NCBI GenBank assembly: GCA_947166305.1
Contig: CAMVDV010000001.1
Coordinates: 1 to 64,000 of the forward strand
From: an uncultured Prevotellaceae bacterium
Lineage (GTDB): Bacteria > Bacteroidota > Bacteroidia > Bacteroidales > Bacteroidaceae
Reading direction: 5' to 3'
Length of the DNA stretch: 64,000 nt
In this document: positions 1 to 64,000 of the stretch, in pieces
Position numbering within the stretch: position 1 is the first letter of the stretch
Layout of the letters: every line of letters begins with the position of its first letter
The notes under the pieces: generated by a model
Seen by the model: only the letters and a program-made list of their open reading frames with translations
The model's database searches: none
What the model was told of the DNA's origin: nothing
Made by a program: the position numbers and the translations under genes

Positions 1-1563
1 ATGAAGCACATGGCCGACATCGCCCTGCCGCCCGTGCTCGAAGGCAAGCTCAAGTTCCATCCCACGAAGTACGTCACCACCTATCGCAACTGGCTCGAGA
101 ACATCCAGGACTGGTGCATTAGCCGCCAACTTTGGTGGGGTCACAGGATTCCGGCTTATTTCATCGAGGGCGAGGAAGAAGCCTTTGTCGTTGCCCTGAC
201 ACCCGAAGAGGCGCTCCGCAAAGCACAGGAGAAGTACGGAAAGAACATCACGATGGACATGCTCCACCGCGACGAAGACGCTCTCGACACTTGGTTCTCC
301 TCATGGCTCTGGCCCATCTCGCTCTTCGACGGCATCAATAATCCCGGAAACGAAGAGATAAAGTACTATTACCCCACGAGCGACCTGGTGACAGGCCCCG
401 ACATCATCTTCTTCTGGGTGGCCCGCATGATCATGGCAGGCGAGGAGTACATGGGCGACATCCCCTTCAGGAACGTCTATTTCACAGGCATCGTGCGCGA
501 CAAGCTTGGCCGCAAGATGAGCAAGAGCCTTGGCAATTCGCCCGACCCGCTGGAGCTTATCGCCAAATACGGAGCCGACGGCGTCCGCATGGGCATGATG
601 CTGGCAGCACCGGCGGGCAACGATATTCTCTACGACGACGCCCTCTGTGCCCAAGGCATGGCGTTCTGCAACAAGATGTGGAATGCCTTCCGACTCGTCA
701 AGCAGTGGGAAGTCGGCTCGGACCTCGTTCAGCCCGAAGCCAACAAGACTGCCATCCGATGGATGCAGGCGAAGGTGGACGCCACATACGCCGAGATAAA
801 CGACCTCTACAGCAAGTACCGTCTGAACGAAGCCCTGATGGCCGCGTTCAAACTCTTCACGGACGAGTTCAGCGGATGGTACTTGGAGATGATAAAACCC
901 GCCTACCAAGCGCCCATCGACGGCGAGACGCTCCAGCAGACTCTCCACATCTTCGACCAGCTTCTGCACATCATCCATCCCTTCATGCCCTTCATCACCG
1001 AGGAACTCTGGCAGCATATTGCCGAACGAAAGGACGGCGAATCGCTCATGGTGTCGGTCTTCAAGACGGCAGAACCTACGGCGGAAGACGGCCGGCTCAT
1101 CGCCCTGGTGGAAGAGATGAAGCAGGTGGTGAGCGGCATCCGTGCCATCCGTCAGAAAGGAAACATCTCGCCGCGCGAGCCCTTGGCACTGCAAGTCATC
1201 GGTGAGGCAAAGCATGGCGTGACAAGCCAAACTGCTCTTGCAGAGATTATTGTGAAGCTTGCCGGACTGAGCGGCATTGAGAATGTGGCCGAAAAGACCG
1301 AGGGCACGCAAGCCTTCCTTGTCGGTACGGACGAATATGCTGTGCCCCTGGGTAACCTCATCGACACGGAAGCCGAGCGCGCGAAAGCCGAAGCCGAGAT
1401 CAAGCGACTGCAAGGATTCATGGCAGGCATCGAGAAGAAGCTGCAGAACGAACGCTTCGTGCAGAACGCTCCCGCACAGGTTGTGGAGCTAGAACGCAAG
1501 AAACTCGCCGATGCGCAGAGCAAAATCGCTGCCCTCGAAGCCACCGTCAAGAACTTAGGTTAA
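1..1563 (+). CDS. valS: valine--tRNA ligase, C-terminal part (5' truncated by window)
   Basis: Class I aaRS signatures: WCISRQLWWGHRIPAYF, KMSKSLGNSPDPLE; C-terminal coiled coil. Confidence 0.95.
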   Translation: MKHMADIALPPVLEGKLKFHPTKYVTTYRNWLENIQDWCISRQLWWGHRIPAYFIEGEEEAFVVALTPEEALRKAQEKYGKNITMDMLHRDEDALDTWFSSWLWPISLFDGINNPGNEEIKYYYPTSDLVTGPDIIFFWVARMIMAGEEYMGDIPFRNVYFTGIVRDKLGRKMSKSLGNSPDPLELIAKYGADGVRMGMMLAAPAGNDILYDDALCAQGMAFCNKMWNAFRLVKQWEVGSDLVQPEANKTAIRWMQAKVDATYAEINDLYSKYRLNEALMAAFKLFTDEFSGWYLEMIKPAYQAPIDGETLQQTLHIFDQLLHIIHPFMPFITEELWQHIAERKDGESLMVSVFKTAEPTAEDGRLIALVEEMKQVVSGIRAIRQKGNISPREPLALQVIGEAKHGVTSQTALAEIIVKLAGLSGIENVAEKTEGTQAFLVGTDEYAVPLGNLIDTEAERAKAEAEIKRLQGFMAGIEKKLQNERFVQNAPAQVVELERKKLADAQSKIAALEATVKNLG

Positions 1564-1638
1564 CCTCGTCTGCCCTTTGCGGCAGCTTTCTCAAAGAAGG
1601 CCTGCTGATGTCCGCCACGACATCCGCAGGCCTTCTTC

Positions 1639-1770
1639 TTATCGTCGCAGCCTGTGTTTCTTATCGTCGCAGCCTGTGTTTCTTATCGTCGCAGCCTGTG
1701 TTTCATATTGTCGCAGCCTGTGTTTCATATCGTCGCAGCCTGTGTTTCATAACGCCACAGCCTTCTGCCA
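1639..1770. repeat. 22-nt tandem array (family B), 6 units
   Basis: Units at 1639,1661,1683,1705,1727,1749: TTATCGTCGCAGCCTGTGTTTC and variants, exact 22-nt period. Confidence 0.95.
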
Positions 1771-1976
1771 TAACCCTGCCGGGCGGGGCGTGAAAGCTCA
1801 GGGCATGAGATTCGCATATTTTGACAACTTCCGTCGCATACAATTCTATGTCTTAAAATGCACCTTTGCCTCTTTTTCGACACCCTCAAAGTGTCTTTTT
1901 GATACTTAAAATGTTAAAAGTGGGTATATCTTAACATTTTTCTTGCAAAAAAATGAGTTTTTTGGAAGAATTTAAC

Positions 1977-1984
1977 TACCTTTG
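1977..1984 (+). promoter_or_regulatory. Bacteroidetes -7 box (TACCTTTG) upstream of susC-like gene
   Basis: TACCTTTGCAG, TTTG-containing sequence upstream, ~180 nt leader. Confidence 0.6.
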
Positions 1985-2165
1985 CAGCCAAATGCGCAAA
2001 AATATGCGTTTGCCGGCATTGAATATCGGCCAAAACCGATATGTTTCCGCATACTTTTTTCGTACATATATATATATATAATGTATAGGAAAAAAGAAAG
2101 GGACGGGCAGGGCGACGATGAGCGCAGAAGGAAGTAGAATAACAAAAAAGTATAAATAAAAAGAA

Positions 2166-5100
2166 ATGTTTTCATGTAAAAGAATGACCCTTGTTCTGGC
2201 AACGCTGTTCCTGTACGTCGGGATGGCAATGGCCCAGACAAGCGTTTCAGGCACAGTGTTCTCTGCCGACGACAACGAGCCTCTGATGGGCGTCAACGTC
2301 CTGGTGGAAGGCACTCAGAACAGAGCCATTACGGACCTCGACGGTAACTTCACGCTCAAGAACGTGAAGTCGAACGCCACATTGGTAGTGTCGATGATTG
2401 GTATGCGCACTGAGAAAGTGAAGGCCAAGGACGGCATGCGCATCATGATGCAAGGCGAAGACGTACAGATGACCGAGGTCGTGGTGAACGGACAACAGCA
2501 GATTGACAAGCGACTCTTCACGGGTGCCGCCACGACGGTGGACGCCGAGAAGATCAAGCTCTCGGGTATGGCCGACGTGAGCCGCTCGCTCGAGGGGCGC
2601 GTGGCAGGCGTGCAGGTGACCAACGTCACGGGCACTTTCGGCGCATCGCCCAAGATTCGCGTCCGCGGCGCAACCTCCATCTACGGCAACTCCAAGCCCC
2701 TGTGGGTGGTGGACGGCGTCATCTATGAGGACAACGTCGACGTCAGCGCCGACGACCTCGCTTCCGGCGACGCCAAGACCCTCATCTCCTCGGCCGTGGC
2801 CGGACTGAATTCCGACGACATCGAGTCCTTCACCGTGCTGAAGGACGGCTCTGCCACCTCCATCTACGGCGCCCGTGCCATGGGAGGCGTGATTGTCGTC
2901 ACCACGAAGAAAGGTTCCAAGGGACGCGCAAGCATCAACTATACCGGCGAATTCACCACCCGTTTCAAGCCACGCTACAGCGACTACAACATCATGAACT
3001 CGCAGGAAGTGATGGGCGTCTACAAGGAAATGTACGACAAGGGCTGGCTTCAGCTCGACAACATGGTCAACGCTCAGAACACCGGCATCTACGGCTATAT
3101 GTTCCAGCAACTGCGCTCCTACGACCCAATCACAGGCAAATACGGTCTCCAGAACACAGAGGCCGCGCGCAATGCCTACTTGCAGGCCGCCGAATTCCGC
3201 AACACCGATTGGTTCGACCTCCTTTTCACCAACAAGTTGCAGCAGAACCATTCTATCAGCATCTCAGGCGGTACCGACCGTTCGCAAAACTACTTCTCGG
3301 CATCGGTGCTCACCGATCCCGGCCAGTTCGTCAACCGTAGCGGCGTGTACCGCTATACCTTCAACGGCAACACCTCCTACGACATCCTCAAAGGCCGCAA
3401 GGGTGCCGAGCTCCTCACCGTGAAGCTCGCCGCGCAGGGAAGCTACCGCGACCAGGAAGCCCCCGGCTCGCTCAACCGCACGACCGACGTCGTCACCGGC
3501 GAGGTGAAGCGTGACTTCGACATTAACCCGTTCAGCTACGCACTCAACACGAGCCGTTGCCTCGATCCCAACATCAACTACACCAGATTCTACACCGGTT
3601 TCAACATCTTCGACGAGCTTGAATACAACTACAACGACATCAGAGTCACCGAACTCATGTTCCGTGGCGAACTGGAGTACAAGCCCATCAAGGCGCTGAG
3701 CCTGAGCGGTCTCATCTCATCCCGCATCTCTCACACCAAACGTCAGCACAACGTCATGGACAAGGCCAACCAAGCCAACGCCTACCGTGCAGGCGTGGAT
3801 GCACAGGACGACAACTCTACCATCCGAGACAACAACAGTCTGCTCTACACCGACCCCGACAATGAGCTGGCACTCCCCGAGTCCATCCTCCCCACGGGCG
3901 GCATCAAGTATCAATACGACGACAACATGCGGTCCAACACCTTCCGCTTCATGGCAAGCTACAACAACGTCTGGGCCGACCGCCACACCTTCAATGGCAT
4001 GGTCGGAACGGAGTATTCCTCCGTGCGCCGCACCGCAACTACCTGGACAGGCTGGGGCTATCAGTTCGACAACGGTGGCATCACCTACACACCCTACCTC
4101 TGGCTCAAGCAGATGAACGAGGAAAACACCGAATACTTCGGCGAGTCCTACACCCTGACCAACACCCTGGCCTACTATGGGCAGGTCAACTACAACTACG
4201 ACCAGCGCTACACCATCAACGGCACGTTCCGCTACGAAGGAACCAACCGCCTCGGCAAGAGCCACCAAAGCCGCTGGCTCCCCACATGGAACGTCTCCGG
4301 CTCCTACGACCTCACCAATGAGAAGTTCATGGAGCGCACCAAGTCGTGGCTCTCGCAAGTCAAGTTCCGCGCAAGCTACTCCCTGACTGCCGACACAGGC
4401 CCGTCGTGGGTGACCAACGCCGAAGCCATCTTCATGACGAAGAACTCCTGGCGCCCCTTCACCTCGGCCGCCGAGACACAGATCTACATCTCCTCCCTCG
4501 GCAACTCCGAGCTGACCTACGAGAAGAAGCACGAATGGAACTTCGGCGTCGACCTGAGCTTCCTCAAGGACCGCATCGCCCTGACCTTCGATGTCTATGG
4601 CCGTAACAACTATGACCTCATCGGTCGCACCTATACGCAAGGCGCCGGCGGCGAGATTGGCAAGTATGCCAATGTGGCAGACATGAAGTCGCGCGGCGTA
4701 GAGCTTGGCCTCTCCACCGTCAACATCGACAAGGCAGGCTTCAAGTGGACTTCCGATTTCATCTTCTCCAAGGCAACCAACGAGATAACCTCGCTCGAAG
4801 TGGCCAGCCGCGCCGTCGACCTCGTCACCGGACAGGGCTATGCCATCGAGGGATACCCCGTGCGTTCCATCTTCAGCTACCAGTTTGCCGGACTCAATTC
4901 CGAGGGCCTTCCGCAGGTTTACAACGAGCTTGGACAGAAGACAGTCGGCGACGTCAACTTCCAGGAGACCGAGCATCTGAAGGACTTCCTTGTCTATGAA
5001 GGTCCCTCCGACCCGACGTTCTACGGCTCTTTCAACAACACTTTCAGCTACAAGAGCAACAAGTGGGGCAGCCTCTCGCTCGACCTCTTCCTCACATACG

Positions 5101-5552
5101 CCGGAGGTAACGTCGTTCGCCTCGACCCCGTCTTCTCCTACGCCTATAGTGACCTCTCGGCAATGCCTCGCGAGTTCAAGAATCGCTGGATGATGGCAGG
5201 CGACGAAGCCGTGACAAACATCCCGACGATTGCTTCGCGCAACCAGGTGGACCGCTACGGCGGCACCACAATGCGCACCGCTTACAATGCCTACAACTAC
5301 TCTACGGAACGTATTGCCAAGGGCGGCTTCCTCCGACTCAAGGAAGTTGCACTCACCTACGTCTTGCCCGAAGGCTGGCTCAAGAAGACCACGTTCATCA
5401 ACCGTGCTTCCGTCAAGGTGGCAGCCACGAACCTCTGCCTCCTCTACGCCGACAAGAAACTCAACGGCCAAGACCCCGAGTTCATCAACTCCGGCGGTGT
5501 GGCAGCCCCCATCTCCAAACAATTCACCGCAACCGTGCGCTTAGGCTTTTAA
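2166..5552 (+). CDS. SusC/RagA family TonB-linked outer membrane protein
   Basis: Signal peptide, carboxypeptidase-like domain (SVSGTVFSADDNEPLMGVNVLVEGT..TDLDGNF), plug domain (SIYGARAMGGVIVVTTKKG), C-terminal beta-barrel. Confidence 0.95.
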   Translation: MFSCKRMTLVLATLFLYVGMAMAQTSVSGTVFSADDNEPLMGVNVLVEGTQNRAITDLDGNFTLKNVKSNATLVVSMIGMRTEKVKAKDGMRIMMQGEDVQMTEVVVNGQQQIDKRLFTGAATTVDAEKIKLSGMADVSRSLEGRVAGVQVTNVTGTFGASPKIRVRGATSIYGNSKPLWVVDGVIYEDNVDVSADDLASGDAKTLISSAVAGLNSDDIESFTVLKDGSATSIYGARAMGGVIVVTTKKGSKGRASINYTGEFTTRFKPRYSDYNIMNSQEVMGVYKEMYDKGWLQLDNMVNAQNTGIYGYMFQQLRSYDPITGKYGLQNTEAARNAYLQAAEFRNTDWFDLLFTNKLQQNHSISISGGTDRSQNYFSASVLTDPGQFVNRSGVYRYTFNGNTSYDILKGRKGAELLTVKLAAQGSYRDQEAPGSLNRTTDVVTGEVKRDFDINPFSYALNTSRCLDPNINYTRFYTGFNIFDELEYNYNDIRVTELMFRGELEYKPIKALSLSGLISSRISHTKRQHNVMDKANQANAYRAGVDAQDDNSTIRDNNSLLYTDPDNELALPESILPTGGIKYQYDDNMRSNTFRFMASYNNVWADRHTFNGMVGTEYSSVRRTATTWTGWGYQFDNGGITYTPYLWLKQMNEENTEYFGESYTLTNTLAYYGQVNYNYDQRYTINGTFRYEGTNRLGKSHQSRWLPTWNVSGSYDLTNEKFMERTKSWLSQVKFRASYSLTADTGPSWVTNAEAIFMTKNSWRPFTSAAETQIYISSLGNSELTYEKKHEWNFGVDLSFLKDRIALTFDVYGRNNYDLIGRTYTQGAGGEIGKYANVADMKSRGVELGLSTVNIDKAGFKWTSDFIFSKATNEITSLEVASRAVDLVTGQGYAIEGYPVRSIFSYQFAGLNSEGLPQVYNELGQKTVGDVNFQETEHLKDFLVYEGPSDPTFYGSFNNTFSYKSNKWGSLSLDLFLTYAGGNVVRLDPVFSYAYSDLSAMPREFKNRWMMAGDEAVTNIPTIASRNQVDRYGGTTMRTAYNAYNYSTERIAKGGFLRLKEVALTYVLPEGWLKKTTFINRASVKVAATNLCLLYADKKLNGQDPEFINSGGVAAPISKQFTATVRLGF

Positions 5553-5574
5553 TTGAACAGAACAAAGAAACAAG

Positions 5575-7317
5575 ATGAAGGATATGAAAAGAACAATATA
5601 CAGCCTTTATGCCATGTGCATGGTGTGCACACTCTGTGTATGCTCCTGCACCGCCCTCGATGAGGCTCCCGACAATCGCACGGAGATAACATCCTCCCCC
5701 GACAAAATCAAGCAGTTGCTCACATCGGGCTATCCCGTTTCGGTGCCAGCCGTCATCTGTGAGCTCAGCGGCGATAACCTCGTCGACAACAACGTCGTCG
5801 TTCCCGCCACACACAACGATGCCTATGCACTTTTCCACGAACAGGCATACGAGTGGGAGGACATCGACAACTACAGCACAGGCGAGGACGATACGCCCTA
5901 CACCGTCTGGGAGTCCTATTATCAGGGCATTGCCGTGGCCAACCATGCCATCGAAGCTATGCTCGAGATGAGCAGCGACCCGGCTCATGACCCCGAGCTT
6001 TCACACTCCTGGGGCGAAGCTCACCTCCTGCGTGCCTATCTCCATTTCGTGCTCGTCAACGTCTTTGCCGAAGCATACAAGGACGAGACGCAGAGCTCCC
6101 AAGACGTTGGCATCCCATACGTCAGCGAAGTGGAAAAAACCGTTACCGTGGATTACAGCGACCCCAAGTTTCGCAAGAGCGTGGCCGAGGTCTATCGCCT
6201 CATAGAGAAGGACATTCTCGAAGGCATCGACCTCGTGGACGATGCTAAGTACAAGGTGCCGGCCTACCACTTCAACCGCAATGCAGCCAATGCCCTCGCT
6301 GCCCGCTTCTATCTCTACAAGCGCGACTACGAGAAGTGCGTGAAGTATGCCACCGCAGCGTTGGGCACAAATCCCGCATCCTCACTCCGCAAGTGGGCAA
6401 CGATGAGCTCCAACACCATCAACACCTTGCTCAACGACTTCAACGACGAGACTGCTCCCTGCAACTACATGCTGCAAGCCACCTATTCCCTCTTCGACCG
6501 TATGCTCTCTGCCTGTCGATATGCCATCAACAGCGGTAGCACAGCCGACAGAGTCAGTGCCACGAAGGACATCCTCTACGAGGGTGGCGGTCCCAACTGG
6601 AGCAGCCGACTCAAGGCATTCGACGGCAAAATCTATATGTGGGGCGCAGGTCAGGCCTATGGCTCTTGGCTCTTCCGTGTATATGAATACTTCGAGTACA
6701 CCGACAAGATAGCCGGCATCGGCTTCGTCCACATTATCTATCAGCCGTTCACCGCTGAGGAGACACTGCTTTGCCGTGCCGAGGCTGAGGTTTATCTTGG
6801 CCAGACAGACAAGGCTCTGACTGACCTGGGCTACTGGACCGCCTCCCACATGGTCGACGAGCCTTTGACCCAAGACGGCATCAACAGATTCTATAAGGGA
6901 GAACCTTCCAAGAATATCTATGTGAGCGAACTGCATCCCATGGAGATGAGTCCGGAGTGGACCTACGATGGCCTCAGCGATGATTCCAAACGACTGATTG
7001 ACTGCATCCTTCACTTCCGTCGCATCGAGACGATGTTCGAGGGACTCCGTTGGTTCGACATCAAGCGTTACGGCATCACCGTGCACCATGCCTATCGCGA
7101 CCCGCACGAGGATGATGTCCATCACGACTACCTCCGCTGGGACGACCCTCGCCGCGTCCTGCAAATCCCGCAGAACGTCATCGAGGCAGGCTATCCCTCC
7201 AACAACCGCACAAAGACTATGAGCAATCAGAGCGACGGCCTGAAGTCCGTACCCGTGCCTGTTGACGCTACTCCCGCAGACAAGGACATTGATAAGATTG
7301 GCGACGAAAAACTATAA
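5575..7317 (+). CDS. SusD/RagB family nutrient-binding outer membrane lipoprotein
   Basis: Lipobox (CVCSC), TPR/SusD-like sequence, directly downstream of SusC; start may be 5584. Confidence 0.92.
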   Translation: MKDMKRTIYSLYAMCMVCTLCVCSCTALDEAPDNRTEITSSPDKIKQLLTSGYPVSVPAVICELSGDNLVDNNVVVPATHNDAYALFHEQAYEWEDIDNYSTGEDDTPYTVWESYYQGIAVANHAIEAMLEMSSDPAHDPELSHSWGEAHLLRAYLHFVLVNVFAEAYKDETQSSQDVGIPYVSEVEKTVTVDYSDPKFRKSVAEVYRLIEKDILEGIDLVDDAKYKVPAYHFNRNAANALAARFYLYKRDYEKCVKYATAALGTNPASSLRKWATMSSNTINTLLNDFNDETAPCNYMLQATYSLFDRMLSACRYAINSGSTADRVSATKDILYEGGGPNWSSRLKAFDGKIYMWGAGQAYGSWLFRVYEYFEYTDKIAGIGFVHIIYQPFTAEETLLCRAEAEVYLGQTDKALTDLGYWTASHMVDEPLTQDGINRFYKGEPSKNIYVSELHPMEMSPEWTYDGLSDDSKRLIDCILHFRRIETMFEGLRWFDIKRYGITVHHAYRDPHEDDVHHDYLRWDDPRRVLQIPQNVIEAGYPSNNRTKTMSNQSDGLKSVPVPVDATPADKDIDKIGDEKL

Positions 7318-7323
7318 TCAATC

Positions 7324-8598
7324 ATGAAAATGATGAGAAAGACATTATATATAATAGGTATGGCAGCAATGATTGCTGCATTCTCCTCATGCCGTGGCGG
7401 AGACAGTTTCGGTGACTCTATCTTCGACACCAGTGTGCCTGCGGTCGACGAGACAAAGGCAACCTATCCCTTCGACCAGTGGCTGTACGATAACTTCGTG
7501 GTCCCCTACAATGTCGACGTGAAGTATCGCTTCGACCTCTCGGCTTCCGACCTGAACTTCCAGCTCACGCCTGCCGACTACAACCGTTCGCAACTCCTGG
7601 CACACTTAATCAGGTATCTGTTCTACGACGTTTACACCAAGTTCTCAGGCGAAGACTTCATGAAGAAGTACGGGCCGCGCATCTTCCATTTCATCGGCTC
7701 TTCCGGCTTTAACCCCACCACGGGCTCCGAAGTGCTTGGTACAGCATCGGGAGGCGTGAAGATTACGCTCTACAAGATCAATGAGATGAAACCCTACAGC
7801 GACGGCGTTACCTACAACGGTGCCGACGTGAATATCCTCAACGAGAACTACTTCCACACGATGCACCATGAGTTCTCTCACATCCTGCATCAGACGAAGT
7901 CCTATCCCGTCACCTTCGGTCAGGTCACCTCTGGCAGCTACGACCCCATCAACTGGCAAGACCGCGACTCTGTCTGGACGCATTCCCATGGATATGTCAC
8001 CCACTATGCCTCCTCTGCCACTTATGAGGACTTCGTGGAAACGCTTTCCTGCATCATCACCGACACCAAGCACCGCTGGATGAACCGCATCATCAATGCC
8101 ACTGCCATGGGTGTCCGTCAGGGCGACAAGGAGGATATCCTCGAACTCATCGACTCCCTCGACATCAATCTCGATGCACCGAAGTCTCACTGGAACAACT
8201 TTATGCTCTACGAAGAGTCGAAGTACAACGACCAGACAGGCGAGTATGACCCCACGAACCGCTATGTGCTCGACGAGCACCGGCTGATTGGCGACCCAAA
8301 CACACACCTGCATCAGGTTGTCAACAAGGATGCCACGGCCTATGTCGACGAGTATAAGTATAAGGAACTCCGCCGCTTCACTTCCTTCAAGGACGATTTC
8401 CTGCCTTGGGTGAAGATTTCTGCCGACGAAGACCTGACAGGCATCAATGCCCTGCTCAAGAAGCTGGACATTGCCACGAAGTGGTACACGGAGAACTGGG
8501 GACTCTATGCCTTCACGCTCCGCCGCGAGGTCGTGCGTCGTCAGGACAACATCAACGACTATCTCAAGAACGAAGTCACTATTTTCGAGCTCAAATAA
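7324..8598 (+). CDS. substrate import-associated zinc metallohydrolase-type lipoprotein
   Basis: Lipobox AFSSC, zincin motif HHEFSHILHQ, located after SusC/SusD (TIGR04549-like). Confidence 0.85.
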   Translation: MKMMRKTLYIIGMAAMIAAFSSCRGGDSFGDSIFDTSVPAVDETKATYPFDQWLYDNFVVPYNVDVKYRFDLSASDLNFQLTPADYNRSQLLAHLIRYLFYDVYTKFSGEDFMKKYGPRIFHFIGSSGFNPTTGSEVLGTASGGVKITLYKINEMKPYSDGVTYNGADVNILNENYFHTMHHEFSHILHQTKSYPVTFGQVTSGSYDPINWQDRDSVWTHSHGYVTHYASSATYEDFVETLSCIITDTKHRWMNRIINATAMGVRQGDKEDILELIDSLDINLDAPKSHWNNFMLYEESKYNDQTGEYDPTNRYVLDEHRLIGDPNTHLHQVVNKDATAYVDEYKYKELRRFTSFKDDFLPWVKISADEDLTGINALLKKLDIATKWYTENWGLYAFTLRREVVRRQDNINDYLKNEVTIFELK

Positions 8599-8607
8599 TA
8601 ATCTGCT

Positions 8608-9966
8608 ATGATGAAGAAAGAGATAAGATATATTTCAATGTTTGTGGCGCTGGCAGCCATTGCGTTTACAGGCTGTTCGCGTTTCGAGGAGGAAGACCTC
8701 TTCGACGAGAGCGCAGCCCTGCGCATCGAGCATAACTCTCAGAAGTTGCAGGACATCCTTGTGGATGCTCCCAATGGATGGGTGATGCAGTATCATGTAG
8801 GGCGCGGTCTCGCTGTGTTCGAGGGCTTCAACATCTTTGCCAAGTTTGAGCAGAGCGGCAAGGTGACGCTTGCCAGCGACCATCGCTACCTTCGCAACAA
8901 CAATGCAGGCAAGTATACCGAGGCATCCAGCCTCTATGAGGTGATTCGCGAGGACGGACTCGTGCTTGCCTTCAACAGTTGGAACGATGTGCTGACACCT
9001 TTCGTCGACCCTGTCGCTTATTGGGCAGCTCCCAACATCATCCTTCAGGACGGCGAAGGAATGCAGGGCGACCAGAACCTCGTGGTGACGTCCATGAGCG
9101 AGAATGAGATTACCTTCCGCGGTGAACGTTACGATGCAGCCATCCGCATGGTGAAGGCCGACCGCGACTGGCAGACTTACATGGCCGACACCAAGGCGAT
9201 GAAAGACCGCATCAGCAGCGAGACTATCGATTCCTATTATATTATATCGGACGAGCAGACGTTGTTCCTCTCCGGTCTTCGCAACGGACGTTACCGTATG
9301 TCGGAGCGCCTCAAGAACCCGCTGCTTGTTGACTCGCTGTCTTGCTGCTTCACGCCGACAGGTTTCATCAACGAAAGGCCCGACACCATCGGCGGCCACG
9401 TCTTCAAGGAATTCAAGCTGAACGAGGACGGCACGGCGCTTGTCAACGAAGATGGCACTGTGCGCATCATAGCAACGTGGGACACCTATCTTGCCGAGTT
9501 GGAGGAAGTCATGTGGTTTGATGCCACGACCATCACGGGCAGCCTGAAGGAAAAGTACGACCAACTGATGGCAGCTCTCGGCGAGGCCGACAAGGTCTAT
9601 GAGCCTCGCGTCGGCCTTGGTCGCTCGGCAGTGGCAACTGGTTCCAACAGCGTGATGGGCCTCGTCATAGAGTGGTACTCCAACCGACGCAAGACGAAGG
9701 CTTCGCTCACACGCGGCGGCTTGAGCCTGAAGCGCACCGTTCCTGCCATGGGACAGATGACGATTGCCTACGACGAGAATGGCACCACCGACAACGACTT
9801 CAAGTCGCTCAATGCCACCGTGCAGTCGCTTGCGCGTGAGCTTGCCGTTGAGCTGGCTGGCACTTACAACCTAACGGCCAACAGCAACTTCGTGCCGACG
9901 GAGGCTCTGTACAAGGCTGTGGAAGTCGACAAGTCCTTCCGCCTCGTAAAGGATGCGGCAGAGTAG
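8608..9966 (+). CDS. DUF4302-like lipoprotein
   Basis: Lipobox (FTGCSRFEEED), sequence style and locus context of DUF4302. Confidence 0.75.
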   Translation: MMKKEIRYISMFVALAAIAFTGCSRFEEEDLFDESAALRIEHNSQKLQDILVDAPNGWVMQYHVGRGLAVFEGFNIFAKFEQSGKVTLASDHRYLRNNNAGKYTEASSLYEVIREDGLVLAFNSWNDVLTPFVDPVAYWAAPNIILQDGEGMQGDQNLVVTSMSENEITFRGERYDAAIRMVKADRDWQTYMADTKAMKDRISSETIDSYYIISDEQTLFLSGLRNGRYRMSERLKNPLLVDSLSCCFTPTGFINERPDTIGGHVFKEFKLNEDGTALVNEDGTVRIIATWDTYLAELEEVMWFDATTITGSLKEKYDQLMAALGEADKVYEPRVGLGRSAVATGSNSVMGLVIEWYSNRRKTKASLTRGGLSLKRTVPAMGQMTIAYDENGTTDNDFKSLNATVQSLARELAVELAGTYNLTANSNFVPTEALYKAVEVDKSFRLVKDAAE

Positions 9967-10055
9967 TCGTTTGTCATTGACCATTGAGCATTGACCATTG
10001 AGAATTGGAAAGCAGATAATCAACATATTTATTAACTAACTTAAATTTACGCATT

Positions 10056-13000
10056 ATGAGGATCAAGAATTTTACTCTTATGCTGATGGCAGTCCTCTTT
10101 TCGGCAGTAGGCTTTGCACAGAAGTCTTTCTCCGTTCAGAAGGACATTGCCTTCAATCGTCAGACTAAGGTCCAGACGAAGTGGGTGAAGCAGAACAAGA
10201 TTGGTTCTGCCTTTGCCGTGAATGCGAAGGGCACCTCTTCGCAGAGTGCCTCCACTGGTCGTGCCAATGCACGCGCCAAGGCTGCTGAGGTTGTCACACC
10301 TCCTGCAAGCGGTGATGTCGAGTACTACACCCTGACTGCCACTGCTTCTTATGGTCAGACCCAGAACGAAAGCGTTACCCGCCAGATTAAAATTGTCTGG
10401 GACGCTGACGACGAGGACGTTGTTTACATCCAGGGCTTGAGCTACTATATGCCCAACTCCTTTGTGATGGGTATGTTCAACAAGACAGGCGACCAGGTCA
10501 TCTTCTCTGCCGGTCAGTATATGGGCAATCCCGGTGTTGACCTTTATTTTGGCGGCTATGGTGATGGCACAGCATTGACGGACGTTGTTGCTGACTTCGA
10601 CGAAAAGGAAAGCAGCTTCACTTTCTCTGATGCAATTTTGGATAACGGCGACCCCTCAAAAATTGGTTTCTATGCTTATATGCAGAACGTAACCATCGTT
10701 CCTTTGAATGGTGAGCCCGAGATTCCCGTTGAGATTCCAAGCGACTTGGAGTATGAGAAGTATGCTTTCACGGCATATGATTACTTTGACGAAGTTGATG
10801 TTTCAGGCAACGTAAACATCGGCATCTATGGTGAAGAGGTTTATATCCAGGGTATGTCAAACGACTATCCAGAAGCATGGATTAAGGGTACGTTCGAGAA
10901 TGACTCCACCGTGGTGTTCCCCTCTGGTCAGTTACTGTCAACAGAAGAGAGTCTCTACTTTGTTGCTATCAACGATAACTTCGACGTTGTTGACCAATAC
11001 ACTCTGATTTATGATGCAAAGACCGGTGTCTTCGAGGAAGGTCCTGAGGCTCCGATAATCAATTCTTATAAGGATAAGATAGATCGTTCAGTATGGCAGT
11101 TCTGCTATGGCTATGAATTCTTACCTATAGCAGATGGTGCAGCCGTTCCTGGAGTTTCTGCTATCTCTTCAATGAACTACAAGGTGACGGGCGACGATGT
11201 CCTCGAGTTTGCACTTGCCAAAGTGAATGATGAAAGTACAATGGGCTTGGTTGAGGAGAAGATTTCCTACAAGCTCTGGTACGTCACTGCAGAAGGCGAC
11301 ACGCTTGCTGCTAAGTTCACGTCGGCCGATTATCCTGCTCTCACAGAGGACATGGAGGAGATTCCTTCCACCTTCACCGATGGCTCGTACATCAAGAGTG
11401 GCGCACTCGCCATCAACATGGAGAATCACGCCACTTGGAAGTCTGTAGGCATCCAGTGCATATATTATGGTGGCGAGGAGCGCAACGAAGGCGCGATAGC
11501 TTGGTACACTCCCAGATGGCCTTTCAAAGTCACTCTGCCCGAAGGTCTGACTGTGACTGAGCACGACTTCGTCGGTGCAAATAATAGAACCGGTGCTGCC
11601 ATTAACAGAGTTGTCGGCGTTGCCTTCGACGGCGACGATATGTACATCCGTGGCCTTGGTTCTATGGACGAAACTGCATGGGTGAAGGGCACGAAGAATG
11701 CCACCGGCGACTACGTCTTCCCCGCAGGTCAGGATCTTGGTCTTTACCACGACGAAGACCGTCTCTTCTTCATTGGCTATGCAGACAGCAAGGTGACGGA
11801 CGCCGTGCTGACGGTTGATGCTGCCAACGGTCAGTATGTGTTCACTACAGGCATCATAGAGAATGCCGACTACACAGACAAGTTATATACGTTGCTCAAT
11901 ATGGCTTCCGGTGCTACCATCAGCATTGCTGAGAGCGTGCCCGAAGTGCCCACAGTGGTTGAGGTTCCCGAAGGACTGCAGACAGAGAGCTGGATATTCT
12001 CCGGCACTGACTACTTTGATAAAAAGCAGGCTGCCCGCAGCGTGAAGGTTGGCTTCGATGGCGACGACGTCTATGTGCAGGGCATTTCTGCTGAAGTGCC
12101 TGCTGCATGGATTAAGGGTACGTTGGACGGCGACCAGCTGACCTTCAAGTCAGGTCAGTTCCTTGGCGGTGCCGACTCCCTCTTCTTCATCGGCTACAAC
12201 TTGAACTCTGGCATCAGCGACTATGTGATGACGTACGACGAGGAGGCTGGCAAGTTCACCAACGATGACGCCAACAGCTTGCTTGGCTCCAATGCATACA
12301 AGGACAAGGTTCAGGCATCTGTGTATGAGTTCTACTACACCACGAAGATTGCCAAGATTATGGAGCGCGCAGCTACTCCTTCCGTTCCTTCTGTCACCAG
12401 AATGGGCTATACTGACAACGGCAATATCGTCGAGTTCAACATTCCTCTCCTCGACACCAACGCTGAGGGTCTGGTTGACAGCCTTGTTTCCTACAAGCTC
12501 TACTACGACGAGGGCGACGGCGAGGCTAAGGAAATCACCTTCACCACCGACCTCTACACTAAGCTGACCGAGGACATGACTGTCGTTCCTTACGGCTTCA
12601 CCGATAATTACGACTTCGATGCAACATCTGTATATCTGAACATGGACGACAGCGCTTGGAAGCGCATCGGCATCCAGAGCATCTATGCAGGCGGCGGCGA
12701 GACCAATGCTTCCGAAATAGGCTGGTACACTCCCACACGTCCCACAACAACCGAGCTGCCCGAAGGTGCTGAGGTCAATTACTATGTCTTCTCCGGCACT
12801 GACAGCGATGGCGCATTCCAGAGGGGCGTCAAGGTGGCTAAGGTGGACAACGACATCTACATCCAGGGCGCTGCCACAGTTGATGGCGAGTCGTGGATTA
12901 AGGGTACGAAGAGTGCAGATACTGATGTCTACACCTTCCCGAAGGGCCAGTTCCTCGGTGTCTTCCAGAACGCGCGCGTCCGCTATAACATCTTCCTGTT

Positions 13001-14141
13001 GGGCTACAACAGCACCCTCGGCGTGATGGATGTCAGGATGAAATACTATGCCGACGGCGACTCGCTCGTCACTTCGTGCATCATCGTCGAGAATGCCAAC
13101 TACACGGACAGCCGCTACGCCTACAACAACATCCAGGCCGGTGCAGTCATCAAGCCTGTCGACATGGCTCGTGCTGCCACTCCTGCCACTCCTAATGTCA
13201 AGAACATCCGCTACACCGTTTATGGCAATGTGGCTGAGATGAACATTCCTGTCACAGACGTAGAAGGTCTGCCCATCGACGAGGCTAAGCTCTCCTACAA
13301 GTTCTACTACGACGAGGGCGACGGCGAGGCTAAGGAAGTCACCTTCACCACCGATCTCTACGAGTACCTCAATGAGAATATGACTGTCGTTCCTTACGGC
13401 TTCCTCGACGACACCGATACAGATGGCAATCCCGTTGCCTTCGACTTCTTTGTGGACAAGGTTTACTTGAACATGCAAATCAATGGCTGGAAGCGCATTG
13501 GCATGCAGAGCATCTACACTGGTGGCGACGAGACCAATGTCTCTGAAATCGGTTGGTACGACATTGTTCATCCTCAGCTTGTCAGCCTGCCCGAGGACGC
13601 AGAGGTGGAGACCTACGGCTTCATCGGCAAGACAATCACCTCTACCGAAGTCACCAAGGGCGGCCTGAAGGTTGCCAAGGTGGGCGACGACGTCTATGTT
13701 CAGGGCATCGGCACTGTCGATACCGACACATGGATTAAGGGTACGAACGACGGCAGCAACACCTACACCTTCGCCAATGGCCAGTATCTCGGCACCATGA
13801 CGGAGGAGTACGAGGACGCGACATACTACAATATGCTCTTCCTCATGGGTAATACCGGCTCCGCCGTGACCAACCTCACCATGACCTACGACCCAGAGAC
13901 GGGCATCTTCACCACGACAAACTATCTCGTGGAGAACGCCGACTACACCGACAAGATGTACTACAACGCAGTGTTCGCACCCGGTGCACAGCTTGTTCCT
14001 GCAAGCAGTCCCGACGCTATTGCCGAAATCAATGCTGAGACCGATGCTGATGCCGTTCGCTTCAACATCGCAGGCCAGCGCGTAGGCAAGAACTACAAGG
14101 GCATCGTAGTCGAGAAGGGTCGCAAGACTCTCCGCAAGTAA
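10056..14141 (+). CDS. large secreted protein with about six internal repeat modules and C-terminal sorting-like tail
   Basis: Signal peptide; repeated WIKGT...F..GQ(F/Y)LG modules; three FN3-like modules ending YYDEGDGEAKEVTFTTDLY; C-term NIAGQRVGKNYKGIVVEKGRKTL. Confidence 0.7.
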   Translation: MRIKNFTLMLMAVLFSAVGFAQKSFSVQKDIAFNRQTKVQTKWVKQNKIGSAFAVNAKGTSSQSASTGRANARAKAAEVVTPPASGDVEYYTLTATASYGQTQNESVTRQIKIVWDADDEDVVYIQGLSYYMPNSFVMGMFNKTGDQVIFSAGQYMGNPGVDLYFGGYGDGTALTDVVADFDEKESSFTFSDAILDNGDPSKIGFYAYMQNVTIVPLNGEPEIPVEIPSDLEYEKYAFTAYDYFDEVDVSGNVNIGIYGEEVYIQGMSNDYPEAWIKGTFENDSTVVFPSGQLLSTEESLYFVAINDNFDVVDQYTLIYDAKTGVFEEGPEAPIINSYKDKIDRSVWQFCYGYEFLPIADGAAVPGVSAISSMNYKVTGDDVLEFALAKVNDESTMGLVEEKISYKLWYVTAEGDTLAAKFTSADYPALTEDMEEIPSTFTDGSYIKSGALAINMENHATWKSVGIQCIYYGGEERNEGAIAWYTPRWPFKVTLPEGLTVTEHDFVGANNRTGAAINRVVGVAFDGDDMYIRGLGSMDETAWVKGTKNATGDYVFPAGQDLGLYHDEDRLFFIGYADSKVTDAVLTVDAANGQYVFTTGIIENADYTDKLYTLLNMASGATISIAESVPEVPTVVEVPEGLQTESWIFSGTDYFDKKQAARSVKVGFDGDDVYVQGISAEVPAAWIKGTLDGDQLTFKSGQFLGGADSLFFIGYNLNSGISDYVMTYDEEAGKFTNDDANSLLGSNAYKDKVQASVYEFYYTTKIAKIMERAATPSVPSVTRMGYTDNGNIVEFNIPLLDTNAEGLVDSLVSYKLYYDEGDGEAKEITFTTDLYTKLTEDMTVVPYGFTDNYDFDATSVYLNMDDSAWKRIGIQSIYAGGGETNASEIGWYTPTRPTTTELPEGAEVNYYVFSGTDSDGAFQRGVKVAKVDNDIYIQGAATVDGESWIKGTKSADTDVYTFPKGQFLGVFQNARVRYNIFLLGYNSTLGVMDVRMKYYADGDSLVTSCIIVENANYTDSRYAYNNIQAGAVIKPVDMARAATPATPNVKNIRYTVYGNVAEMNIPVTDVEGLPIDEAKLSYKFYYDEGDGEAKEVTFTTDLYEYLNENMTVVPYGFLDDTDTDGNPVAFDFFVDKVYLNMQINGWKRIGMQSIYTGGDETNVSEIGWYDIVHPQLVSLPEDAEVETYGFIGKTITSTEVTKGGLKVAKVGDDVYVQGIGTVDTDTWIKGTNDGSNTYTFANGQYLGTMTEEYEDATYYNMLFLMGNTGSAVTNLTMTYDPETGIFTTTNYLVENADYTDKMYYNAVFAPGAQLVPASSPDAIAEINAETDADAVRFNIAGQRVGKNYKGIVVEKGRKTLRK

Positions 14142-14179
14142 GCACTTCCGCTGTGCCACGGGCACAGTTCCCCGACAAG

Positions 14180-14213
14180 AAGGGGCGGCTCCATCCGAGT
14201 CGCCCCTTCTCCG
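14180..14213 (+). terminator. probable intrinsic terminator/hairpin
   Basis: GAAGGGGCGGCTCCATCCGAGTCGCCCCTTCTCCGTTT: inverted GAAGGGGCG/CGCCCCTTC. Confidence 0.6.
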
Positions 14214-14312
14214 TTTCTATACTGCCTGCAAAGGCTGGCTCTGCCTGTATGCTTCCTGCGAACGAACGACGTCCCTAAACCCACAGTCTGCGAGAACCTT
14301 CAAAACTACTCG

Positions 14313-14420
14313 TGTTTAGTTCGCCAACTAACCGTGTTTAGTTCGTCAACTAAGCGTGTTTAGTTTCCCAACTAAGCGTGTTTAGTTCACCAATTAACCG
14401 TGTTAAGTTCGCCATCCATG
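14313..14420. repeat. 22-nt tandem array (family A), ~5 units
   Basis: Units TGTTTAGTTCGCCAACTAACCG at 14313,14335,14357,14379,14401; each has TTAGTT-n4-AACTAA dyad. Confidence 0.95.
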
Positions 14421-14533
14421 TAGGGACGCGCCGTGGCGCGTCCGTGTATTCAACGCCGTGGCGGCGTACGATAACAGGCCGAATAGCGTATGATAATAGG
14501 CCGAATTGCGGACGCGCCACGGCGCGTCCCTAC
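14420..14533. repeat. BIME-like cassette: two inverted REPs with 64-nt spacer
   Basis: REP GTAGGGACGCGCCGTGGCGCGTCCG (14420-14444) and inverse copy 14509-14533. Confidence 0.9.
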
Positions 14534-14654
14534 AGGCGATTGTGTCAATTCCCTTATATAAAATGGAATTCCTTTATTCTGCCGACCTATAATTGGGGAT
14601 TTCTTTATAAATTTGCATAACAATCTAATATGGTGCGTCCCTGCAATCAAACAA

Positions 14655-15206
14655 ATGGAAAACTCAACACTTCCCAAACGTAAGTCACCCAGGGCTGCTT
14701 GGCTCGACTATAACGACGGGAACTATTTTGTGACCGTATGCACCAAGGACAAGGTGCATTACTTTGGAGAGGTGGTTGAGGACACAATGCGTTTCACGCC
14801 AATTGGTACCTTCCTCGATAACGAACTTCGCAGCAATGCCTTTCATCACCCGGATGTCCTTGTCCGTTGCTTCGTGGTTATGCCGAATCATTTTCATGCA
14901 ATTGTGAAAGTCACATCTGAGGTGTCACCGTGCAATGCGGACGCGCCACGGCGCGTCCCTACAAGGGGGGAACGTCTCTTGATACGAGTTGGGGCGAACT
15001 GTCAGTGTGCCAACACGGTACTTTCGTCGTTCATTGGTCAGCTAAAAGGAGCAGTGACTCGTTTTGCACGAAGGGAAGCCCTGGCTTTTGCATGGCAGCC
15101 ACGCTATCATGACCATTTGATTCGCGGCCCGCACGATGGGAACAGAATTGCCGAATACATTGAGCATAACGTAATGAATTGGGCGACGGACTGCTTTCGC
15201 CTGTAG
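14655..15206 (+). CDS. REP-associated tyrosine transposase (RAYT; Y1/IS200-like)
   Basis: YNDGNYFVTVCTKD, HUH motif VMPNHFHAIVKV, catalytic-Tyr region QPRYHDHLIR, flanked by REP/BIME elements. Confidence 0.9.
   Translation: MENSTLPKRKSPRAAWLDYNDGNYFVTVCTKDKVHYFGEVVEDTMRFTPIGTFLDNELRSNAFHHPDVLVRCFVVMPNHFHAIVKVTSEVSPCNADAPRRVPTRGERLLIRVGANCQCANTVLSSFIGQLKGAVTRFARREALAFAWQPRYHDHLIRGPHDGNRIAEYIEHNVMNWATDCFRL
14938..14962 (-). repeat. REP copy inside the RAYT coding sequence
   Basis: CGGACGCGCCACGGCGCGTCCCTAC; read in frame as ADAPRRVPT. Confidence 0.95.
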
Positions 15207-15316
15207 GGACGCGCCGTGGCGCGTCCGCAATTCGGCCTGTTTTCATTCGCTCTTCGCTCTTTTATCGTTCTTCGCCACGGCGTTGAAAATACGGACGCGC
15301 CACGGCGCGTCCCTAC
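15203..15316. repeat. BIME-like cassette, inverted copy of 14420-14533
   Basis: REP+ 15203-15227 and REP- 15292-15316; reverse complement of spacer matches the left spacer (CAACGCCGTGGCG..ACGATAA..AGGCCGAATTG). Confidence 0.9.
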
Positions 15317-15404
15317 ATGGGTTCCGAGGTGCGTCCATACACAGCGTGAGTGTGGTTGCTATTCGTCGATATGTTTGTTCGTTGTTTCTTCGGTGCATAA
15401 CAAC

Positions 15405-15440
15405 AAAAAAGGCTCCGTGCGATGTCTGCACGGAGCCTTT
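15405..15440 (-). terminator. intrinsic terminator of ppiD-like gene
   Basis: GGCTCCGTGC-GATGTCT-GCACGGAGCC, T-run on minus strand. Confidence 0.9.
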
Positions 15441-15465
15441 TGTTCTTTTGTCTTTCCTCTCGGAT

Positions 15466-17619
15466 TTAGAAGAAGATGTAGCGTTTGTCGCTGATGTCAG
15501 CTTTCTGCAGGAGCTCGTTGATGGCTCCCGAAACGTTGCGGCCGATGGTCTGCTGCAGTCTCTGCTCTTCCTGCTTCTGGTCGAACTTCACGTCGGTCTT
15601 CTTCTGGTCGAGCACCTGATATGCATAGACGGCAGACTTGCCCTTGACGCCTGTCTTGAAGTCGCCCTTCTTGGCCTTGCTTACGGAGCCGCTCAGTGCA
15701 GGCTCGCTGGCGCCAATCTTCGAAACGAAGGCGTTGCCCATGAAGGTGACGTGCTTGATGGTGTCGGTGACGGCACCTTCTATCTTGGCTACAGATGCAA
15801 TGTCCTTGGCGTTCTTCAGCTTGTCCATCAGCATGGCAGCCTTCTTGTCCTTCATCACTTCGCCGGTCAGGAAGGTGCGAATCTGTTCGTCGTCCCAAGG
15901 CAGGTAGCCTTTCTTGTGGATGCCGGTGAGCATGATGACGAGCATGTGGTCGTTGTCGCCGCACTCATAGAGGGGAGAAACGTCGCCCACCTTTGTCTTC
16001 TCGTTGAATATCCAGCGCAGAGCGTCGCGAGTGCTGCGTACGTTCACCACGTTGTGCTCGGTGCAACTCATATTGTTGCGTGTCTGCACGGTGTAGCCGG
16101 CCTGTGCTGCGTTGGCTTCGATGTCCTCGCTCTTGGCATTGCCTGCCAGGAAGCTGCTGAAGTCGTTGTATGCCTTGCCGTAGGTTTCCTTGCTGAAGTC
16201 CATGGCGCGCTTGATGACAGCCACGTCATACTTCGTGATGAAGTTCTTGCGGTCGGTGACCTGAGCGATGATGACACCCTGGCCGTCGAGCACAATCTTG
16301 TTGTAGCCGCCCACGGCAGCATTGGTGATGGTGCTCAGGAACTTCCGGTTGTTCTCGTCTATCGTCTGACCTTCATACTGGCTGCTCGTAATCCATGTCT
16401 TTGTGGCGGGCTGGTCGTACTTCTTGGCGATGGTGTCGAAGTTTGCGCCTGTTGCAAGAGCGTTCATGATGCTGTCGGCAGTCTTCTCGATGGCAGCCAT
16501 GTCCTTGCCTGGAGCGGCAATCTGGCGAACCTCAACTGAGTCGGGCAGCGTGACCTTGTTGATGAGGCGAACTACGTTGACCGTGTTGTCGTGGTCGTGA
16601 ACAAAGGGACCTACCTGCGAGCCGATGCTCATCGAGTCGAGCTTCTCGGCAATGTCGTGAGGCAGAGACTTAGCGCTGACGGGCAGCGGGCTGTAAGCTA
16701 CCTGACTTGCAGCTTCGCGGACAGTCTTGGCAGGGTCGGCACCTTCGGAGAGAGCCTGTGCATAGCCTTCCATCTCCTTCTGGAGGTTGGCCTTGTCAGC
16801 ATCGCTGGCAGTCACCTTGATGTCGATGTATTTGATGTCGCGTGTCTCCTCGTTGGTGCGGAACATCTCCTTCATCTCTTCGTACTTTGCCTTGAGCTCG
16901 CTGTCTTCCACCTTCACGTCGTCGTCCTTGATGCTGGAGTAGGGGAGTGCAGCCATGAGGATGTCCGTCTCGTTGGTGCGACCTTCGTAGCTTGCCTTGG
17001 CAGCAACGGGATTGCTGACCATGAGGCCGCTCAGCAGAGCCTGATACTTCTCGTTGAGCGTCTGGCGGCGAATTGTCTTCTCGATGAACTTCCAGTAGTT
17101 GTTCATCTGCTGGTACTGCTCCTTCACCTCGTTGCCGAGCTGGGGATTGGTCATCACCTCATTGTACTGGTTGAGGAACTGCTTGAGTGCGTTGACGTCG
17201 AATTTGCCCTGAGCGGTGCGGAAGGGAGTCTGTGCGAGCAGCGGACTGCGACCGTTGTTGATGATGTCCTGCATCTCAGCATCGGTGACGTTGAGTCCGA
17301 GTTTCTCGCACTCGTGCTCCATGAGCTTGTCGTTGACGAGCGTCTGCCACACCTGGTCGCGCATCATCGAGAGCTGGTCGTCGGAGAGAGAGCTGATGCC
17401 TTGCGTGAACTTCACGACGTCGGTGTACTCCTCGACCTGTGTGTTGAACTCTTGTACGTTGATTTTGTCTCCGTAGATTTTGCCGACGCGCTGGTGACGC
17501 TCTGTCTGTGTGTAGGAAAGAGAGCGCACGAACTCCTCGGCAATGAATGCAAACAGAGCAAGACCGACCGTTGCGATGAGAATCTTGCCTCTGTTGCGGA
17601 TTTTTTGTAAAGTTGCCAT
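15466..17619 (-). CDS. SurA/PpiD-like peptidylprolyl isomerase, N-terminal membrane anchor
   Basis: MATLQKIRNRGKILIATVGLALFAFIAEEFV..., SurA_N-like and parvulin-like regions. Confidence 0.85.
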   Translation of the reverse strand: MATLQKIRNRGKILIATVGLALFAFIAEEFVRSLSYTQTERHQRVGKIYGDKINVQEFNTQVEEYTDVVKFTQGISSLSDDQLSMMRDQVWQTLVNDKLMEHECEKLGLNVTDAEMQDIINNGRSPLLAQTPFRTAQGKFDVNALKQFLNQYNEVMTNPQLGNEVKEQYQQMNNYWKFIEKTIRRQTLNEKYQALLSGLMVSNPVAAKASYEGRTNETDILMAALPYSSIKDDDVKVEDSELKAKYEEMKEMFRTNEETRDIKYIDIKVTASDADKANLQKEMEGYAQALSEGADPAKTVREAASQVAYSPLPVSAKSLPHDIAEKLDSMSIGSQVGPFVHDHDNTVNVVRLINKVTLPDSVEVRQIAAPGKDMAAIEKTADSIMNALATGANFDTIAKKYDQPATKTWITSSQYEGQTIDENNRKFLSTITNAAVGGYNKIVLDGQGVIIAQVTDRKNFITKYDVAVIKRAMDFSKETYGKAYNDFSSFLAGNAKSEDIEANAAQAGYTVQTRNNMSCTEHNVVNVRSTRDALRWIFNEKTKVGDVSPLYECGDNDHMLVIMLTGIHKKGYLPWDDEQIRTFLTGEVMKDKKAAMLMDKLKNAKDIASVAKIEGAVTDTIKHVTFMGNAFVSKIGASEPALSGSVSKAKKGDFKTGVKGKSAVYAYQVLDQKKTDVKFDQKQEEQRLQQTIGRNVSGAINELLQKADISDKRYIFF

Positions 17620-17820
17620 TGTTTGTTTATGTTTTGTTTATTATATTATTGGCTTAAATAGCGTACAAAGGTACGCATTTTTTTTCATATAAAGGTCATT
17701 TACACGAAGAAAAAGTTCTTATTAACCCATAATTCGCAATTCATAATCCATAAACATACAACCAGACTAATGTCAAGGCAGTTGCATCTATGGATTATGA
17801 ATTGTGTATTGAGGCTTGCC

Positions 17821-18261
17821 TCAGTCCTCCAGCAGCTGTTTGAGGAAGGCGTCGAGGTCTTCTTCAAAGCCGTCGAGCAGCGTCGTGTCGAGCATTACTG
17901 TCTCCTCGCTGTCGATGATGACCAAGTCCTGGAGCGTCTCGTGGTCTTCGTCGATGAGGACGAAGCTGAAGGGCTGCATGATGCTCATCTTCATGATGCT
18001 CGGGCGCAGGCTCTCGATGCAACGGCGCAGGATGGGGACGATGTCCTCGTAGAACTGCTCGTCGGAGTTCTTAATCCATTCCTCTACGACGCAACGGTCG
18101 AGTTCCTCGTCGTCGTCGTTGTAGGTGCGAATCTCGCCCGTGTAGTTGCTCACCAGGAGATGGATGTCCGTCATGACAGGCTCTGCCTCGGCGGGAAACT
18201 TTGCAATGACCTTGCGCAGCGTGCGCTCAATCTGCTGGATTGTCTGTTTGCTTGCTTCCAT
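17821..18261 (-). CDS. conserved hypothetical protein (146 aa)
   Basis: Clean ORF with coding-like composition between ppiD-like gene and secA. Confidence 0.7.
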   Translation of the reverse strand: MEASKQTIQQIERTLRKVIAKFPAEAEPVMTDIHLLVSNYTGEIRTYNDDDEELDRCVVEEWIKNSDEQFYEDIVPILRRCIESLRPSIMKMSIMQPFSFVLIDEDHETLQDLVIIDSEETVMLDTTLLDGFEEDLDAFLKQLLED

Positions 18262-18332
18262 AACGCTTTATTTATGTTTTGTTTTCAATTCATGTTTAGG
18301 GGAGGTTTCTCCGACGGATGGCTCTGTGAAAA

Positions 18333-18416
18333 CTTCGGCACGCTGTGTTTGCCATCGCAGCACGCCGCGTTTGCCATCGCCGCACGCTGTGTTTGCCATC
18401 GCCGCACGCTGTGTTT
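18333..18416. repeat. 22-nt tandem array (family B), ~3.8 units
   Basis: GCCATCGCCGCACGCTGTGTTT at 18351,18373,18395 plus partial 5' unit. Confidence 0.95.
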
Positions 18417-18514
18417 GACGTCTCGCCGTGAGGCATTTCGTCGGCCCTCCTTTCCAGTCTTATGGTTTCAAGTGTCCTTTGGAGCAGGGGAGGACAGGAG
18501 TGCGGCGGCGCGGG

Positions 18515-21982
<3,468 letters not shown>

Positions 21983-22021
21983 ATATAATATATAATGTAT
22001 TGTACGTTATTGATTAAATTG

Positions 22022-23650
22022 TCAGTAGTTGAGTGGAGCCTGCGGGCAGGCATTCGGTGCACGGATGCGGAGTGCCTGCGAAATGGTGGGCGCCACCTGG
22101 TCGATGGTGACGGGTATGCGCACCTTCTCGGGCACGATGTCTGCGCCAAGGAAGAAGAGTGGGAAGCTCATGTACGACTCCCTGCTGAGCGATTGCTCTT
22201 GGGTGTCCTCGTTCTTGAGCACCCATCCCGGGGAGACCTGTATGAGGATGTCGCCCGAGCACTTGGGGTTGTAGGCGTTGCGGAGCTTGCTGATGCCCGG
22301 TGTCCATGCGCCGAGCGAGAGCCTTTGGCTCGTATAGACGTCCTTGACGCCGCTCAGTTGTATGAGGAAGGCACTGCAGCGGTCGAGCACTTCGGCAAGG
22401 TTGAGGCTGCGGTTCTCGATGAGCTTCAGGTTGAGGTATATTTGGTTGTCGATGGCGGTGTCCACATAGTTGCCCTGACCATAGACGGCGATGAGGTACA
22501 TGCCGAGCAGTGCCTGCGCCTTGGTGATGGAGAAGACGCCGGTGGGAATGCGGTAGCGGCTCAAATCCATCATCTCTTCGGAGTCGGCGTAGCCCGTGCT
22601 GGTCACCACGAAGAGCGTCTTGTCCATACCCACCTTCTCTTCCACGAAACTGAAGAGATCTGCCAGCTGACGGTCGAGGCGGGCATAGGTGTCCTGCATC
22701 TCCATTCCGTACTGCATGGCGGACTGATGGTCGTATGCGCCTGCATAGTATGTGATGGTGAGCATGTCGGTTACGGCGTCCGTGCCGAGTCCTGCCTTCT
22801 CAATGGTGAGCTTGGCGAAGCGGTTCACCTCGTCGTTGACGAGGGCGGTGGCTTTGAATTCGCGGAACTTGCGGTTGCTCTTGAACTTGTGGACAAAGGG
22901 CTTGGCCTTGCCTCCGCCTGCCACGAAGTAGCGGAAGTCTGTCACGGCGTCGTCCAGGGGCTTCCATTGCAGGTCGTCGATGCGGCTTGGCAGCGACTGC
23001 TGGCTGTCGTATTCGGTGGCCCAGGCAGGGTATGCGTCGTAGTAGCACGTTGTGACCCACCGGCCGGTCCAGTCGTCGAGCCAGAACGCGCCGTTGCCTG
23101 CGTGTCCGGCGGCGAGGACTGCGGCCTCGCGTGTCGGGGCGATGGAGTAGACGAGGCTTGCCCCGTCGCTGGAAACCTTCAGCTCGTCGCCGATGGTGGA
23201 GACGGCGAGTGCCCTGGGCGAGGACTTCTCGTCGGTGAGGATGCCGGGGTATTTGTCGTCGTCCACGCAGAAGACGGGCCTGAGCGTCTGCCTGTCGAGC
23301 CAATGAGTGCCGGGGATGCCGTTGTCGTAAGGGCTTGTGCCTGTCATGAGGCAGGCCACGGCGGAGGCTTTGTCGGGCGAACTGAAGGGATATTCAGCCT
23401 GTGAGTAGAAGCGACCTTGTTCCTTGAGCCTCTGGAAGCCTCCCTGCCCGTAGAGCGGGGTGAAGGCATCCATGTAGTCGCTGCGGAGCTGGTCGATGAT
23501 GATGTTCACCACGAGCGACGGCACGCCCTGGGCTTGCTGGGCCTGGGCGCTCGTCATGGCGAGCAAGGCAATGAGCGAGGAGAGGAAGAGCCCTCCCCTG
23601 CTTCCCCCGAGGGAATGGTGGTTGCTATGGTCCTGCATGCTTCTGCTCAT
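22022..23650 (-). CDS. alkaline phosphatase/phosphodiesterase superfamily protein (PafA-like)
   Basis: VVNIIIDQLRSDYMD...SSPDKASAVACLMTGTSPYDNGIPGTHW. Confidence 0.82.
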   Translation of the reverse strand: MSRSMQDHSNHHSLGGSRGGLFLSSLIALLAMTSAQAQQAQGVPSLVVNIIIDQLRSDYMDAFTPLYGQGGFQRLKEQGRFYSQAEYPFSSPDKASAVACLMTGTSPYDNGIPGTHWLDRQTLRPVFCVDDDKYPGILTDEKSSPRALAVSTIGDELKVSSDGASLVYSIAPTREAAVLAAGHAGNGAFWLDDWTGRWVTTCYYDAYPAWATEYDSQQSLPSRIDDLQWKPLDDAVTDFRYFVAGGGKAKPFVHKFKSNRKFREFKATALVNDEVNRFAKLTIEKAGLGTDAVTDMLTITYYAGAYDHQSAMQYGMEMQDTYARLDRQLADLFSFVEEKVGMDKTLFVVTSTGYADSEEMMDLSRYRIPTGVFSITKAQALLGMYLIAVYGQGNYVDTAIDNQIYLNLKLIENRSLNLAEVLDRCSAFLIQLSGVKDVYTSQRLSLGAWTPGISKLRNAYNPKCSGDILIQVSPGWVLKNEDTQEQSLSRESYMSFPLFFLGADIVPEKVRIPVTIDQVAPTISQALRIRAPNACPQAPLNY

Positions 23651-24987
23651 CGGGATGACTTCTTATGCGGTTGCTTTTTCACGGGTTTCCTGTTGCCTGC
23701 GATGTGGTAGCTCAGCGGACGGGTGAGCATACACAATGCCAAAGGTACGGTTATTTTTGCAAATTCCTGCGGTATCCATGGAGAAAATAACAAGAATAGT
23801 GCCAAAACGACGAAATATGCGGCGTACCAGAAAGTTTTTCCTCGTCCGCCGGGGCTTTTCATGACAATCGGGATTCCGAGCAGTGCGAGTGGGCAGAGCG
23901 GCCATATCTGCCAGTTGGAGCCTACGCCTGGATGTTCGGAGAAGAAGAACATGAAGGTCAGGAGCAGTCCTGCCGCGCCTTGGAGCAGGAGGATGAGCAC
24001 GTCGAAGGGCCAGATGATGCGCCTCAGCCAACGCTCCAGCAGCAGGATGGCGATGCAGAGCAGGGCGAAGGCCAGCAGTGCGCTCTCCACGGGCCGTTCG
24101 CCTACGAGCGAAGTGAGTTTCTGTCGCCAGTCGTTGCCGCTGGCTTGGAGGGCCTGTGGCTTTGGCTTTGCTTGCAGGAGCATGGCCTTGCTCCTGACGA
24201 GCGGCCGCCGGTCGCCGTCGGGGTTGAGGATGAAGGCACCGTCGAAGCAGGTGCTCAGGTTCTGGGGAATGAACATTGCCGCCCTTTCGGACATGATGGT
24301 GTCCACTTCGGCACCGAGCAAGAGGTCGTTGCCAACTTCTGCCCAGGGATGAAGGCGGGTGTAGCCATGGAGAATCTCTCGGGCTGTGAGGTGGGGCAGC
24401 GTGTCGGGATAGAGGATGTAAGCAGGGGTGACCACTTCTTCCACCATGTCGCGCACCATGGTCGTGCAGTTTCGGTAGAGAAAGTTGTAGCGGTATTTGC
24501 AGTTCTCCGGGCGGCAGTTCTCGACGAGGCGTTTCGTCAGCCGCTCGGCCTCGGCCGTGGTGAGGTTCAGCTCCTGCTCCGTGATGCTCGAGCCGCGCTC
24601 TTCGTACTCAGGGACAAAGTATTCCCAGGGGATGGCCTGAACCATGTAGTCGGTCTGGCCGAGCACGAAGTGCCACACGAAATGGGGCTTGGACATGTCG
24701 AAGACGCCGTAGTTGAAGACAACGTCGTCGAAGGAAGTCTTTCCCTCCGAGCCTTCCGTCGGCCCTTCCCCGGACTTCCCTTCTTCGATGCGCTCCTTCC
24801 GCTCTTCCTTTGCGGGCGAGGCGGAGGAAATCCTTTGGCATCGGATGGCAGTATGCCCGTAGAGGGAATAGACTTCCTCTCCGGGCGAGCAGGTAAGCAG
24901 CGTCACGCGGATGCTGTCCTCCGTGGCTGTCAGATGCCCGAAAGCACCCAGCAGGAGGCACAAAAATAGTGATATCCTATTAAACAC
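23647..24987 (-). CDS. DUF4105 domain membrane protein; GTG start proposed at 24987
   Basis: VFNRISLFLCLLLGAFG signal, VTLLTCSPGEEVYSLYGHTAIR, C-terminal TM helices; track start at 25227 extends through promoter and REP copies. Confidence 0.82.
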   Translation of the reverse strand: MFNRISLFLCLLLGAFGHLTATEDSIRVTLLTCSPGEEVYSLYGHTAIRCQRISSASPAKEERKERIEEGKSGEGPTEGSEGKTSFDDVVFNYGVFDMSKPHFVWHFVLGQTDYMVQAIPWEYFVPEYEERGSSITEQELNLTTAEAERLTKRLVENCRPENCKYRYNFLYRNCTTMVRDMVEEVVTPAYILYPDTLPHLTAREILHGYTRLHPWAEVGNDLLLGAEVDTIMSERAAMFIPQNLSTCFDGAFILNPDGDRRPLVRSKAMLLQAKPKPQALQASGNDWRQKLTSLVGERPVESALLAFALLCIAILLLERWLRRIIWPFDVLILLLQGAAGLLLTFMFFFSEHPGVGSNWQIWPLCPLALLGIPIVMKSPGGRGKTFWYAAYFVVLALFLLFSPWIPQEFAKITVPLALCMLTRPLSYHIAGNRKPVKKQPHKKSSR

Positions 24988-24992
24988 GGGCG

Positions 24993-25000
24993 CAAAGGTA
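24993..25000 (-). promoter_or_regulatory. -7 box TACCTTTG for the DUF4105 gene
   Basis: CAAAGGTA on plus strand, 5 nt from the GTG. Confidence 0.65.
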
Positions 25001-25111
25001 CGAAGAAAAGTTGAGAAGTTAAAAAATTGAGAGGGTAAAAAAGAGGTATAAGGCAAGAAAGTGGAAAATGGAGAGTGGAAATACGGAAAATGGGAAGCCT
25101 TCAGTCTCCCT

Positions 25112-25136
25112 GTAGGGACGCGCCGTGGCGCGTCCG
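25112..25136 (+). repeat. REP element
   Basis: GTAGGGACGCGCCGTGGCGCGTCCG. Confidence 0.95.
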
Positions 25137-25177
25137 CAAGCAGGCATAGCTGAGCATCGAAAGCCTTCAGTCGCCCT

Positions 25178-25202
25178 GTAGGGACGCGCCGTGGCGCGTC
25201 CG
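25178..25202 (+). repeat. REP element
   Basis: GTAGGGACGCGCCGTGGCGCGTCCG. Confidence 0.95.
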
Positions 25203-25260
25203 CAAACAGGGATTGTCGCGTCCGCAAGCATCGTGTTGCCCAACACCCTACAGGGTTTTC

Positions 25261-25430
25261 ATTGCAGCATCATGACCGTGCAATTGCAACATCATGACCA
25301 TGCAATTGCAGCATCATGACCATGCAAAGGATGCAGCATGCCGTGTCGGACAATTCGGTGTGCCGTGTCGGACAATTCGGTGTGCCGTGCCGTGACAAAT
25401 TCCGTTTTCGGACGTGTAAAACTCCGTTTG
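25261..25430. repeat. 22-nt tandem array (family D plus a second 22-nt unit type)
   Basis: ATTGCARCATCATGACCRTGCA x3 (25261-25326); GTGTCGGACAATTCGGTGTGCC x2 (25343-25386); two diverged 22-mers 25387-25430. Confidence 0.9.
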
Positions 25431-25455
25431 CGGACGCGCCACGGCGCGTCCCTAC
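25431..25455 (-). repeat. REP element
   Basis: CGGACGCGCCACGGCGCGTCCCTAC. Confidence 0.95.
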
Positions 25456-25566
25456 AGGGAGACTGAAGGCTTTCATTTTTCCATATTTCCACTCTTCATT
25501 TTCAACTTTCTTGCTTTATACATCTTTTTTAACCTTTCAACTTTTCAACTTCTCAACTTTTCTTCG

Positions 25567-25574
25567 TACCTTTG
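25567..25574 (+). promoter_or_regulatory. -7 box TACCTTTG for coaX
   Basis: TACCTTTGCACCCGTG, 5 nt before GTG start. Confidence 0.65.
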
Positions 25575-25579
25575 CACCC

Positions 25580-26317
25580 GTGAAATTGGTAATAGACATC
25601 GGGAACTCCACCTGCAAGATGGTGGCGTTCCGTGGCGACGAGCCTGTCGAGGAGGTGCGCTCGGAGAGCGGAAAGCTCGCCGGGCTGGAGGATTTCGTGG
25701 AGCGCCACGCGTTCCGTTGCGGCATCGTCGGCTCCGTCAGAGGGCTCTCCCCCTGCGAGGAGGAGGCACTGGGCCGTCTGTCCTTCCCCATCCTGCGTTT
25801 CTCTCCCGACACCCCCGTGCCCATCACCAGCCGCTACCGCACGCCCCAGACGCTCGGAAGCGACCGCCTGGCTGCCGTGGTCGGCGCCAGTTCTCTGAGG
25901 CCCGGCAAGGACTTACTCATCATAGACGCTGGCACGTGCATCACCTACGAGGTCATCGACGCCCGAGGCAACTACTGGGGCGGCAATATCGCGCCGGGGA
26001 TGCTCATGAGGCTACGCGCCCTCCACGAGTTCACGGCACGCCTGCCACTCGTCGACCCCGAGGGAGAAGTGCCCGGAATGGGCTACAGCACCGAGACAGC
26101 CATACGCAGCGGTGTGCTCCGAGGCATGAAGTATGAGATAGAAGGCTACATCAAGTCCATGCGAGCCAAGTTCCCTCACCTCGAAGTATTCCTTACAGGA
26201 GGCGACCGCATCAACTTCTCTGTCGACATCAAGAACCTCATTTTCACCGACAAATACATCGTCCCACGCGGACTCAACAGGATACTCGACTTCAACAACC
26301 AACTGAAGAACCAATGA
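25580..26317 (+). CDS. coaX: type III pantothenate kinase, GTG start at 25580
   Basis: VKLVIDIGNSTCK (DxGN motif), DRLAAVVGA, IDAGTCITYEVID. Confidence 0.93.
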   Translation: MKLVIDIGNSTCKMVAFRGDEPVEEVRSESGKLAGLEDFVERHAFRCGIVGSVRGLSPCEEEALGRLSFPILRFSPDTPVPITSRYRTPQTLGSDRLAAVVGASSLRPGKDLLIIDAGTCITYEVIDARGNYWGGNIAPGMLMRLRALHEFTARLPLVDPEGEVPGMGYSTETAIRSGVLRGMKYEIEGYIKSMRAKFPHLEVFLTGGDRINFSVDIKNLIFTDKYIVPRGLNRILDFNNQLKNQ

Positions 26318-27684
26318 AAGCAAGCAACAGCGACATACGACGCCCGCGCCTGGGTGCAGGCAGAAAGGCGATGAGGCAGGCCTGGCTACTGCTCGTCGGC
26401 GCACTCCTACTGCCCTTCCTCGCCGCAGGCACTGCCTCGGCACAGGTGAGCGGCACCAATTCCTCCTACTCGAGGTTCGGTCTCGGACTCCTGAACGACC
26501 AGTCCTCGGGCTTCAACAAGTCGATGGGAGGCGCAGGACTCGGCGTGCGCATCGGCAACCGCATCAACAACCTCAATCCTGCCTCGTATTCCTCCATCGA
26601 CTCGCTCAGCCTTATCTTCGACGTCGGCATGACTGCCTCCTTCGGACGAATGGTGCAAGGCTCCACAACCGTCGGCGCTAAGAACGCATCCCTCGACTAT
26701 GTCCACGCAGGAATGCACATCGGCAGGGGACTCGGCCTTGCCCTCGGCTTCGTGCCCTACACCAGCATCGGCTATGACTTCTCCTCGCCAGAGCAAACCA
26801 TCGACCGCGACGCCAACTCCACCCTGCCCATCACCGGCAGCACCAGTTACACTGGCAGCGGAGGCCTCAACCAATTCTACGCCGGCCTCGGGTGGAAAGC
26901 CTTCAAAAACTTCTCCGTGGGAGCCAACGTCGGCTTCCTTTGGGGCGGGTGGAACCATTTGCTCCTGCCCGTATTCAGTGAGGGAGGCGTGGTAAGCTCG
27001 TCCTACAACAGCCTCATCAAAAGCAGTTCCGCCTCGCTCAAGACCTACAAGATAGACCTCGGAGCACAGTATTCCGTGCGCCTCACCAAGCAGGACTGGC
27101 TCAACATCGGTGCCACGGCAGGCATCGGGCACAAGATTGCGCAGGACGCCACGCTCCTCATCTTCACGCAGAACGCAGACACCACCACGCGGACGGCTTC
27201 CTCGCCGTTCAGCCTCCCCTTCACTTTCGGCGCGGGAGCCGCTTGGCAACACAAGAACACGCTCGTGGTGGCAGCCGACGTCCAGCACGAATGGTGGTCG
27301 AAATGCCGCGTCCCATCCGAGACAGTGGGCGACTATGTTCCCATGAAAGGCTACTATGACGACCGCACGAAAATTGCCGCCGGCGCACAATGGACGCCCG
27401 ATCCCCTCCACAAAAGCTACCTCAAGCGCATACAATACCGCGCTGGCTTCAGCTACTCCACGCCCTATCTCAAGGTGAACGACATGAAAGGACCCATGGA
27501 GCTGCGCCTCACCATGGGAGCAGGCCTGCCCATCATGAACAGACACAACAATCGTTCCGTGGTCAACGTCGGCGTGCAATGGTTGCGACGCTCAGCCTCC
27601 GGGCTCATCAAGGAGGACTATTTCCTCATCAACCTCGGCATCACCTTCAATGAGCGCTGGTTCCTGAAGTACAAGATTGAGTAA
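26314..27684 (+). CDS. outer-membrane beta-barrel protein, conserved downstream of coaX
   Basis: Signal peptide, YSRFGLG..., barrel-like repeats, FxxR-type C-terminus. Confidence 0.75.
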   Translation: MKASNSDIRRPRLGAGRKAMRQAWLLLVGALLLPFLAAGTASAQVSGTNSSYSRFGLGLLNDQSSGFNKSMGGAGLGVRIGNRINNLNPASYSSIDSLSLIFDVGMTASFGRMVQGSTTVGAKNASLDYVHAGMHIGRGLGLALGFVPYTSIGYDFSSPEQTIDRDANSTLPITGSTSYTGSGGLNQFYAGLGWKAFKNFSVGANVGFLWGGWNHLLLPVFSEGGVVSSSYNSLIKSSSASLKTYKIDLGAQYSVRLTKQDWLNIGATAGIGHKIAQDATLLIFTQNADTTTRTASSPFSLPFTFGAGAAWQHKNTLVVAADVQHEWWSKCRVPSETVGDYVPMKGYYDDRTKIAAGAQWTPDPLHKSYLKRIQYRAGFSYSTPYLKVNDMKGPMELRLTMGAGLPIMNRHNNRSVVNVGVQWLRRSASGLIKEDYFLINLGITFNERWFLKYKIE

Positions 27685-28513
27685 GGAAAAGCAGAAGGCA
27701 AGACCCAGAAAAAGCGAAAGGACAGCAATGGAAAGCATCGACGCAGCCGCCAACGATAAAGACGAAAGGCAGAAGCAAAGGCCAGGGAAGAGCCTTTTCC
27801 GGCTTCCCGCCTTCCCCTTTTCCCTTTCGGCCTTGTCCTTTTCCCCTCAGGCCTTGTCCTTGTTGCGCAAACGCCTTTCCCCTCAACCTTCAACTCAGGC
27901 ATCTTCGACCAGTCGGCACAGCTCTCGGCTCTCAACTCTCAACTTTCCTCTTCTTCTTCTCCTTCTCCTTTCCTTCGGATGTTCGGGCGAAGTGGAGCAC
28001 ATTGCCGATCCCATCCCCGCCAAGGACTCGCTCCTCTTCATGCATTCCACCGGCATTAACACCTTCATCAGCGACAGTGGCGTCATGCGATACCATATGG
28101 TTGTGGAGGAATGGGACATCTATAACGGCACCGGCGGAGAGCTTCCCACATGGAAGTTCATGAAGGGAATACTCATGGAGCGCTTCGATGAGAAGTTCCA
28201 CGTTGACCTCTTCGTGCAGTCCGACACAGCCTATCTGCACAAACAACAGCTCTGGGAACTCAGAGGCAGGGTCGTGGTGCGCAACGTCAACGGCGACGTC
28301 TTCCGCACCAACGAACTCTTCTGGGATCTCAACTCACATGAAATGTGGAATCATCAGTACATGCATATCACAACGCCAGACCGTGAGCTCGAAGGGACAA
28401 ACTTCTACAGCAACGAACAAATGACAAAATACTCCGTGCTCAACTCCGTTGGCACCTTCCCCGTAGAGGAACAAGAACCGACAAGACAAGAGTTATCAAC
28501 ATCAACCCCCTAA
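27677..28513 (+). CDS. LptC-like LPS export periplasmic lipoprotein; N-terminus uncertain
   Basis: Lipobox LLLLLLLSFGCSGE; HSTGINTFISDSGVMRYHMVVEEWDIYN; conserved position coaX-OMP-lptC-CBS protein. Confidence 0.7.
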   Translation: MSKEKQKARPRKSERTAMESIDAAANDKDERQKQRPGKSLFRLPAFPFSLSALSFSPQALSLLRKRLSPQPSTQASSTSRHSSRLSTLNFPLLLLLLLSFGCSGEVEHIADPIPAKDSLLFMHSTGINTFISDSGVMRYHMVVEEWDIYNGTGGELPTWKFMKGILMERFDEKFHVDLFVQSDTAYLHKQQLWELRGRVVVRNVNGDVFRTNELFWDLNSHEMWNHQYMHITTPDRELEGTNFYSNEQMTKYSVLNSVGTFPVEEQEPTRQELSTSTP

Positions 28514-28550
28514 TCTCTAATCCCTATTCCCTAATCCATAATCCTAAACC

Positions 28551-29852
28551 ATGGACATCGACTCATCAACCATTATAGGCACCATCGTCGTGCTTCTCTT
28601 CTCGGGCTTCTTTTCGGGAATGGAGATAGCCTTCGTCTCGAGCAGCAAACTCCGTTTCGAGATGGACAGAGAGCAGCAAGGTTTCTCGTCGCGCCTCATT
28701 GATACTTTCTATCGCCACCCTAACAGTTTTATCTCAACGCTTTTGGTTGGCAACAACATCGCCTTGGTCATCTATGGTATTCTCATGGCAAGGATAGTCA
28801 ATGCCCTCGTCCTTATTCCCCTCGGAATCCATTATCCGGGTGATAATTGTCCTAACGATGCCCTCTGCCTCTTCTTGCAAACCATCATCGCAACCTTCAT
28901 CGTTCTCGTCACAGGCGAGTTCTTGCCGAAGACACTCTTCCGCATCAATCCCAACAAAATGATGCGTGTTTTTGCTCTGCCTGCATACATATTTTATATA
29001 TTACTCTGGCCTATCAGCAAATTTACGAGTTCGCTTGGCAAACTCTTGCTGTGGATGCTTGGCGAGAAGGTAAAGAAGCAAGCTCCCGAAAAGACCTTTA
29101 CGCGCGAAGACCTCGACTACCTTATACAAAGCAACATCGAGAAGGCTGCCGACGAAGAGGACATCGAAGACGAAGTAAAGATATTCCAGAATGCCCTTGA
29201 CTTCAGTTCGGTCAAGGTGAGAGACTGTATCGTTCCGCGAACAGAGATTACTGCTGTCTCGGTTGAGACTTCTCTCGAGGAGCTTCGACTTCAGTTCGTG
29301 GAGAGCGGACACAGCAAAATTATTGTTTACAGGGAAGACATCGACGACATCATCGGCTATATCCACACGGTAGAGATGTTCCGCCTTGCAGACGGCGAGG
29401 ACTGGACAAAACACATCCACGAAGTGTCCATCGTGCCTGAGACAATGAATGCACAGAAGTTACTCGGCATCTTTATCAACCAAAAACGCTCGATGGCGGT
29501 CATAGTCGACGAGTTTGGAGGCACGAGTGGCATCGTCACGATGGAGGATCTTGTTGAGGAAATCTTCGGAGAGATAGAGGATGAACACGACAGCAAGAGT
29601 TACACGGCAAGGCAAACCGCACCCGGTGAATACTTGCTCTCAGGGCGTTTGGAGATTGCACAGGCCAATGAATTGCTCGACCTCGACTTGCCTGAGAGCG
29701 ATGAGTACCTGACTGTAGGCGGATTTATCTTGCATGAGTTCCAGAACTTCCCCAAGCTCAACGAACCTGTCCGCATTGGTCGTTGGGAATTTAAGGTAAC
29801 GAAGAAGACCACCACAAAGATAGAGTTGGTGCAGCTTCGTGTGCTCGACTGA
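28551..29852 (+). CDS. hemolysin/CorC (CNNM-CBS) family protein
   Basis: DUF21 TM domain, CBS pair (IVPRTEITAVS, GTSGIVTMEDLVEEIFGEIEDEHD), CorC_HlyC domain. Confidence 0.92.
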   Translation: MDIDSSTIIGTIVVLLFSGFFSGMEIAFVSSSKLRFEMDREQQGFSSRLIDTFYRHPNSFISTLLVGNNIALVIYGILMARIVNALVLIPLGIHYPGDNCPNDALCLFLQTIIATFIVLVTGEFLPKTLFRINPNKMMRVFALPAYIFYILLWPISKFTSSLGKLLLWMLGEKVKKQAPEKTFTREDLDYLIQSNIEKAADEEDIEDEVKIFQNALDFSSVKVRDCIVPRTEITAVSVETSLEELRLQFVESGHSKIIVYREDIDDIIGYIHTVEMFRLADGEDWTKHIHEVSIVPETMNAQKLLGIFINQKRSMAVIVDEFGGTSGIVTMEDLVEEIFGEIEDEHDSKSYTARQTAPGEYLLSGRLEIAQANELLDLDLPESDEYLTVGGFILHEFQNFPKLNEPVRIGRWEFKVTKKTTTKIELVQLRVLD

Positions 29853-29951
29853 CGATAACTGTATGCGGCGAAAACGATACCTTATGCAGAAAAAAGCATG
29901 AGGCAGGTGCATATTATGCGTTTTTCTTATTGCAGTTTGCATAAAATGTTG

Positions 29952-29959
29952 TACCTTTG
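29952..29959 (+). promoter_or_regulatory. -7 box TACCTTTG of argR
   Basis: TTTG/TACCTTTG spaced as Bacteroidetes promoter. Confidence 0.6.
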
Positions 29960-29983
29960 CAGTCGAATTATTAAAAAAAGTAG

Positions 29984-30469
29984 ATGGATATGGAAGCGAA
30001 AACGGACAAGCAGGACAAGAAGGCGAGGTTGCAAGCCATTCGTAAAATTGTCAGCACGAACAGCTTGGAGAGTCAGGAGGAGCTTTTGGCAGCCCTCAGG
30101 CAAGAAGGTTTCGTCAGCACTCAGACTACGTTGAGCCGCGATCTCAAGCAGTTGCGCATCAGCAAGGTGCGTGTGCGCAGCGGACTCAGCGTGTATGCCT
30201 TGCCTCGAGAAGGGCAGTTTGAGCCTGTACCGACGTTGGATGAAATCAATCAGACCAAGTGGCGTCTGAACTTTTCCGGCAATCTTATGGTGGTGCATAC
30301 GCCGCCTGGCCATGCCAGCATGGTGGCCTACGACATCGACAACCTCAAGAATCCTAACTTCCTCGGCACCGTGGCGGGCGACGACACCGTTATCATCGTG
30401 CTGGCGGAGGGCGTGGAGAGGAACGAAGCCGGGCAGATAGTGCGCGAGATGTTCCCCAAGCTGGGATAG
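29984..30469 (+). CDS. argR: arginine repressor
   Basis: RLQAIRKIV...TLSRDLKQL, C-terminal oligomerisation domain, first in arg cluster. Confidence 0.93.
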   Translation: MDMEAKTDKQDKKARLQAIRKIVSTNSLESQEELLAALRQEGFVSTQTTLSRDLKQLRISKVRVRSGLSVYALPREGQFEPVPTLDEINQTKWRLNFSGNLMVVHTPPGHASMVAYDIDNLKNPNFLGTVAGDDTVIIVLAEGVERNEAGQIVREMFPKLG

Positions 30470-30530
30470 GAAGAGCCTATACATTATTATATATATTAAG
30501 AGAGAAAAGAGGAGGAAAGAGACAAAAGAA

Positions 30531-31151
30531 ATGAACGAAGTAAAGAGCGAAGACATACAGGTGCTGGTGGCTGACGAGAGTCACGAAGTGTATGTCGATA
30601 CCATCATAGACACCATCCGCGAGGCCGCCCGCAAGCGTGGCACGGGCATCGCCGAGCGAACACACGAATATGTGGCCACGAAGATGAAGGAAGGCAAGGC
30701 CGTCCTGGCCTTGCACGGCGATAAGTTCGTGGGCTTCAGCTACATCGAAACCTGGGGCAACAAGCACTATGTCACCACTTCGGGCCTTATCGTACACCCC
30801 GACTATCAGGGACTTGGCATTGCCAAACGCATCAAGGACTACACGTTCACTCTGGCCCGTCTGCGCTGGCCCAACGCCAAAATCTTCAGTCTGACGAGCG
30901 GCGATGCCGTGATGAAAATGAATACTGCGCTGGGATACGTGCCCGTTAGCTTCAATCAGCTTACCGACGACGACGCATTCTGGCATGGATGTCAGGGCTG
31001 CATCAATCATGATATTCTCGAGGCCAAGAACAGAAAGTTCTGCGTCTGCACAGGAATGTTGTGGGACCCGGAGAAGCATAAAGGCGAACCCACGTCGCTC
31101 GAGGTCATCAAGGACGTGATGCGGACGCTCGTCCTGCGTGGGATAGAATAG
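30531..31151 (+). CDS. GNAT family N-acetyltransferase of arg operon
   Basis: GLIVHPDYQGLGIAKRIKDYTF motif A. Confidence 0.88.
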   Translation: MNEVKSEDIQVLVADESHEVYVDTIIDTIREAARKRGTGIAERTHEYVATKMKEGKAVLALHGDKFVGFSYIETWGNKHYVTTSGLIVHPDYQGLGIAKRIKDYTFTLARLRWPNAKIFSLTSGDAVMKMNTALGYVPVSFNQLTDDDAFWHGCQGCINHDILEAKNRKFCVCTGMLWDPEKHKGEPTSLEVIKDVMRTLVLRGIE

Positions 31152-31273
31152 GCCGACGCCTTCCGTAAGTCCTTCTTCTGCACAATGAAACAGGAAGGGC
31201 GAAGGCGGAAGAACAAATCACAGAACAGGGAAATTACAAATTCAGAACACAAAGATTCTATTTTTAACACGAT

Positions 31274-32470
31274 ATGAAGAAAGTTGTTGTCGCCTTCAGT
31301 GGCGGACTTGACACCAGCTACACGGTGATGTATCTGGCGAAGGAGAAAGGTTACGAAGTCTATGCTGCCTGTGCCAACACGGGAGGATTCAGCCCGGAGC
31401 AGCTCAAGACGAACGAAGAGAACGCCTACAAGCTGGGCGCAAAGCAGTATGTCACCTTGGACGTGACGCAGGAATACTACGAGAAGTCGCTGAAGTATAT
31501 GGTCTTCGGCAACGTTCTGCGCAACAATTGCTACCCGATATCGGTCTCGAGCGAGCGCATTTTCCAGGCACTCGCCATCGCCAGGTATGCTCGCGAAATA
31601 GGGGCTTCGGCCATAGCCCACGGCTCTACGGGTGCCGGCAACGACCAAATCCGCTTCGACATGACGTTCCTCGTGATGTGCCCGGGCGTGGAGATCATCA
31701 CCCTGACGCGCGATGGCAACCTCTCCCGGCAGGAGGAGGTGGACTATCTCAACAAGAATGGCTACTTTGCCGACTTCACAAAGCTCAAATACAGCTACAA
31801 TGTCGGCCTCTGGGGGACAAGCATTTGTGGCGGCGAGATACTCGATTCGAAGCAGGGCCTGCCGGAGAGTGCCTACCTGAAGCACCCCACGGCAGAAGGT
31901 CCGGAGCTCCTGAAGCTCGGTTTTGAGAAGGGAGAGCTGTGCTCGGTGAACGGCGAGAAGTTCGACGACAAAGTCAAAGCCATACAGAAGGTCGAGGAAA
32001 TCGGTGCAAGATTCGCCATCGGACGCGACTGTCATGTGGGCGATACCATCATTGGCATCAAGGGTCGTGTGGGCTTCGAGGCTGCTGCGCCCATGCTCAT
32101 CATTGGCGCTCATCGCTATCTCGAAAAGTTCACTTTGTCCAAATGGCAGCAGTACTGGAAGGAACAGGTGGCCAATTGGTACGGTATGTTCCTGCATGAA
32201 AGCCAGTATCTGGAGCCGGTGATGCCCGACATCGAGGCCATGCTCACCAGCAGCCAAAGGCATGTGACGGGCGAAGTGACGCTCGAGTTGAGGCCCTACT
32301 GCTTCCAGACCGTGGGCGTCGACAGCCCGAACGACCTCGTGAAGAACAAGCTGGGCGAGTACGGCGAGACGGCAAAAGCCTGGACAAGCGAGGATGCCAA
32401 GGGCTTCATCAAGGTGACGTCCACAGCCCTCCGCGCCTATTACTTGGCGCACCCCGATGAAGAGCGATAA
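31274..32470 (+). CDS. argG: argininosuccinate synthase
   Basis: KVVVAFSGGLDTSY; HGSTGAGNDQIRFD. Confidence 0.97.
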   Translation: MKKVVVAFSGGLDTSYTVMYLAKEKGYEVYAACANTGGFSPEQLKTNEENAYKLGAKQYVTLDVTQEYYEKSLKYMVFGNVLRNNCYPISVSSERIFQALAIARYAREIGASAIAHGSTGAGNDQIRFDMTFLVMCPGVEIITLTRDGNLSRQEEVDYLNKNGYFADFTKLKYSYNVGLWGTSICGGEILDSKQGLPESAYLKHPTAEGPELLKLGFEKGELCSVNGEKFDDKVKAIQKVEEIGARFAIGRDCHVGDTIIGIKGRVGFEAAAPMLIIGAHRYLEKFTLSKWQQYWKEQVANWYGMFLHESQYLEPVMPDIEAMLTSSQRHVTGEVTLELRPYCFQTVGVDSPNDLVKNKLGEYGETAKAWTSEDAKGFIKVTSTALRAYYLAHPDEER

Positions 32471-32472
32471 AC

Positions 32473-32560
32473 TTCGCGTGCGACGACAGCCATCTTCGCG
32501 TGCGGCGATTGATGTTTTCGCGTGCGGCGATGCCCATCGTCGCGTGCGACGTTTTCTGAC
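32473..32560. repeat. 22-nt tandem array (family C), 4 units
   Basis: TTCGCGTGCGGCGATTGATGTT-type units at 32473,32495,32517,32539. Confidence 0.95.
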
Positions 32561-32583
32561 ACTCCTAACGACACTGTAAAACT

Positions 32584-33549
32584 ATGATAAAAGTAGGCAT
32601 ACTTGGTGCTGCCGGATACACCGGTGGCGAACTGATAAGAGTGCTCCTGGGGCACCCCGAGGCAGAGATTGTCTTTGCCAACTCGGAAAGCAATGCCGGC
32701 AATTCCGTGGCAGAAGTGCACGAGGGGTTGCTCGGCGAGACCGACCTCCTGTTCACTTCCGACATGCCCTTCGACCAGGTGGACGTCGTCTTCTTCTGCT
32801 TCGGTCACGGCAAGAGTGAGCAGTTCCTCCGCGAGCATGAGATACCTTCCAGCGTGAAGATCATCGACCTGGCGCAGGACTTCCGCATCCGTGGCGAGCA
32901 CGACTACGTCTATGGGCTGCCCGAGACGCATCGCGAGGCGATACGCGGCTGCCGTCATCTCGCTAACCCAGGCTGCTTTGCCACTGCCATCCAGCTCGCC
33001 ATGCTGCCCGCCCTCAAGCAGGGCCTCATTCGCGGAGACATCCATGTCAATGGCATCACAGGCAGTACGGGCGCAGGTCAGAAGCCGGGCGCAACGACAC
33101 ATTTCTCGTGGCGCAACGACAATATCTCGGTTTACAAGACTTTCACCCACCAACATCTGCTGGAGATCAACCAGACGGTGCAGGAGCTCCGGCCCGGCTA
33201 CGACGGCCGTGTGCTCTTCATTCCGCAGCGCGGGTGCTTCACCAGGGGCATCTTCGTCACCGCTTACGCCCAGTGCAATTGCTCCATCGAAGAGGCGAAA
33301 AAGGTCTATGCCGACTACTATAAGGACGCTGCCTTCACGCATTTCGTCTCGTCGAGCCCCGACATGAAGCAGGTGGTCAACACCAACAAAGCCCTGGTCT
33401 ATGTGGAGAAATATGAAGATCAGCTCTTGATGATCTCCTGCATCGACAACCTTCTGAAGGGAGCCGTCGGGCAAGCCGTGCAGAACATGAACCTGATGTT
33501 CGGCCTCGACGAGCGCGAAGGTCTCCGCCTCAAAGCGTCGGCCTTCTGA
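32584..33549 (+). CDS. argC: N-acetyl-gamma-glutamyl-phosphate reductase
   Basis: VGILGAAGYTGGELIRVLLGHP; NPGCFATAIQLAMLP. Confidence 0.96.
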   Translation: MIKVGILGAAGYTGGELIRVLLGHPEAEIVFANSESNAGNSVAEVHEGLLGETDLLFTSDMPFDQVDVVFFCFGHGKSEQFLREHEIPSSVKIIDLAQDFRIRGEHDYVYGLPETHREAIRGCRHLANPGCFATAIQLAMLPALKQGLIRGDIHVNGITGSTGAGQKPGATTHFSWRNDNISVYKTFTHQHLLEINQTVQELRPGYDGRVLFIPQRGCFTRGIFVTAYAQCNCSIEEAKKVYADYYKDAAFTHFVSSSPDMKQVVNTNKALVYVEKYEDQLLMISCIDNLLKGAVGQAVQNMNLMFGLDEREGLRLKASAF

Positions 33550-33568
33550 TCGCCTCATCACAACGATT

Positions 33569-33620
33569 TAACGTCATAACGTTATAACGTTATAACGTCA
33601 TAACGACATAACGACAAAAC
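33569..33620. repeat. 8-bp tandem repeat upstream of argD
   Basis: TAACGTCA TAACGTTA TAACGTTA TAACGTCA TAACGACA TAACGACA. Confidence 0.9.
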
Positions 33621-33630
33621 GAAAGAAATC

Positions 33631-34764
33631 ATGCAACTATTCGATGTTTATCCTTTGATGGATGTGACCATCGCGCGTGGCAAAGGCTGTCGCGTTTGGG
33701 ACAAAGAGGGAACGGAGTACCTCGACCTCTATGGCGGCCACGCCGTCATCAGCGTGGGTCACTGCCATCCTCACTACATAGAGGCTATGACGCGTCAGCT
33801 CGAGGCGCTCGGCTTCTACAGCAACTCCGTGCAGAATCCCCTGCAACGGGAGTTTGCACAACGGCTCGGCAAAGCCTGTGGCTACGAAGACTATCAGCTC
33901 TTCCTGGTCAACAGCGGTGCGGAAGCCAACGAGAACGCCTTGAAACTTGCCTCTTTCCACAACGGACGGAAGCGCATCCTCTCACTCGAAAAAGCCTTCC
34001 ACGGCCGTACATCATTGGCAGTTGAGGCTACGGCGAATCCCAAAATCATTGCCCCCGTCAATGCAAATGGCCATGTCACTTACTTGCCTCTCAACGACAT
34101 TGAACCCTGGAAGGCAGAGTTGGAAAAGGAAGATGTCTGTGCGTGCATCGTCGAATGCATACAGGGCGTTGGCGGTATTCGCATGGTCGAAGCCTCCTTC
34201 CTCCAGCAGCTTCAGGCACTTTGCAAGGCCCACGGCACCGTACTCGTCTGCGATGAAATACAATGTGGCTACGGCAGGAGTGGCAAGTTCTTTGCCCATC
34301 AGCACCTGGGTGTGCGGCCGGACATGATCACCGTCGCCAAGGGAATCTGCAATGGCTTCCCGATGAGTGCGGTACTTATCAGTCCGGAGTTCAAGCCCGT
34401 CTACGGCCAACTTGGCACGACCTTCGGCGGAAACCACCTGGCTTGTGCCGGTGCGATAGCTGTCCTCGACATCATGGAGCAGGAACACCTCGTGGAGAAT
34501 GCGGCCGAAGTGGGCACCTATTTGATGAATGCCCTGCGCGAGGCCAACCTCCCTCACGTTGTGGAAGTGCGCGGACGCGGTTTGATGATTGGCATCGAGC
34601 TTGACATTCCTTATAAAGAACCCCGCCAGCGACTCGTCACGGAGCAGCATTGCTTCACCGGTTGCTCGGGCACAAACGTCCTCCGCCTGCTGCCGCCTCT
34701 GTGCCTTTCGAGGCAAGAAGCCGACAGCTTCGTAGGGAAACTGAGGGAAGTTCTGACCCCCTGA
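33631..34764 (+). CDS. argD: acetylornithine aminotransferase family
   Basis: Class III PLP aminotransferase motifs, LVCDEIQCGYGRSGKFFA, GTTFGGNHLACAGA. Confidence 0.93.
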   Translation: MQLFDVYPLMDVTIARGKGCRVWDKEGTEYLDLYGGHAVISVGHCHPHYIEAMTRQLEALGFYSNSVQNPLQREFAQRLGKACGYEDYQLFLVNSGAEANENALKLASFHNGRKRILSLEKAFHGRTSLAVEATANPKIIAPVNANGHVTYLPLNDIEPWKAELEKEDVCACIVECIQGVGGIRMVEASFLQQLQALCKAHGTVLVCDEIQCGYGRSGKFFAHQHLGVRPDMITVAKGICNGFPMSAVLISPEFKPVYGQLGTTFGGNHLACAGAIAVLDIMEQEHLVENAAEVGTYLMNALREANLPHVVEVRGRGLMIGIELDIPYKEPRQRLVTEQHCFTGCSGTNVLRLLPPLCLSRQEADSFVGKLREVLTP

Positions 34765-34817
34765 CCCCCTTTAGGGGGAATGAGGTTTCAGTATTAATCG
34801 TCAATGGTCAATGTTCC

Positions 34818-35558
34818 ATGGTCAATAAAATAACTATCATCGGCGCAGGAAACATGGGAGGCGCCCTTGCAAAAGGGTGGACGCGGGCTGGCATGGCAAC
34901 CGACATCACCGCCACCGCCCGTACTCGACGGACGCTCGACGACCTCGTTGCGGCTTGTCCGAACATCAACGTGTCGCTCGACAACAGGAAAGCCGTCGAG
35001 GGAGCCGATGCTGTGGTGCTGGCCGTAAAGCCTTGGGTGGCACAGCAAGTCATCGAAGACATAGCGCCAGAGCTGGAAGGCAAGCTTGTCATCTCGGTCG
35101 TTGCCGGTTTCCGTCACGACCGCATCGACGTGTATGCCATGCCCAACATTGCTGCCGAGTTTGGTCAAAGCATGACCTTTGTTGAGGAGGCTCCGCGGGC
35201 AAAAGAGGCGGCGACGCTCTTCGAGAGGGTAGGCGAGTGCAGGATTGTTCCCCGTCGGCTCATGGAGCCAGGCATGATGTTGGCTGGCTGTGGTATCGCT
35301 TACGTGTTCCGATTCATCCGAGCCCTAATGGAAGGTGGCGTCGAAATGGGTTTCTATCCCGACGACGCCAAGTGCATCGCCATGCAGACCATGCAGGGAG
35401 CCGTGGCTTTGCTCCGCGAGACGGGACTTCACCCCGAAGCCGCCATCGACAAGGTTACCACGCCCGGAGGCATCACCATCAAGGGCTTGAACGAACTTGA
35501 TCATGCCGGTTTCAACTCGGCTGTTATTCGATGCCTCAAAGCAGGGCTTGGAAAATGA
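34818..35558 (+). CDS. proC: pyrroline-5-carboxylate reductase; start proposed at 34818
   Basis: VNKITIIGAGNMGGALAKGW; TTPGGITIKGLNELD. Confidence 0.93.
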   Translation: MVNKITIIGAGNMGGALAKGWTRAGMATDITATARTRRTLDDLVAACPNINVSLDNRKAVEGADAVVLAVKPWVAQQVIEDIAPELEGKLVISVVAGFRHDRIDVYAMPNIAAEFGQSMTFVEEAPRAKEAATLFERVGECRIVPRRLMEPGMMLAGCGIAYVFRFIRALMEGGVEMGFYPDDAKCIAMQTMQGAVALLRETGLHPEAAIDKVTTPGGITIKGLNELDHAGFNSAVIRCLKAGLGK

Positions 35559-35619
35559 AAAAAGTTAAAAAGTGAAAAGTTAAAAAGTTGAAGCGGGTAT
35601 GGCGGATTGTCAAAGGTCA

Positions 35620-36396
35620 ATGAGGAAAAGAATCGTAGTGAAAGTTGGCAGCAACGTGCTGACCACGGACCGAGGCAAGCTGGACATTACCCGCGTTTCG
35701 GCGCTCGTGGACCAAATCGTCTGGTTGCGCGAGAACGGATTCGACGTGGTGCTCGTGTCGAGCGGGGCTGTGGCGTGTGGTAGGAACGAGTTGCGCGTCG
35801 GTCATTCTCTCGACTCGGTGGAGCAACGTCAGCTCTTCTCGGCGATGGGTCAGGTCAAGCTAATGGGCCTTTATTATGACCTGTTCCGTGAGTTTTCCAT
35901 CCACGTGGGACAGGTTTTGACCACCAAAGAGAACTTCCAGAGCGAACGAAGCTACCAAAATCAGCGTGCCTGCATGGAGGTGATGCTGGAGAACGACGTG
36001 CTTCCCATCGTGAATGAAAACGACACGGTGAGCGTGGAGGAACTGATGTTCACCGACAACGATGAGCTTTCCGGCCTGATAGCCAAGATGATTGGGGCTG
36101 AGATGTTGGTGCTCCTGACGGGCGTGGACGGCCTCTACAACGGCAATCCACAGGACGTGGGCAGTGAGGTGATACGTTGCGTCACGGCTGGCGACGACGT
36201 GAGCCGCTTTGTCCTGCCGAGCAAAAGCAGTTCAGGCCGAGGCGGCATGACGTCGAAGTTCCAGACGGCTCTCTCGGTGGCCGAGGCCGGCATCCGTGTC
36301 ATCATTGCCAACGGCAACCGCGACGATATCCTTCCGCTGCTGATAAAGAACCCGTCGGACACCGTCCATACTGAATTTGTGCCGACCGGACGATAA
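35620..36396 (+). CDS. proB: glutamate 5-kinase (short form, no PUA domain evident); start proposed at 35620
   Basis: MRKRIVVKVGSNVLT...VSSGAVACGRNELR; ENDTVSVEELMFTDND. Confidence 0.93.
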   Translation: MRKRIVVKVGSNVLTTDRGKLDITRVSALVDQIVWLRENGFDVVLVSSGAVACGRNELRVGHSLDSVEQRQLFSAMGQVKLMGLYYDLFREFSIHVGQVLTTKENFQSERSYQNQRACMEVMLENDVLPIVNENDTVSVEELMFTDNDELSGLIAKMIGAEMLVLLTGVDGLYNGNPQDVGSEVIRCVTAGDDVSRFVLPSKSSSGRGGMTSKFQTALSVAEAGIRVIIANGNRDDILPLLIKNPSDTVHTEFVPTGR

Positions 36397-36430
36397 CAAA
36401 TAATGGTCAATGGTCAATGTTCAATGTTCA

Positions 36431-37696
36431 ATGAGAGAGACGTTCCAGCGTGCCAAGGAGGCAGCCAAGGCGTTGCTGCTCCTGTCGGACGAAGCGCGTA
36501 ATAATATAATATGTAGGGTGGCGGACCGTGCCGAGGCGCACATGGACGAGCTTCTTGCCGCGAATGCCATCGACTTGCAGAAGCTGGAAAAGAGCAATCC
36601 CCTGTACGACCGTCTGCTTCTCACCCCGGAGAGAATCCGCTCCATCGCTGCCGACCTTCGCAACGTGGCCAGCCTGCCGTCGCCTCTTGGCATGATAAGC
36701 AAGGAAAGGACGCTGCCCAACGGACTCTTTCTGCGCCGTGTGAGTGTGCCGTTTGGCGTGATAGGCATCATCTTCGAGGCAAGGCCGAACGTCTGCTTCG
36801 ACGTCTTTTCTCTCTGTTTCAAAAGCGGAAACGCCTGCATCCTGAAGGGCAGCCATAGTGCCGACGAGAGCAATCGTGCCATTGTCCGCCTTATAAAAGA
36901 GGTGCTCAAAGACAATGCCCAGACTTCCAGACCCCCTCTAACTCCCCCTTTAGGGGGAGAACTCATTCCCGCTGAAAGTATGCCGCACGAAGTCCTCCCC
37001 CTAAAGGGGGAGTTAGAGGGGGTCTTCCTTTTGCCTCCCACGCAGGAGGCCACGGCGGAGCTGCTGACGGCGGTGGGGCTTGTCGACCTCGTCATTCCCC
37101 GAGGCGGCAGGCGGCTCATCGACTTTGTGCGCGACAATGCCCGTGTGCCCGTCATCGAAACGGGTGCTGGCGTAGTGCATGCCTACTTCGACAAGGACGC
37201 CGATTTGGAGAAAGGCCGACGCATCATTGCGAATGCCAAGATGCGGCGCGTGAGCGTCTGCAACGCCCTCGACTGTCTGCTCGTGCACCGCGACCGCGTT
37301 CAGGACATTCCGGTTTTGCTCGAGCCCTTGCAGGGAAAGGTGGACATCATCACCGACGAGGCCTCGATGGGTACGGAGTGGATGGACTACAAACTCTCGC
37401 TGAAGGTGGTCGACAGCCTCGACGATGCCCTCAGCCACATAGCCCGATACGGGTCGGGGCACAGCGAGTGCATCATCACCGAGTCGGAGCCAACCGCCCG
37501 TCGCTTCCAGAAGATGGTGGATGCCGCCTGCGTCTATTGGAACGCTCCCACAAGCTTCACCGACGGAGCACAGTTCGGGATGGGCGCCGAGATAGGCATT
37601 TCGACGCAGAAGCTCGGGCCGCGCGGACCGATGGCGCTCGAGGAGATGACCACCTACAAGTGGCTCATCGACGGCAACGGACAGGTGAGAGAATAG
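36431..37696 (+). CDS. proA: glutamate-5-semialdehyde dehydrogenase with in-frame palindromic insertion; start proposed at 36431
   Basis: GVIGIIFEARPNVCFDVFSLCFKSGNACILKG; IPRGGRRLIDFV. Confidence 0.93.
   Translation: MRETFQRAKEAAKALLLLSDEARNNIICRVADRAEAHMDELLAANAIDLQKLEKSNPLYDRLLLTPERIRSIAADLRNVASLPSPLGMISKERTLPNGLFLRRVSVPFGVIGIIFEARPNVCFDVFSLCFKSGNACILKGSHSADESNRAIVRLIKEVLKDNAQTSRPPLTPPLGGELIPAESMPHEVLPLKGELEGVFLLPPTQEATAELLTAVGLVDLVIPRGGRRLIDFVRDNARVPVIETGAGVVHAYFDKDADLEKGRRIIANAKMRRVSVCNALDCLLVHRDRVQDIPVLLEPLQGKVDIITDEASMGTEWMDYKLSLKVVDSLDDALSHIARYGSGHSECIITESEPTARRFQKMVDAACVYWNAPTSFTDGAQFGMGAEIGISTQKLGPRGPMALEEMTTYKWLIDGNGQVRE
36930..37024. repeat. palindromic element with 33-bp arms within proA
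   Basis: GACCCCCTCTAACTCCCCCTTTAGGGGGAGAAC (36930-36962) vs inverted copy 36992-37024, two mismatches. Confidence 0.9.
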
Positions 37697-37734
37697 CGAG
37701 AGGGACGAGGGAAAGAAAGGCCTTTACACAAAGA

Positions 37735-37768
37735 AACAGGCTGCGAACCAAACGATTCGCAGCCTGTT
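37735..37768 (+). terminator. intrinsic terminator after proA
   Basis: AACAGGCTGCGAA-CCAAACGA-TTCGCAGCCTGTT, 13-bp perfect stem. Confidence 0.8.
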
Positions 37769-37776
37769 CTCTTCCG

Positions 37777-37858
37777 TACTCCGAGCCGGGGTCGAACCGG
37801 CACAGGTTTCCCTATCGGTGTTTGAGACCGACGCGTCTACCGATTCCGCCATCGGAGC
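37777..37858 (-). tRNA. tRNA-Leu (CAA anticodon)
   Basis: Reverse complement folds as GCTCCGA...TCGGTCTCAAACACCGA...GCCGGTTCGACCCCGGC TCGGAGTA; CCA not encoded. Confidence 0.93.
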
Positions 37859-37871
37859 CTGAAAACGTCTG

Positions 37872-37879
37872 CAAAGGTA
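37872..37879 (-). promoter_or_regulatory. -7 box for tRNA-Leu
   Basis: CAAAGGTA on plus strand, just upstream of the tRNA 5' end. Confidence 0.6.
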
Positions 37880-37944
37880 GGGCTTTTTTTTGTTCCCTCC
37901 AAACTTTTTCGTAACTTTGTGGCGAAAAGCTTCAAAAACACGAC

Positions 37945-39645
37945 ATGATGGACAGGAAACTTTGCCTTCTGCCGCTGCTGGGCACGACGGCTCTGACGTT
38001 TGCTGCCGGAAGGCAACATTATAATATATTATATATAATGTGTGACGACATGGGATATGGCGATTTGGGCTGCTACGGACAGAAGTTCATATCGACTCCC
38101 TGCATCGACCGCATGGCGGAGGAGGGGATGCGCTTCACGCAAGCCTATGCCGGCTGCCCCGTGAGTGCACCGAGCCGATGCGCGTTCATGACGGGACAGC
38201 ACACGGGCCATGCCAAGATCCGCGGCAACCGTGAGTATTGGCGAGGGACGCTCCGGCAGAATATGTTCGGGGAGAATGCCGACTACTACGTCGTGGGGCA
38301 GGAACCTTACGACATGAATCAGCCCATCATCCCCGAGCTCTTCAAGGAGAAGGGCTACCGCACGGGTATGTTCGGCAAGTGGGCAGGCGGATATTGGAAC
38401 TACGACTTCCCCGACACCTACGCTCGCCTGCCGGACGGCAACACCGACACGTCGAAGAGTCGCACAAGTTCATCCTGCTCGTTGCCTAACCTGAGGGGCA
38501 TCGACTGCTTCTACGGTCCCGTCTGCCAGTTCCAGGCGCACACTTACTACCCGAACTTCCTGAATCGCTACGACCCGGAAGGGCGTGGCGACGAGCACCT
38601 GGTGGCGGAGGTTCTGGAGGAGAACGTGCGCTTTCCGGCGGTGAACAGCGGCGACGTCGCCTACGAGAACCGCCCTCAGTACAGCGCCGACCTCATTCAT
38701 CGCTATGCCCTCGAGTGGCTCGACCGTCAGACGAGCGACCAGCCCTTCCTCGGCATCCTGACCTACACCCTGCCTCATGCCGAGCTTTGGCAGCCGAAGG
38801 ACAGCATCGTGGAGCACTACCATCAGCTTTTCCCTGCCAAGGAGGAGCGTTCCTACAAGACGTCGGCCGGCAGTTGGTACTATGGCGGAGCCGACAAGCA
38901 CGCTCAGTTTGCGGCCATGGTGACGCGGCTGGATGCCTACGTCGGCGAGATACTCGACAAGCTCCGGCAGCGGGGGCTGGCAGAGCAGACGCTCGTCATC
39001 TTCACCAGCGACAACGGACCTCACGAGGAGGGCGGGGCAGACCCGTCGTTCTTCGGGCGCGACGGCAAGTTGCGGGGCATCAAGCGAAGCACCTACGAAG
39101 GCGGCATCCGCATCCCCTTCATCTGCTGGGGAGCCGGTGTGCCGGGCGGCACCGTCAGCCACCACCAGCTGGCCTTCTACGACCTCATGCCGACCCTGAT
39201 GGAGTTCAGCGGCGCTTTCTCGAAGAAGGAAGTGCGGGAGCACAGCAGAGGGCAGGAGGAGCCCCCTCTCCAAGCCTCTCCCCCGAGGAGGAGCGGCTTC
39301 CGCGGCGAGGCTTCTCCCCCTCGGGGGAGGCAGGGAGGGGGCCTCGGGCCTTCCTTCGACGGCATTTCCTTCTTCCCCACGCTGCTCGGCAAACCGCGCA
39401 GGCAGCGGCAGCATGAGTTCCTCTACTGGGAGATGAGCGACGGTCCGACGCAGGTCATCGGGCTCAGACAGGGCGACTGGAAACTCGTCGTCGACAAGGG
39501 CGAGCCTTTCCTCTACGACCTGCGGACCGACCTCCATGAGGACAACGACCTGAAGGCACTCTATCCCGACAAGCTTGCCGAACTCGTCGGCATCGTCCGC
39601 CGCGAGCATCACGACAGCCCGCTCTTCCCCATCACGTTGCCCTGA
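37945..39645 (+). CDS. sulfatase (arylsulfatase A-like) with in-frame GC-rich insertion
   Basis: CPVSAPSRCAFMTGQHTGH sulfatase signature (S-type formylglycine site); FTSDNGPHEEGGADP. Confidence 0.93.
   Translation: MMDRKLCLLPLLGTTALTFAAGRQHYNILYIMCDDMGYGDLGCYGQKFISTPCIDRMAEEGMRFTQAYAGCPVSAPSRCAFMTGQHTGHAKIRGNREYWRGTLRQNMFGENADYYVVGQEPYDMNQPIIPELFKEKGYRTGMFGKWAGGYWNYDFPDTYARLPDGNTDTSKSRTSSSCSLPNLRGIDCFYGPVCQFQAHTYYPNFLNRYDPEGRGDEHLVAEVLEENVRFPAVNSGDVAYENRPQYSADLIHRYALEWLDRQTSDQPFLGILTYTLPHAELWQPKDSIVEHYHQLFPAKEERSYKTSAGSWYYGGADKHAQFAAMVTRLDAYVGEILDKLRQRGLAEQTLVIFTSDNGPHEEGGADPSFFGRDGKLRGIKRSTYEGGIRIPFICWGAGVPGGTVSHHQLAFYDLMPTLMEFSGAFSKKEVREHSRGQEEPPLQASPPRRSGFRGEASPPRGRQGGGLGPSFDGISFFPTLLGKPRRQRQHEFLYWEMSDGPTQVIGLRQGDWKLVVDKGEPFLYDLRTDLHEDNDLKALYPDKLAELVGIVRREHHDSPLFPITLP
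39259..39345. repeat. GC-rich imperfect palindrome inside sulfatase gene
   Basis: GCCCCCTCTCCAAGCCTCTCCCCCGAGG ... CTCCCCCTCGGGGGAGGCAGGGAGGGGGCC. Confidence 0.8.
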
Positions 39646-39660
39646 CCAGCGGTCATGAAA

Positions 39661-39728
39661 AACGACGCGTGCGTCGATTGCAATTCACGCGTGCATTGAT
39701 GATAAATTCGGGGTGCATTTCCCATCGC
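39661..39728. repeat. 22-nt tandem array (family C), ~3 degenerate units
   Basis: CGACGCGTGCGTCGATTGCAAT / TCACGCGTGCATTGATGATAAA / TTCGGGGTGCATTTCCCATCGC. Confidence 0.8.
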
Positions 39729-39940
39729 TTCCGTTGGCAAAGTTATGGCTTTCTTTCCGAACCTCACTTGCTTTTTTCTTCCAAAATTCGGTCTGAGACT
39801 TGTTATTTTCTTCCAAAATGCGGTGTTTTACCGAAATTTTTGGTATTCGAGGGGTAAAATCATCCTTTTCGCAGCATTTCCCTCCGTCTGCCTCACCATG
39901 CTGTTGTGCATCCCTCACCGTGCTTGGCCGACCGGAACTC

Positions 39941-40028
39941 CACAGGGTTCTCGTTGCTGCATCATCATGCAGCAATTGCTTATACATGATGCAGCAATTG
40001 CTTCATCATGATGCAGCAACGGACACTG
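39941..40028. repeat. 22-nt tandem array (family D), ~3-4 units
   Basis: CATCATGCAGCAATTGCTTATA (39963), CATGATGCAGCAATTGCTTCAT (39985), CATGATGCAGCAACGGACACTG (40007). Confidence 0.93.
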
Positions 40029-40158
40029 CCTGCGACTTTTGGCATCGCGGCATAAAGAAGAGGGCGAAGGGCGCTGCCATCGCAGACGCCTTCGCGGTGT
40101 GTCCCTACTTGCAGAGGGGGGGGCTTATGTCCGGCATGGCCTGTGCCTGGCGGAGGAA

Positions 40159-42111
40159 TTACTTGTCGGTGTCGATGACGGCGCACCAGCCTCCGTTGCG
40201 CGCCATGTGGATGGGCACGACGCTCTGCTTGCCCACCTTGCTTTCCTGACGGAGATAGTCCATGGCAATGATGTGGGCATTGACGCCGTCGCTGAAGGCG
40301 GTCATGGCGCATTGCTTGCCTTCGGGCAGGAAACTGAGGCTGAGCCGGAGGTCGCGCTCCGTGCTGTTGGTGATGCCGGCGACGTACCATTTGCCTCCCT
40401 TGCGCTTGGCTGTGACGATGTACTGCCCGGCCTCGGCCAGCAGGACGCGCGTCTCGTCCCAGTTCACCGGCACGCTCGTGAGCAGGTCGCGGCAGTCGGG
40501 CCACTGGTCGTAGCGGCAGGGATTGTCCATGAGCATCTGGAGGTTGCTCTCGCAGAGCACGAACATGGCCAGGTTGAATGCCTTTGTGCCCACTCCCGCG
40601 CAGATGGGTCTGTTGCCATGATGGCGTTCCGGCTGATAGCAGAGCATGGAGCCGGGCGTATAGTCCATGGGCCCTACGGCGTTGCGGATGAAGGGAAGCC
40701 AGACACTGTTGTCGGGTTTGCAGCTGCCGTTGTACTCCATTCCCCTGACTCCCTCGTAGGTGAGCACGTTAGGGTACTTGTAGTCGAGTCCGCTCGGGTG
40801 GAATGCTCCGTGGAAGTCAATGAAGATGTGGTGCTCGGCGGCTTCCTTGGCACATCGCTCGTAGAAGTTCACCATCCACTGGTCCTGCCGGTCCATGAAG
40901 TCAATCTTCACGCCCTTGATGCCCCACTCGGCGAATTTCCGGAAGAGGTCCATGTGATGTTCCACGGTGAGCCACGGGAGCCAGAGGATCACGCCGACGC
41001 CTTTCTGCTTTCCGTAAGCGATGATTTCGGGCAGATGGACTTCGGGGTTGGTCTCAAAGGGGTTGCGTGTGTTGAGGGCCCACCCTTCGTCGATGAGGAT
41101 GTAGCCCACGCCGTTGCGTGCTGCAAAGTCGATGAAGTACTTGTACGTCTCAAGGTTGATGCCGGACTTGAACGCGACGTCGGGTCCATAGGGGATGCCA
41201 TTGAGCCAGTCCCAGCAGGTCTGTCCCACCTTGATCCACTCGGTGTCGCCGATGACGTTCTGCGGTGCCAGACGCTCAGGCATGGTGTTGAGGGGAAGTT
41301 GGCAGTCCGACTGTGCGATATACATGTAGCGCCAGGGGAAGGAACGGCTGCCCGCGGTCTTGGCCACATAAGGCGCTTCCTCCAGTATCTTCTGCCTGCG
41401 GTCGCCGTCGTCCTCGTACCTGATGGGGCACTTGGGCTGGATGATGGAGAAGGCGTCCGTGCCTTGTCCGCAGGATTTGAGGAAGACGCCGGCATAGTCG
41501 AAGAGGTCAAACTCCGAGATGAGCACTTTCTGACGGCCGGCCATGACGAGGATGGGGAGCTCGCTCATGCGGTCTTCCGCCTTCCACTCGCTGCTCTGCA
41601 CCACGGAATAGTTCTCCTCGCAGCTCGTCTTGAAGCCGCCGGGCTGCTGCAGGACGAGCCTTGCGGGCTGTGCCAGCTGCCATGTGCCGTCCTCGGCCAG
41701 CACCTCGATGTCGTCCTTCAAGTTCGTCAGGAAGCGGTAGGCCACGCCGTCGTCGTAGACACGCCATTCCACTTTGTAGCCTCCGGCAAAGGAAAGTGTG
41801 AGCTGAGTGTAGGCGTTCTTTACTTCCTTGAACTTGAGTGGATGGATAGGCGAGACGGTCTCATCGACCTTTTGGAGTTTCTTTCCCCTCAGCACGGGCT
41901 TCTCTCCGAGTGTCCGGTCGCTGAGGGTCATGCCGATATGGTTCTGGCGGAAGAGCAGCTCGCCGTGGCTCTCCACGTCGTAGTAAATGCGGTCGGCGAC
42001 GGTGACAGTCACCGTTGTCTGTCCGTCGGGACTCGATGCGCTGGCTTTCTTCTGTGCGCTGGCGGCATAGCTCATCAGGAACATTGCCGCAAGGAGGAGG
42101 ATTTTTTTCAT
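40159..42111 (-). CDS. glycoside hydrolase family 97 protein (SusB-like)
   Basis: Signal peptide; VTVADRIYYDVESHGELLF...; GVGYILIDEGWALN; GIKGVKIDFMDRQDQWMVNFYE. Confidence 0.92.
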   Translation of the reverse strand: MKKILLLAAMFLMSYAASAQKKASASSPDGQTTVTVTVADRIYYDVESHGELLFRQNHIGMTLSDRTLGEKPVLRGKKLQKVDETVSPIHPLKFKEVKNAYTQLTLSFAGGYKVEWRVYDDGVAYRFLTNLKDDIEVLAEDGTWQLAQPARLVLQQPGGFKTSCEENYSVVQSSEWKAEDRMSELPILVMAGRQKVLISEFDLFDYAGVFLKSCGQGTDAFSIIQPKCPIRYEDDGDRRQKILEEAPYVAKTAGSRSFPWRYMYIAQSDCQLPLNTMPERLAPQNVIGDTEWIKVGQTCWDWLNGIPYGPDVAFKSGINLETYKYFIDFAARNGVGYILIDEGWALNTRNPFETNPEVHLPEIIAYGKQKGVGVILWLPWLTVEHHMDLFRKFAEWGIKGVKIDFMDRQDQWMVNFYERCAKEAAEHHIFIDFHGAFHPSGLDYKYPNVLTYEGVRGMEYNGSCKPDNSVWLPFIRNAVGPMDYTPGSMLCYQPERHHGNRPICAGVGTKAFNLAMFVLCESNLQMLMDNPCRYDQWPDCRDLLTSVPVNWDETRVLLAEAGQYIVTAKRKGGKWYVAGITNSTERDLRLSLSFLPEGKQCAMTAFSDGVNAHIIAMDYLRQESKVGKQSVVPIHMARNGGWCAVIDTDK

Positions 42112-42221
42112 TTTGTCAGTTTTAGTTAAGGGGTTAAAAAGTTGAAAGAGTAAAAATGTTAAAGGGGGAGAAAAAGAGCGCCGCAGGCGGTTCTCCCCTC
42201 CCTGTGAGGGAGGCGGGGAGG

Positions 42222-42326
42222 CTCCGCGTGCGGCGATGCTGATTTCCGCGTGCGGCGATGTCAGTCGTCGCGTGCGGTGTTGATGGTTTTCGCGTGCAGC
42301 GATTGCTGTCGCTGCACGCGGAGAGG
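42222..42326. repeat. 22-nt tandem array (family C), ~5 units, last unit inverted
   Basis: CTCCGCGTGCGGCGATGCTGAT at 42222; further units at 42244,42266,42288,42310. Confidence 0.95.
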
Positions 42327-42327
42327 A

Positions 42328-43227
42328 TTATTTGCCTTTTTCGATTTCCAGCAGTTCGACTGTGAAGATGAGGCACGAGAAGGGAGGAATCTTGCCCTGC
42401 TCGCGGTCCTTGTAGGCCAGTTCCTGCGGGACGTAGAGCACCCACTTGCTGCCTACGGGCATCATGCACAGGGCTTCCGTCCATCCGGGGATGACGCCGC
42501 TGACGGGGAAGGTGACGGGTTTGTTGCGCTTGTAAGAGCTGTCGAACTCGGTACCGTTGATGAGGTGGCCTTCATAGTTCACCTTTACCTTCGATTCCTT
42601 GGTGGGAATCTCGCCAGTGCCCTGCGTGAGGATCTTGTACTGCAGTCCGCTCGGGGTGACTTTCACGCTGTCCTTCTTGGCATTGGCCTTGAGGAACTCC
42701 TCGCCCTCGATGCGGTTGGCGCCGTACTTCTTCTCCATGTTGACGCGATGGTAGTACTCCATCTGCTTTTTCACGAGGCGCTGTGTGCTGTCCATCGGCA
42801 CGGTGGCGTGCTCACCGGTGAAGCCATCGCGGAAACCCTCCACGAAGAGTCGCTTGTTGAGCAAGTCGGTGCTGTCGTTCACCTGCTTGGATGCGCCGGG
42901 ATAGACTTGTTCCTCCACCTGCTGACGAATCTCGATGCCTGCCAGACGGGCCTTTTCTTTCTTGTCAGCCTCAGAGAGTGTGGTCTGCTCAAAGCCTCGG
43001 AGGAAGTCGGCGATGTAGGTTGTGTCGATGCCCATGCGCTGGGCCAGATACATCTTCAGGCCGTTGCTGTTGGCGCGACCGAAGTGGTAGCTGAACGTAT
43101 CGATGCTCACCGTGTCCACTACCTCCACGGGATCCTTGGATTTCTTTTTCTTCTTGCCTGTCTTCTTGGCTGCACTTACGCCGAGCGAGAGGCAGGCACA
43201 TAGAGCAAAGAGAATGTACTTCTTCAT
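42328..43227 (-). CDS. FKBP-type peptidyl-prolyl cis-trans isomerase
   Basis: GTEFDSSYKRNKPVTFPVSGVIPGWTEALCMMPVGSKWVLYVP. Confidence 0.92.
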   Translation of the reverse strand: MKKYILFALCACLSLGVSAAKKTGKKKKKSKDPVEVVDTVSIDTFSYHFGRANSNGLKMYLAQRMGIDTTYIADFLRGFEQTTLSEADKKEKARLAGIEIRQQVEEQVYPGASKQVNDSTDLLNKRLFVEGFRDGFTGEHATVPMDSTQRLVKKQMEYYHRVNMEKKYGANRIEGEEFLKANAKKDSVKVTPSGLQYKILTQGTGEIPTKESKVKVNYEGHLINGTEFDSSYKRNKPVTFPVSGVIPGWTEALCMMPVGSKWVLYVPQELAYKDREQGKIPPFSCLIFTVELLEIEKGK

Positions 43228-43262
43228 AGCTTTAATCTCTAATCCCTAATCTTCTTGTATAA

Positions 43263-44130
43263 TTATTCGATGCCGAGCAGTTCAATCTTGAAGATGAGGC
43301 AGGAGAAGGGCAGAATCTTGCCTGCCTCGCGCTCTCCGTAGGCCTGTTCCTGGGGAATATAGACCATCCATGTGGAGCCGACGGGCATGTGGGTCAGAGC
43401 CTTTGTCCAGCCCGGGATGACCTGATTGCAACGGAACTTTGTGGGTTCTTTGCGCTCATAGCTGCTGTCGAAGATGGTGTCGTTGAGGAGTTTGCCTTCG
43501 TAGTTGACGCTCACGCGGTTGGTGTCGGCGGGAACGGCACCCGTGCCTGCTGTGATGACTTCGTAGTAAACGCCGTCGCCCAGTTCCTGGATGCCTTCTT
43601 TCTTGGCGATGCCGGCCATATAGTCCTCGCACTGTTTCTTCCAGTCGCCGTACTTATCTTCGAGGACGCGGGTCTTGACGGTCTGAATCATGGTCTGTGC
43701 CTTCTGCGAGGCCTCTTCCACGGTCATAAGGGCGTTCTTGCCTGTGGTGCCGGCCACGAAGCCTGCCATGAAGTTCTTCAGGCTTACGGTCTGAGTGCTG
43801 TCCTCGCCGAAGATTTCGTAGTTGATTCCCTGAATCATCTGCTGGCTCACTTGCTGGCCAATCTGCAGGCCTGCGTAGTAGGCGGCCTTCTTCTTGTTGT
43901 CGCCGGCATTTGCTGCTTCGTTCAAGCCCTTGATGAATTCGTCGATATACGTTGTGTCGACGCCCATGCGCTGTGTCAGGTATTCCTTCAGTCCCTGTGT
44001 CTGTGCCACGCCCACGGCATAGCTCAGCGTGTCAATGTCGCTCTTGAGGTCGGCTTTGGGAGTGCCGTTTGTGCAGCTTCCCATGATTGCAGCCACTGCT
44101 ACGGCTGCCAGAATAGATAACTTCTTCATG
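43263..44130 (-). CDS. FKBP-type peptidyl-prolyl cis-trans isomerase lipoprotein; start proposed at 44130
   Basis: MKKLSILAAVAVAAIMGSC lipobox; FDSSYERKEPTKFRCNQVIPGWTKAL. Confidence 0.92.
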
Positions 44131-44229
44131 TTGTTTTGTTGTTTAATTTGTTTATGTGATGTTGTTTTCTTTCTTGCTTTCTTCGTTAGCTTTTGATGTC
44201 TGTCTGTCGGAGTCCCTGATGTTGTGTCA

Positions 44230-44355
44230 ACCCTTCCAGCAGGTGCCGGAAATAACCCTTTGCCGTTGTGGGCGTAACCCTTCATGGTTACGGGCATAAT
44301 GCTTCGCCGTTACGGGAATAACCCTTCAGCGTTGTCGGAGGAATCCTCTTCGGGG
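44230..44355. repeat. 22-nt tandem array (family E), ~5-6 units
   Basis: ATAACCCTTTGCCGTTGTGGGC (44252), then 44274, 44296, 44318, 44340. Confidence 0.93.
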
Positions 44356-44398
44356 CACGTCTGCACAGGCTTTCGTGTTTGTCCGAAACGTCAGGTCG

Positions 44399-44983
44399 TC
44401 AGAGCACTTTGATGAGCTCCACGTCGAAGACGAGCGTGCTGAAAGGCGGGATGCTTGCGCCTGCTCCCTGCTCGCCGTAGGCCAGCAGATAGGGGATGGT
44501 GAAGCGATACTTTGCACCTTCCTTCATGAGCTGCACACCCTCCGTCCATCCTGGTATGACTTGGCCAAGGCCGAAGTCGGCAGGCTGACTGCGCTTGTAG
44601 CTGCTGTCGAATACCGTTCCGTCGAGCAGCCTTCCCTCATAGTGGCAGCGGACCGTGTCGGTGGCCTTGGGACTCTTGCCCGTGCCTTCCTGAAGCACCT
44701 CGTATTGCAGTCCGCTCTTCGTGACGATGACGCCCGGCTTCTTGGCGTTGGCATCCAGGTAGGCCTTGCCTTCGGCTATGTGAGCCTGAGCCTCCTCCTT
44801 CTGCTTCTTCGTGAAGTAGTCCTGAAACATCAGCTGTGCCTCGCGGCTGGAAAAGGCAGTCTCCTTGCCTTCCAGCACGTCTGCAATGCTTCTGGCAAAG
44901 TCTTCGATGCTGAAGTTCTCGATGTTCATGCTCTTAATCTGCTGGCCGATGCCAAGACCCAAAGCATAGCTTATTTTATCCAT
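44399..44983 (-). CDS. FKBP-type peptidyl-prolyl cis-trans isomerase
   Basis: GTVFDSSYKRSQPADFGLGQVIPGWTEGVQLM. Confidence 0.92.
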   Translation of the reverse strand: MDKISYALGLGIGQQIKSMNIENFSIEDFARSIADVLEGKETAFSSREAQLMFQDYFTKKQKEEAQAHIAEGKAYLDANAKKPGVIVTKSGLQYEVLQEGTGKSPKATDTVRCHYEGRLLDGTVFDSSYKRSQPADFGLGQVIPGWTEGVQLMKEGAKYRFTIPYLLAYGEQGAGASIPPFSTLVFDVELIKVL

Positions 44984-45065
44984 GTTATATATATATTATT
45001 ATAAAATGCGCCGCAAAATTACAAAATAATCTCTAATCCATAATCTCTAATCCAAAACTTTTTTC

Positions 45066-45073
45066 TATATTTG
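45066..45073 (+). promoter_or_regulatory. -7 box TATATTTG of sirtuin gene
   Basis: TATATTTGCA upstream of 45102. Confidence 0.5.
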
Positions 45074-45101
45074 CATATCTTTAACGTAAAAAGGCGCATT
45101 T

Positions 45102-45803
45102 ATGAGAATTGTAGTGCTGACAGGAGCAGGAATGAGTGCCGAAAGCGGCATCAGTACCTTTCGCGACAACGGAGGTCTTTGGGAACAGTACAATGTGGAG
45201 GACGTGGCTACGCCCGAAGGCTGGGCTCGCAACCCTAAACTCGTCACGGACTTCTACAACATCCGCCGCAAGCAATTGCTCGACGTGAAGCCCTGTCTGG
45301 GGCATGAGCTTGTGGCAAAACTGGAAGACGAACACGCCGTGACGGTCGTGACGCAGAACGTCGACGACCTCCACGAACGCGCCGGCAGCAGCTATGTCAT
45401 TCACTTACACGGAGAACTGATGAAGGTGACGAGCAGCATCTCGCCGAATGATCCCCGATACATCAAGACGCTCGACCCGGAACACCTCGAGGTGCACATG
45501 GGCGACCTTGCCGACGACGGAAGCCAGCTCAGGCCCTTCATCGTATGGTTCGGCGAGGCTGTTCCGGAAATAGAACGCGCTGCCGAGGAATGCATGAAGG
45601 CTGACATACTCATCGTCATTGGCACAAGCCTCAATGTCTATCCCGCTGCCGGCCTGACCCGTTGCGTTCTGCCCGGAACGCCCATCTATCTCATCGACCC
45701 AAAGCCAGTGGAATGGAATAGCGACGTGCCTGTCCACCACATCATGAAGGGCGCAAGCGAAGGAATGAAAGAGCTGTTGGAAAAGCTGGGAACAGGCTGT
45801 TGA
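45102..45803 (+). CDS. cobB: Sir2 family NAD-dependent protein deacylase
   Basis: VVLTGAGMSAESGISTFRDNGGLW; TQNVDDLHERAGS. Confidence 0.94.
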   Translation: MRIVVLTGAGMSAESGISTFRDNGGLWEQYNVEDVATPEGWARNPKLVTDFYNIRRKQLLDVKPCLGHELVAKLEDEHAVTVVTQNVDDLHERAGSSYVIHLHGELMKVTSSISPNDPRYIKTLDPEHLEVHMGDLADDGSQLRPFIVWFGEAVPEIERAAEECMKADILIVIGTSLNVYPAAGLTRCVLPGTPIYLIDPKPVEWNSDVPVHHIMKGASEGMKELLEKLGTGC

Positions 45804-45854
45804 AAGTTAAGAATTAGGAGTTAAGAGTTAAGAAAGTTAGAAAAACAGAAATCG

Positions 45855-47513
45855 ATGCCAAGTGAACTGAAAATACGTTGCCGCAACAACGGCAAAAGGA
45901 TAAGCGTGCCGTTCGGCAGCACGCTCTATGATGTCTATGCACAAGCAGGGCTCAACATCGAATACGGTCCCGTTTCGGCCAGAGTCAACAACAAAGTGCA
46001 AGGCTTGAACTACCGTTTCTACAACAACAAAGACGTGGAGTTCCTCTCGCTCTCTTCGCCGAGCGGGATGAGAACCTACACTCGCACCCTTTTCTTTATT
46101 CTTGCCAAGGCCGTGGAGGACACCTATCCGGGAGCACAACTGCTCATCGGCGGTTCCGTCTGCCGCGGCTATTACTGCGAACTGCGCATCGGCCGACCGA
46201 TAGAAGCCAGCGACGTGGCCCGACTGAAACAGCGTATGCAGGAAATCATCGATGCCGATATGCCCATACACCGCATCCAGTGTCCCATCGAGGAAGCCAT
46301 CGAGATGTTCGAGAAAAGAGGGATGCGGAGCAAGGTGCAACTGTTGGAGAGCCAAGACGACCTTTATACATATTATTATAGGTTGGGTGACACGATAGAC
46401 TACTTTTATAGTTGCCTGCTCACCCACACCCGTGAGGTGCATCTCTTCGACCTTATTCCATTCTACGACGGCCTTTTGCTCTGCATCCCTTCGCAGAAAG
46501 AACCATGGCGGCTGGAAGAAATCGAGGTACAAGAGAAGATGCTTGGCGTGATCCGTGAACATCATCGCTGGCAGGAAATTCTTGGTGTGCAGACAGTGGG
46601 TGAGCTGAACCGTGCCATCCAAGCGGGTTATGCCACAGACCTTATCAATGTCAGCGAAGCCCTGCAGTCTAAGAAGCTGAGCAACATTGCCGATGAGATA
46701 GCAGACCGTCACGTTCGCATGGTTTTGCTGGCGGGTCCGAGCAGCAGCGGCAAGACTACGACGGCCAAACGCCTAGCTGTCCTCGTGATGGCGTGTGGCC
46801 TGCGACCTCACACCATCAGCACCGACGACTACTTCGTGAACCGTGTCGACACGCCACGCGATGCCAATGGGGAATATGACTTCGAACGTATCGACGCCAT
46901 CGACATCCCTTTCTTCAACGCGCAGATGAATGCTTTGCTGCAGGGCGAGGAGGTGGAGCTGCCACGCTACGACTTTCCCACGGGAGAGCGTGTCTTTGAG
47001 GGCAGGAAGCTGAGGATTGGGCCGGACGACGTCATTATCCTCGAGGGCAACCATGCGCTCAATCCGGTGCTGACGCAGCAGATTCCCGACGAGAAGAAGT
47101 ACCGTATCTACGTATCCACGCTTACCACTATTCAACTGGACGACCATAATCACATCCCAACGACGGACATTCGTCTGCTTCGCCGCATCCTTCGTGACTA
47201 CAAGCACCGTGGCTTCTCGGCCGTGGACACGATACGTCGTGCGGCAAGCGTGCGGGCTGGCGAGGAGAAGTGGATTTTCCCCTTCCAGCATCTGGCCGAC
47301 GCTACGTTCAACAGCGCGTTGCTCTACGAGCTTGGCGTGATTCGTGAGCAGGTGGTTCCCATTCTTGAGCAGGTGCCGGAGCGCAACATTGAGTATGCCG
47401 AGGCGAGCCGTCTGCGCAAGTTTCTTGCTTACTTCCGTGGCATCCCTGGCGACCAGGTGCCGCCGTCCAGCTTGCTCCGCGAGTTCGCCGGAGGCAGTTC
47501 GTTCAGGTACTGA
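45855..47513 (+). CDS. nucleoside (uridine) kinase with N-terminal TGS/ThrRS-like region
   Basis: LLAGPSSSGKTTTAKRLAVL, RIDAIDIPFFNAQM, N-terminal SVPFGSTLYDVYAQAG. Confidence 0.88.
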   Translation: MPSELKIRCRNNGKRISVPFGSTLYDVYAQAGLNIEYGPVSARVNNKVQGLNYRFYNNKDVEFLSLSSPSGMRTYTRTLFFILAKAVEDTYPGAQLLIGGSVCRGYYCELRIGRPIEASDVARLKQRMQEIIDADMPIHRIQCPIEEAIEMFEKRGMRSKVQLLESQDDLYTYYYRLGDTIDYFYSCLLTHTREVHLFDLIPFYDGLLLCIPSQKEPWRLEEIEVQEKMLGVIREHHRWQEILGVQTVGELNRAIQAGYATDLINVSEALQSKKLSNIADEIADRHVRMVLLAGPSSSGKTTTAKRLAVLVMACGLRPHTISTDDYFVNRVDTPRDANGEYDFERIDAIDIPFFNAQMNALLQGEEVELPRYDFPTGERVFEGRKLRIGPDDVIILEGNHALNPVLTQQIPDEKKYRIYVSTLTTIQLDDHNHIPTTDIRLLRRILRDYKHRGFSAVDTIRRAASVRAGEEKWIFPFQHLADATFNSALLYELGVIREQVVPILEQVPERNIEYAEASRLRKFLAYFRGIPGDQVPPSSLLREFAGGSSFRY

Positions 47514-47584
47514 CTTCCCCGGCCTCGTTAGGGGGAGAGCCTTAATTACATAATCATTAACAAATCTTTAATCACAAAGGAGAG

Positions 47585-48802
47585 TTGGCTATGAAGGGTT
47601 CTGAATTGGAGTCTTCTCCCAAGGGCGGAGCGGAGCGCGGGCAGCGCCTTGTCTCGCTCGACGCCTTGAGGGGTTTCGATATGCTTTTTATCATGGGCGG
47701 CGCAGGCTTGATTGCCAGCCTTGCCGAGTGGTTCCCTTGCGACTTCACGGCTGTGCTTGCCGAGCAGATGGAGCACGTGGAGTGGAACGGATTGCGACAC
47801 CACGACACCATCTTCCCGCTGTTCCTCTTCATCGTTGGCATCTCCTTCCCGTTCTCCTTGGCGAAGCAAAGAGGCCAGGGACGTTCGGAGTGGGCCATCC
47901 ACCAGAAGGTTCTTGTGCGCGGACTGCTGCTCGTCTTCTTGGGAATGGTTTATAATGGTCTGTTGGATTTCGACTTCGAGAACCTCCGCGTGGCGAGCGT
48001 CTTGGGGCGCATCGGACTGGCTTGGATGTTTGCAGCCCTCATCTTCATGCAAACAGGCTGGAGGGTGCGTGCAGTCATCACGTCGGCTTTGCTCGTGGGC
48101 TATTGGCTCTTGGCGGGCTTTGTCCCTGCTCCGGATGCACAGGGTGCCGACATCCTGACGGCCGAGGGCAGCATTGTGGGCTACATAGACCGCATCCTTC
48201 TGCCCGGACGTGTGCTCTATGGGAGCATAGACCCCGAGGGCATCCTGGGCACGGTGCCTGCCATTGCCACGGCGCTGCTGGGGATGTTCGCAGGAGAGTG
48301 GGTGAAAATGGGGGCAGAGGTTAGTGGTGAGAGGTTAGAGAATACTGCCAGTCCAGGCAAATCTCCTGCCTCTGGCCATTCATCCCTGCCCACTGCTAAG
48401 GGCCGAGTCCTTTGGATGCTGCTTGCAGGCATCGTCATGCTGGCTCTCGGACTGCTTTGGGGCGAAGTATTCCCCGTCAACAAGAAGATGTGGACCAGTT
48501 CGTTCGTGCTGGTGGTGGGTGCCTATTCCACTTTGATGTTCGCCCTGTTCTATTATATAATAGATGTATTGCGGTGGCGTCGCTGGACGTTCTTCTTCAC
48601 GGTCATCGGCATGAACAGCATCACCATCTACCTTGCGCAGCGATTCGTCCGTTTCTCCTATACGTCGGAGAAGCTCTTTGGCGGTCTCGTGGGCTTGATG
48701 CCGGAGGATTCCTGTGCGTTCTTCTCGCAGGCGGCCTACATCGCTGTGTGCTGGCTCTTCCTCTATGTGCTCTATCGCCACCGCATCTTCCTGAAGGTAT
48801 AG
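47585..48802 (+). CDS. DUF5009/heparan-alpha-glucosaminide acetyltransferase-like membrane protein
   Basis: RLVSLDALRGFDMLFIMGGAGL; HHDTIFPLFLFIVGISFPFS; multi-TM. Confidence 0.85.
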   Translation: MAMKGSELESSPKGGAERGQRLVSLDALRGFDMLFIMGGAGLIASLAEWFPCDFTAVLAEQMEHVEWNGLRHHDTIFPLFLFIVGISFPFSLAKQRGQGRSEWAIHQKVLVRGLLLVFLGMVYNGLLDFDFENLRVASVLGRIGLAWMFAALIFMQTGWRVRAVITSALLVGYWLLAGFVPAPDAQGADILTAEGSIVGYIDRILLPGRVLYGSIDPEGILGTVPAIATALLGMFAGEWVKMGAEVSGERLENTASPGKSPASGHSSLPTAKGRVLWMLLAGIVMLALGLLWGEVFPVNKKMWTSSFVLVVGAYSTLMFALFYYIIDVLRWRRWTFFFTVIGMNSITIYLAQRFVRFSYTSEKLFGGLVGLMPEDSCAFFSQAAYIAVCWLFLYVLYRHRIFLKV

Positions 48803-48880
48803 CGTGCGGAGAGAAGGCTTTCCCTTCTCCAAAACAGCGCTCACGGCACAGGACTCAGCCGAACCCTGCCTGCCGTGAGG

Positions 48881-48946
48881 TTTGACCCATGCGCATGGGT
48901 CGATGGTTCCATGCGCATGGGTCAATCGTTCCATGCGCATGGGTCA
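48881..48946. repeat. 22-nt tandem array (family F), 3 units
   Basis: TTTGACCCATGCGCATGGGTCG / ATGGTTCCATGCGCATGGGTCA / ATCGTTCCATGCGCATGGGTCA. Confidence 0.95.
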
Positions 48947-49009
48947 AACAAAACGGTGTGGCGTTCCGGGCAAAAGGATGAACCGCCGCTGAGCAGACGG
49001 AAGGTGGCT

Positions 49010-49058
49010 CCGAGGCGAACCTAAGCGGGAAACGAGCCTCGGGGCGTTATTTTTTTTA
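49010..49058 (+). terminator. probable intrinsic terminator
   Basis: CCGAGGC...GCCTCGG followed by GGCGTTATTTTTTTT. Confidence 0.6.
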
Positions 49059-49089
49059 ACATATAGTTTTTAATTTTTAATTTTTTGTG

Positions 49090-49097
49090 TATCTTTG
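49090..49097 (+). promoter_or_regulatory. -7 box TATCTTTG of GH27 gene
   Basis: TATCTTTGCAGG. Confidence 0.6.
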
Positions 49098-49148
49098 CAG
49101 GCAGAACAAAGCTAAAACGACACAATCATTAACCTAAATCAGACAATT

Positions 49149-51380
49149 ATGAAGCAAAAGAGTCTCTTCATGCTCGCTTTGGCAAGCATGGTTTCCCTGT
49201 GGTCTGTGGCGCAGGACGTAGTGCTGGACAACGCCAAGTTCCACGAGGGTGACGACCCAACGTGGGCCTCTGTCGGCACCGACGACGCATCGTGGCGCGA
49301 CATCAAGAGTTCGGCAACATGGACCTCGCAAGGCATCAAAATCGAAAACGGCTACGGATGGTACCGTTTCCACGTGAACATCCTGCGGTCGATGCTCGAG
49401 AAGAGCGACCTCAAGGAGACCGTCGATTTCATCCTCGGCGGCGTGGACGATGCCGACGAAACGTATCTCAACGGTAAACTCATCGGCAAGACCGGCCGAT
49501 TCCCCGGCGATGCCAACGGATACCAGAGCCAGTGGAACGTGAAGCGCTGCTACCGCGTGCCGGCATCGAGCAGCCTCATCAAGTGGGACGGCGTCAATGT
49601 GCTGGCCGTCCGCGTGTATAACGGCGGCGACCCGGGCGGCATGTTCGAAGGTCCCGTGCGCGTGCGCGTTCCTAATACTATTGATAACCTCAGCATCAGC
49701 ATCAAGGAAGACACCTCAGCCAAAGACGGTGTGCGCAGCCTCTGCACTCTCAAGAGCACCATGAAGGCCACCAAGAGCGGCACCTTCGCCGTCAAGGTCG
49801 TCGACCCCGAAACAGACCAAGTGCTCTCGGAGAAGGCGATGAAGGTTTCAGTGGGCGAGAAGAAAGACAGAGTCGTGGCCGTCCCCTACGACAACCACCG
49901 CATGGTGCGCATCGAAGCCTCCTTCACCGACGGCAAGACAGGACTGAGCGTTGCCTCACGCTACATACCTAAGTACATCCTCACGCCCGCCGCTCCTGCC
50001 ACACCGCGCTTCAACACGGCTCCCATCTACGGCGTCCGCCCGGGCTCACCCATTCACTTCCGCTTCGGAGTGAGCGGAGAAAAGCCGATGAAGTTCTCCT
50101 CGGCCGACCTCCCCGAAGGCCTTTCGCTCAATCCCGACAACGGTGCCCTGAGCGGATCGCTCGCCAAGGCAGGCTCCTACACCTTCACCGTCAAGGCACG
50201 CAACGCAAAGGGTGAGCAGACACAGCGCTTCACCATCCGCTGCGGAAGCAAGATTGCCTTGACACCCCCCATGGGATGGAACAGCTGGAACTGCTGGGGA
50301 CTGAGCGTCACTCAAGACAAAGTCATCAGCAGCGCCAAGGCTCTCATCGACAAGGGACTGGCCGACTACGGCTATTGCTACATGAACATCGACGACGGAT
50401 GGGAGGCTCCCAAACGCAACGCCGACGGAACCATCGCCGTCAACGAGAAGTTTCCAAGCATGAAGGAACTGGGCGACTGGCTCCACAGCGAAGGACTCAA
50501 GTTCGGCATCTACTCCTCGCCCGGCGACTTGACCTGCGGCGGCTACCTCGGCTCCATTGACCATGAGCTGCAAGACGCTGAAAGTTACAACTCATGGGGC
50601 ATCGATTACCTGAAATACGACTGGTGTGGCTACGGAAGAAAGCACAGGAATGAGCCCGACAAGCAGACCGTTGCCAGCTATGTCCGTCCCTATCTGCTCA
50701 TGGAGGGCTTCCTCAGGCAGCAACCCCGCGACATCTTCTACAGCCTCTGCCAGTATGGTATGGCAGAAGTCTGGAAATGGGGCGAGGCCGTCGACGCCAA
50801 TTCCTGGCGAACCACAGGCGACATCACCGACACTTGGGCAAGCCTCTACCACATAGGCTTCGAGCTTCAGCCCGAACTCTATCCCTATGCCAAGCCCGGT
50901 CACTGGAACGATCCCGACATGCTCATCGTGGGAAAAGTGGGATGGAGCAACAATCTGCGCGACAGCCGTCTCACGCCCGACGAACAGTACACCCATATCA
51001 GTCTCTGGACACTCCTCGCCAGCAATATGCTCATTGGCTGCGACATCGCACAGATGGACGATTTCACCGTCAGCCTTCTTTGCAACAACGAAGTGAACGC
51101 AGTCAATCAGGACATACTCGGCAAGCAAGCCAAGCGCGACGTGCAGGATGGCAACATACAGATATGGAGTCGTCCGCTCAGCGACGGCAGTCATGCCGTG
51201 GGCATCTTCAACGTTGGGCCCAACGACGCCCGCGTCGACTTCAGGAAGTACTTCCCTCAACTGGGCATCACCAGTCTCAAGAGCGTCCGCGACCTTTGGC
51301 GTCAGAAGGACATCAGCACGTCCGACGTCAATTACTTCATTCCCACCCACGGCGTGAAGTACATCAAAGTCACCTTCTGA
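49149..51380 (+). CDS. GH27 alpha-galactosidase family protein with N-terminal galactose-binding-like and Ig-like domains
   Basis: TPPMGWNSWNCWGLSVTQDKV; YCYMNIDDGWEAPKRN; GIDYLKYDWCGYG; GHWNDPDMLIVG. Confidence 0.95.
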   Translation: MKQKSLFMLALASMVSLWSVAQDVVLDNAKFHEGDDPTWASVGTDDASWRDIKSSATWTSQGIKIENGYGWYRFHVNILRSMLEKSDLKETVDFILGGVDDADETYLNGKLIGKTGRFPGDANGYQSQWNVKRCYRVPASSSLIKWDGVNVLAVRVYNGGDPGGMFEGPVRVRVPNTIDNLSISIKEDTSAKDGVRSLCTLKSTMKATKSGTFAVKVVDPETDQVLSEKAMKVSVGEKKDRVVAVPYDNHRMVRIEASFTDGKTGLSVASRYIPKYILTPAAPATPRFNTAPIYGVRPGSPIHFRFGVSGEKPMKFSSADLPEGLSLNPDNGALSGSLAKAGSYTFTVKARNAKGEQTQRFTIRCGSKIALTPPMGWNSWNCWGLSVTQDKVISSAKALIDKGLADYGYCYMNIDDGWEAPKRNADGTIAVNEKFPSMKELGDWLHSEGLKFGIYSSPGDLTCGGYLGSIDHELQDAESYNSWGIDYLKYDWCGYGRKHRNEPDKQTVASYVRPYLLMEGFLRQQPRDIFYSLCQYGMAEVWKWGEAVDANSWRTTGDITDTWASLYHIGFELQPELYPYAKPGHWNDPDMLIVGKVGWSNNLRDSRLTPDEQYTHISLWTLLASNMLIGCDIAQMDDFTVSLLCNNEVNAVNQDILGKQAKRDVQDGNIQIWSRPLSDGSHAVGIFNVGPNDARVDFRKYFPQLGITSLKSVRDLWRQKDISTSDVNYFIPTHGVKYIKVTF

Positions 51381-51413
51381 GCCAAGACACTTTGACAAAA
51401 GAAAGTTCTCCAG

Positions 51414-51503
51414 TAATAACGAAATAACGAAATAACGTTATAACGTTTTAACCCTTTAACGTTTTAACCCTTTAACCTTTTAACTTTTTAACCTTTTAAC
51501 GTT
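51414..51503. repeat. 8-9 bp degenerate tandem repeat
   Basis: ATAACGAAATAACGAAATAACGTTATAACGTTTTAACCCTTTAACGTTTTAACC... Confidence 0.85.
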
Positions 51504-51706
51504 TCAATATGCACCTTCAGCCCCTGCCTTCTCTTCACGACGGCAGGGGCTGTTTCCTGCAAGAGCCTTTCCTGTCTGCCTGCACCCCTATGACTTCCTT
51601 TCGTCCTTGCCCTTCACATCTCACGGAATCAAAGGTCAAACAGACAATTTCTTCATTTTACGATGCTTTTTTTCACATTTCTTTTTCCACTTTTCTCTTT
51701 TTGTTG

Positions 51707-51714
51707 TATCTTTG
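51707..51714 (+). promoter_or_regulatory. -7 box TATCTTTG of tRNA-Arg
   Basis: TATCTTTGCACGC upstream of the tRNA. Confidence 0.6.
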
Positions 51715-51778
51715 CACGCAAATTAAGAGAAATGTCGGCTGACGCCGTTCCGTCCCTCAGGCCACAAACTTAGTTCCT

Positions 51779-51850
51779 GCTCCTGTAGTTCAATGGATAG
51801 AACTACGGTTTCCTAAACCGTCAATCCGGGTTCGATTCCCGGCGGGAGTA
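51779..51850 (+). tRNA. tRNA-Arg (CCT anticodon)
   Basis: GCTCCTG..ACGGTTTCCTAAACCGT..CCGGGTTCGATTCCCGG CGGGAGTA cloverleaf. Confidence 0.93.
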
Positions 51851-51876
51851 CTTTTAGACCGAACCAACAAAACAAA

Positions 51877-51913
51877 GAGCGAAACATCAACCGGCAGATG
51901 TTTCGCTCTTTTT
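51877..51913 (+). terminator. intrinsic terminator of tRNA-Arg
   Basis: GAGCGAAACATC-AACCGGCA-GATGTTTCGCTC-TTTTT. Confidence 0.9.
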
Positions 51914-52048
51914 CTTTATTCCTGGAACGCAGACGGAACGCCCCGTCCGGTCCCAATCCTGCTTTTCCGCTTCTCCGACGTTCATACATAAAAGCCGCCT
52001 GTTCATACAACATCTTACGAAACATTTTGTGGTGTTGGGAGAACTGCC

Positions 52049-52056
52049 TACCTTTG
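52049..52056 (+). promoter_or_regulatory. -7 box TACCTTTG of DUF4846 gene
   Basis: TACCTTTGCACC. Confidence 0.6.
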
Positions 52057-52084
52057 CACCACAAAACATAAAAAGAAATGCAAG

Positions 52085-52870
52085 ATGAAGACCTTTCTCA
52101 AATGGACATTTATTTGTGTCGTGCTGCCTGCAATCTGCGTGGGAGGATACGCTCTGTGGATTGTCTTTGGCAACAAGGCAAGCAATCCTTGCAATTATGC
52201 GACAGTGGGAAGCATCTCAGAGCCTTGGGGCTATGAGCGAATCGATGGCGACGATGCGGCCTACACCAGCTTCCTGCGCAGTCTTCCGCTCATGGGAAGG
52301 GGTGCAAAGGTCAAGCTCTACACGGGCGGCATCGCTCGGTTGCAGTCGTTGGCCTATGCTGTTGTCGACGTGCCTTTGCTCTCGAATGCGGAACAATGTG
52401 CCGACGTCTGCATGAGGATGAGGGCAGAATATCTGTTTCAGACAGGGCAGTATGGACGCATACGCTTTCAAGATGTCAACGGAAGGACGCTCAGCTATGG
52501 CGGAGGCAGTTCGCGGAAAGCCTTCGAACGCTACCTTCGCAATCTCTATGGTGTGGCAAGTACGTATTCTTTGAGCCGCGAGATGAAGACAAGACGGCTC
52601 TGTGATATGCAGCCTGGCGACGTGTTCGTTTATCCTGCACGTCCTGGCCAGAAGTACGGACATGCCGTTATGGTCGTCGACGTTGCGGTCAGCAAGAGTG
52701 GCAAGAAGGCTTTCCTTCTGGCAGAAGGCAACACGCCGGCAAGGAACATACACGTCTTGAGGAACTTCGAAAACCCGTTCCGTTCGCCATGGTTCATGTT
52801 GGACGATGAGGCAGAAGACTTGTTGCTGTCGGTGTTCCATTATCATTCAAAAGACTTAAAACACTTTTAA
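52085..52870 (+). CDS. DUF4846 domain-containing protein
   Basis: PWGYERIDGDDAAYTSFLRSLPL; MQPGDVFVYPARPGQKYGHAVMVVDVA; LAEGNTPARNIHVL. Confidence 0.85.
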   Translation: MKTFLKWTFICVVLPAICVGGYALWIVFGNKASNPCNYATVGSISEPWGYERIDGDDAAYTSFLRSLPLMGRGAKVKLYTGGIARLQSLAYAVVDVPLLSNAEQCADVCMRMRAEYLFQTGQYGRIRFQDVNGRTLSYGGGSSRKAFERYLRNLYGVASTYSLSREMKTRRLCDMQPGDVFVYPARPGQKYGHAVMVVDVAVSKSGKKAFLLAEGNTPARNIHVLRNFENPFRSPWFMLDDEAEDLLLSVFHYHSKDLKHF

Positions 52871-52883
52871 CCATTAATGATAA

Positions 52884-53243
52884 GTGATGAAGAATCTGTT
52901 ACTTTCCTTGATCGTTGTGCTCATGAGCATGATGACTTCAACGCCGGCTGTTGCGAAAAACAGCAAGAACGATGTGATGAACCTTGTCCCGAAGAACCTT
53001 GTCGTGAAGCAGACGACCACGTTCAGCGACGGCCGCACCTTGGTCATCTACTACAAGAAGCAAGGCACGAACTGCGAGGTCTATTCGCCTCATGAGGCCA
53101 AGGACTACGACGTGACGGATGCCACGAAGATTAAATCGACGCATTTCGAAGTGGTCGGCCAGGTCGAGGGCAAGCTCTACAGAAGGGCTTCCTTGGCAGA
53201 AGTGGCGAGACTCATCAAGAACCTGGTGAACCAGTATCTCTGA
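52884..53243 (+). CDS. small secreted hypothetical protein
   Basis: Signal peptide; start 52884 or 52887. Confidence 0.7.
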   Translation: MMKNLLLSLIVVLMSMMTSTPAVAKNSKNDVMNLVPKNLVVKQTTTFSDGRTLVIYYKKQGTNCEVYSPHEAKDYDVTDATKIKSTHFEVVGQVEGKLYRRASLAEVARLIKNLVNQYL

Positions 53244-53330
53244 CCGTTCGGTCTTGAGCCGTGGCTGAAACGATGCAGCCACGGTTCTAAAAAAGAGAGG
53301 AAAAGCTTGGATTGTCAGCACAAAAAGTTG

Positions 53331-53338
53331 TATCTTTG
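53331..53338 (+). promoter_or_regulatory. -7 box TATCTTTG of LytTR gene
   Basis: TATCTTTGCAAC. Confidence 0.6.
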
Positions 53339-53401
53339 CAACATCAAAGCGGAAAAACAAGTCAGGCGTCTGTTGCTTAGGGCAGGCGAACGTAGTAGAA
53401 C

Positions 53402-53806
53402 ATGGAGTGGCTAAGGATTTCAACCAGCAGTATGCTGTTGCGAGTCTGCACAGAAGATTTGGTTTGCGTCTGTGCCGACGGCAACTATTGCGACGTCATG
53501 CTGTCGGACGGCAAGCGCCGGACAATGACTTTCCAGCTACATTTCTTTGAAGAAACATTCCGGCAGCTCCATAACAACACGTTTGTCCGCGTCGGCAGAA
53601 GCCTGATTGTCAACACGAGATTTATCCACTACATCAGCCTGACGGAGCAACAGCTTGAGCTTCACGGACGGAATCTCAGGGAGCATATTGTCTTCTCGGG
53701 GCTTCCGCGGGACGATAAGTCCATACATTGCATCAGTCTTTCGCGCGATGCGCTGAAGGGGCTGAAGGAATCACTCGAAAGGGAGAAAGGGTTAGAGAAT
53801 GGATGA
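53402..53806 (+). CDS. stand-alone LytTR DNA-binding domain regulator
   Basis: VCVCADGNYCDVMLSDGKRRTMTFQLHFFEE..NTFVRVGRSLIVNTRFIHYI. Confidence 0.88.
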   Translation: MEWLRISTSSMLLRVCTEDLVCVCADGNYCDVMLSDGKRRTMTFQLHFFEETFRQLHNNTFVRVGRSLIVNTRFIHYISLTEQQLELHGRNLREHIVFSGLPRDDKSIHCISLSRDALKGLKESLEREKGLENG

Positions 53807-54710
53807 CATGAAGATGCAGAAACCGGAAGTACCAGTCATCGTCATAGAAAGGGACGAGGAGCCGCAGGCCCAGACGCAGGCGGGCGAGCCTCTTGTTCCG
53901 TCTGGCAAGCGGAAATGGCGGGGGAGAGTCCTTGCCTTCATCGCTGCAATGGGCGCCATGGCCGTTGTCCTCGTGTGCTACGAGCTATGGAACTACTATT
54001 ATAATATAGGTATGCCCGTCTCCGTCTCCCCGAGCCAGAACATCGAGAAACTGCAGATGCCTCCCAGACAGGAAGCAGCAGAGGTGATTATGTCCGGCGA
54101 CAGCATCCTGGGAGTACGCATGGACTTCTATGCTATCTGCGGGCTGAAGGCCACTCTGCAGTTTGAAGAACCGGATACGGCCGACGCTTCGGTGTATCTC
54201 TACTGCCGTTCGGCCGACCACACGCCCGACGGACAATACCTCGGCTCTCTCGTGGCGGAGGGCAAGGAGTACCAGAGCGACCGCTCGCGCTTGGGCTACA
54301 TGGCGATGGCGGACGCTGGCATGGTCATCGGCGTGGGACGCAGCGACAGGGTGAAGGACTTTGTCTGCGAGCGCGGAGGCTCCTTCTTCCGGCAGTTCGT
54401 ACTGGTGAGCAACGGCACGATTCCCACTACTCGTTTCTATCTTCGGGGCAAGGTGGAACGTCGCGCCATAGGGAGAAAAGGCAATCGGCTCTATTACATC
54501 GCCACGCGCTACAAGGAAACGATGTGGGACTTTGCCGACGCCCTGACGGAATATGGTTTTGTCGATGTCATATACATCACTGGAGGCACGGACTATAGTT
54601 TCTTCCGCAGCAGGGATGGCAAAAGGCATGACATCGGGAATCCAGCCGATTATCCGCACAAGAAATGGCAGGGAATTATCCCTTGGCTCGTGTTCCGGAA
54701 GGCAGACTGA
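53799..54710 (+). CDS. membrane-anchored protein, possible phosphodiester glycosidase (NAGPA-like) domain
   Basis: One TM helix; VCERGGSFFRQFVLVSNG...WDFADALTEYGFVDVIYITGGTDYSFFR; overlaps the LytTR gene by 8 nt. Confidence 0.55.
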   Translation: MDDMKMQKPEVPVIVIERDEEPQAQTQAGEPLVPSGKRKWRGRVLAFIAAMGAMAVVLVCYELWNYYYNIGMPVSVSPSQNIEKLQMPPRQEAAEVIMSGDSILGVRMDFYAICGLKATLQFEEPDTADASVYLYCRSADHTPDGQYLGSLVAEGKEYQSDRSRLGYMAMADAGMVIGVGRSDRVKDFVCERGGSFFRQFVLVSNGTIPTTRFYLRGKVERRAIGRKGNRLYYIATRYKETMWDFADALTEYGFVDVIYITGGTDYSFFRSRDGKRHDIGNPADYPHKKWQGIIPWLVFRKAD

Positions 54711-54736
54711 AAGGCATCGTTGCCAAACGCCCCGTG

Positions 54737-54956
54737 CTTAGTTGCCCAACTAAACGTGTTTAATTGCCCAACTAAACGTGCGTAGTTCGCAAACGACTAA
54801 TGAGTAGTTGGCAAACTACTCGTTAGTAAATGGCAAACTACTCGTTAGTAAATGGCAAACTACTCGTTAGTAAATGGCAAACTACTCATTAGTAAATGGC
54901 AAAAAGCTCGTGAACGTATGGCAAAAAGCACGTGTGGAGTTTGCTGCCGGCTCGCG
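54737..54956. repeat. 22-nt tandem array (family A), 10 units
   Basis: Units every 22 nt from 54737, e.g. AGTAAATGGCAAACTACTCGTT at 54825 and 54847. Confidence 0.97.
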
Positions 54957-55118
54957 TAGGGTCTGATTGTCCCTTTCCCTGCGTCGGCTTTCTATTGCCA
55001 TGGCGTGGGCAATTGGACAGGACGTTGCTCGAATCTCATCCCTTCAGGAAATCATATAAAAGTGTACAGATGTGATTGTCGCACATAAGCACACTGTATG
55101 ATAAAAAAGGGAAAGATG

Positions 55119-55433
55119 TCAGTCCTTCTCCATAATTTCTTGTAGGAGAGATATTCCCAGAAAGTCCTCGATTTTAGATAACGACTCAAGAGAGAGGTTT
55201 TCCTGTCCCTTCAGAACCTTCGACACATATTGCTGGCTGCATCCCATGCGCTCGGCCAACTGCTTTTGTGTCATGTTCAGTTCCTCCATCTTGTCGAGCA
55301 TGAGCATGGCAATGTGCTGAGAGTGGCGTAGCCATGATTTGTTCCGATGCCGCCACTGAGCCTTCTCACGCCATTTTGACGGAGTGGGAGACTGATGCTT
55401 TTTTAGTCCTTCAATCACTCTGTTCATACTCAT
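55119..55433 (-). CDS. XRE/HTH transcriptional regulator, putative antitoxin
   Basis: MTQKQLAERMGCSQQYVSKVLKGQENLSLESLSKIEDFL. Confidence 0.88.
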   Translation of the reverse strand: MSMNRVIEGLKKHQSPTPSKWREKAQWRHRNKSWLRHSQHIAMLMLDKMEELNMTQKQLAERMGCSQQYVSKVLKGQENLSLESLSKIEDFLGISLLQEIMEKD

Positions 55434-55453
55434 TCCTCCTTGTTTCTTTTAGG

Positions 55454-56005
55454 TTATGACAGTTCGCTCATGTAGTCGGTGAATGCATCTTTGTCGATGA
55501 TGTCGTTTTCGAGCATGAAACGTCTCACCTTCTCCATCTTTTCCAGTTCGTGGAGCGTATGTTCGCGCTCCTGCATGGTTCGGGTCAGCTTGATGGCACC
55601 GCCGGTGATTACATAAGTGCCTGGCTCCAGTTTGATGGCATAGATTCTGAGCCATGATGTATGTCTGCGATATTCTTTAAGCCTTGCCTTCTCCTTGCTC
55701 AACAGCATTTCCCCCGAACGACTGTTCTCCAGAGGGCGGAAAAGCTTGTCGAGGTTGGCCCACGGAGAGATGTCCAAGATGAGGCATTGCAGTCGGTCGC
55801 TATCCTCTATGGTGTCATAAATGGCCTGGTTCACGTCTGTAATCTTGAAATATGAAGCCAGATCATCGATGTTTGCCTTGAAGAACTCGCGAAGCCATAC
55901 CACATCGTTCCATTGTTCAAACAATGTATACAGTGCATTCTCTGCTTCGCCGTCATACCACGCTGCCCATAGCCTTTTGTCTTCTGTGATAATAGAGAAC
56001 TTCAT
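55454..56005 (-). CDS. hypothetical partner of HTH protein, putative toxin
   Basis: Conserved-looking Bacteroidales family (AIKLEPGTYVITGGAIKLTRTMQEREHT) immediately upstream of HTH gene. Confidence 0.6.
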   Translation of the reverse strand: MKFSIITEDKRLWAAWYDGEAENALYTLFEQWNDVVWLREFFKANIDDLASYFKITDVNQAIYDTIEDSDRLQCLILDISPWANLDKLFRPLENSRSGEMLLSKEKARLKEYRRHTSWLRIYAIKLEPGTYVITGGAIKLTRTMQEREHTLHELEKMEKVRRFMLENDIIDKDAFTDYMSELS

Positions 56006-56235
56006 GACTCAGCCCTAATTTCCATTGCAAAGTTATATAAAACAAATGATACGCACAACTTTTGGGTTGTATAATTAGTGCTTATTTGTAAAAAATGCCA
56101 GATTATTGTCAGAATACACAGCGAAAAAGAAGCCTTCGCCGTGTGAACATCAAGTTTTTCCATTGCATTGACACGAAAATCCTTTTATTGTTGAATTTAT
56201 TCTTGCATTTCTAATCTCAATTCAGTTTTTATTTG

Positions 56236-56243
56236 TATCTTTG
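56236..56243 (+). promoter_or_regulatory. -7 box TATCTTTG upstream of structured leader/korA
   Basis: TATCTTTGCCGCGC. Confidence 0.6.
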
Positions 56244-56249
56244 CCGCGC

Positions 56250-56395
56250 AAAAGGATGAGCCTCAGCGGTGTTCTGGAGTAGGCCGTCTGCTCGGGGAGA
56301 GCGCCTTGCGATGCACACGCAGACTTCTCTCCTGCGGCAGCTTGCATAGGGCACGGAAGCCGCAGGGACGTCGCCTTTGAAGCGGGTAAAAAGAT
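56250..56395 (+). ncRNA. candidate structured RNA or 5' leader (unassigned)
   Basis: Starts after TATCTTTG; stems GTCTGC/GCAGAC (56286-56324) and CCTGCGGC/GCCGCAGG (56331-56366); outer AAAGG/CCTTT pairing. Confidence 0.4.
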
Positions 56396-56494
56396 TAGAA
56401 GCGAAAAGAGAATAACGTGTATTTACTGCCATCGCTTTCTCCCTCGAAAAAGGGAGCTGGTGGGGGCCGTAAATGGTAAAATGGTAAATGCAAG

Positions 56495-58324
56495 ATGGAA
56501 ATCAAGGAAAAAGAATCAGTAGTTGTGAGGTTTTCTGGTGATTCCGGCGACGGTATGCAACTCGCCGGAAACATTTTTTCTACCGTGTCTGCCACTGTGG
56601 GCAACAGCATCAGCACGTTCCCGGACTACCCTGCCGACATCCGCGCCCCGCAAGGTTCGCTCACTGGTGTCAGCGGATTCCAGGTGCACATCGGTGCAGA
56701 GAAGGTTTACACTCCAGGCGACCTCTGCGATGTACTCGTGGCCATGAATGCCGCAGCGCTCAAGACGCAGTATCGCTATGCCAAGCCCGATGCCGCCATC
56801 ATCGTCGATACCGACAGCTTCGGACCTAAGGACTTGGAGAAGGCACAGTTCCAGACCGACGACTATCTCGGCGAGATGGGCATCGACCCCGACAGAGTTA
56901 TTGCCTGCCCGCTCACCACTATGGTGAAGGAATGCCTGAAGGAAAGCGGCATGGACGCCAAGGCTGTCCTCAAGTGTCGCAATATGTTTGCCCTCGGACT
57001 CGTGTGCTGGCTCTTCGACAGAGACCTCGACGTGGCCTTCAACTTCCTGCGTGAGAAGTTCGCCAAGAAGCCAGAATTGGCCGAAGCTAACATCAAAGTC
57101 ATCCAGGCTGGCTATGACTATGGGCACAACACGCACTCCAGTGTGGCCAATGTCCGTCGCATCGAGACGAAACACAAAGTGCCCGGCCGCTACATGGACA
57201 TCACGGGCAACAAGGCCACGGCCTATGGTTTCATCGCTGCAGCCGAGAAAGCAAGCCTGAAGCTTTACCTCGGGTCGTACCCCATCACACCAGCCACCGA
57301 CGTCCTCCACGAGCTCTCCAAGCACAAGAGCCTCGGCGTCGTCACCGTTCAGTGCGAGGACGAGATAGCAGGCTGCGCGTCGGCCGTGGGCGCTTCGTTC
57401 GCAGGAGCACTCGCCGTGACCAGCACCAGCGGCCCGGGCATCTGCCTCAAGAGCGAGGCGATGAACCTTGCCGTCATCATGGAGCTGCCGCTCGTCGTGC
57501 TCGATGTGCAGCGTGGCGGACCCGCAACGGGCCTTCCTACGAAGAGCGAGCAAACGGACCTCTTGCAGGCACTCTTCGGACGTAACGGCGAAAGCCCCAT
57601 GCCGGTCGTTGCCGCTGCCAGCCCCACCGACTGCTTCGAAATGGCTTATGCAGCCTCCAAGATGGCGTTGGAGCACATGACGCCCGTCATCCTCATGACG
57701 GATGCCTTCGTTGCCAACGGCTCCGCTGCCTTCAAGTTGCCCGACCTCAAAGACTATCCCGCCATCAATCCTCCGTATGTTCCGGAAGAACTCAAAGGCT
57801 CCTGGACACCGTATATGCGCAATGAGCAGGGCGTTCGCTACTGGGCTGTGCCCGGTCGCGAAGGCTTCGAACACATTCTTGGCGGGCTCGAGAAAGACGA
57901 CAAGACGGGAGCCATCAGCACGAACCCCGAGAACCACGACCTCATGACCCGCAAGCGTAAGGCAAAAATCGACGCAATCCCGGTGCCCGACCTCGAGGTG
58001 GAAGGCGACAAGGACGATGCCGAACTGCTCATCGTGGGCTTTGGAGGCACCTATGGTCACCTCCATGCAGCCATGGACGAACTGCGTCGGCAGGGCCACA
58101 AGGTGGCACTTGCGCACTTCCGCTACATCAATCCGCTGCCTAAGAACACAGCCCAAGTCTTGCGTCGCTACCCGAAGGTGGTCGTTGCCGAACAGAACAT
58201 GGGACAGCTTGCCGGCTGGCTCCGCATGAAAGTCGACGGCTTCGTCCCCCAGCAGTACAACGAAGTCAAGGGCCAACCCTTCAAGGTCGCCGAACTCGTC
58301 GAAGCGTTCAAGAAGTTAATGTAA
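56495..58324 (+). CDS. korA: 2-oxoacid:acceptor oxidoreductase subunit alpha
   Basis: FSGDSGDGMQLAGNIFS; GSYPITPATDVLHELSKH; GPGICLKSEAMNLAV. Confidence 0.95.
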   Translation: MEIKEKESVVVRFSGDSGDGMQLAGNIFSTVSATVGNSISTFPDYPADIRAPQGSLTGVSGFQVHIGAEKVYTPGDLCDVLVAMNAAALKTQYRYAKPDAAIIVDTDSFGPKDLEKAQFQTDDYLGEMGIDPDRVIACPLTTMVKECLKESGMDAKAVLKCRNMFALGLVCWLFDRDLDVAFNFLREKFAKKPELAEANIKVIQAGYDYGHNTHSSVANVRRIETKHKVPGRYMDITGNKATAYGFIAAAEKASLKLYLGSYPITPATDVLHELSKHKSLGVVTVQCEDEIAGCASAVGASFAGALAVTSTSGPGICLKSEAMNLAVIMELPLVVLDVQRGGPATGLPTKSEQTDLLQALFGRNGESPMPVVAAASPTDCFEMAYAASKMALEHMTPVILMTDAFVANGSAAFKLPDLKDYPAINPPYVPEELKGSWTPYMRNEQGVRYWAVPGREGFEHILGGLEKDDKTGAISTNPENHDLMTRKRKAKIDAIPVPDLEVEGDKDDAELLIVGFGGTYGHLHAAMDELRRQGHKVALAHFRYINPLPKNTAQVLRRYPKVVVAEQNMGQLAGWLRMKVDGFVPQQYNEVKGQPFKVAELVEAFKKLM

Positions 58325-58340
58325 AACAGAAAGTATTATA

Positions 58341-58371
58341 AACAACGGATTGAACGGATTAAACGGATTGG
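58341..58371. repeat. left 9-bp repeat terminus of GxxExxY cassette
   Basis: AACAACGGATTGAACGGATTAAACGGATTGG. Confidence 0.9.
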
Positions 58372-58375
58372 GACA

Positions 58376-58747
58376 ATGCTAAGATATGAACAGGAGACAT
58401 ACCAAATCATCGGGGCTGCAATGAATGTTCACACTGCTCTTGGTCCGGGATTTACAGAAAAAGTCTATCAAGAAGCATTTGCAATAGAGCTGGCTGACAG
58501 AGGCATACCTTTTGAACGCGAGAAGTCCATTCACGCGACTTATAAAGGTTTCGTATTAGAGGGAACGTACATTCCAGACTTCATTTGCTACAATAGAATA
58601 ATAGTAGAGCTAAAGGCAGTCAAGGAGTTGGACGACGTACATCGCTCGCAAGCCATAAACTATGCAAAGGTTGCAGGCTTCAAACTGGCCTTGCTCATCA
58701 ACTTCGGAGAGAATTCACTCGTGAAAGAACGTTTTCCCATAGGATAA
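58376..58747 (+). CDS. GxxExxY protein
   Basis: IIGAAMNVHTALGPGFTEKVYQEAFAIEL...IVELKAVKELDDVHRSQAINYAKVAGFKLALLINFG. Confidence 0.92.
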   Translation: MLRYEQETYQIIGAAMNVHTALGPGFTEKVYQEAFAIELADRGIPFEREKSIHATYKGFVLEGTYIPDFICYNRIIVELKAVKELDDVHRSQAINYAKVAGFKLALLINFGENSLVKERFPIG

Positions 58748-58791
58748 GGAAAAGGTCATGACCAGTCATCGGTTACAATCTAAGAAACAAG

Positions 58792-58825
58792 AAAAATCCG
58801 TTAAATCCGTTAAATCCGTTGTTTT
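58792..58825. repeat. right 9-bp repeat terminus (inverted) of GxxExxY cassette
   Basis: AAAAATCCGTTAAATCCGTTAAATCCGTTGTTTT. Confidence 0.9.
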
Positions 58826-58869
58826 AAAATATACATTGTTAAATTGTTTTTACAGAAAAAATAAGAGAT

Positions 58870-59868
58870 ATGATTAATTATAGTGCTTCCGATTTCAAGA
58901 AGGGACAGCCGCGGTGGTGTCCCGGGTGTGGCGACCACTTCTTCCTCGCCAGTCTTCACAAAGCAATGGCAGAGATAGGTGTCGCTCCCTGCGATACGGC
59001 TGTCATCAGTGGTATCGGTTGTTCGAGCCGTTTGCCGCACTACATGGCTACATACGGCATGAACACGATTCATGGTCGTGCCGCAGCCATTGCCACTGGT
59101 TGCAAAGTGGCAAACCCTGACCTCACCGTTTGGCAAGTAAGCGGTGACGGCGACGGACTCGCCATCGGTGGCAACCACTTCATTCATGCCAACCGTCGCA
59201 ACATCAACCTTAACATGATTCTCTTGAACAACAGAATCTATGGTCTGACAAAGGGTCAGTACAGCCCCACAAGCCCTCGCGGGTTCGTCAGCAAGTCGTC
59301 GCCTTACGGCACGGTTGAGGATCCCTTCCGTCCGGCAGAACTTTGCTTCGGCGCAAGAGGTCATTTCTTTGCCCGTGCCGTTGCCACAGATGCTCCCGGC
59401 ACTGTCGAGGTGCTGAAGGCTGCCTACGCTCACAAGGGAGCCAGCGTCTGCGAAATCCTGCAGAACTGTGTCATCTTCAACAACGGTACGCACGACGCAG
59501 TTTACTCGAAGGAAGGCAGAGCCAAGAACGCCATCTACCTTCGTCACGGCGAGAAGATGCTTTTCGGCGAAAATAACGAGTACGGCATCGTGCAGGAAGG
59601 TTTCAACATCAAGGCCGTGAAGTTGGGTGAAGATGGCTATACAGAAGCGGATGTGCTGGTGCACGATGCTCACTGCGAGGACAACACCTTGCAACTGAAG
59701 CTGGCGGAGATGGAGTGGCCCGTGGCGCTTGGTGTCATCCGCGACGTGGAGGCCCCCACTTACGACGACTGCGTCTGGCAGCAAGTCGAAGAAGTGAAAG
59801 CAAAGAAGAAGTACCACAACTTTGCAGAGCTCCTCGAAACTAACGACATCTGGACCGTCAGCGAGTAA
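58870..59868 (+). CDS. korB: 2-oxoacid:ferredoxin oxidoreductase subunit beta
   Basis: RWCPGCGDHFFLASLHKAMAE; SGIGCSSRLPHYM; VSGDGDGLAIGGNHF. Confidence 0.95.
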   Translation: MINYSASDFKKGQPRWCPGCGDHFFLASLHKAMAEIGVAPCDTAVISGIGCSSRLPHYMATYGMNTIHGRAAAIATGCKVANPDLTVWQVSGDGDGLAIGGNHFIHANRRNINLNMILLNNRIYGLTKGQYSPTSPRGFVSKSSPYGTVEDPFRPAELCFGARGHFFARAVATDAPGTVEVLKAAYAHKGASVCEILQNCVIFNNGTHDAVYSKEGRAKNAIYLRHGEKMLFGENNEYGIVQEGFNIKAVKLGEDGYTEADVLVHDAHCEDNTLQLKLAEMEWPVALGVIRDVEAPTYDDCVWQQVEEVKAKKKYHNFAELLETNDIWTVSE

Positions 59869-59897
59869 GCAGGAACCACACAGATATAGCCTATTGC

Positions 59898-59928
59898 AAA
59901 GCCCTTTCCACACAAGGAGAGGGCTTTT
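59898..59928 (+). terminator. intrinsic terminator after korB
   Basis: AAAGCCCTTTCCACACAAGGAGAGGGCTTTT. Confidence 0.8.
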
Positions 59929-60008
59929 ACTATATCCATTGTTTTGAAAAAAACGGAAGAAAAGCCATATTTTATTCGCAGAAAATCACAATTCTCACAA
60001 AAAAAGTG

Positions 60009-60016
60009 TATCTTTG
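60009..60016 (+). promoter_or_regulatory. -7 box TATCTTTG of miaB
   Basis: TATCTTTGCGGCG. Confidence 0.6.
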
Positions 60017-60144
60017 CGGCGAAAATGGGGGAGTAGGCTCCGCTTTTTGAAGGTGAAAAGGTTAAAAGGTGAAAAAGTTAAAAGGTTAAAAAGGGAATAG
60101 TGAAAAGTGAATGATTTGCTGCCGCCCCTGCAAATTGCGAAATT

Positions 60145-61494
60145 GTGAAATCAAAGAAACTACTCATAGAGACATACGGATGCCAGATGAACGTGGCCGA
60201 CAGCGAAGTCGTTGCCAGCGTGATGGGCATGGCAGGATACGAGGTGACGGACAATCAGGATGAGGCTGATGCTGTCTTCCTGAATACGTGTTCGGTGCGC
60301 GACAATGCCGAACAGAAGATATTCTCCAGGCTCGACTATTACCATGCCTTGCAGAAGAAACAAGGTCGCCGCATCATTGTTGGCGTGCTCGGCTGCATGG
60401 CCGAAAGGGTGAAAGAACAACTCATCGAGGCACATCATGCCGACCTCGTGGCAGGCCCTGATGCTTATCTCACGCTGCCCGACCTCATTGCGCAGGCAGA
60501 GTGCGGACAGAAAGCCATCAACGTGGAGCTTTCCACCACTGAGACCTACCGTGACATCGTACCGCAACGCATCTGCGGCCCACACATCTCGGGCTTCGTC
60601 AGCATCATGCGTGGATGCAACAACTTCTGCCACTACTGCATCGTGCCCTACACCCGTGGCCGCGAACGCAGTCGAGACGTGGAAAGCATCCTGCGCGAGT
60701 GCCGCGACTTGGCAGAGAAAGGTTACAAGGAAGTCACACTCCTCGGGCAGAATGTGAATAGCTGGACTCCTTCCGATGCCTCCTTGCAGGGAGAGAATCC
60801 ATGCGGTTTCCCTTGGTTGCTGAGAGCTGTGGCCCATGAAGTGCCTCAGATGAGGGTTCGCTTCACCACCTCGCATCCAAAGGACATGAGCGACGAGACG
60901 CTCCGCGTCATCAGCGAAGAGTCCAACATCTGCCACCACATTCATCTGCCTGTGCAAAGCGGAAGTAACCGCATTCTTAAGCTGATGAACCGCAAATACA
61001 CAAGGGAGTGGTACCTCGACCGCATTGCTGCCATACGTCGCATCATACCGGATTGTGCCATCACGACCGACATCTTCGTCGGCTATTGCAGCGAGACGGA
61101 GGAAGATCATCAGCAGAGTCTATCGTTAATGCGCGAGGTGGGCTACGACAGCGCTTTTATGTTCAAGTACAGCGAAAGGCCGGGAACTTATGCCAGCAAG
61201 CACTTTCCCGACGATGTGCCTGAGGAGATAAAGATACGACGCCTCAACGAAATCATTGCCTTGCAGAACGAACTCTCTGCTGAGGCCAATCGTCGGTGCA
61301 TCGGACAGCAGTATGAAGTCCTCATCGAGGGCGTGAGCAAGCGCAGTCGCGACGAGCTCTTTGGCCGCACGGGGCAGAACAAAGTGGTCATCATCCCGCG
61401 TGGCGACCTCCGCATCGGGCAGACGGTTCCCGTCATCATCACAGAGAGTAGCAGCGCCACGCTGAAGGGAAATCCTCTTCCTGCCCTTCCATGA
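60145..61494 (+). CDS. miaB: tRNA-2-methylthio-N6-dimethylallyladenosine synthase (GTG start)
   Basis: ETYGCQMNVADSEVV; radical SAM GCNNFCHYCIVPYTRGRERSR; TRAM domain. Confidence 0.96.
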   Translation: MKSKKLLIETYGCQMNVADSEVVASVMGMAGYEVTDNQDEADAVFLNTCSVRDNAEQKIFSRLDYYHALQKKQGRRIIVGVLGCMAERVKEQLIEAHHADLVAGPDAYLTLPDLIAQAECGQKAINVELSTTETYRDIVPQRICGPHISGFVSIMRGCNNFCHYCIVPYTRGRERSRDVESILRECRDLAEKGYKEVTLLGQNVNSWTPSDASLQGENPCGFPWLLRAVAHEVPQMRVRFTTSHPKDMSDETLRVISEESNICHHIHLPVQSGSNRILKLMNRKYTREWYLDRIAAIRRIIPDCAITTDIFVGYCSETEEDHQQSLSLMREVGYDSAFMFKYSERPGTYASKHFPDDVPEEIKIRRLNEIIALQNELSAEANRRCIGQQYEVLIEGVSKRSRDELFGRTGQNKVVIIPRGDLRIGQTVPVIITESSSATLKGNPLPALP

Positions 61495-61573
61495 AAGGAG
61501 GGAAAACATAAATTGGTTTAATCGAAGATAAAGGAATGTACGTTGTACATTATTAAATAAATATAAGCAGTAA

Positions 61574-62458
61574 ATGGCAAAGGTGTCTCATAAGAAGAGA
61601 AAAAGAGGTAAAATCGCTTGGCGTGTGCAGGCCGTCATCAGTACCATCAGCGTCAGCCTGCTGCTCATCCTCATGGGTCTCGTCGTGCTTTTCTCTCTCA
61701 CAGCCCGCGTCGTGGCCGACAGCGTGAAGGAGAACCTCACCGTCACCGTTGTGCTCGACGACGATGTGCAGACGCAGCAGGCCGTGCATCTGCTCGATTC
61801 TCTGCGAGGGATGTACTATGTTGGCAGCATCGACTACATCAGTCGCGAGCAGGCCTTGCAGGAACAGATAGAAAGCATGGGCATCGACCCGACAGAGTTC
61901 CTCGGTGCGAATCCTTTCTCCATATCGATGGAGGTGAAGGTCAAGCCAGAGTATGCGGCAGGCGACAGCCTTGACTGGATATCGGCAGAGCTGAGACAAT
62001 CAAGACTTGTGGCAGACGTCATGTATCAAAAGGACTTGGTGGACAGCCTCAACAGGAATCTCTACCGCGCCTCCTTCTTCATGCTTGCCGTGGCCCTGCT
62101 GCTGGTCATCATCTCGCTGAGCCTCATCAACAACACCGTCCGCCTGAGTGTCTTCAGCCATCGCTTCGTGCTCCACACCATGAAGCTGGTGGGAGCGAAA
62201 TGGAGCTTCATTCGTCGTCCGTTCCTTGTCCGTGGGTTCTGGATAGGCTTTGCGTCTGCCCTGATAGCCGACGCTGTCATCCTGGGAGGCATCTATTGGG
62301 CATCGAGATACGACGCAGGCGTGCTGCACTATGTCACTGAGCAGAACGTCATCATCACGGCGGTGTCGGTGCTCGTCATCGGACTGTTGCTGACCATTGT
62401 CTGCACCTATTTCTCCGTAACCCACTGCCTCAAGCTGCGCGACTCGGAGCTGTACTGA
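61574..62458 (+). CDS. ftsX: cell division permease FtsX
   Basis: 4-TM permease with extracellular domain; followed by DUF3098 and uppP as in other Bacteroidetes. Confidence 0.9.
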   Translation: MAKVSHKKRKRGKIAWRVQAVISTISVSLLLILMGLVVLFSLTARVVADSVKENLTVTVVLDDDVQTQQAVHLLDSLRGMYYVGSIDYISREQALQEQIESMGIDPTEFLGANPFSISMEVKVKPEYAAGDSLDWISAELRQSRLVADVMYQKDLVDSLNRNLYRASFFMLAVALLLVIISLSLINNTVRLSVFSHRFVLHTMKLVGAKWSFIRRPFLVRGFWIGFASALIADAVILGGIYWASRYDAGVLHYVTEQNVIITAVSVLVIGLLLTIVCTYFSVTHCLKLRDSELY

Positions 62459-62655
62459 CCCCTAACCACCAGTTAAAGTCAAAAAGTTAAAAGGTTGAAA
62501 AGTTAAAGAGTTAAAAAGAAGACCCCTCTAAAATTCTCCTTAAAGAGGAGACGTTCTCCCTCCCTTTCAGGAGGGCTGGGGAGGGTCCAAATCAAGAAAT
62601 CGACAAAAAAGTAAATGAATTTAAGTTTCTGATGCGCCTGAAAGAGGAATCTCCC

Positions 62656-62743
62656 AATAACGGTGAAGCGTTATTTCATAATGGCGAGCCCTTCCGCCCA
62701 TAATGGTGAGCCCTTCCGCCGGTAACGGTGAAGCCTTATTTTC
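62656..62743. repeat. 22-nt tandem array (family E), 4 units
   Basis: AATAACGGTGAAGCGTTATTTC (62656), then 62678, 62700, 62722. Confidence 0.95.
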
Positions 62744-62802
62744 GGAACTCAGTGGCAGGGCTGACGAATCATCAGAAAATAATTAGAAAACAGTACATTA
62801 TC

Positions 62803-62976
62803 AAATCGTAAAGGACTCCCTAAACCCCTTCAGGGAAAATAAAATGACTAAATAATAAAATCGTAAATAAATCGTAAATCGTAAATCGTAAATCGTAAAG
62901 GACTCCCTAAACCCCTTCAAGGGAATAAAATGACTAAATAATAAAATCGTAAATAAATCGTAAATCGTAAATCGTC
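62803..62976. repeat. 87-bp direct duplication containing ATCGTAA short repeats and a CCCTAAACCCCTTCAGGG core
   Basis: AATCGTAAAGGACTCCCTAAACCCCTTCAGGGAAAATAAAATGACTAAATAATAAAATCGTAAATAAATCG repeated at +87. Confidence 0.9.
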
Positions 62977-62990
62977 AAATCGTAAATACT

Positions 62991-63230
62991 ATGGCTTTTA
63001 GTAAAAAGAACTACATCTTGCTGGCCATTGGGATGGCTATTGTCATCCTTGGCCTCGTCCTCATGTCGGGCGAAGGAAGCGTCGAGGGCGTCTTCAATCC
63101 CGAAATCTTCAGTGCCCGACGCATCAAGGTAGCACCTCTGGTGAGCTTCCTTGGCTTCGTATTCATCATGTTTGCCATCATGTATAAGCCGAAGAAGAAC
63201 ACTATGAACACTAACAAGACAGAGGCATGA
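62991..63230 (+). CDS. DUF3098 domain-containing protein
   Basis: Two TM helices, [27 protein letters not shown], ftsX-DUF3098-uppP order. Confidence 0.88.
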
Positions 63231-64000
63231 CAACGATAGAGACCATCATCATTGCCATTGTGGAAGGACTGACCGAGTTCCTTCCCGTGTCGTCCACGGG
63301 CCACATGATCATCACGCAGAACCTCCTCGGCGTGGAGAGCACACCTTTCGTCAAGGCTTTCACCATCATCATCCAGTTTGGTGCCATCCTTTCCGTCGTA
63401 TGCCTCTACTGGAACCGATTCTTTCGCCTGAACCGGACGCCCGCACCCTACGGCAGTACACCGCTTCAAGCCTTCCTCCACAAGTGGGACTTCTATTGGA
63501 AACTGCTCGTAGCTTTCATTCCTGCCATCGTGATAGGCTTCGTCGGCAAGATGTCGGGACTGATAGACCGCTTCCTCGAGAGTGTGGAAGTCGTGGCAGT
63601 CATGCTGGTGCTTGGCGGCATCTTCATGCTCTTCTGCGACAAGCTATTTAATAAAGGAAGCGAACGGACAGAGCTGACGGAGGGCAGGGCATTCCGCATC
63701 GGCCTTTTCCAGTGCATCGCCATGATACCAGGCGTGTCGCGTTCGATGGCAACCATCGTCGGTGGCATGGCACAGAAGCTCACTCGCCGCGCCGCAGCAG
63801 AGTTCTCCTTCTTCCTGGCCGTGCCCACCATGGCAGCAGCCACTGCCCTCGACTTCCTGCAGCTCTTTTTCGGCGATGAAGCAGACGCAAGCTGGGCCAC
63901 GAAGGACAATCTCCTGATGCTCGCCCTGGGCTGTGTGGTGGCATTCGTCGTAGCTTTGCTTGCCATGAAATGGTTCGTCGATTTCCTTGCCAAATACGGC
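63227..64000 (+). CDS. uppP: undecaprenyl-diphosphatase (3' truncated by window)
   Basis: Open frame to window end: [30 protein letters not shown]...[13 protein letters not shown]. Confidence 0.94.

Follow-up and report, generated by a model that had tools for sequence, protein, structure and literature searches.

A RAYT (TnpA-REP) gene is bracketed by two inverted REP pairs in the genome of an uncultured Prevotellaceae bacterium. This arrangement raises the question of what is mobile at the locus: the gene together with its bracketing repeats, or only the REPs. A second question is raised by a fifth REP, which lies within the gene itself. The window, as the term is used here, is the whole 64,000-nucleotide stretch of DNA that was analyzed; it belongs to a 2.94-Mb draft assembly of 71 contigs that is 84% complete.

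The best explanation of the whole, to which we assign a probability of about 0.85, is that the locus is a group 4 REPtron, in which the RAYT drives the spread of REPs, the inner REP is a member of the mobile REP population, and the block itself does not appear to move as one. Group 4 systems with an in-gene REP have already been described, and the locus exemplifies this known system. Its addition is the intragenic REP and the concerted change of that REP with those of the genome. The wider question is the spread of REPs and the persistence of RAYTs, for which the locus offers a single RAYT with a simple, nearly uniform REP, a copy of that REP inside the gene, and a sister species whose corresponding site lacks a RAYT.

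Layout of the locus

The RAYT gene (14655..15206, + strand) encodes 183 amino acids from an ATG at 14655, including the HUH motif in MPNHFHAI, a WQ motif, and the catalytic tyrosine (Tyr168) in YIEHN. These motifs bear out the earlier note on this DNA, which placed a Y1-type RAYT gene between the REP pairs. The neighbors are a gene for a 1361-amino acid repeat protein on the left (10056..14141, + strand) and, on the right, a gene for a PpiD/SurA-like protein (15466..17619, − strand); both served as synteny markers. At this locus, the nearest named relatives are metagenome genomes of Prevotella and Bacteroidaceae.

The left REP pair (14420..14533) is composed of REPs at 14420–14443 (+) and 14510–14533 (−), with their GTAG feet pointing outward. 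The right pair (15203..15316), with REPs at 15203–15226 (+) and 15293–15316 (−), is the left pair inverted. All four flanking REPs are identical, with the sequence GTAGGGACGCGCCGTGGCGCGTCC, and form two outward-footed pairs around the RAYT. The two pairs had been described as inverted copies of equal length, and this description holds: each is 114 nt, the REP arms do not differ, and identity between the two spacers is 82% (versus 0.23–0.59 to those of ten other REP pairs in the same genome). Each spacer is 66 nt between 24-nt REPs, or 64 nt if the REPs are taken to include the conserved G that follows; that of the left pair contains a 22-nt tandem duplication. The inverted arms as a whole (14409–14539 and 15197–15327) extend over 131 nt and are 89% complementary. 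As part of the best explanation, the two pairs probably have one common origin by inverted duplication.

The stop codon of the RAYT gene (TAG, 15204–15206) lies within a REP, being part of the GTAG foot of the one at 15203–15226. A downstream REP whose GTAG foot forms the RAYT stop codon is seen at four other loci as well (L076, L025, L030, and L035), as at position 15203 of the window.

The earlier note further held that CCATG and CATGG extend the symmetry beyond the REPs. This extension is explained by the bases that usually flank a REP. In a sample of 43 REPs from the window and other parts of the genome, GTAG is preceded by C at −3 in 79%, by C or A at −2 in 77%, and by T at −1 in 79%. The idea that CCATG/CATGG marks the ends of the unit was rejected, as this flank consensus explains it.

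The RAYT protein and the REP family

Both curated models score the RAYT below their cut-offs: Pfam PF01797 (Y1_Tnp) gives 20.2 bits against a curated cut-off of 23, and NF047646 (REP_Tyr_transpos) gives 44.2 bits (E 1.7e-11) against one of 80; these cut-offs are criteria of detection and do not describe a biological trait. The relatedness is therefore carried by E-values, the match to PDB entry 4er8, and the fold. Against the PDB, a profile built from 44 homologues found 4er8 (E. coli TnpArep) as the sole sequence relative (E 3.6e-7), and Foldseek matched the AlphaFold model (pLDDT 85.5) to IS200/IS605 transposases and to 4er8. MPNHFHAI, WQ, and YI..N are invariant or nearly so in alignments of 27 and 44 sequences.

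In the 2018 classification of TnpA-Y1 proteins, subclass 2.4 (RAYT group 4) is found in Bacteroidetes and Cyanobacteria and is characterized by the motifs NH[IFV]H and WQ, by a variable insertion that follows the HUH strand, and by GT[AG]G-footed REPs; in-frame REPs within the transposase gene are a trait unique to this subclass (PMC6006769). Placed by this description, the locus appears to fit a REPtron of subclass 2.4, with small deviations. The host belongs to the Bacteroidetes, the NHFH and WQ of the RAYT agree with the subclass motifs, a tyrosine motif is present, and the variable insertion between HUH and tyrosine is matched in length (90 residues between the motifs, compared with a reported median of 88). 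GTAG-footed REPs occur both flanking the gene and in frame inside it, and the latter, being unique to the subclass, argues for this type. The deviations are in the tyrosine motif, the REP, and the arrangement. The tyrosine motif is YIEHNV in the window and mostly YIxNNV in the clade, whereas the subclass consensus, YIxNNP, is seen in distant homologues. The REP has a single GTAG foot and a stem base of G-C, G-C, and A-T (GGA/TCC), as opposed to a canonical long REP with three G-C pairs or a double-foot REP in subclass 2.4 (a descriptive trait of the REPs rather than of the protein), and the gene here is surrounded by two near-identical inverted REP pairs. An IS200/IS605 insertion sequence (TnpA subclass 1.1) was considered and rejected, as a single copy was found in the draft assembly, rather than several near-identical ones, and the motif is NHFH rather than DH[VI]H.

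The locus resembles several other systems in part. Like the E. coli REPtron (TnpAREP, PDB 4er8; group 2), it has a single-copy HUH/Tyr protein and inverted GTAG-footed REP pairs that surround the gene and are dispersed genome-wide. However, the REPs of E. coli are of three types, with imperfect stems, in-gene REPs are described for subclass 2.4 only, and E. coli TnpAREP has just 18% identity to the RAYT in the fold alignment. The RAYTs of Pseudomonas fluorescens REPINs belong to another group than this RAYT. REPINs are likewise inverted REP doublets that are dispersed as a unit and accompanied by a RAYT (PMC3116915), but the pair spacers here vary widely in length and sequence. Finally, in TIRtrons long inverted repeats bracket a RAYT-like gene (TIRYT), as they do here; the TIRs are unrelated to GTAG repeats (PMC3733652), whereas the inverted repeats here consist of REPs.

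The REP core occurs 171 times in its own genome, compared with 0 for a backwards control, and eight times in the window, where the chance expectation is 0 (100 shuffles). The oriented REP 25-mer, with at most one mismatch, occurs ~199 times in the genome, and all of the matches listed are exact. The genome-wide count that the earlier note proposed as a check thus shows REPs to be abundant (~170–200 copies in the 2.94-Mb assembly), in keeping with its reading of the locus as a REPtron, a RAYT with its own REPs. In sampled stretches, adjacent REPs often form convergent pairs with the GTAG feet outward and 46–277 nt of spacer between them; other REPs stand alone or in tandem. The exact REP core is absent from 35 of 36 other genomes of the genus, and the remaining one (G005) holds a single copy. 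REPs of related species include GTAGGGACGCGACGTGTCGCGTCC and GTAGGGACACGGCATGCCGTGTCC. The window has a second REP cluster at 25112–25455, with three REPs and two 22-bp arrays between the last two.

The RAYT has one match in the assembly, although identical copies could be collapsed in such a draft (71 contigs, 84% complete). A single full-length gene for each REP family is usual for RAYTs. Elsewhere in the genus (36 genomes searched), a full-length relative with 54% identity is present in G032 and a weak partial match in G018; no other match was found. In a Balneolaceae locus (L069), a second, near-identical partial RAYT copy lies downstream of the first.

The lone RAYT gene is predicted to encode an HUH/Tyr single-strand DNA endonuclease. 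By analogy with the scheme of REP hairpin binding and cutting published for other groups (PMC8266576), this enzyme most likely recognizes the GTAG-footed hairpin of GTAGGGACGCGCCGTGGCGCGTCC when it is single-stranded, and would cut through its tyrosine at a dinucleotide near the hairpin and then rejoin the DNA. Such activity would scatter REPs over the genome, both singly and as pairs with outward feet, the pairs then being the dispersed unit.

A REP within the RAYT gene

The fifth REP (14939..14962, − strand), overlooked earlier, is identical to the flanking four. It lies in the RAYT reading frame between MPNHFHAI and YIEHN, with its GTAG foot on the antisense strand, and codes for part of NADAPRRVPT. 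A GTAG-footed hairpin is present between the HUH and tyrosine codons in 52 of 84 homologous loci, versus 2 of 275 control stretches (random, of similar length, from elsewhere within those loci). In the closest clade, the intragenic REP occurs at one site and in one frame and orientation (antisense GTAG), and the encoded peptides follow the pattern DAxRxVPT or a similar one; in most of them a conserved ER comes after VPT. The shared site, frame, orientation, and neighboring residues are most simply read as the result of one ancestral insertion. In the structural model, residues 93–98 are the only segment with pLDDT <50 and hold the REP-encoded stretch, while the core is >90. The same loop placement was proposed from their own model by the authors who described the subclass (PMC6006769). 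The inner REP would have been inserted in an ancestor, at a place that encodes a disordered loop on the protein surface, where it appears to be tolerated while staying within the mobile REP population.

The inner REP changes in concert with the REPs of its genome and is not passively inherited. Across 13 loci of the close clade, the inner REP has an identity of 0.965 to its own flanking REPs, as compared with 0.799 after random exchange of flanks among the loci (p = 5e-5; 20,000 permutations, kinship ignored, most locus pairs having ~50% protein identity). In the stem of the inner REP, 98.3% of cells are paired (13 loci), five of the nine pairs have changed on both sides, and the covariation score exceeds those of all 500 shuffles and all slid controls. 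The residues encoded at this position vary (APRR, ATRR, AARS, AIHR, VAGH, and others) while stem pairing is kept, which argues for constraint on the nucleic acid rather than on the peptide.

Among the REP matches listed for each of seven genomes, the inner REP is in every case the most frequent. Its share of these matches is ~22 of 41 in G032, 9 of 30 in G064, and 15 of 18 in G065, and in G061 it accounts for 91 of the first 100. The remaining genomes are that of the window, G062 (for which about one-third of the matches were listed), and G066; all counts were made by eye. Taken alone, this match carries little weight, since random members of the REP population are also likely to be of the commonest type; the rough fractions multiply to ~5% for all seven genomes.

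The inner REP might instead be retained for the benefit of the RAYT, as a self-regulatory site (a DNA or mRNA hairpin) that locks the specificity of the enzyme to the REP. A hairpin kept at one coding site by compensatory changes, while the residues vary, would be expected of such a site, as would agreement with the commonest REP of each genome, although a REP drawn at random from the population would often be of the commonest type as well. This role seems possible but rather unlikely to us, because inner copies have decayed or are missing despite flanking hairpins in L026, L028, and 18 further loci (simple hairpin finder). In L028 the flanking REPs have been kept and the inner copy has decayed, and in L026 only a peptide relic is left. 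With the same simple hairpin finder, no association was found between presence of the inner REP and that of flanking hairpins (Fisher p = 0.82). We considered whether the REP system requires the inner REP; the lack of association and loci L028 and L026 speak against such a requirement.

If the inner REP is a member of the mobile population, as we prefer, its homogenization may come about by RAYT-driven exchange of REP for REP, by gene conversion or recombination, or by selection to match the enzyme. The paired stem changes that track the genomic REPs across species make exchange versus selection directly testable. In the first of these routes, the RAYT would swap REP for REP in its own gene, so that the inner copy is repeatedly replaced by the current genomic REP. 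The reading frame would stay intact because all REPs are equal in length and cut at one foot. We hold this swap to be doubtful. Were it true, the gene would always hold the current version of its own substrate. The swap would explain why site and frame stay fixed, why stem changes compensate one another, and why the inner copy agrees with the commonest genomic REP.

Possible mobility of the locus and 22-bp repeats

An empty site in a relative, which the earlier note had suggested looking for, exists in a sister species. In G005, the left neighbor (protein identity 63%) and the PpiD-like gene (85%) lie next to each other, ~560 bp apart, and this intergenic stretch contains neither RAYT nor REP. 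In G008, the gene for a PpiD-like protein (87% identical) is followed by a 22-bp array resembling that at 14304–14414, and no RAYT or REP was found beside them. The RAYT-free site in relatives means that the RAYT was either gained here or lost there.

The earlier note took the locus for a complete RAYT-BIME unit with BIMEs that act like terminal inverted structures. Were it an IS-like mobile unit, the RAYT and the two inverted REP pairs would move together, with the pairs as terminal inverted repeats. The flanking pairs are indeed inverted copies with a closer resemblance than other REP pairs show, the sister species has an empty site, and in G032 the genes around the RAYT relative are different. 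The empty site, however, is equally well accounted for by horizontal gain or by loss in relatives, and the outer symmetry by the REP flank consensus. A search for more RAYT copies in the assembly found none, so that a single RAYT is set against ~170–200 REPs, and it is REPs and REP pairs that are dispersed. Furthermore, tnpA-REP genes are reported to show no evidence of mobility (PMC8266576). We consider movement of the block as a unit improbable.

Least credible, and largely refuted, is that the inner REP is vertically inherited coding sequence whose likeness to the flanks is a mere relic: the frame, orientation, and neighboring residues (VPT..ER) common to the clade do point to one ancestral insertion, but the inner REP varies between species in step with its local flanks and with paired stem changes, and shuffled flanks never attain the observed match.

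Directly upstream of the left REP pair is an array of five 22-bp repeats (14304..14414, + strand). Its palindromic unit, TTTAGTTNNNCAACTAANCGTG, also occurs genome-wide, often near REPs, with 50 matches on one strand and 59 on the other (at most two mismatches; the strands partly overlap), and related copies exist in G005, G008, and G012. The array is probably independent of the REPtron, as the similar array in G008 stands without RAYT or REPs.

Tandem arrays of period 22, with differing unit sequences, recur through the window (at 1636, 14304, 14464, 18338, 25261, 25339, 32472, 33088, 39954, 42223, 44252, 48887, 54733, 54809, and 62677). After de-duplication, 14 of the 31 arrays in the window have this period. 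In 100 kb from elsewhere in the same genome, the count is 20 of 41, with an additional four of period 44. Only five arrays of period 22 occur in 700 kb of mostly other Bacteroidota. Autocorrelation of non-ORF sequence peaks at lags of 22, 44, and 66 in this genome, is weak at 21 and 22 in the sister species, and has no such peaks elsewhere. A search of the literature on 22-bp repeats found nothing relevant. Spacers of REP pairs are in some cases lengthened by tandem duplications of 22 or 44 bp (14464–14514 in the window, 1033–1258 in L105, and 988–1125 in L116), and the process that generates the 22-bp repeats thus seems to affect REP pairs too.
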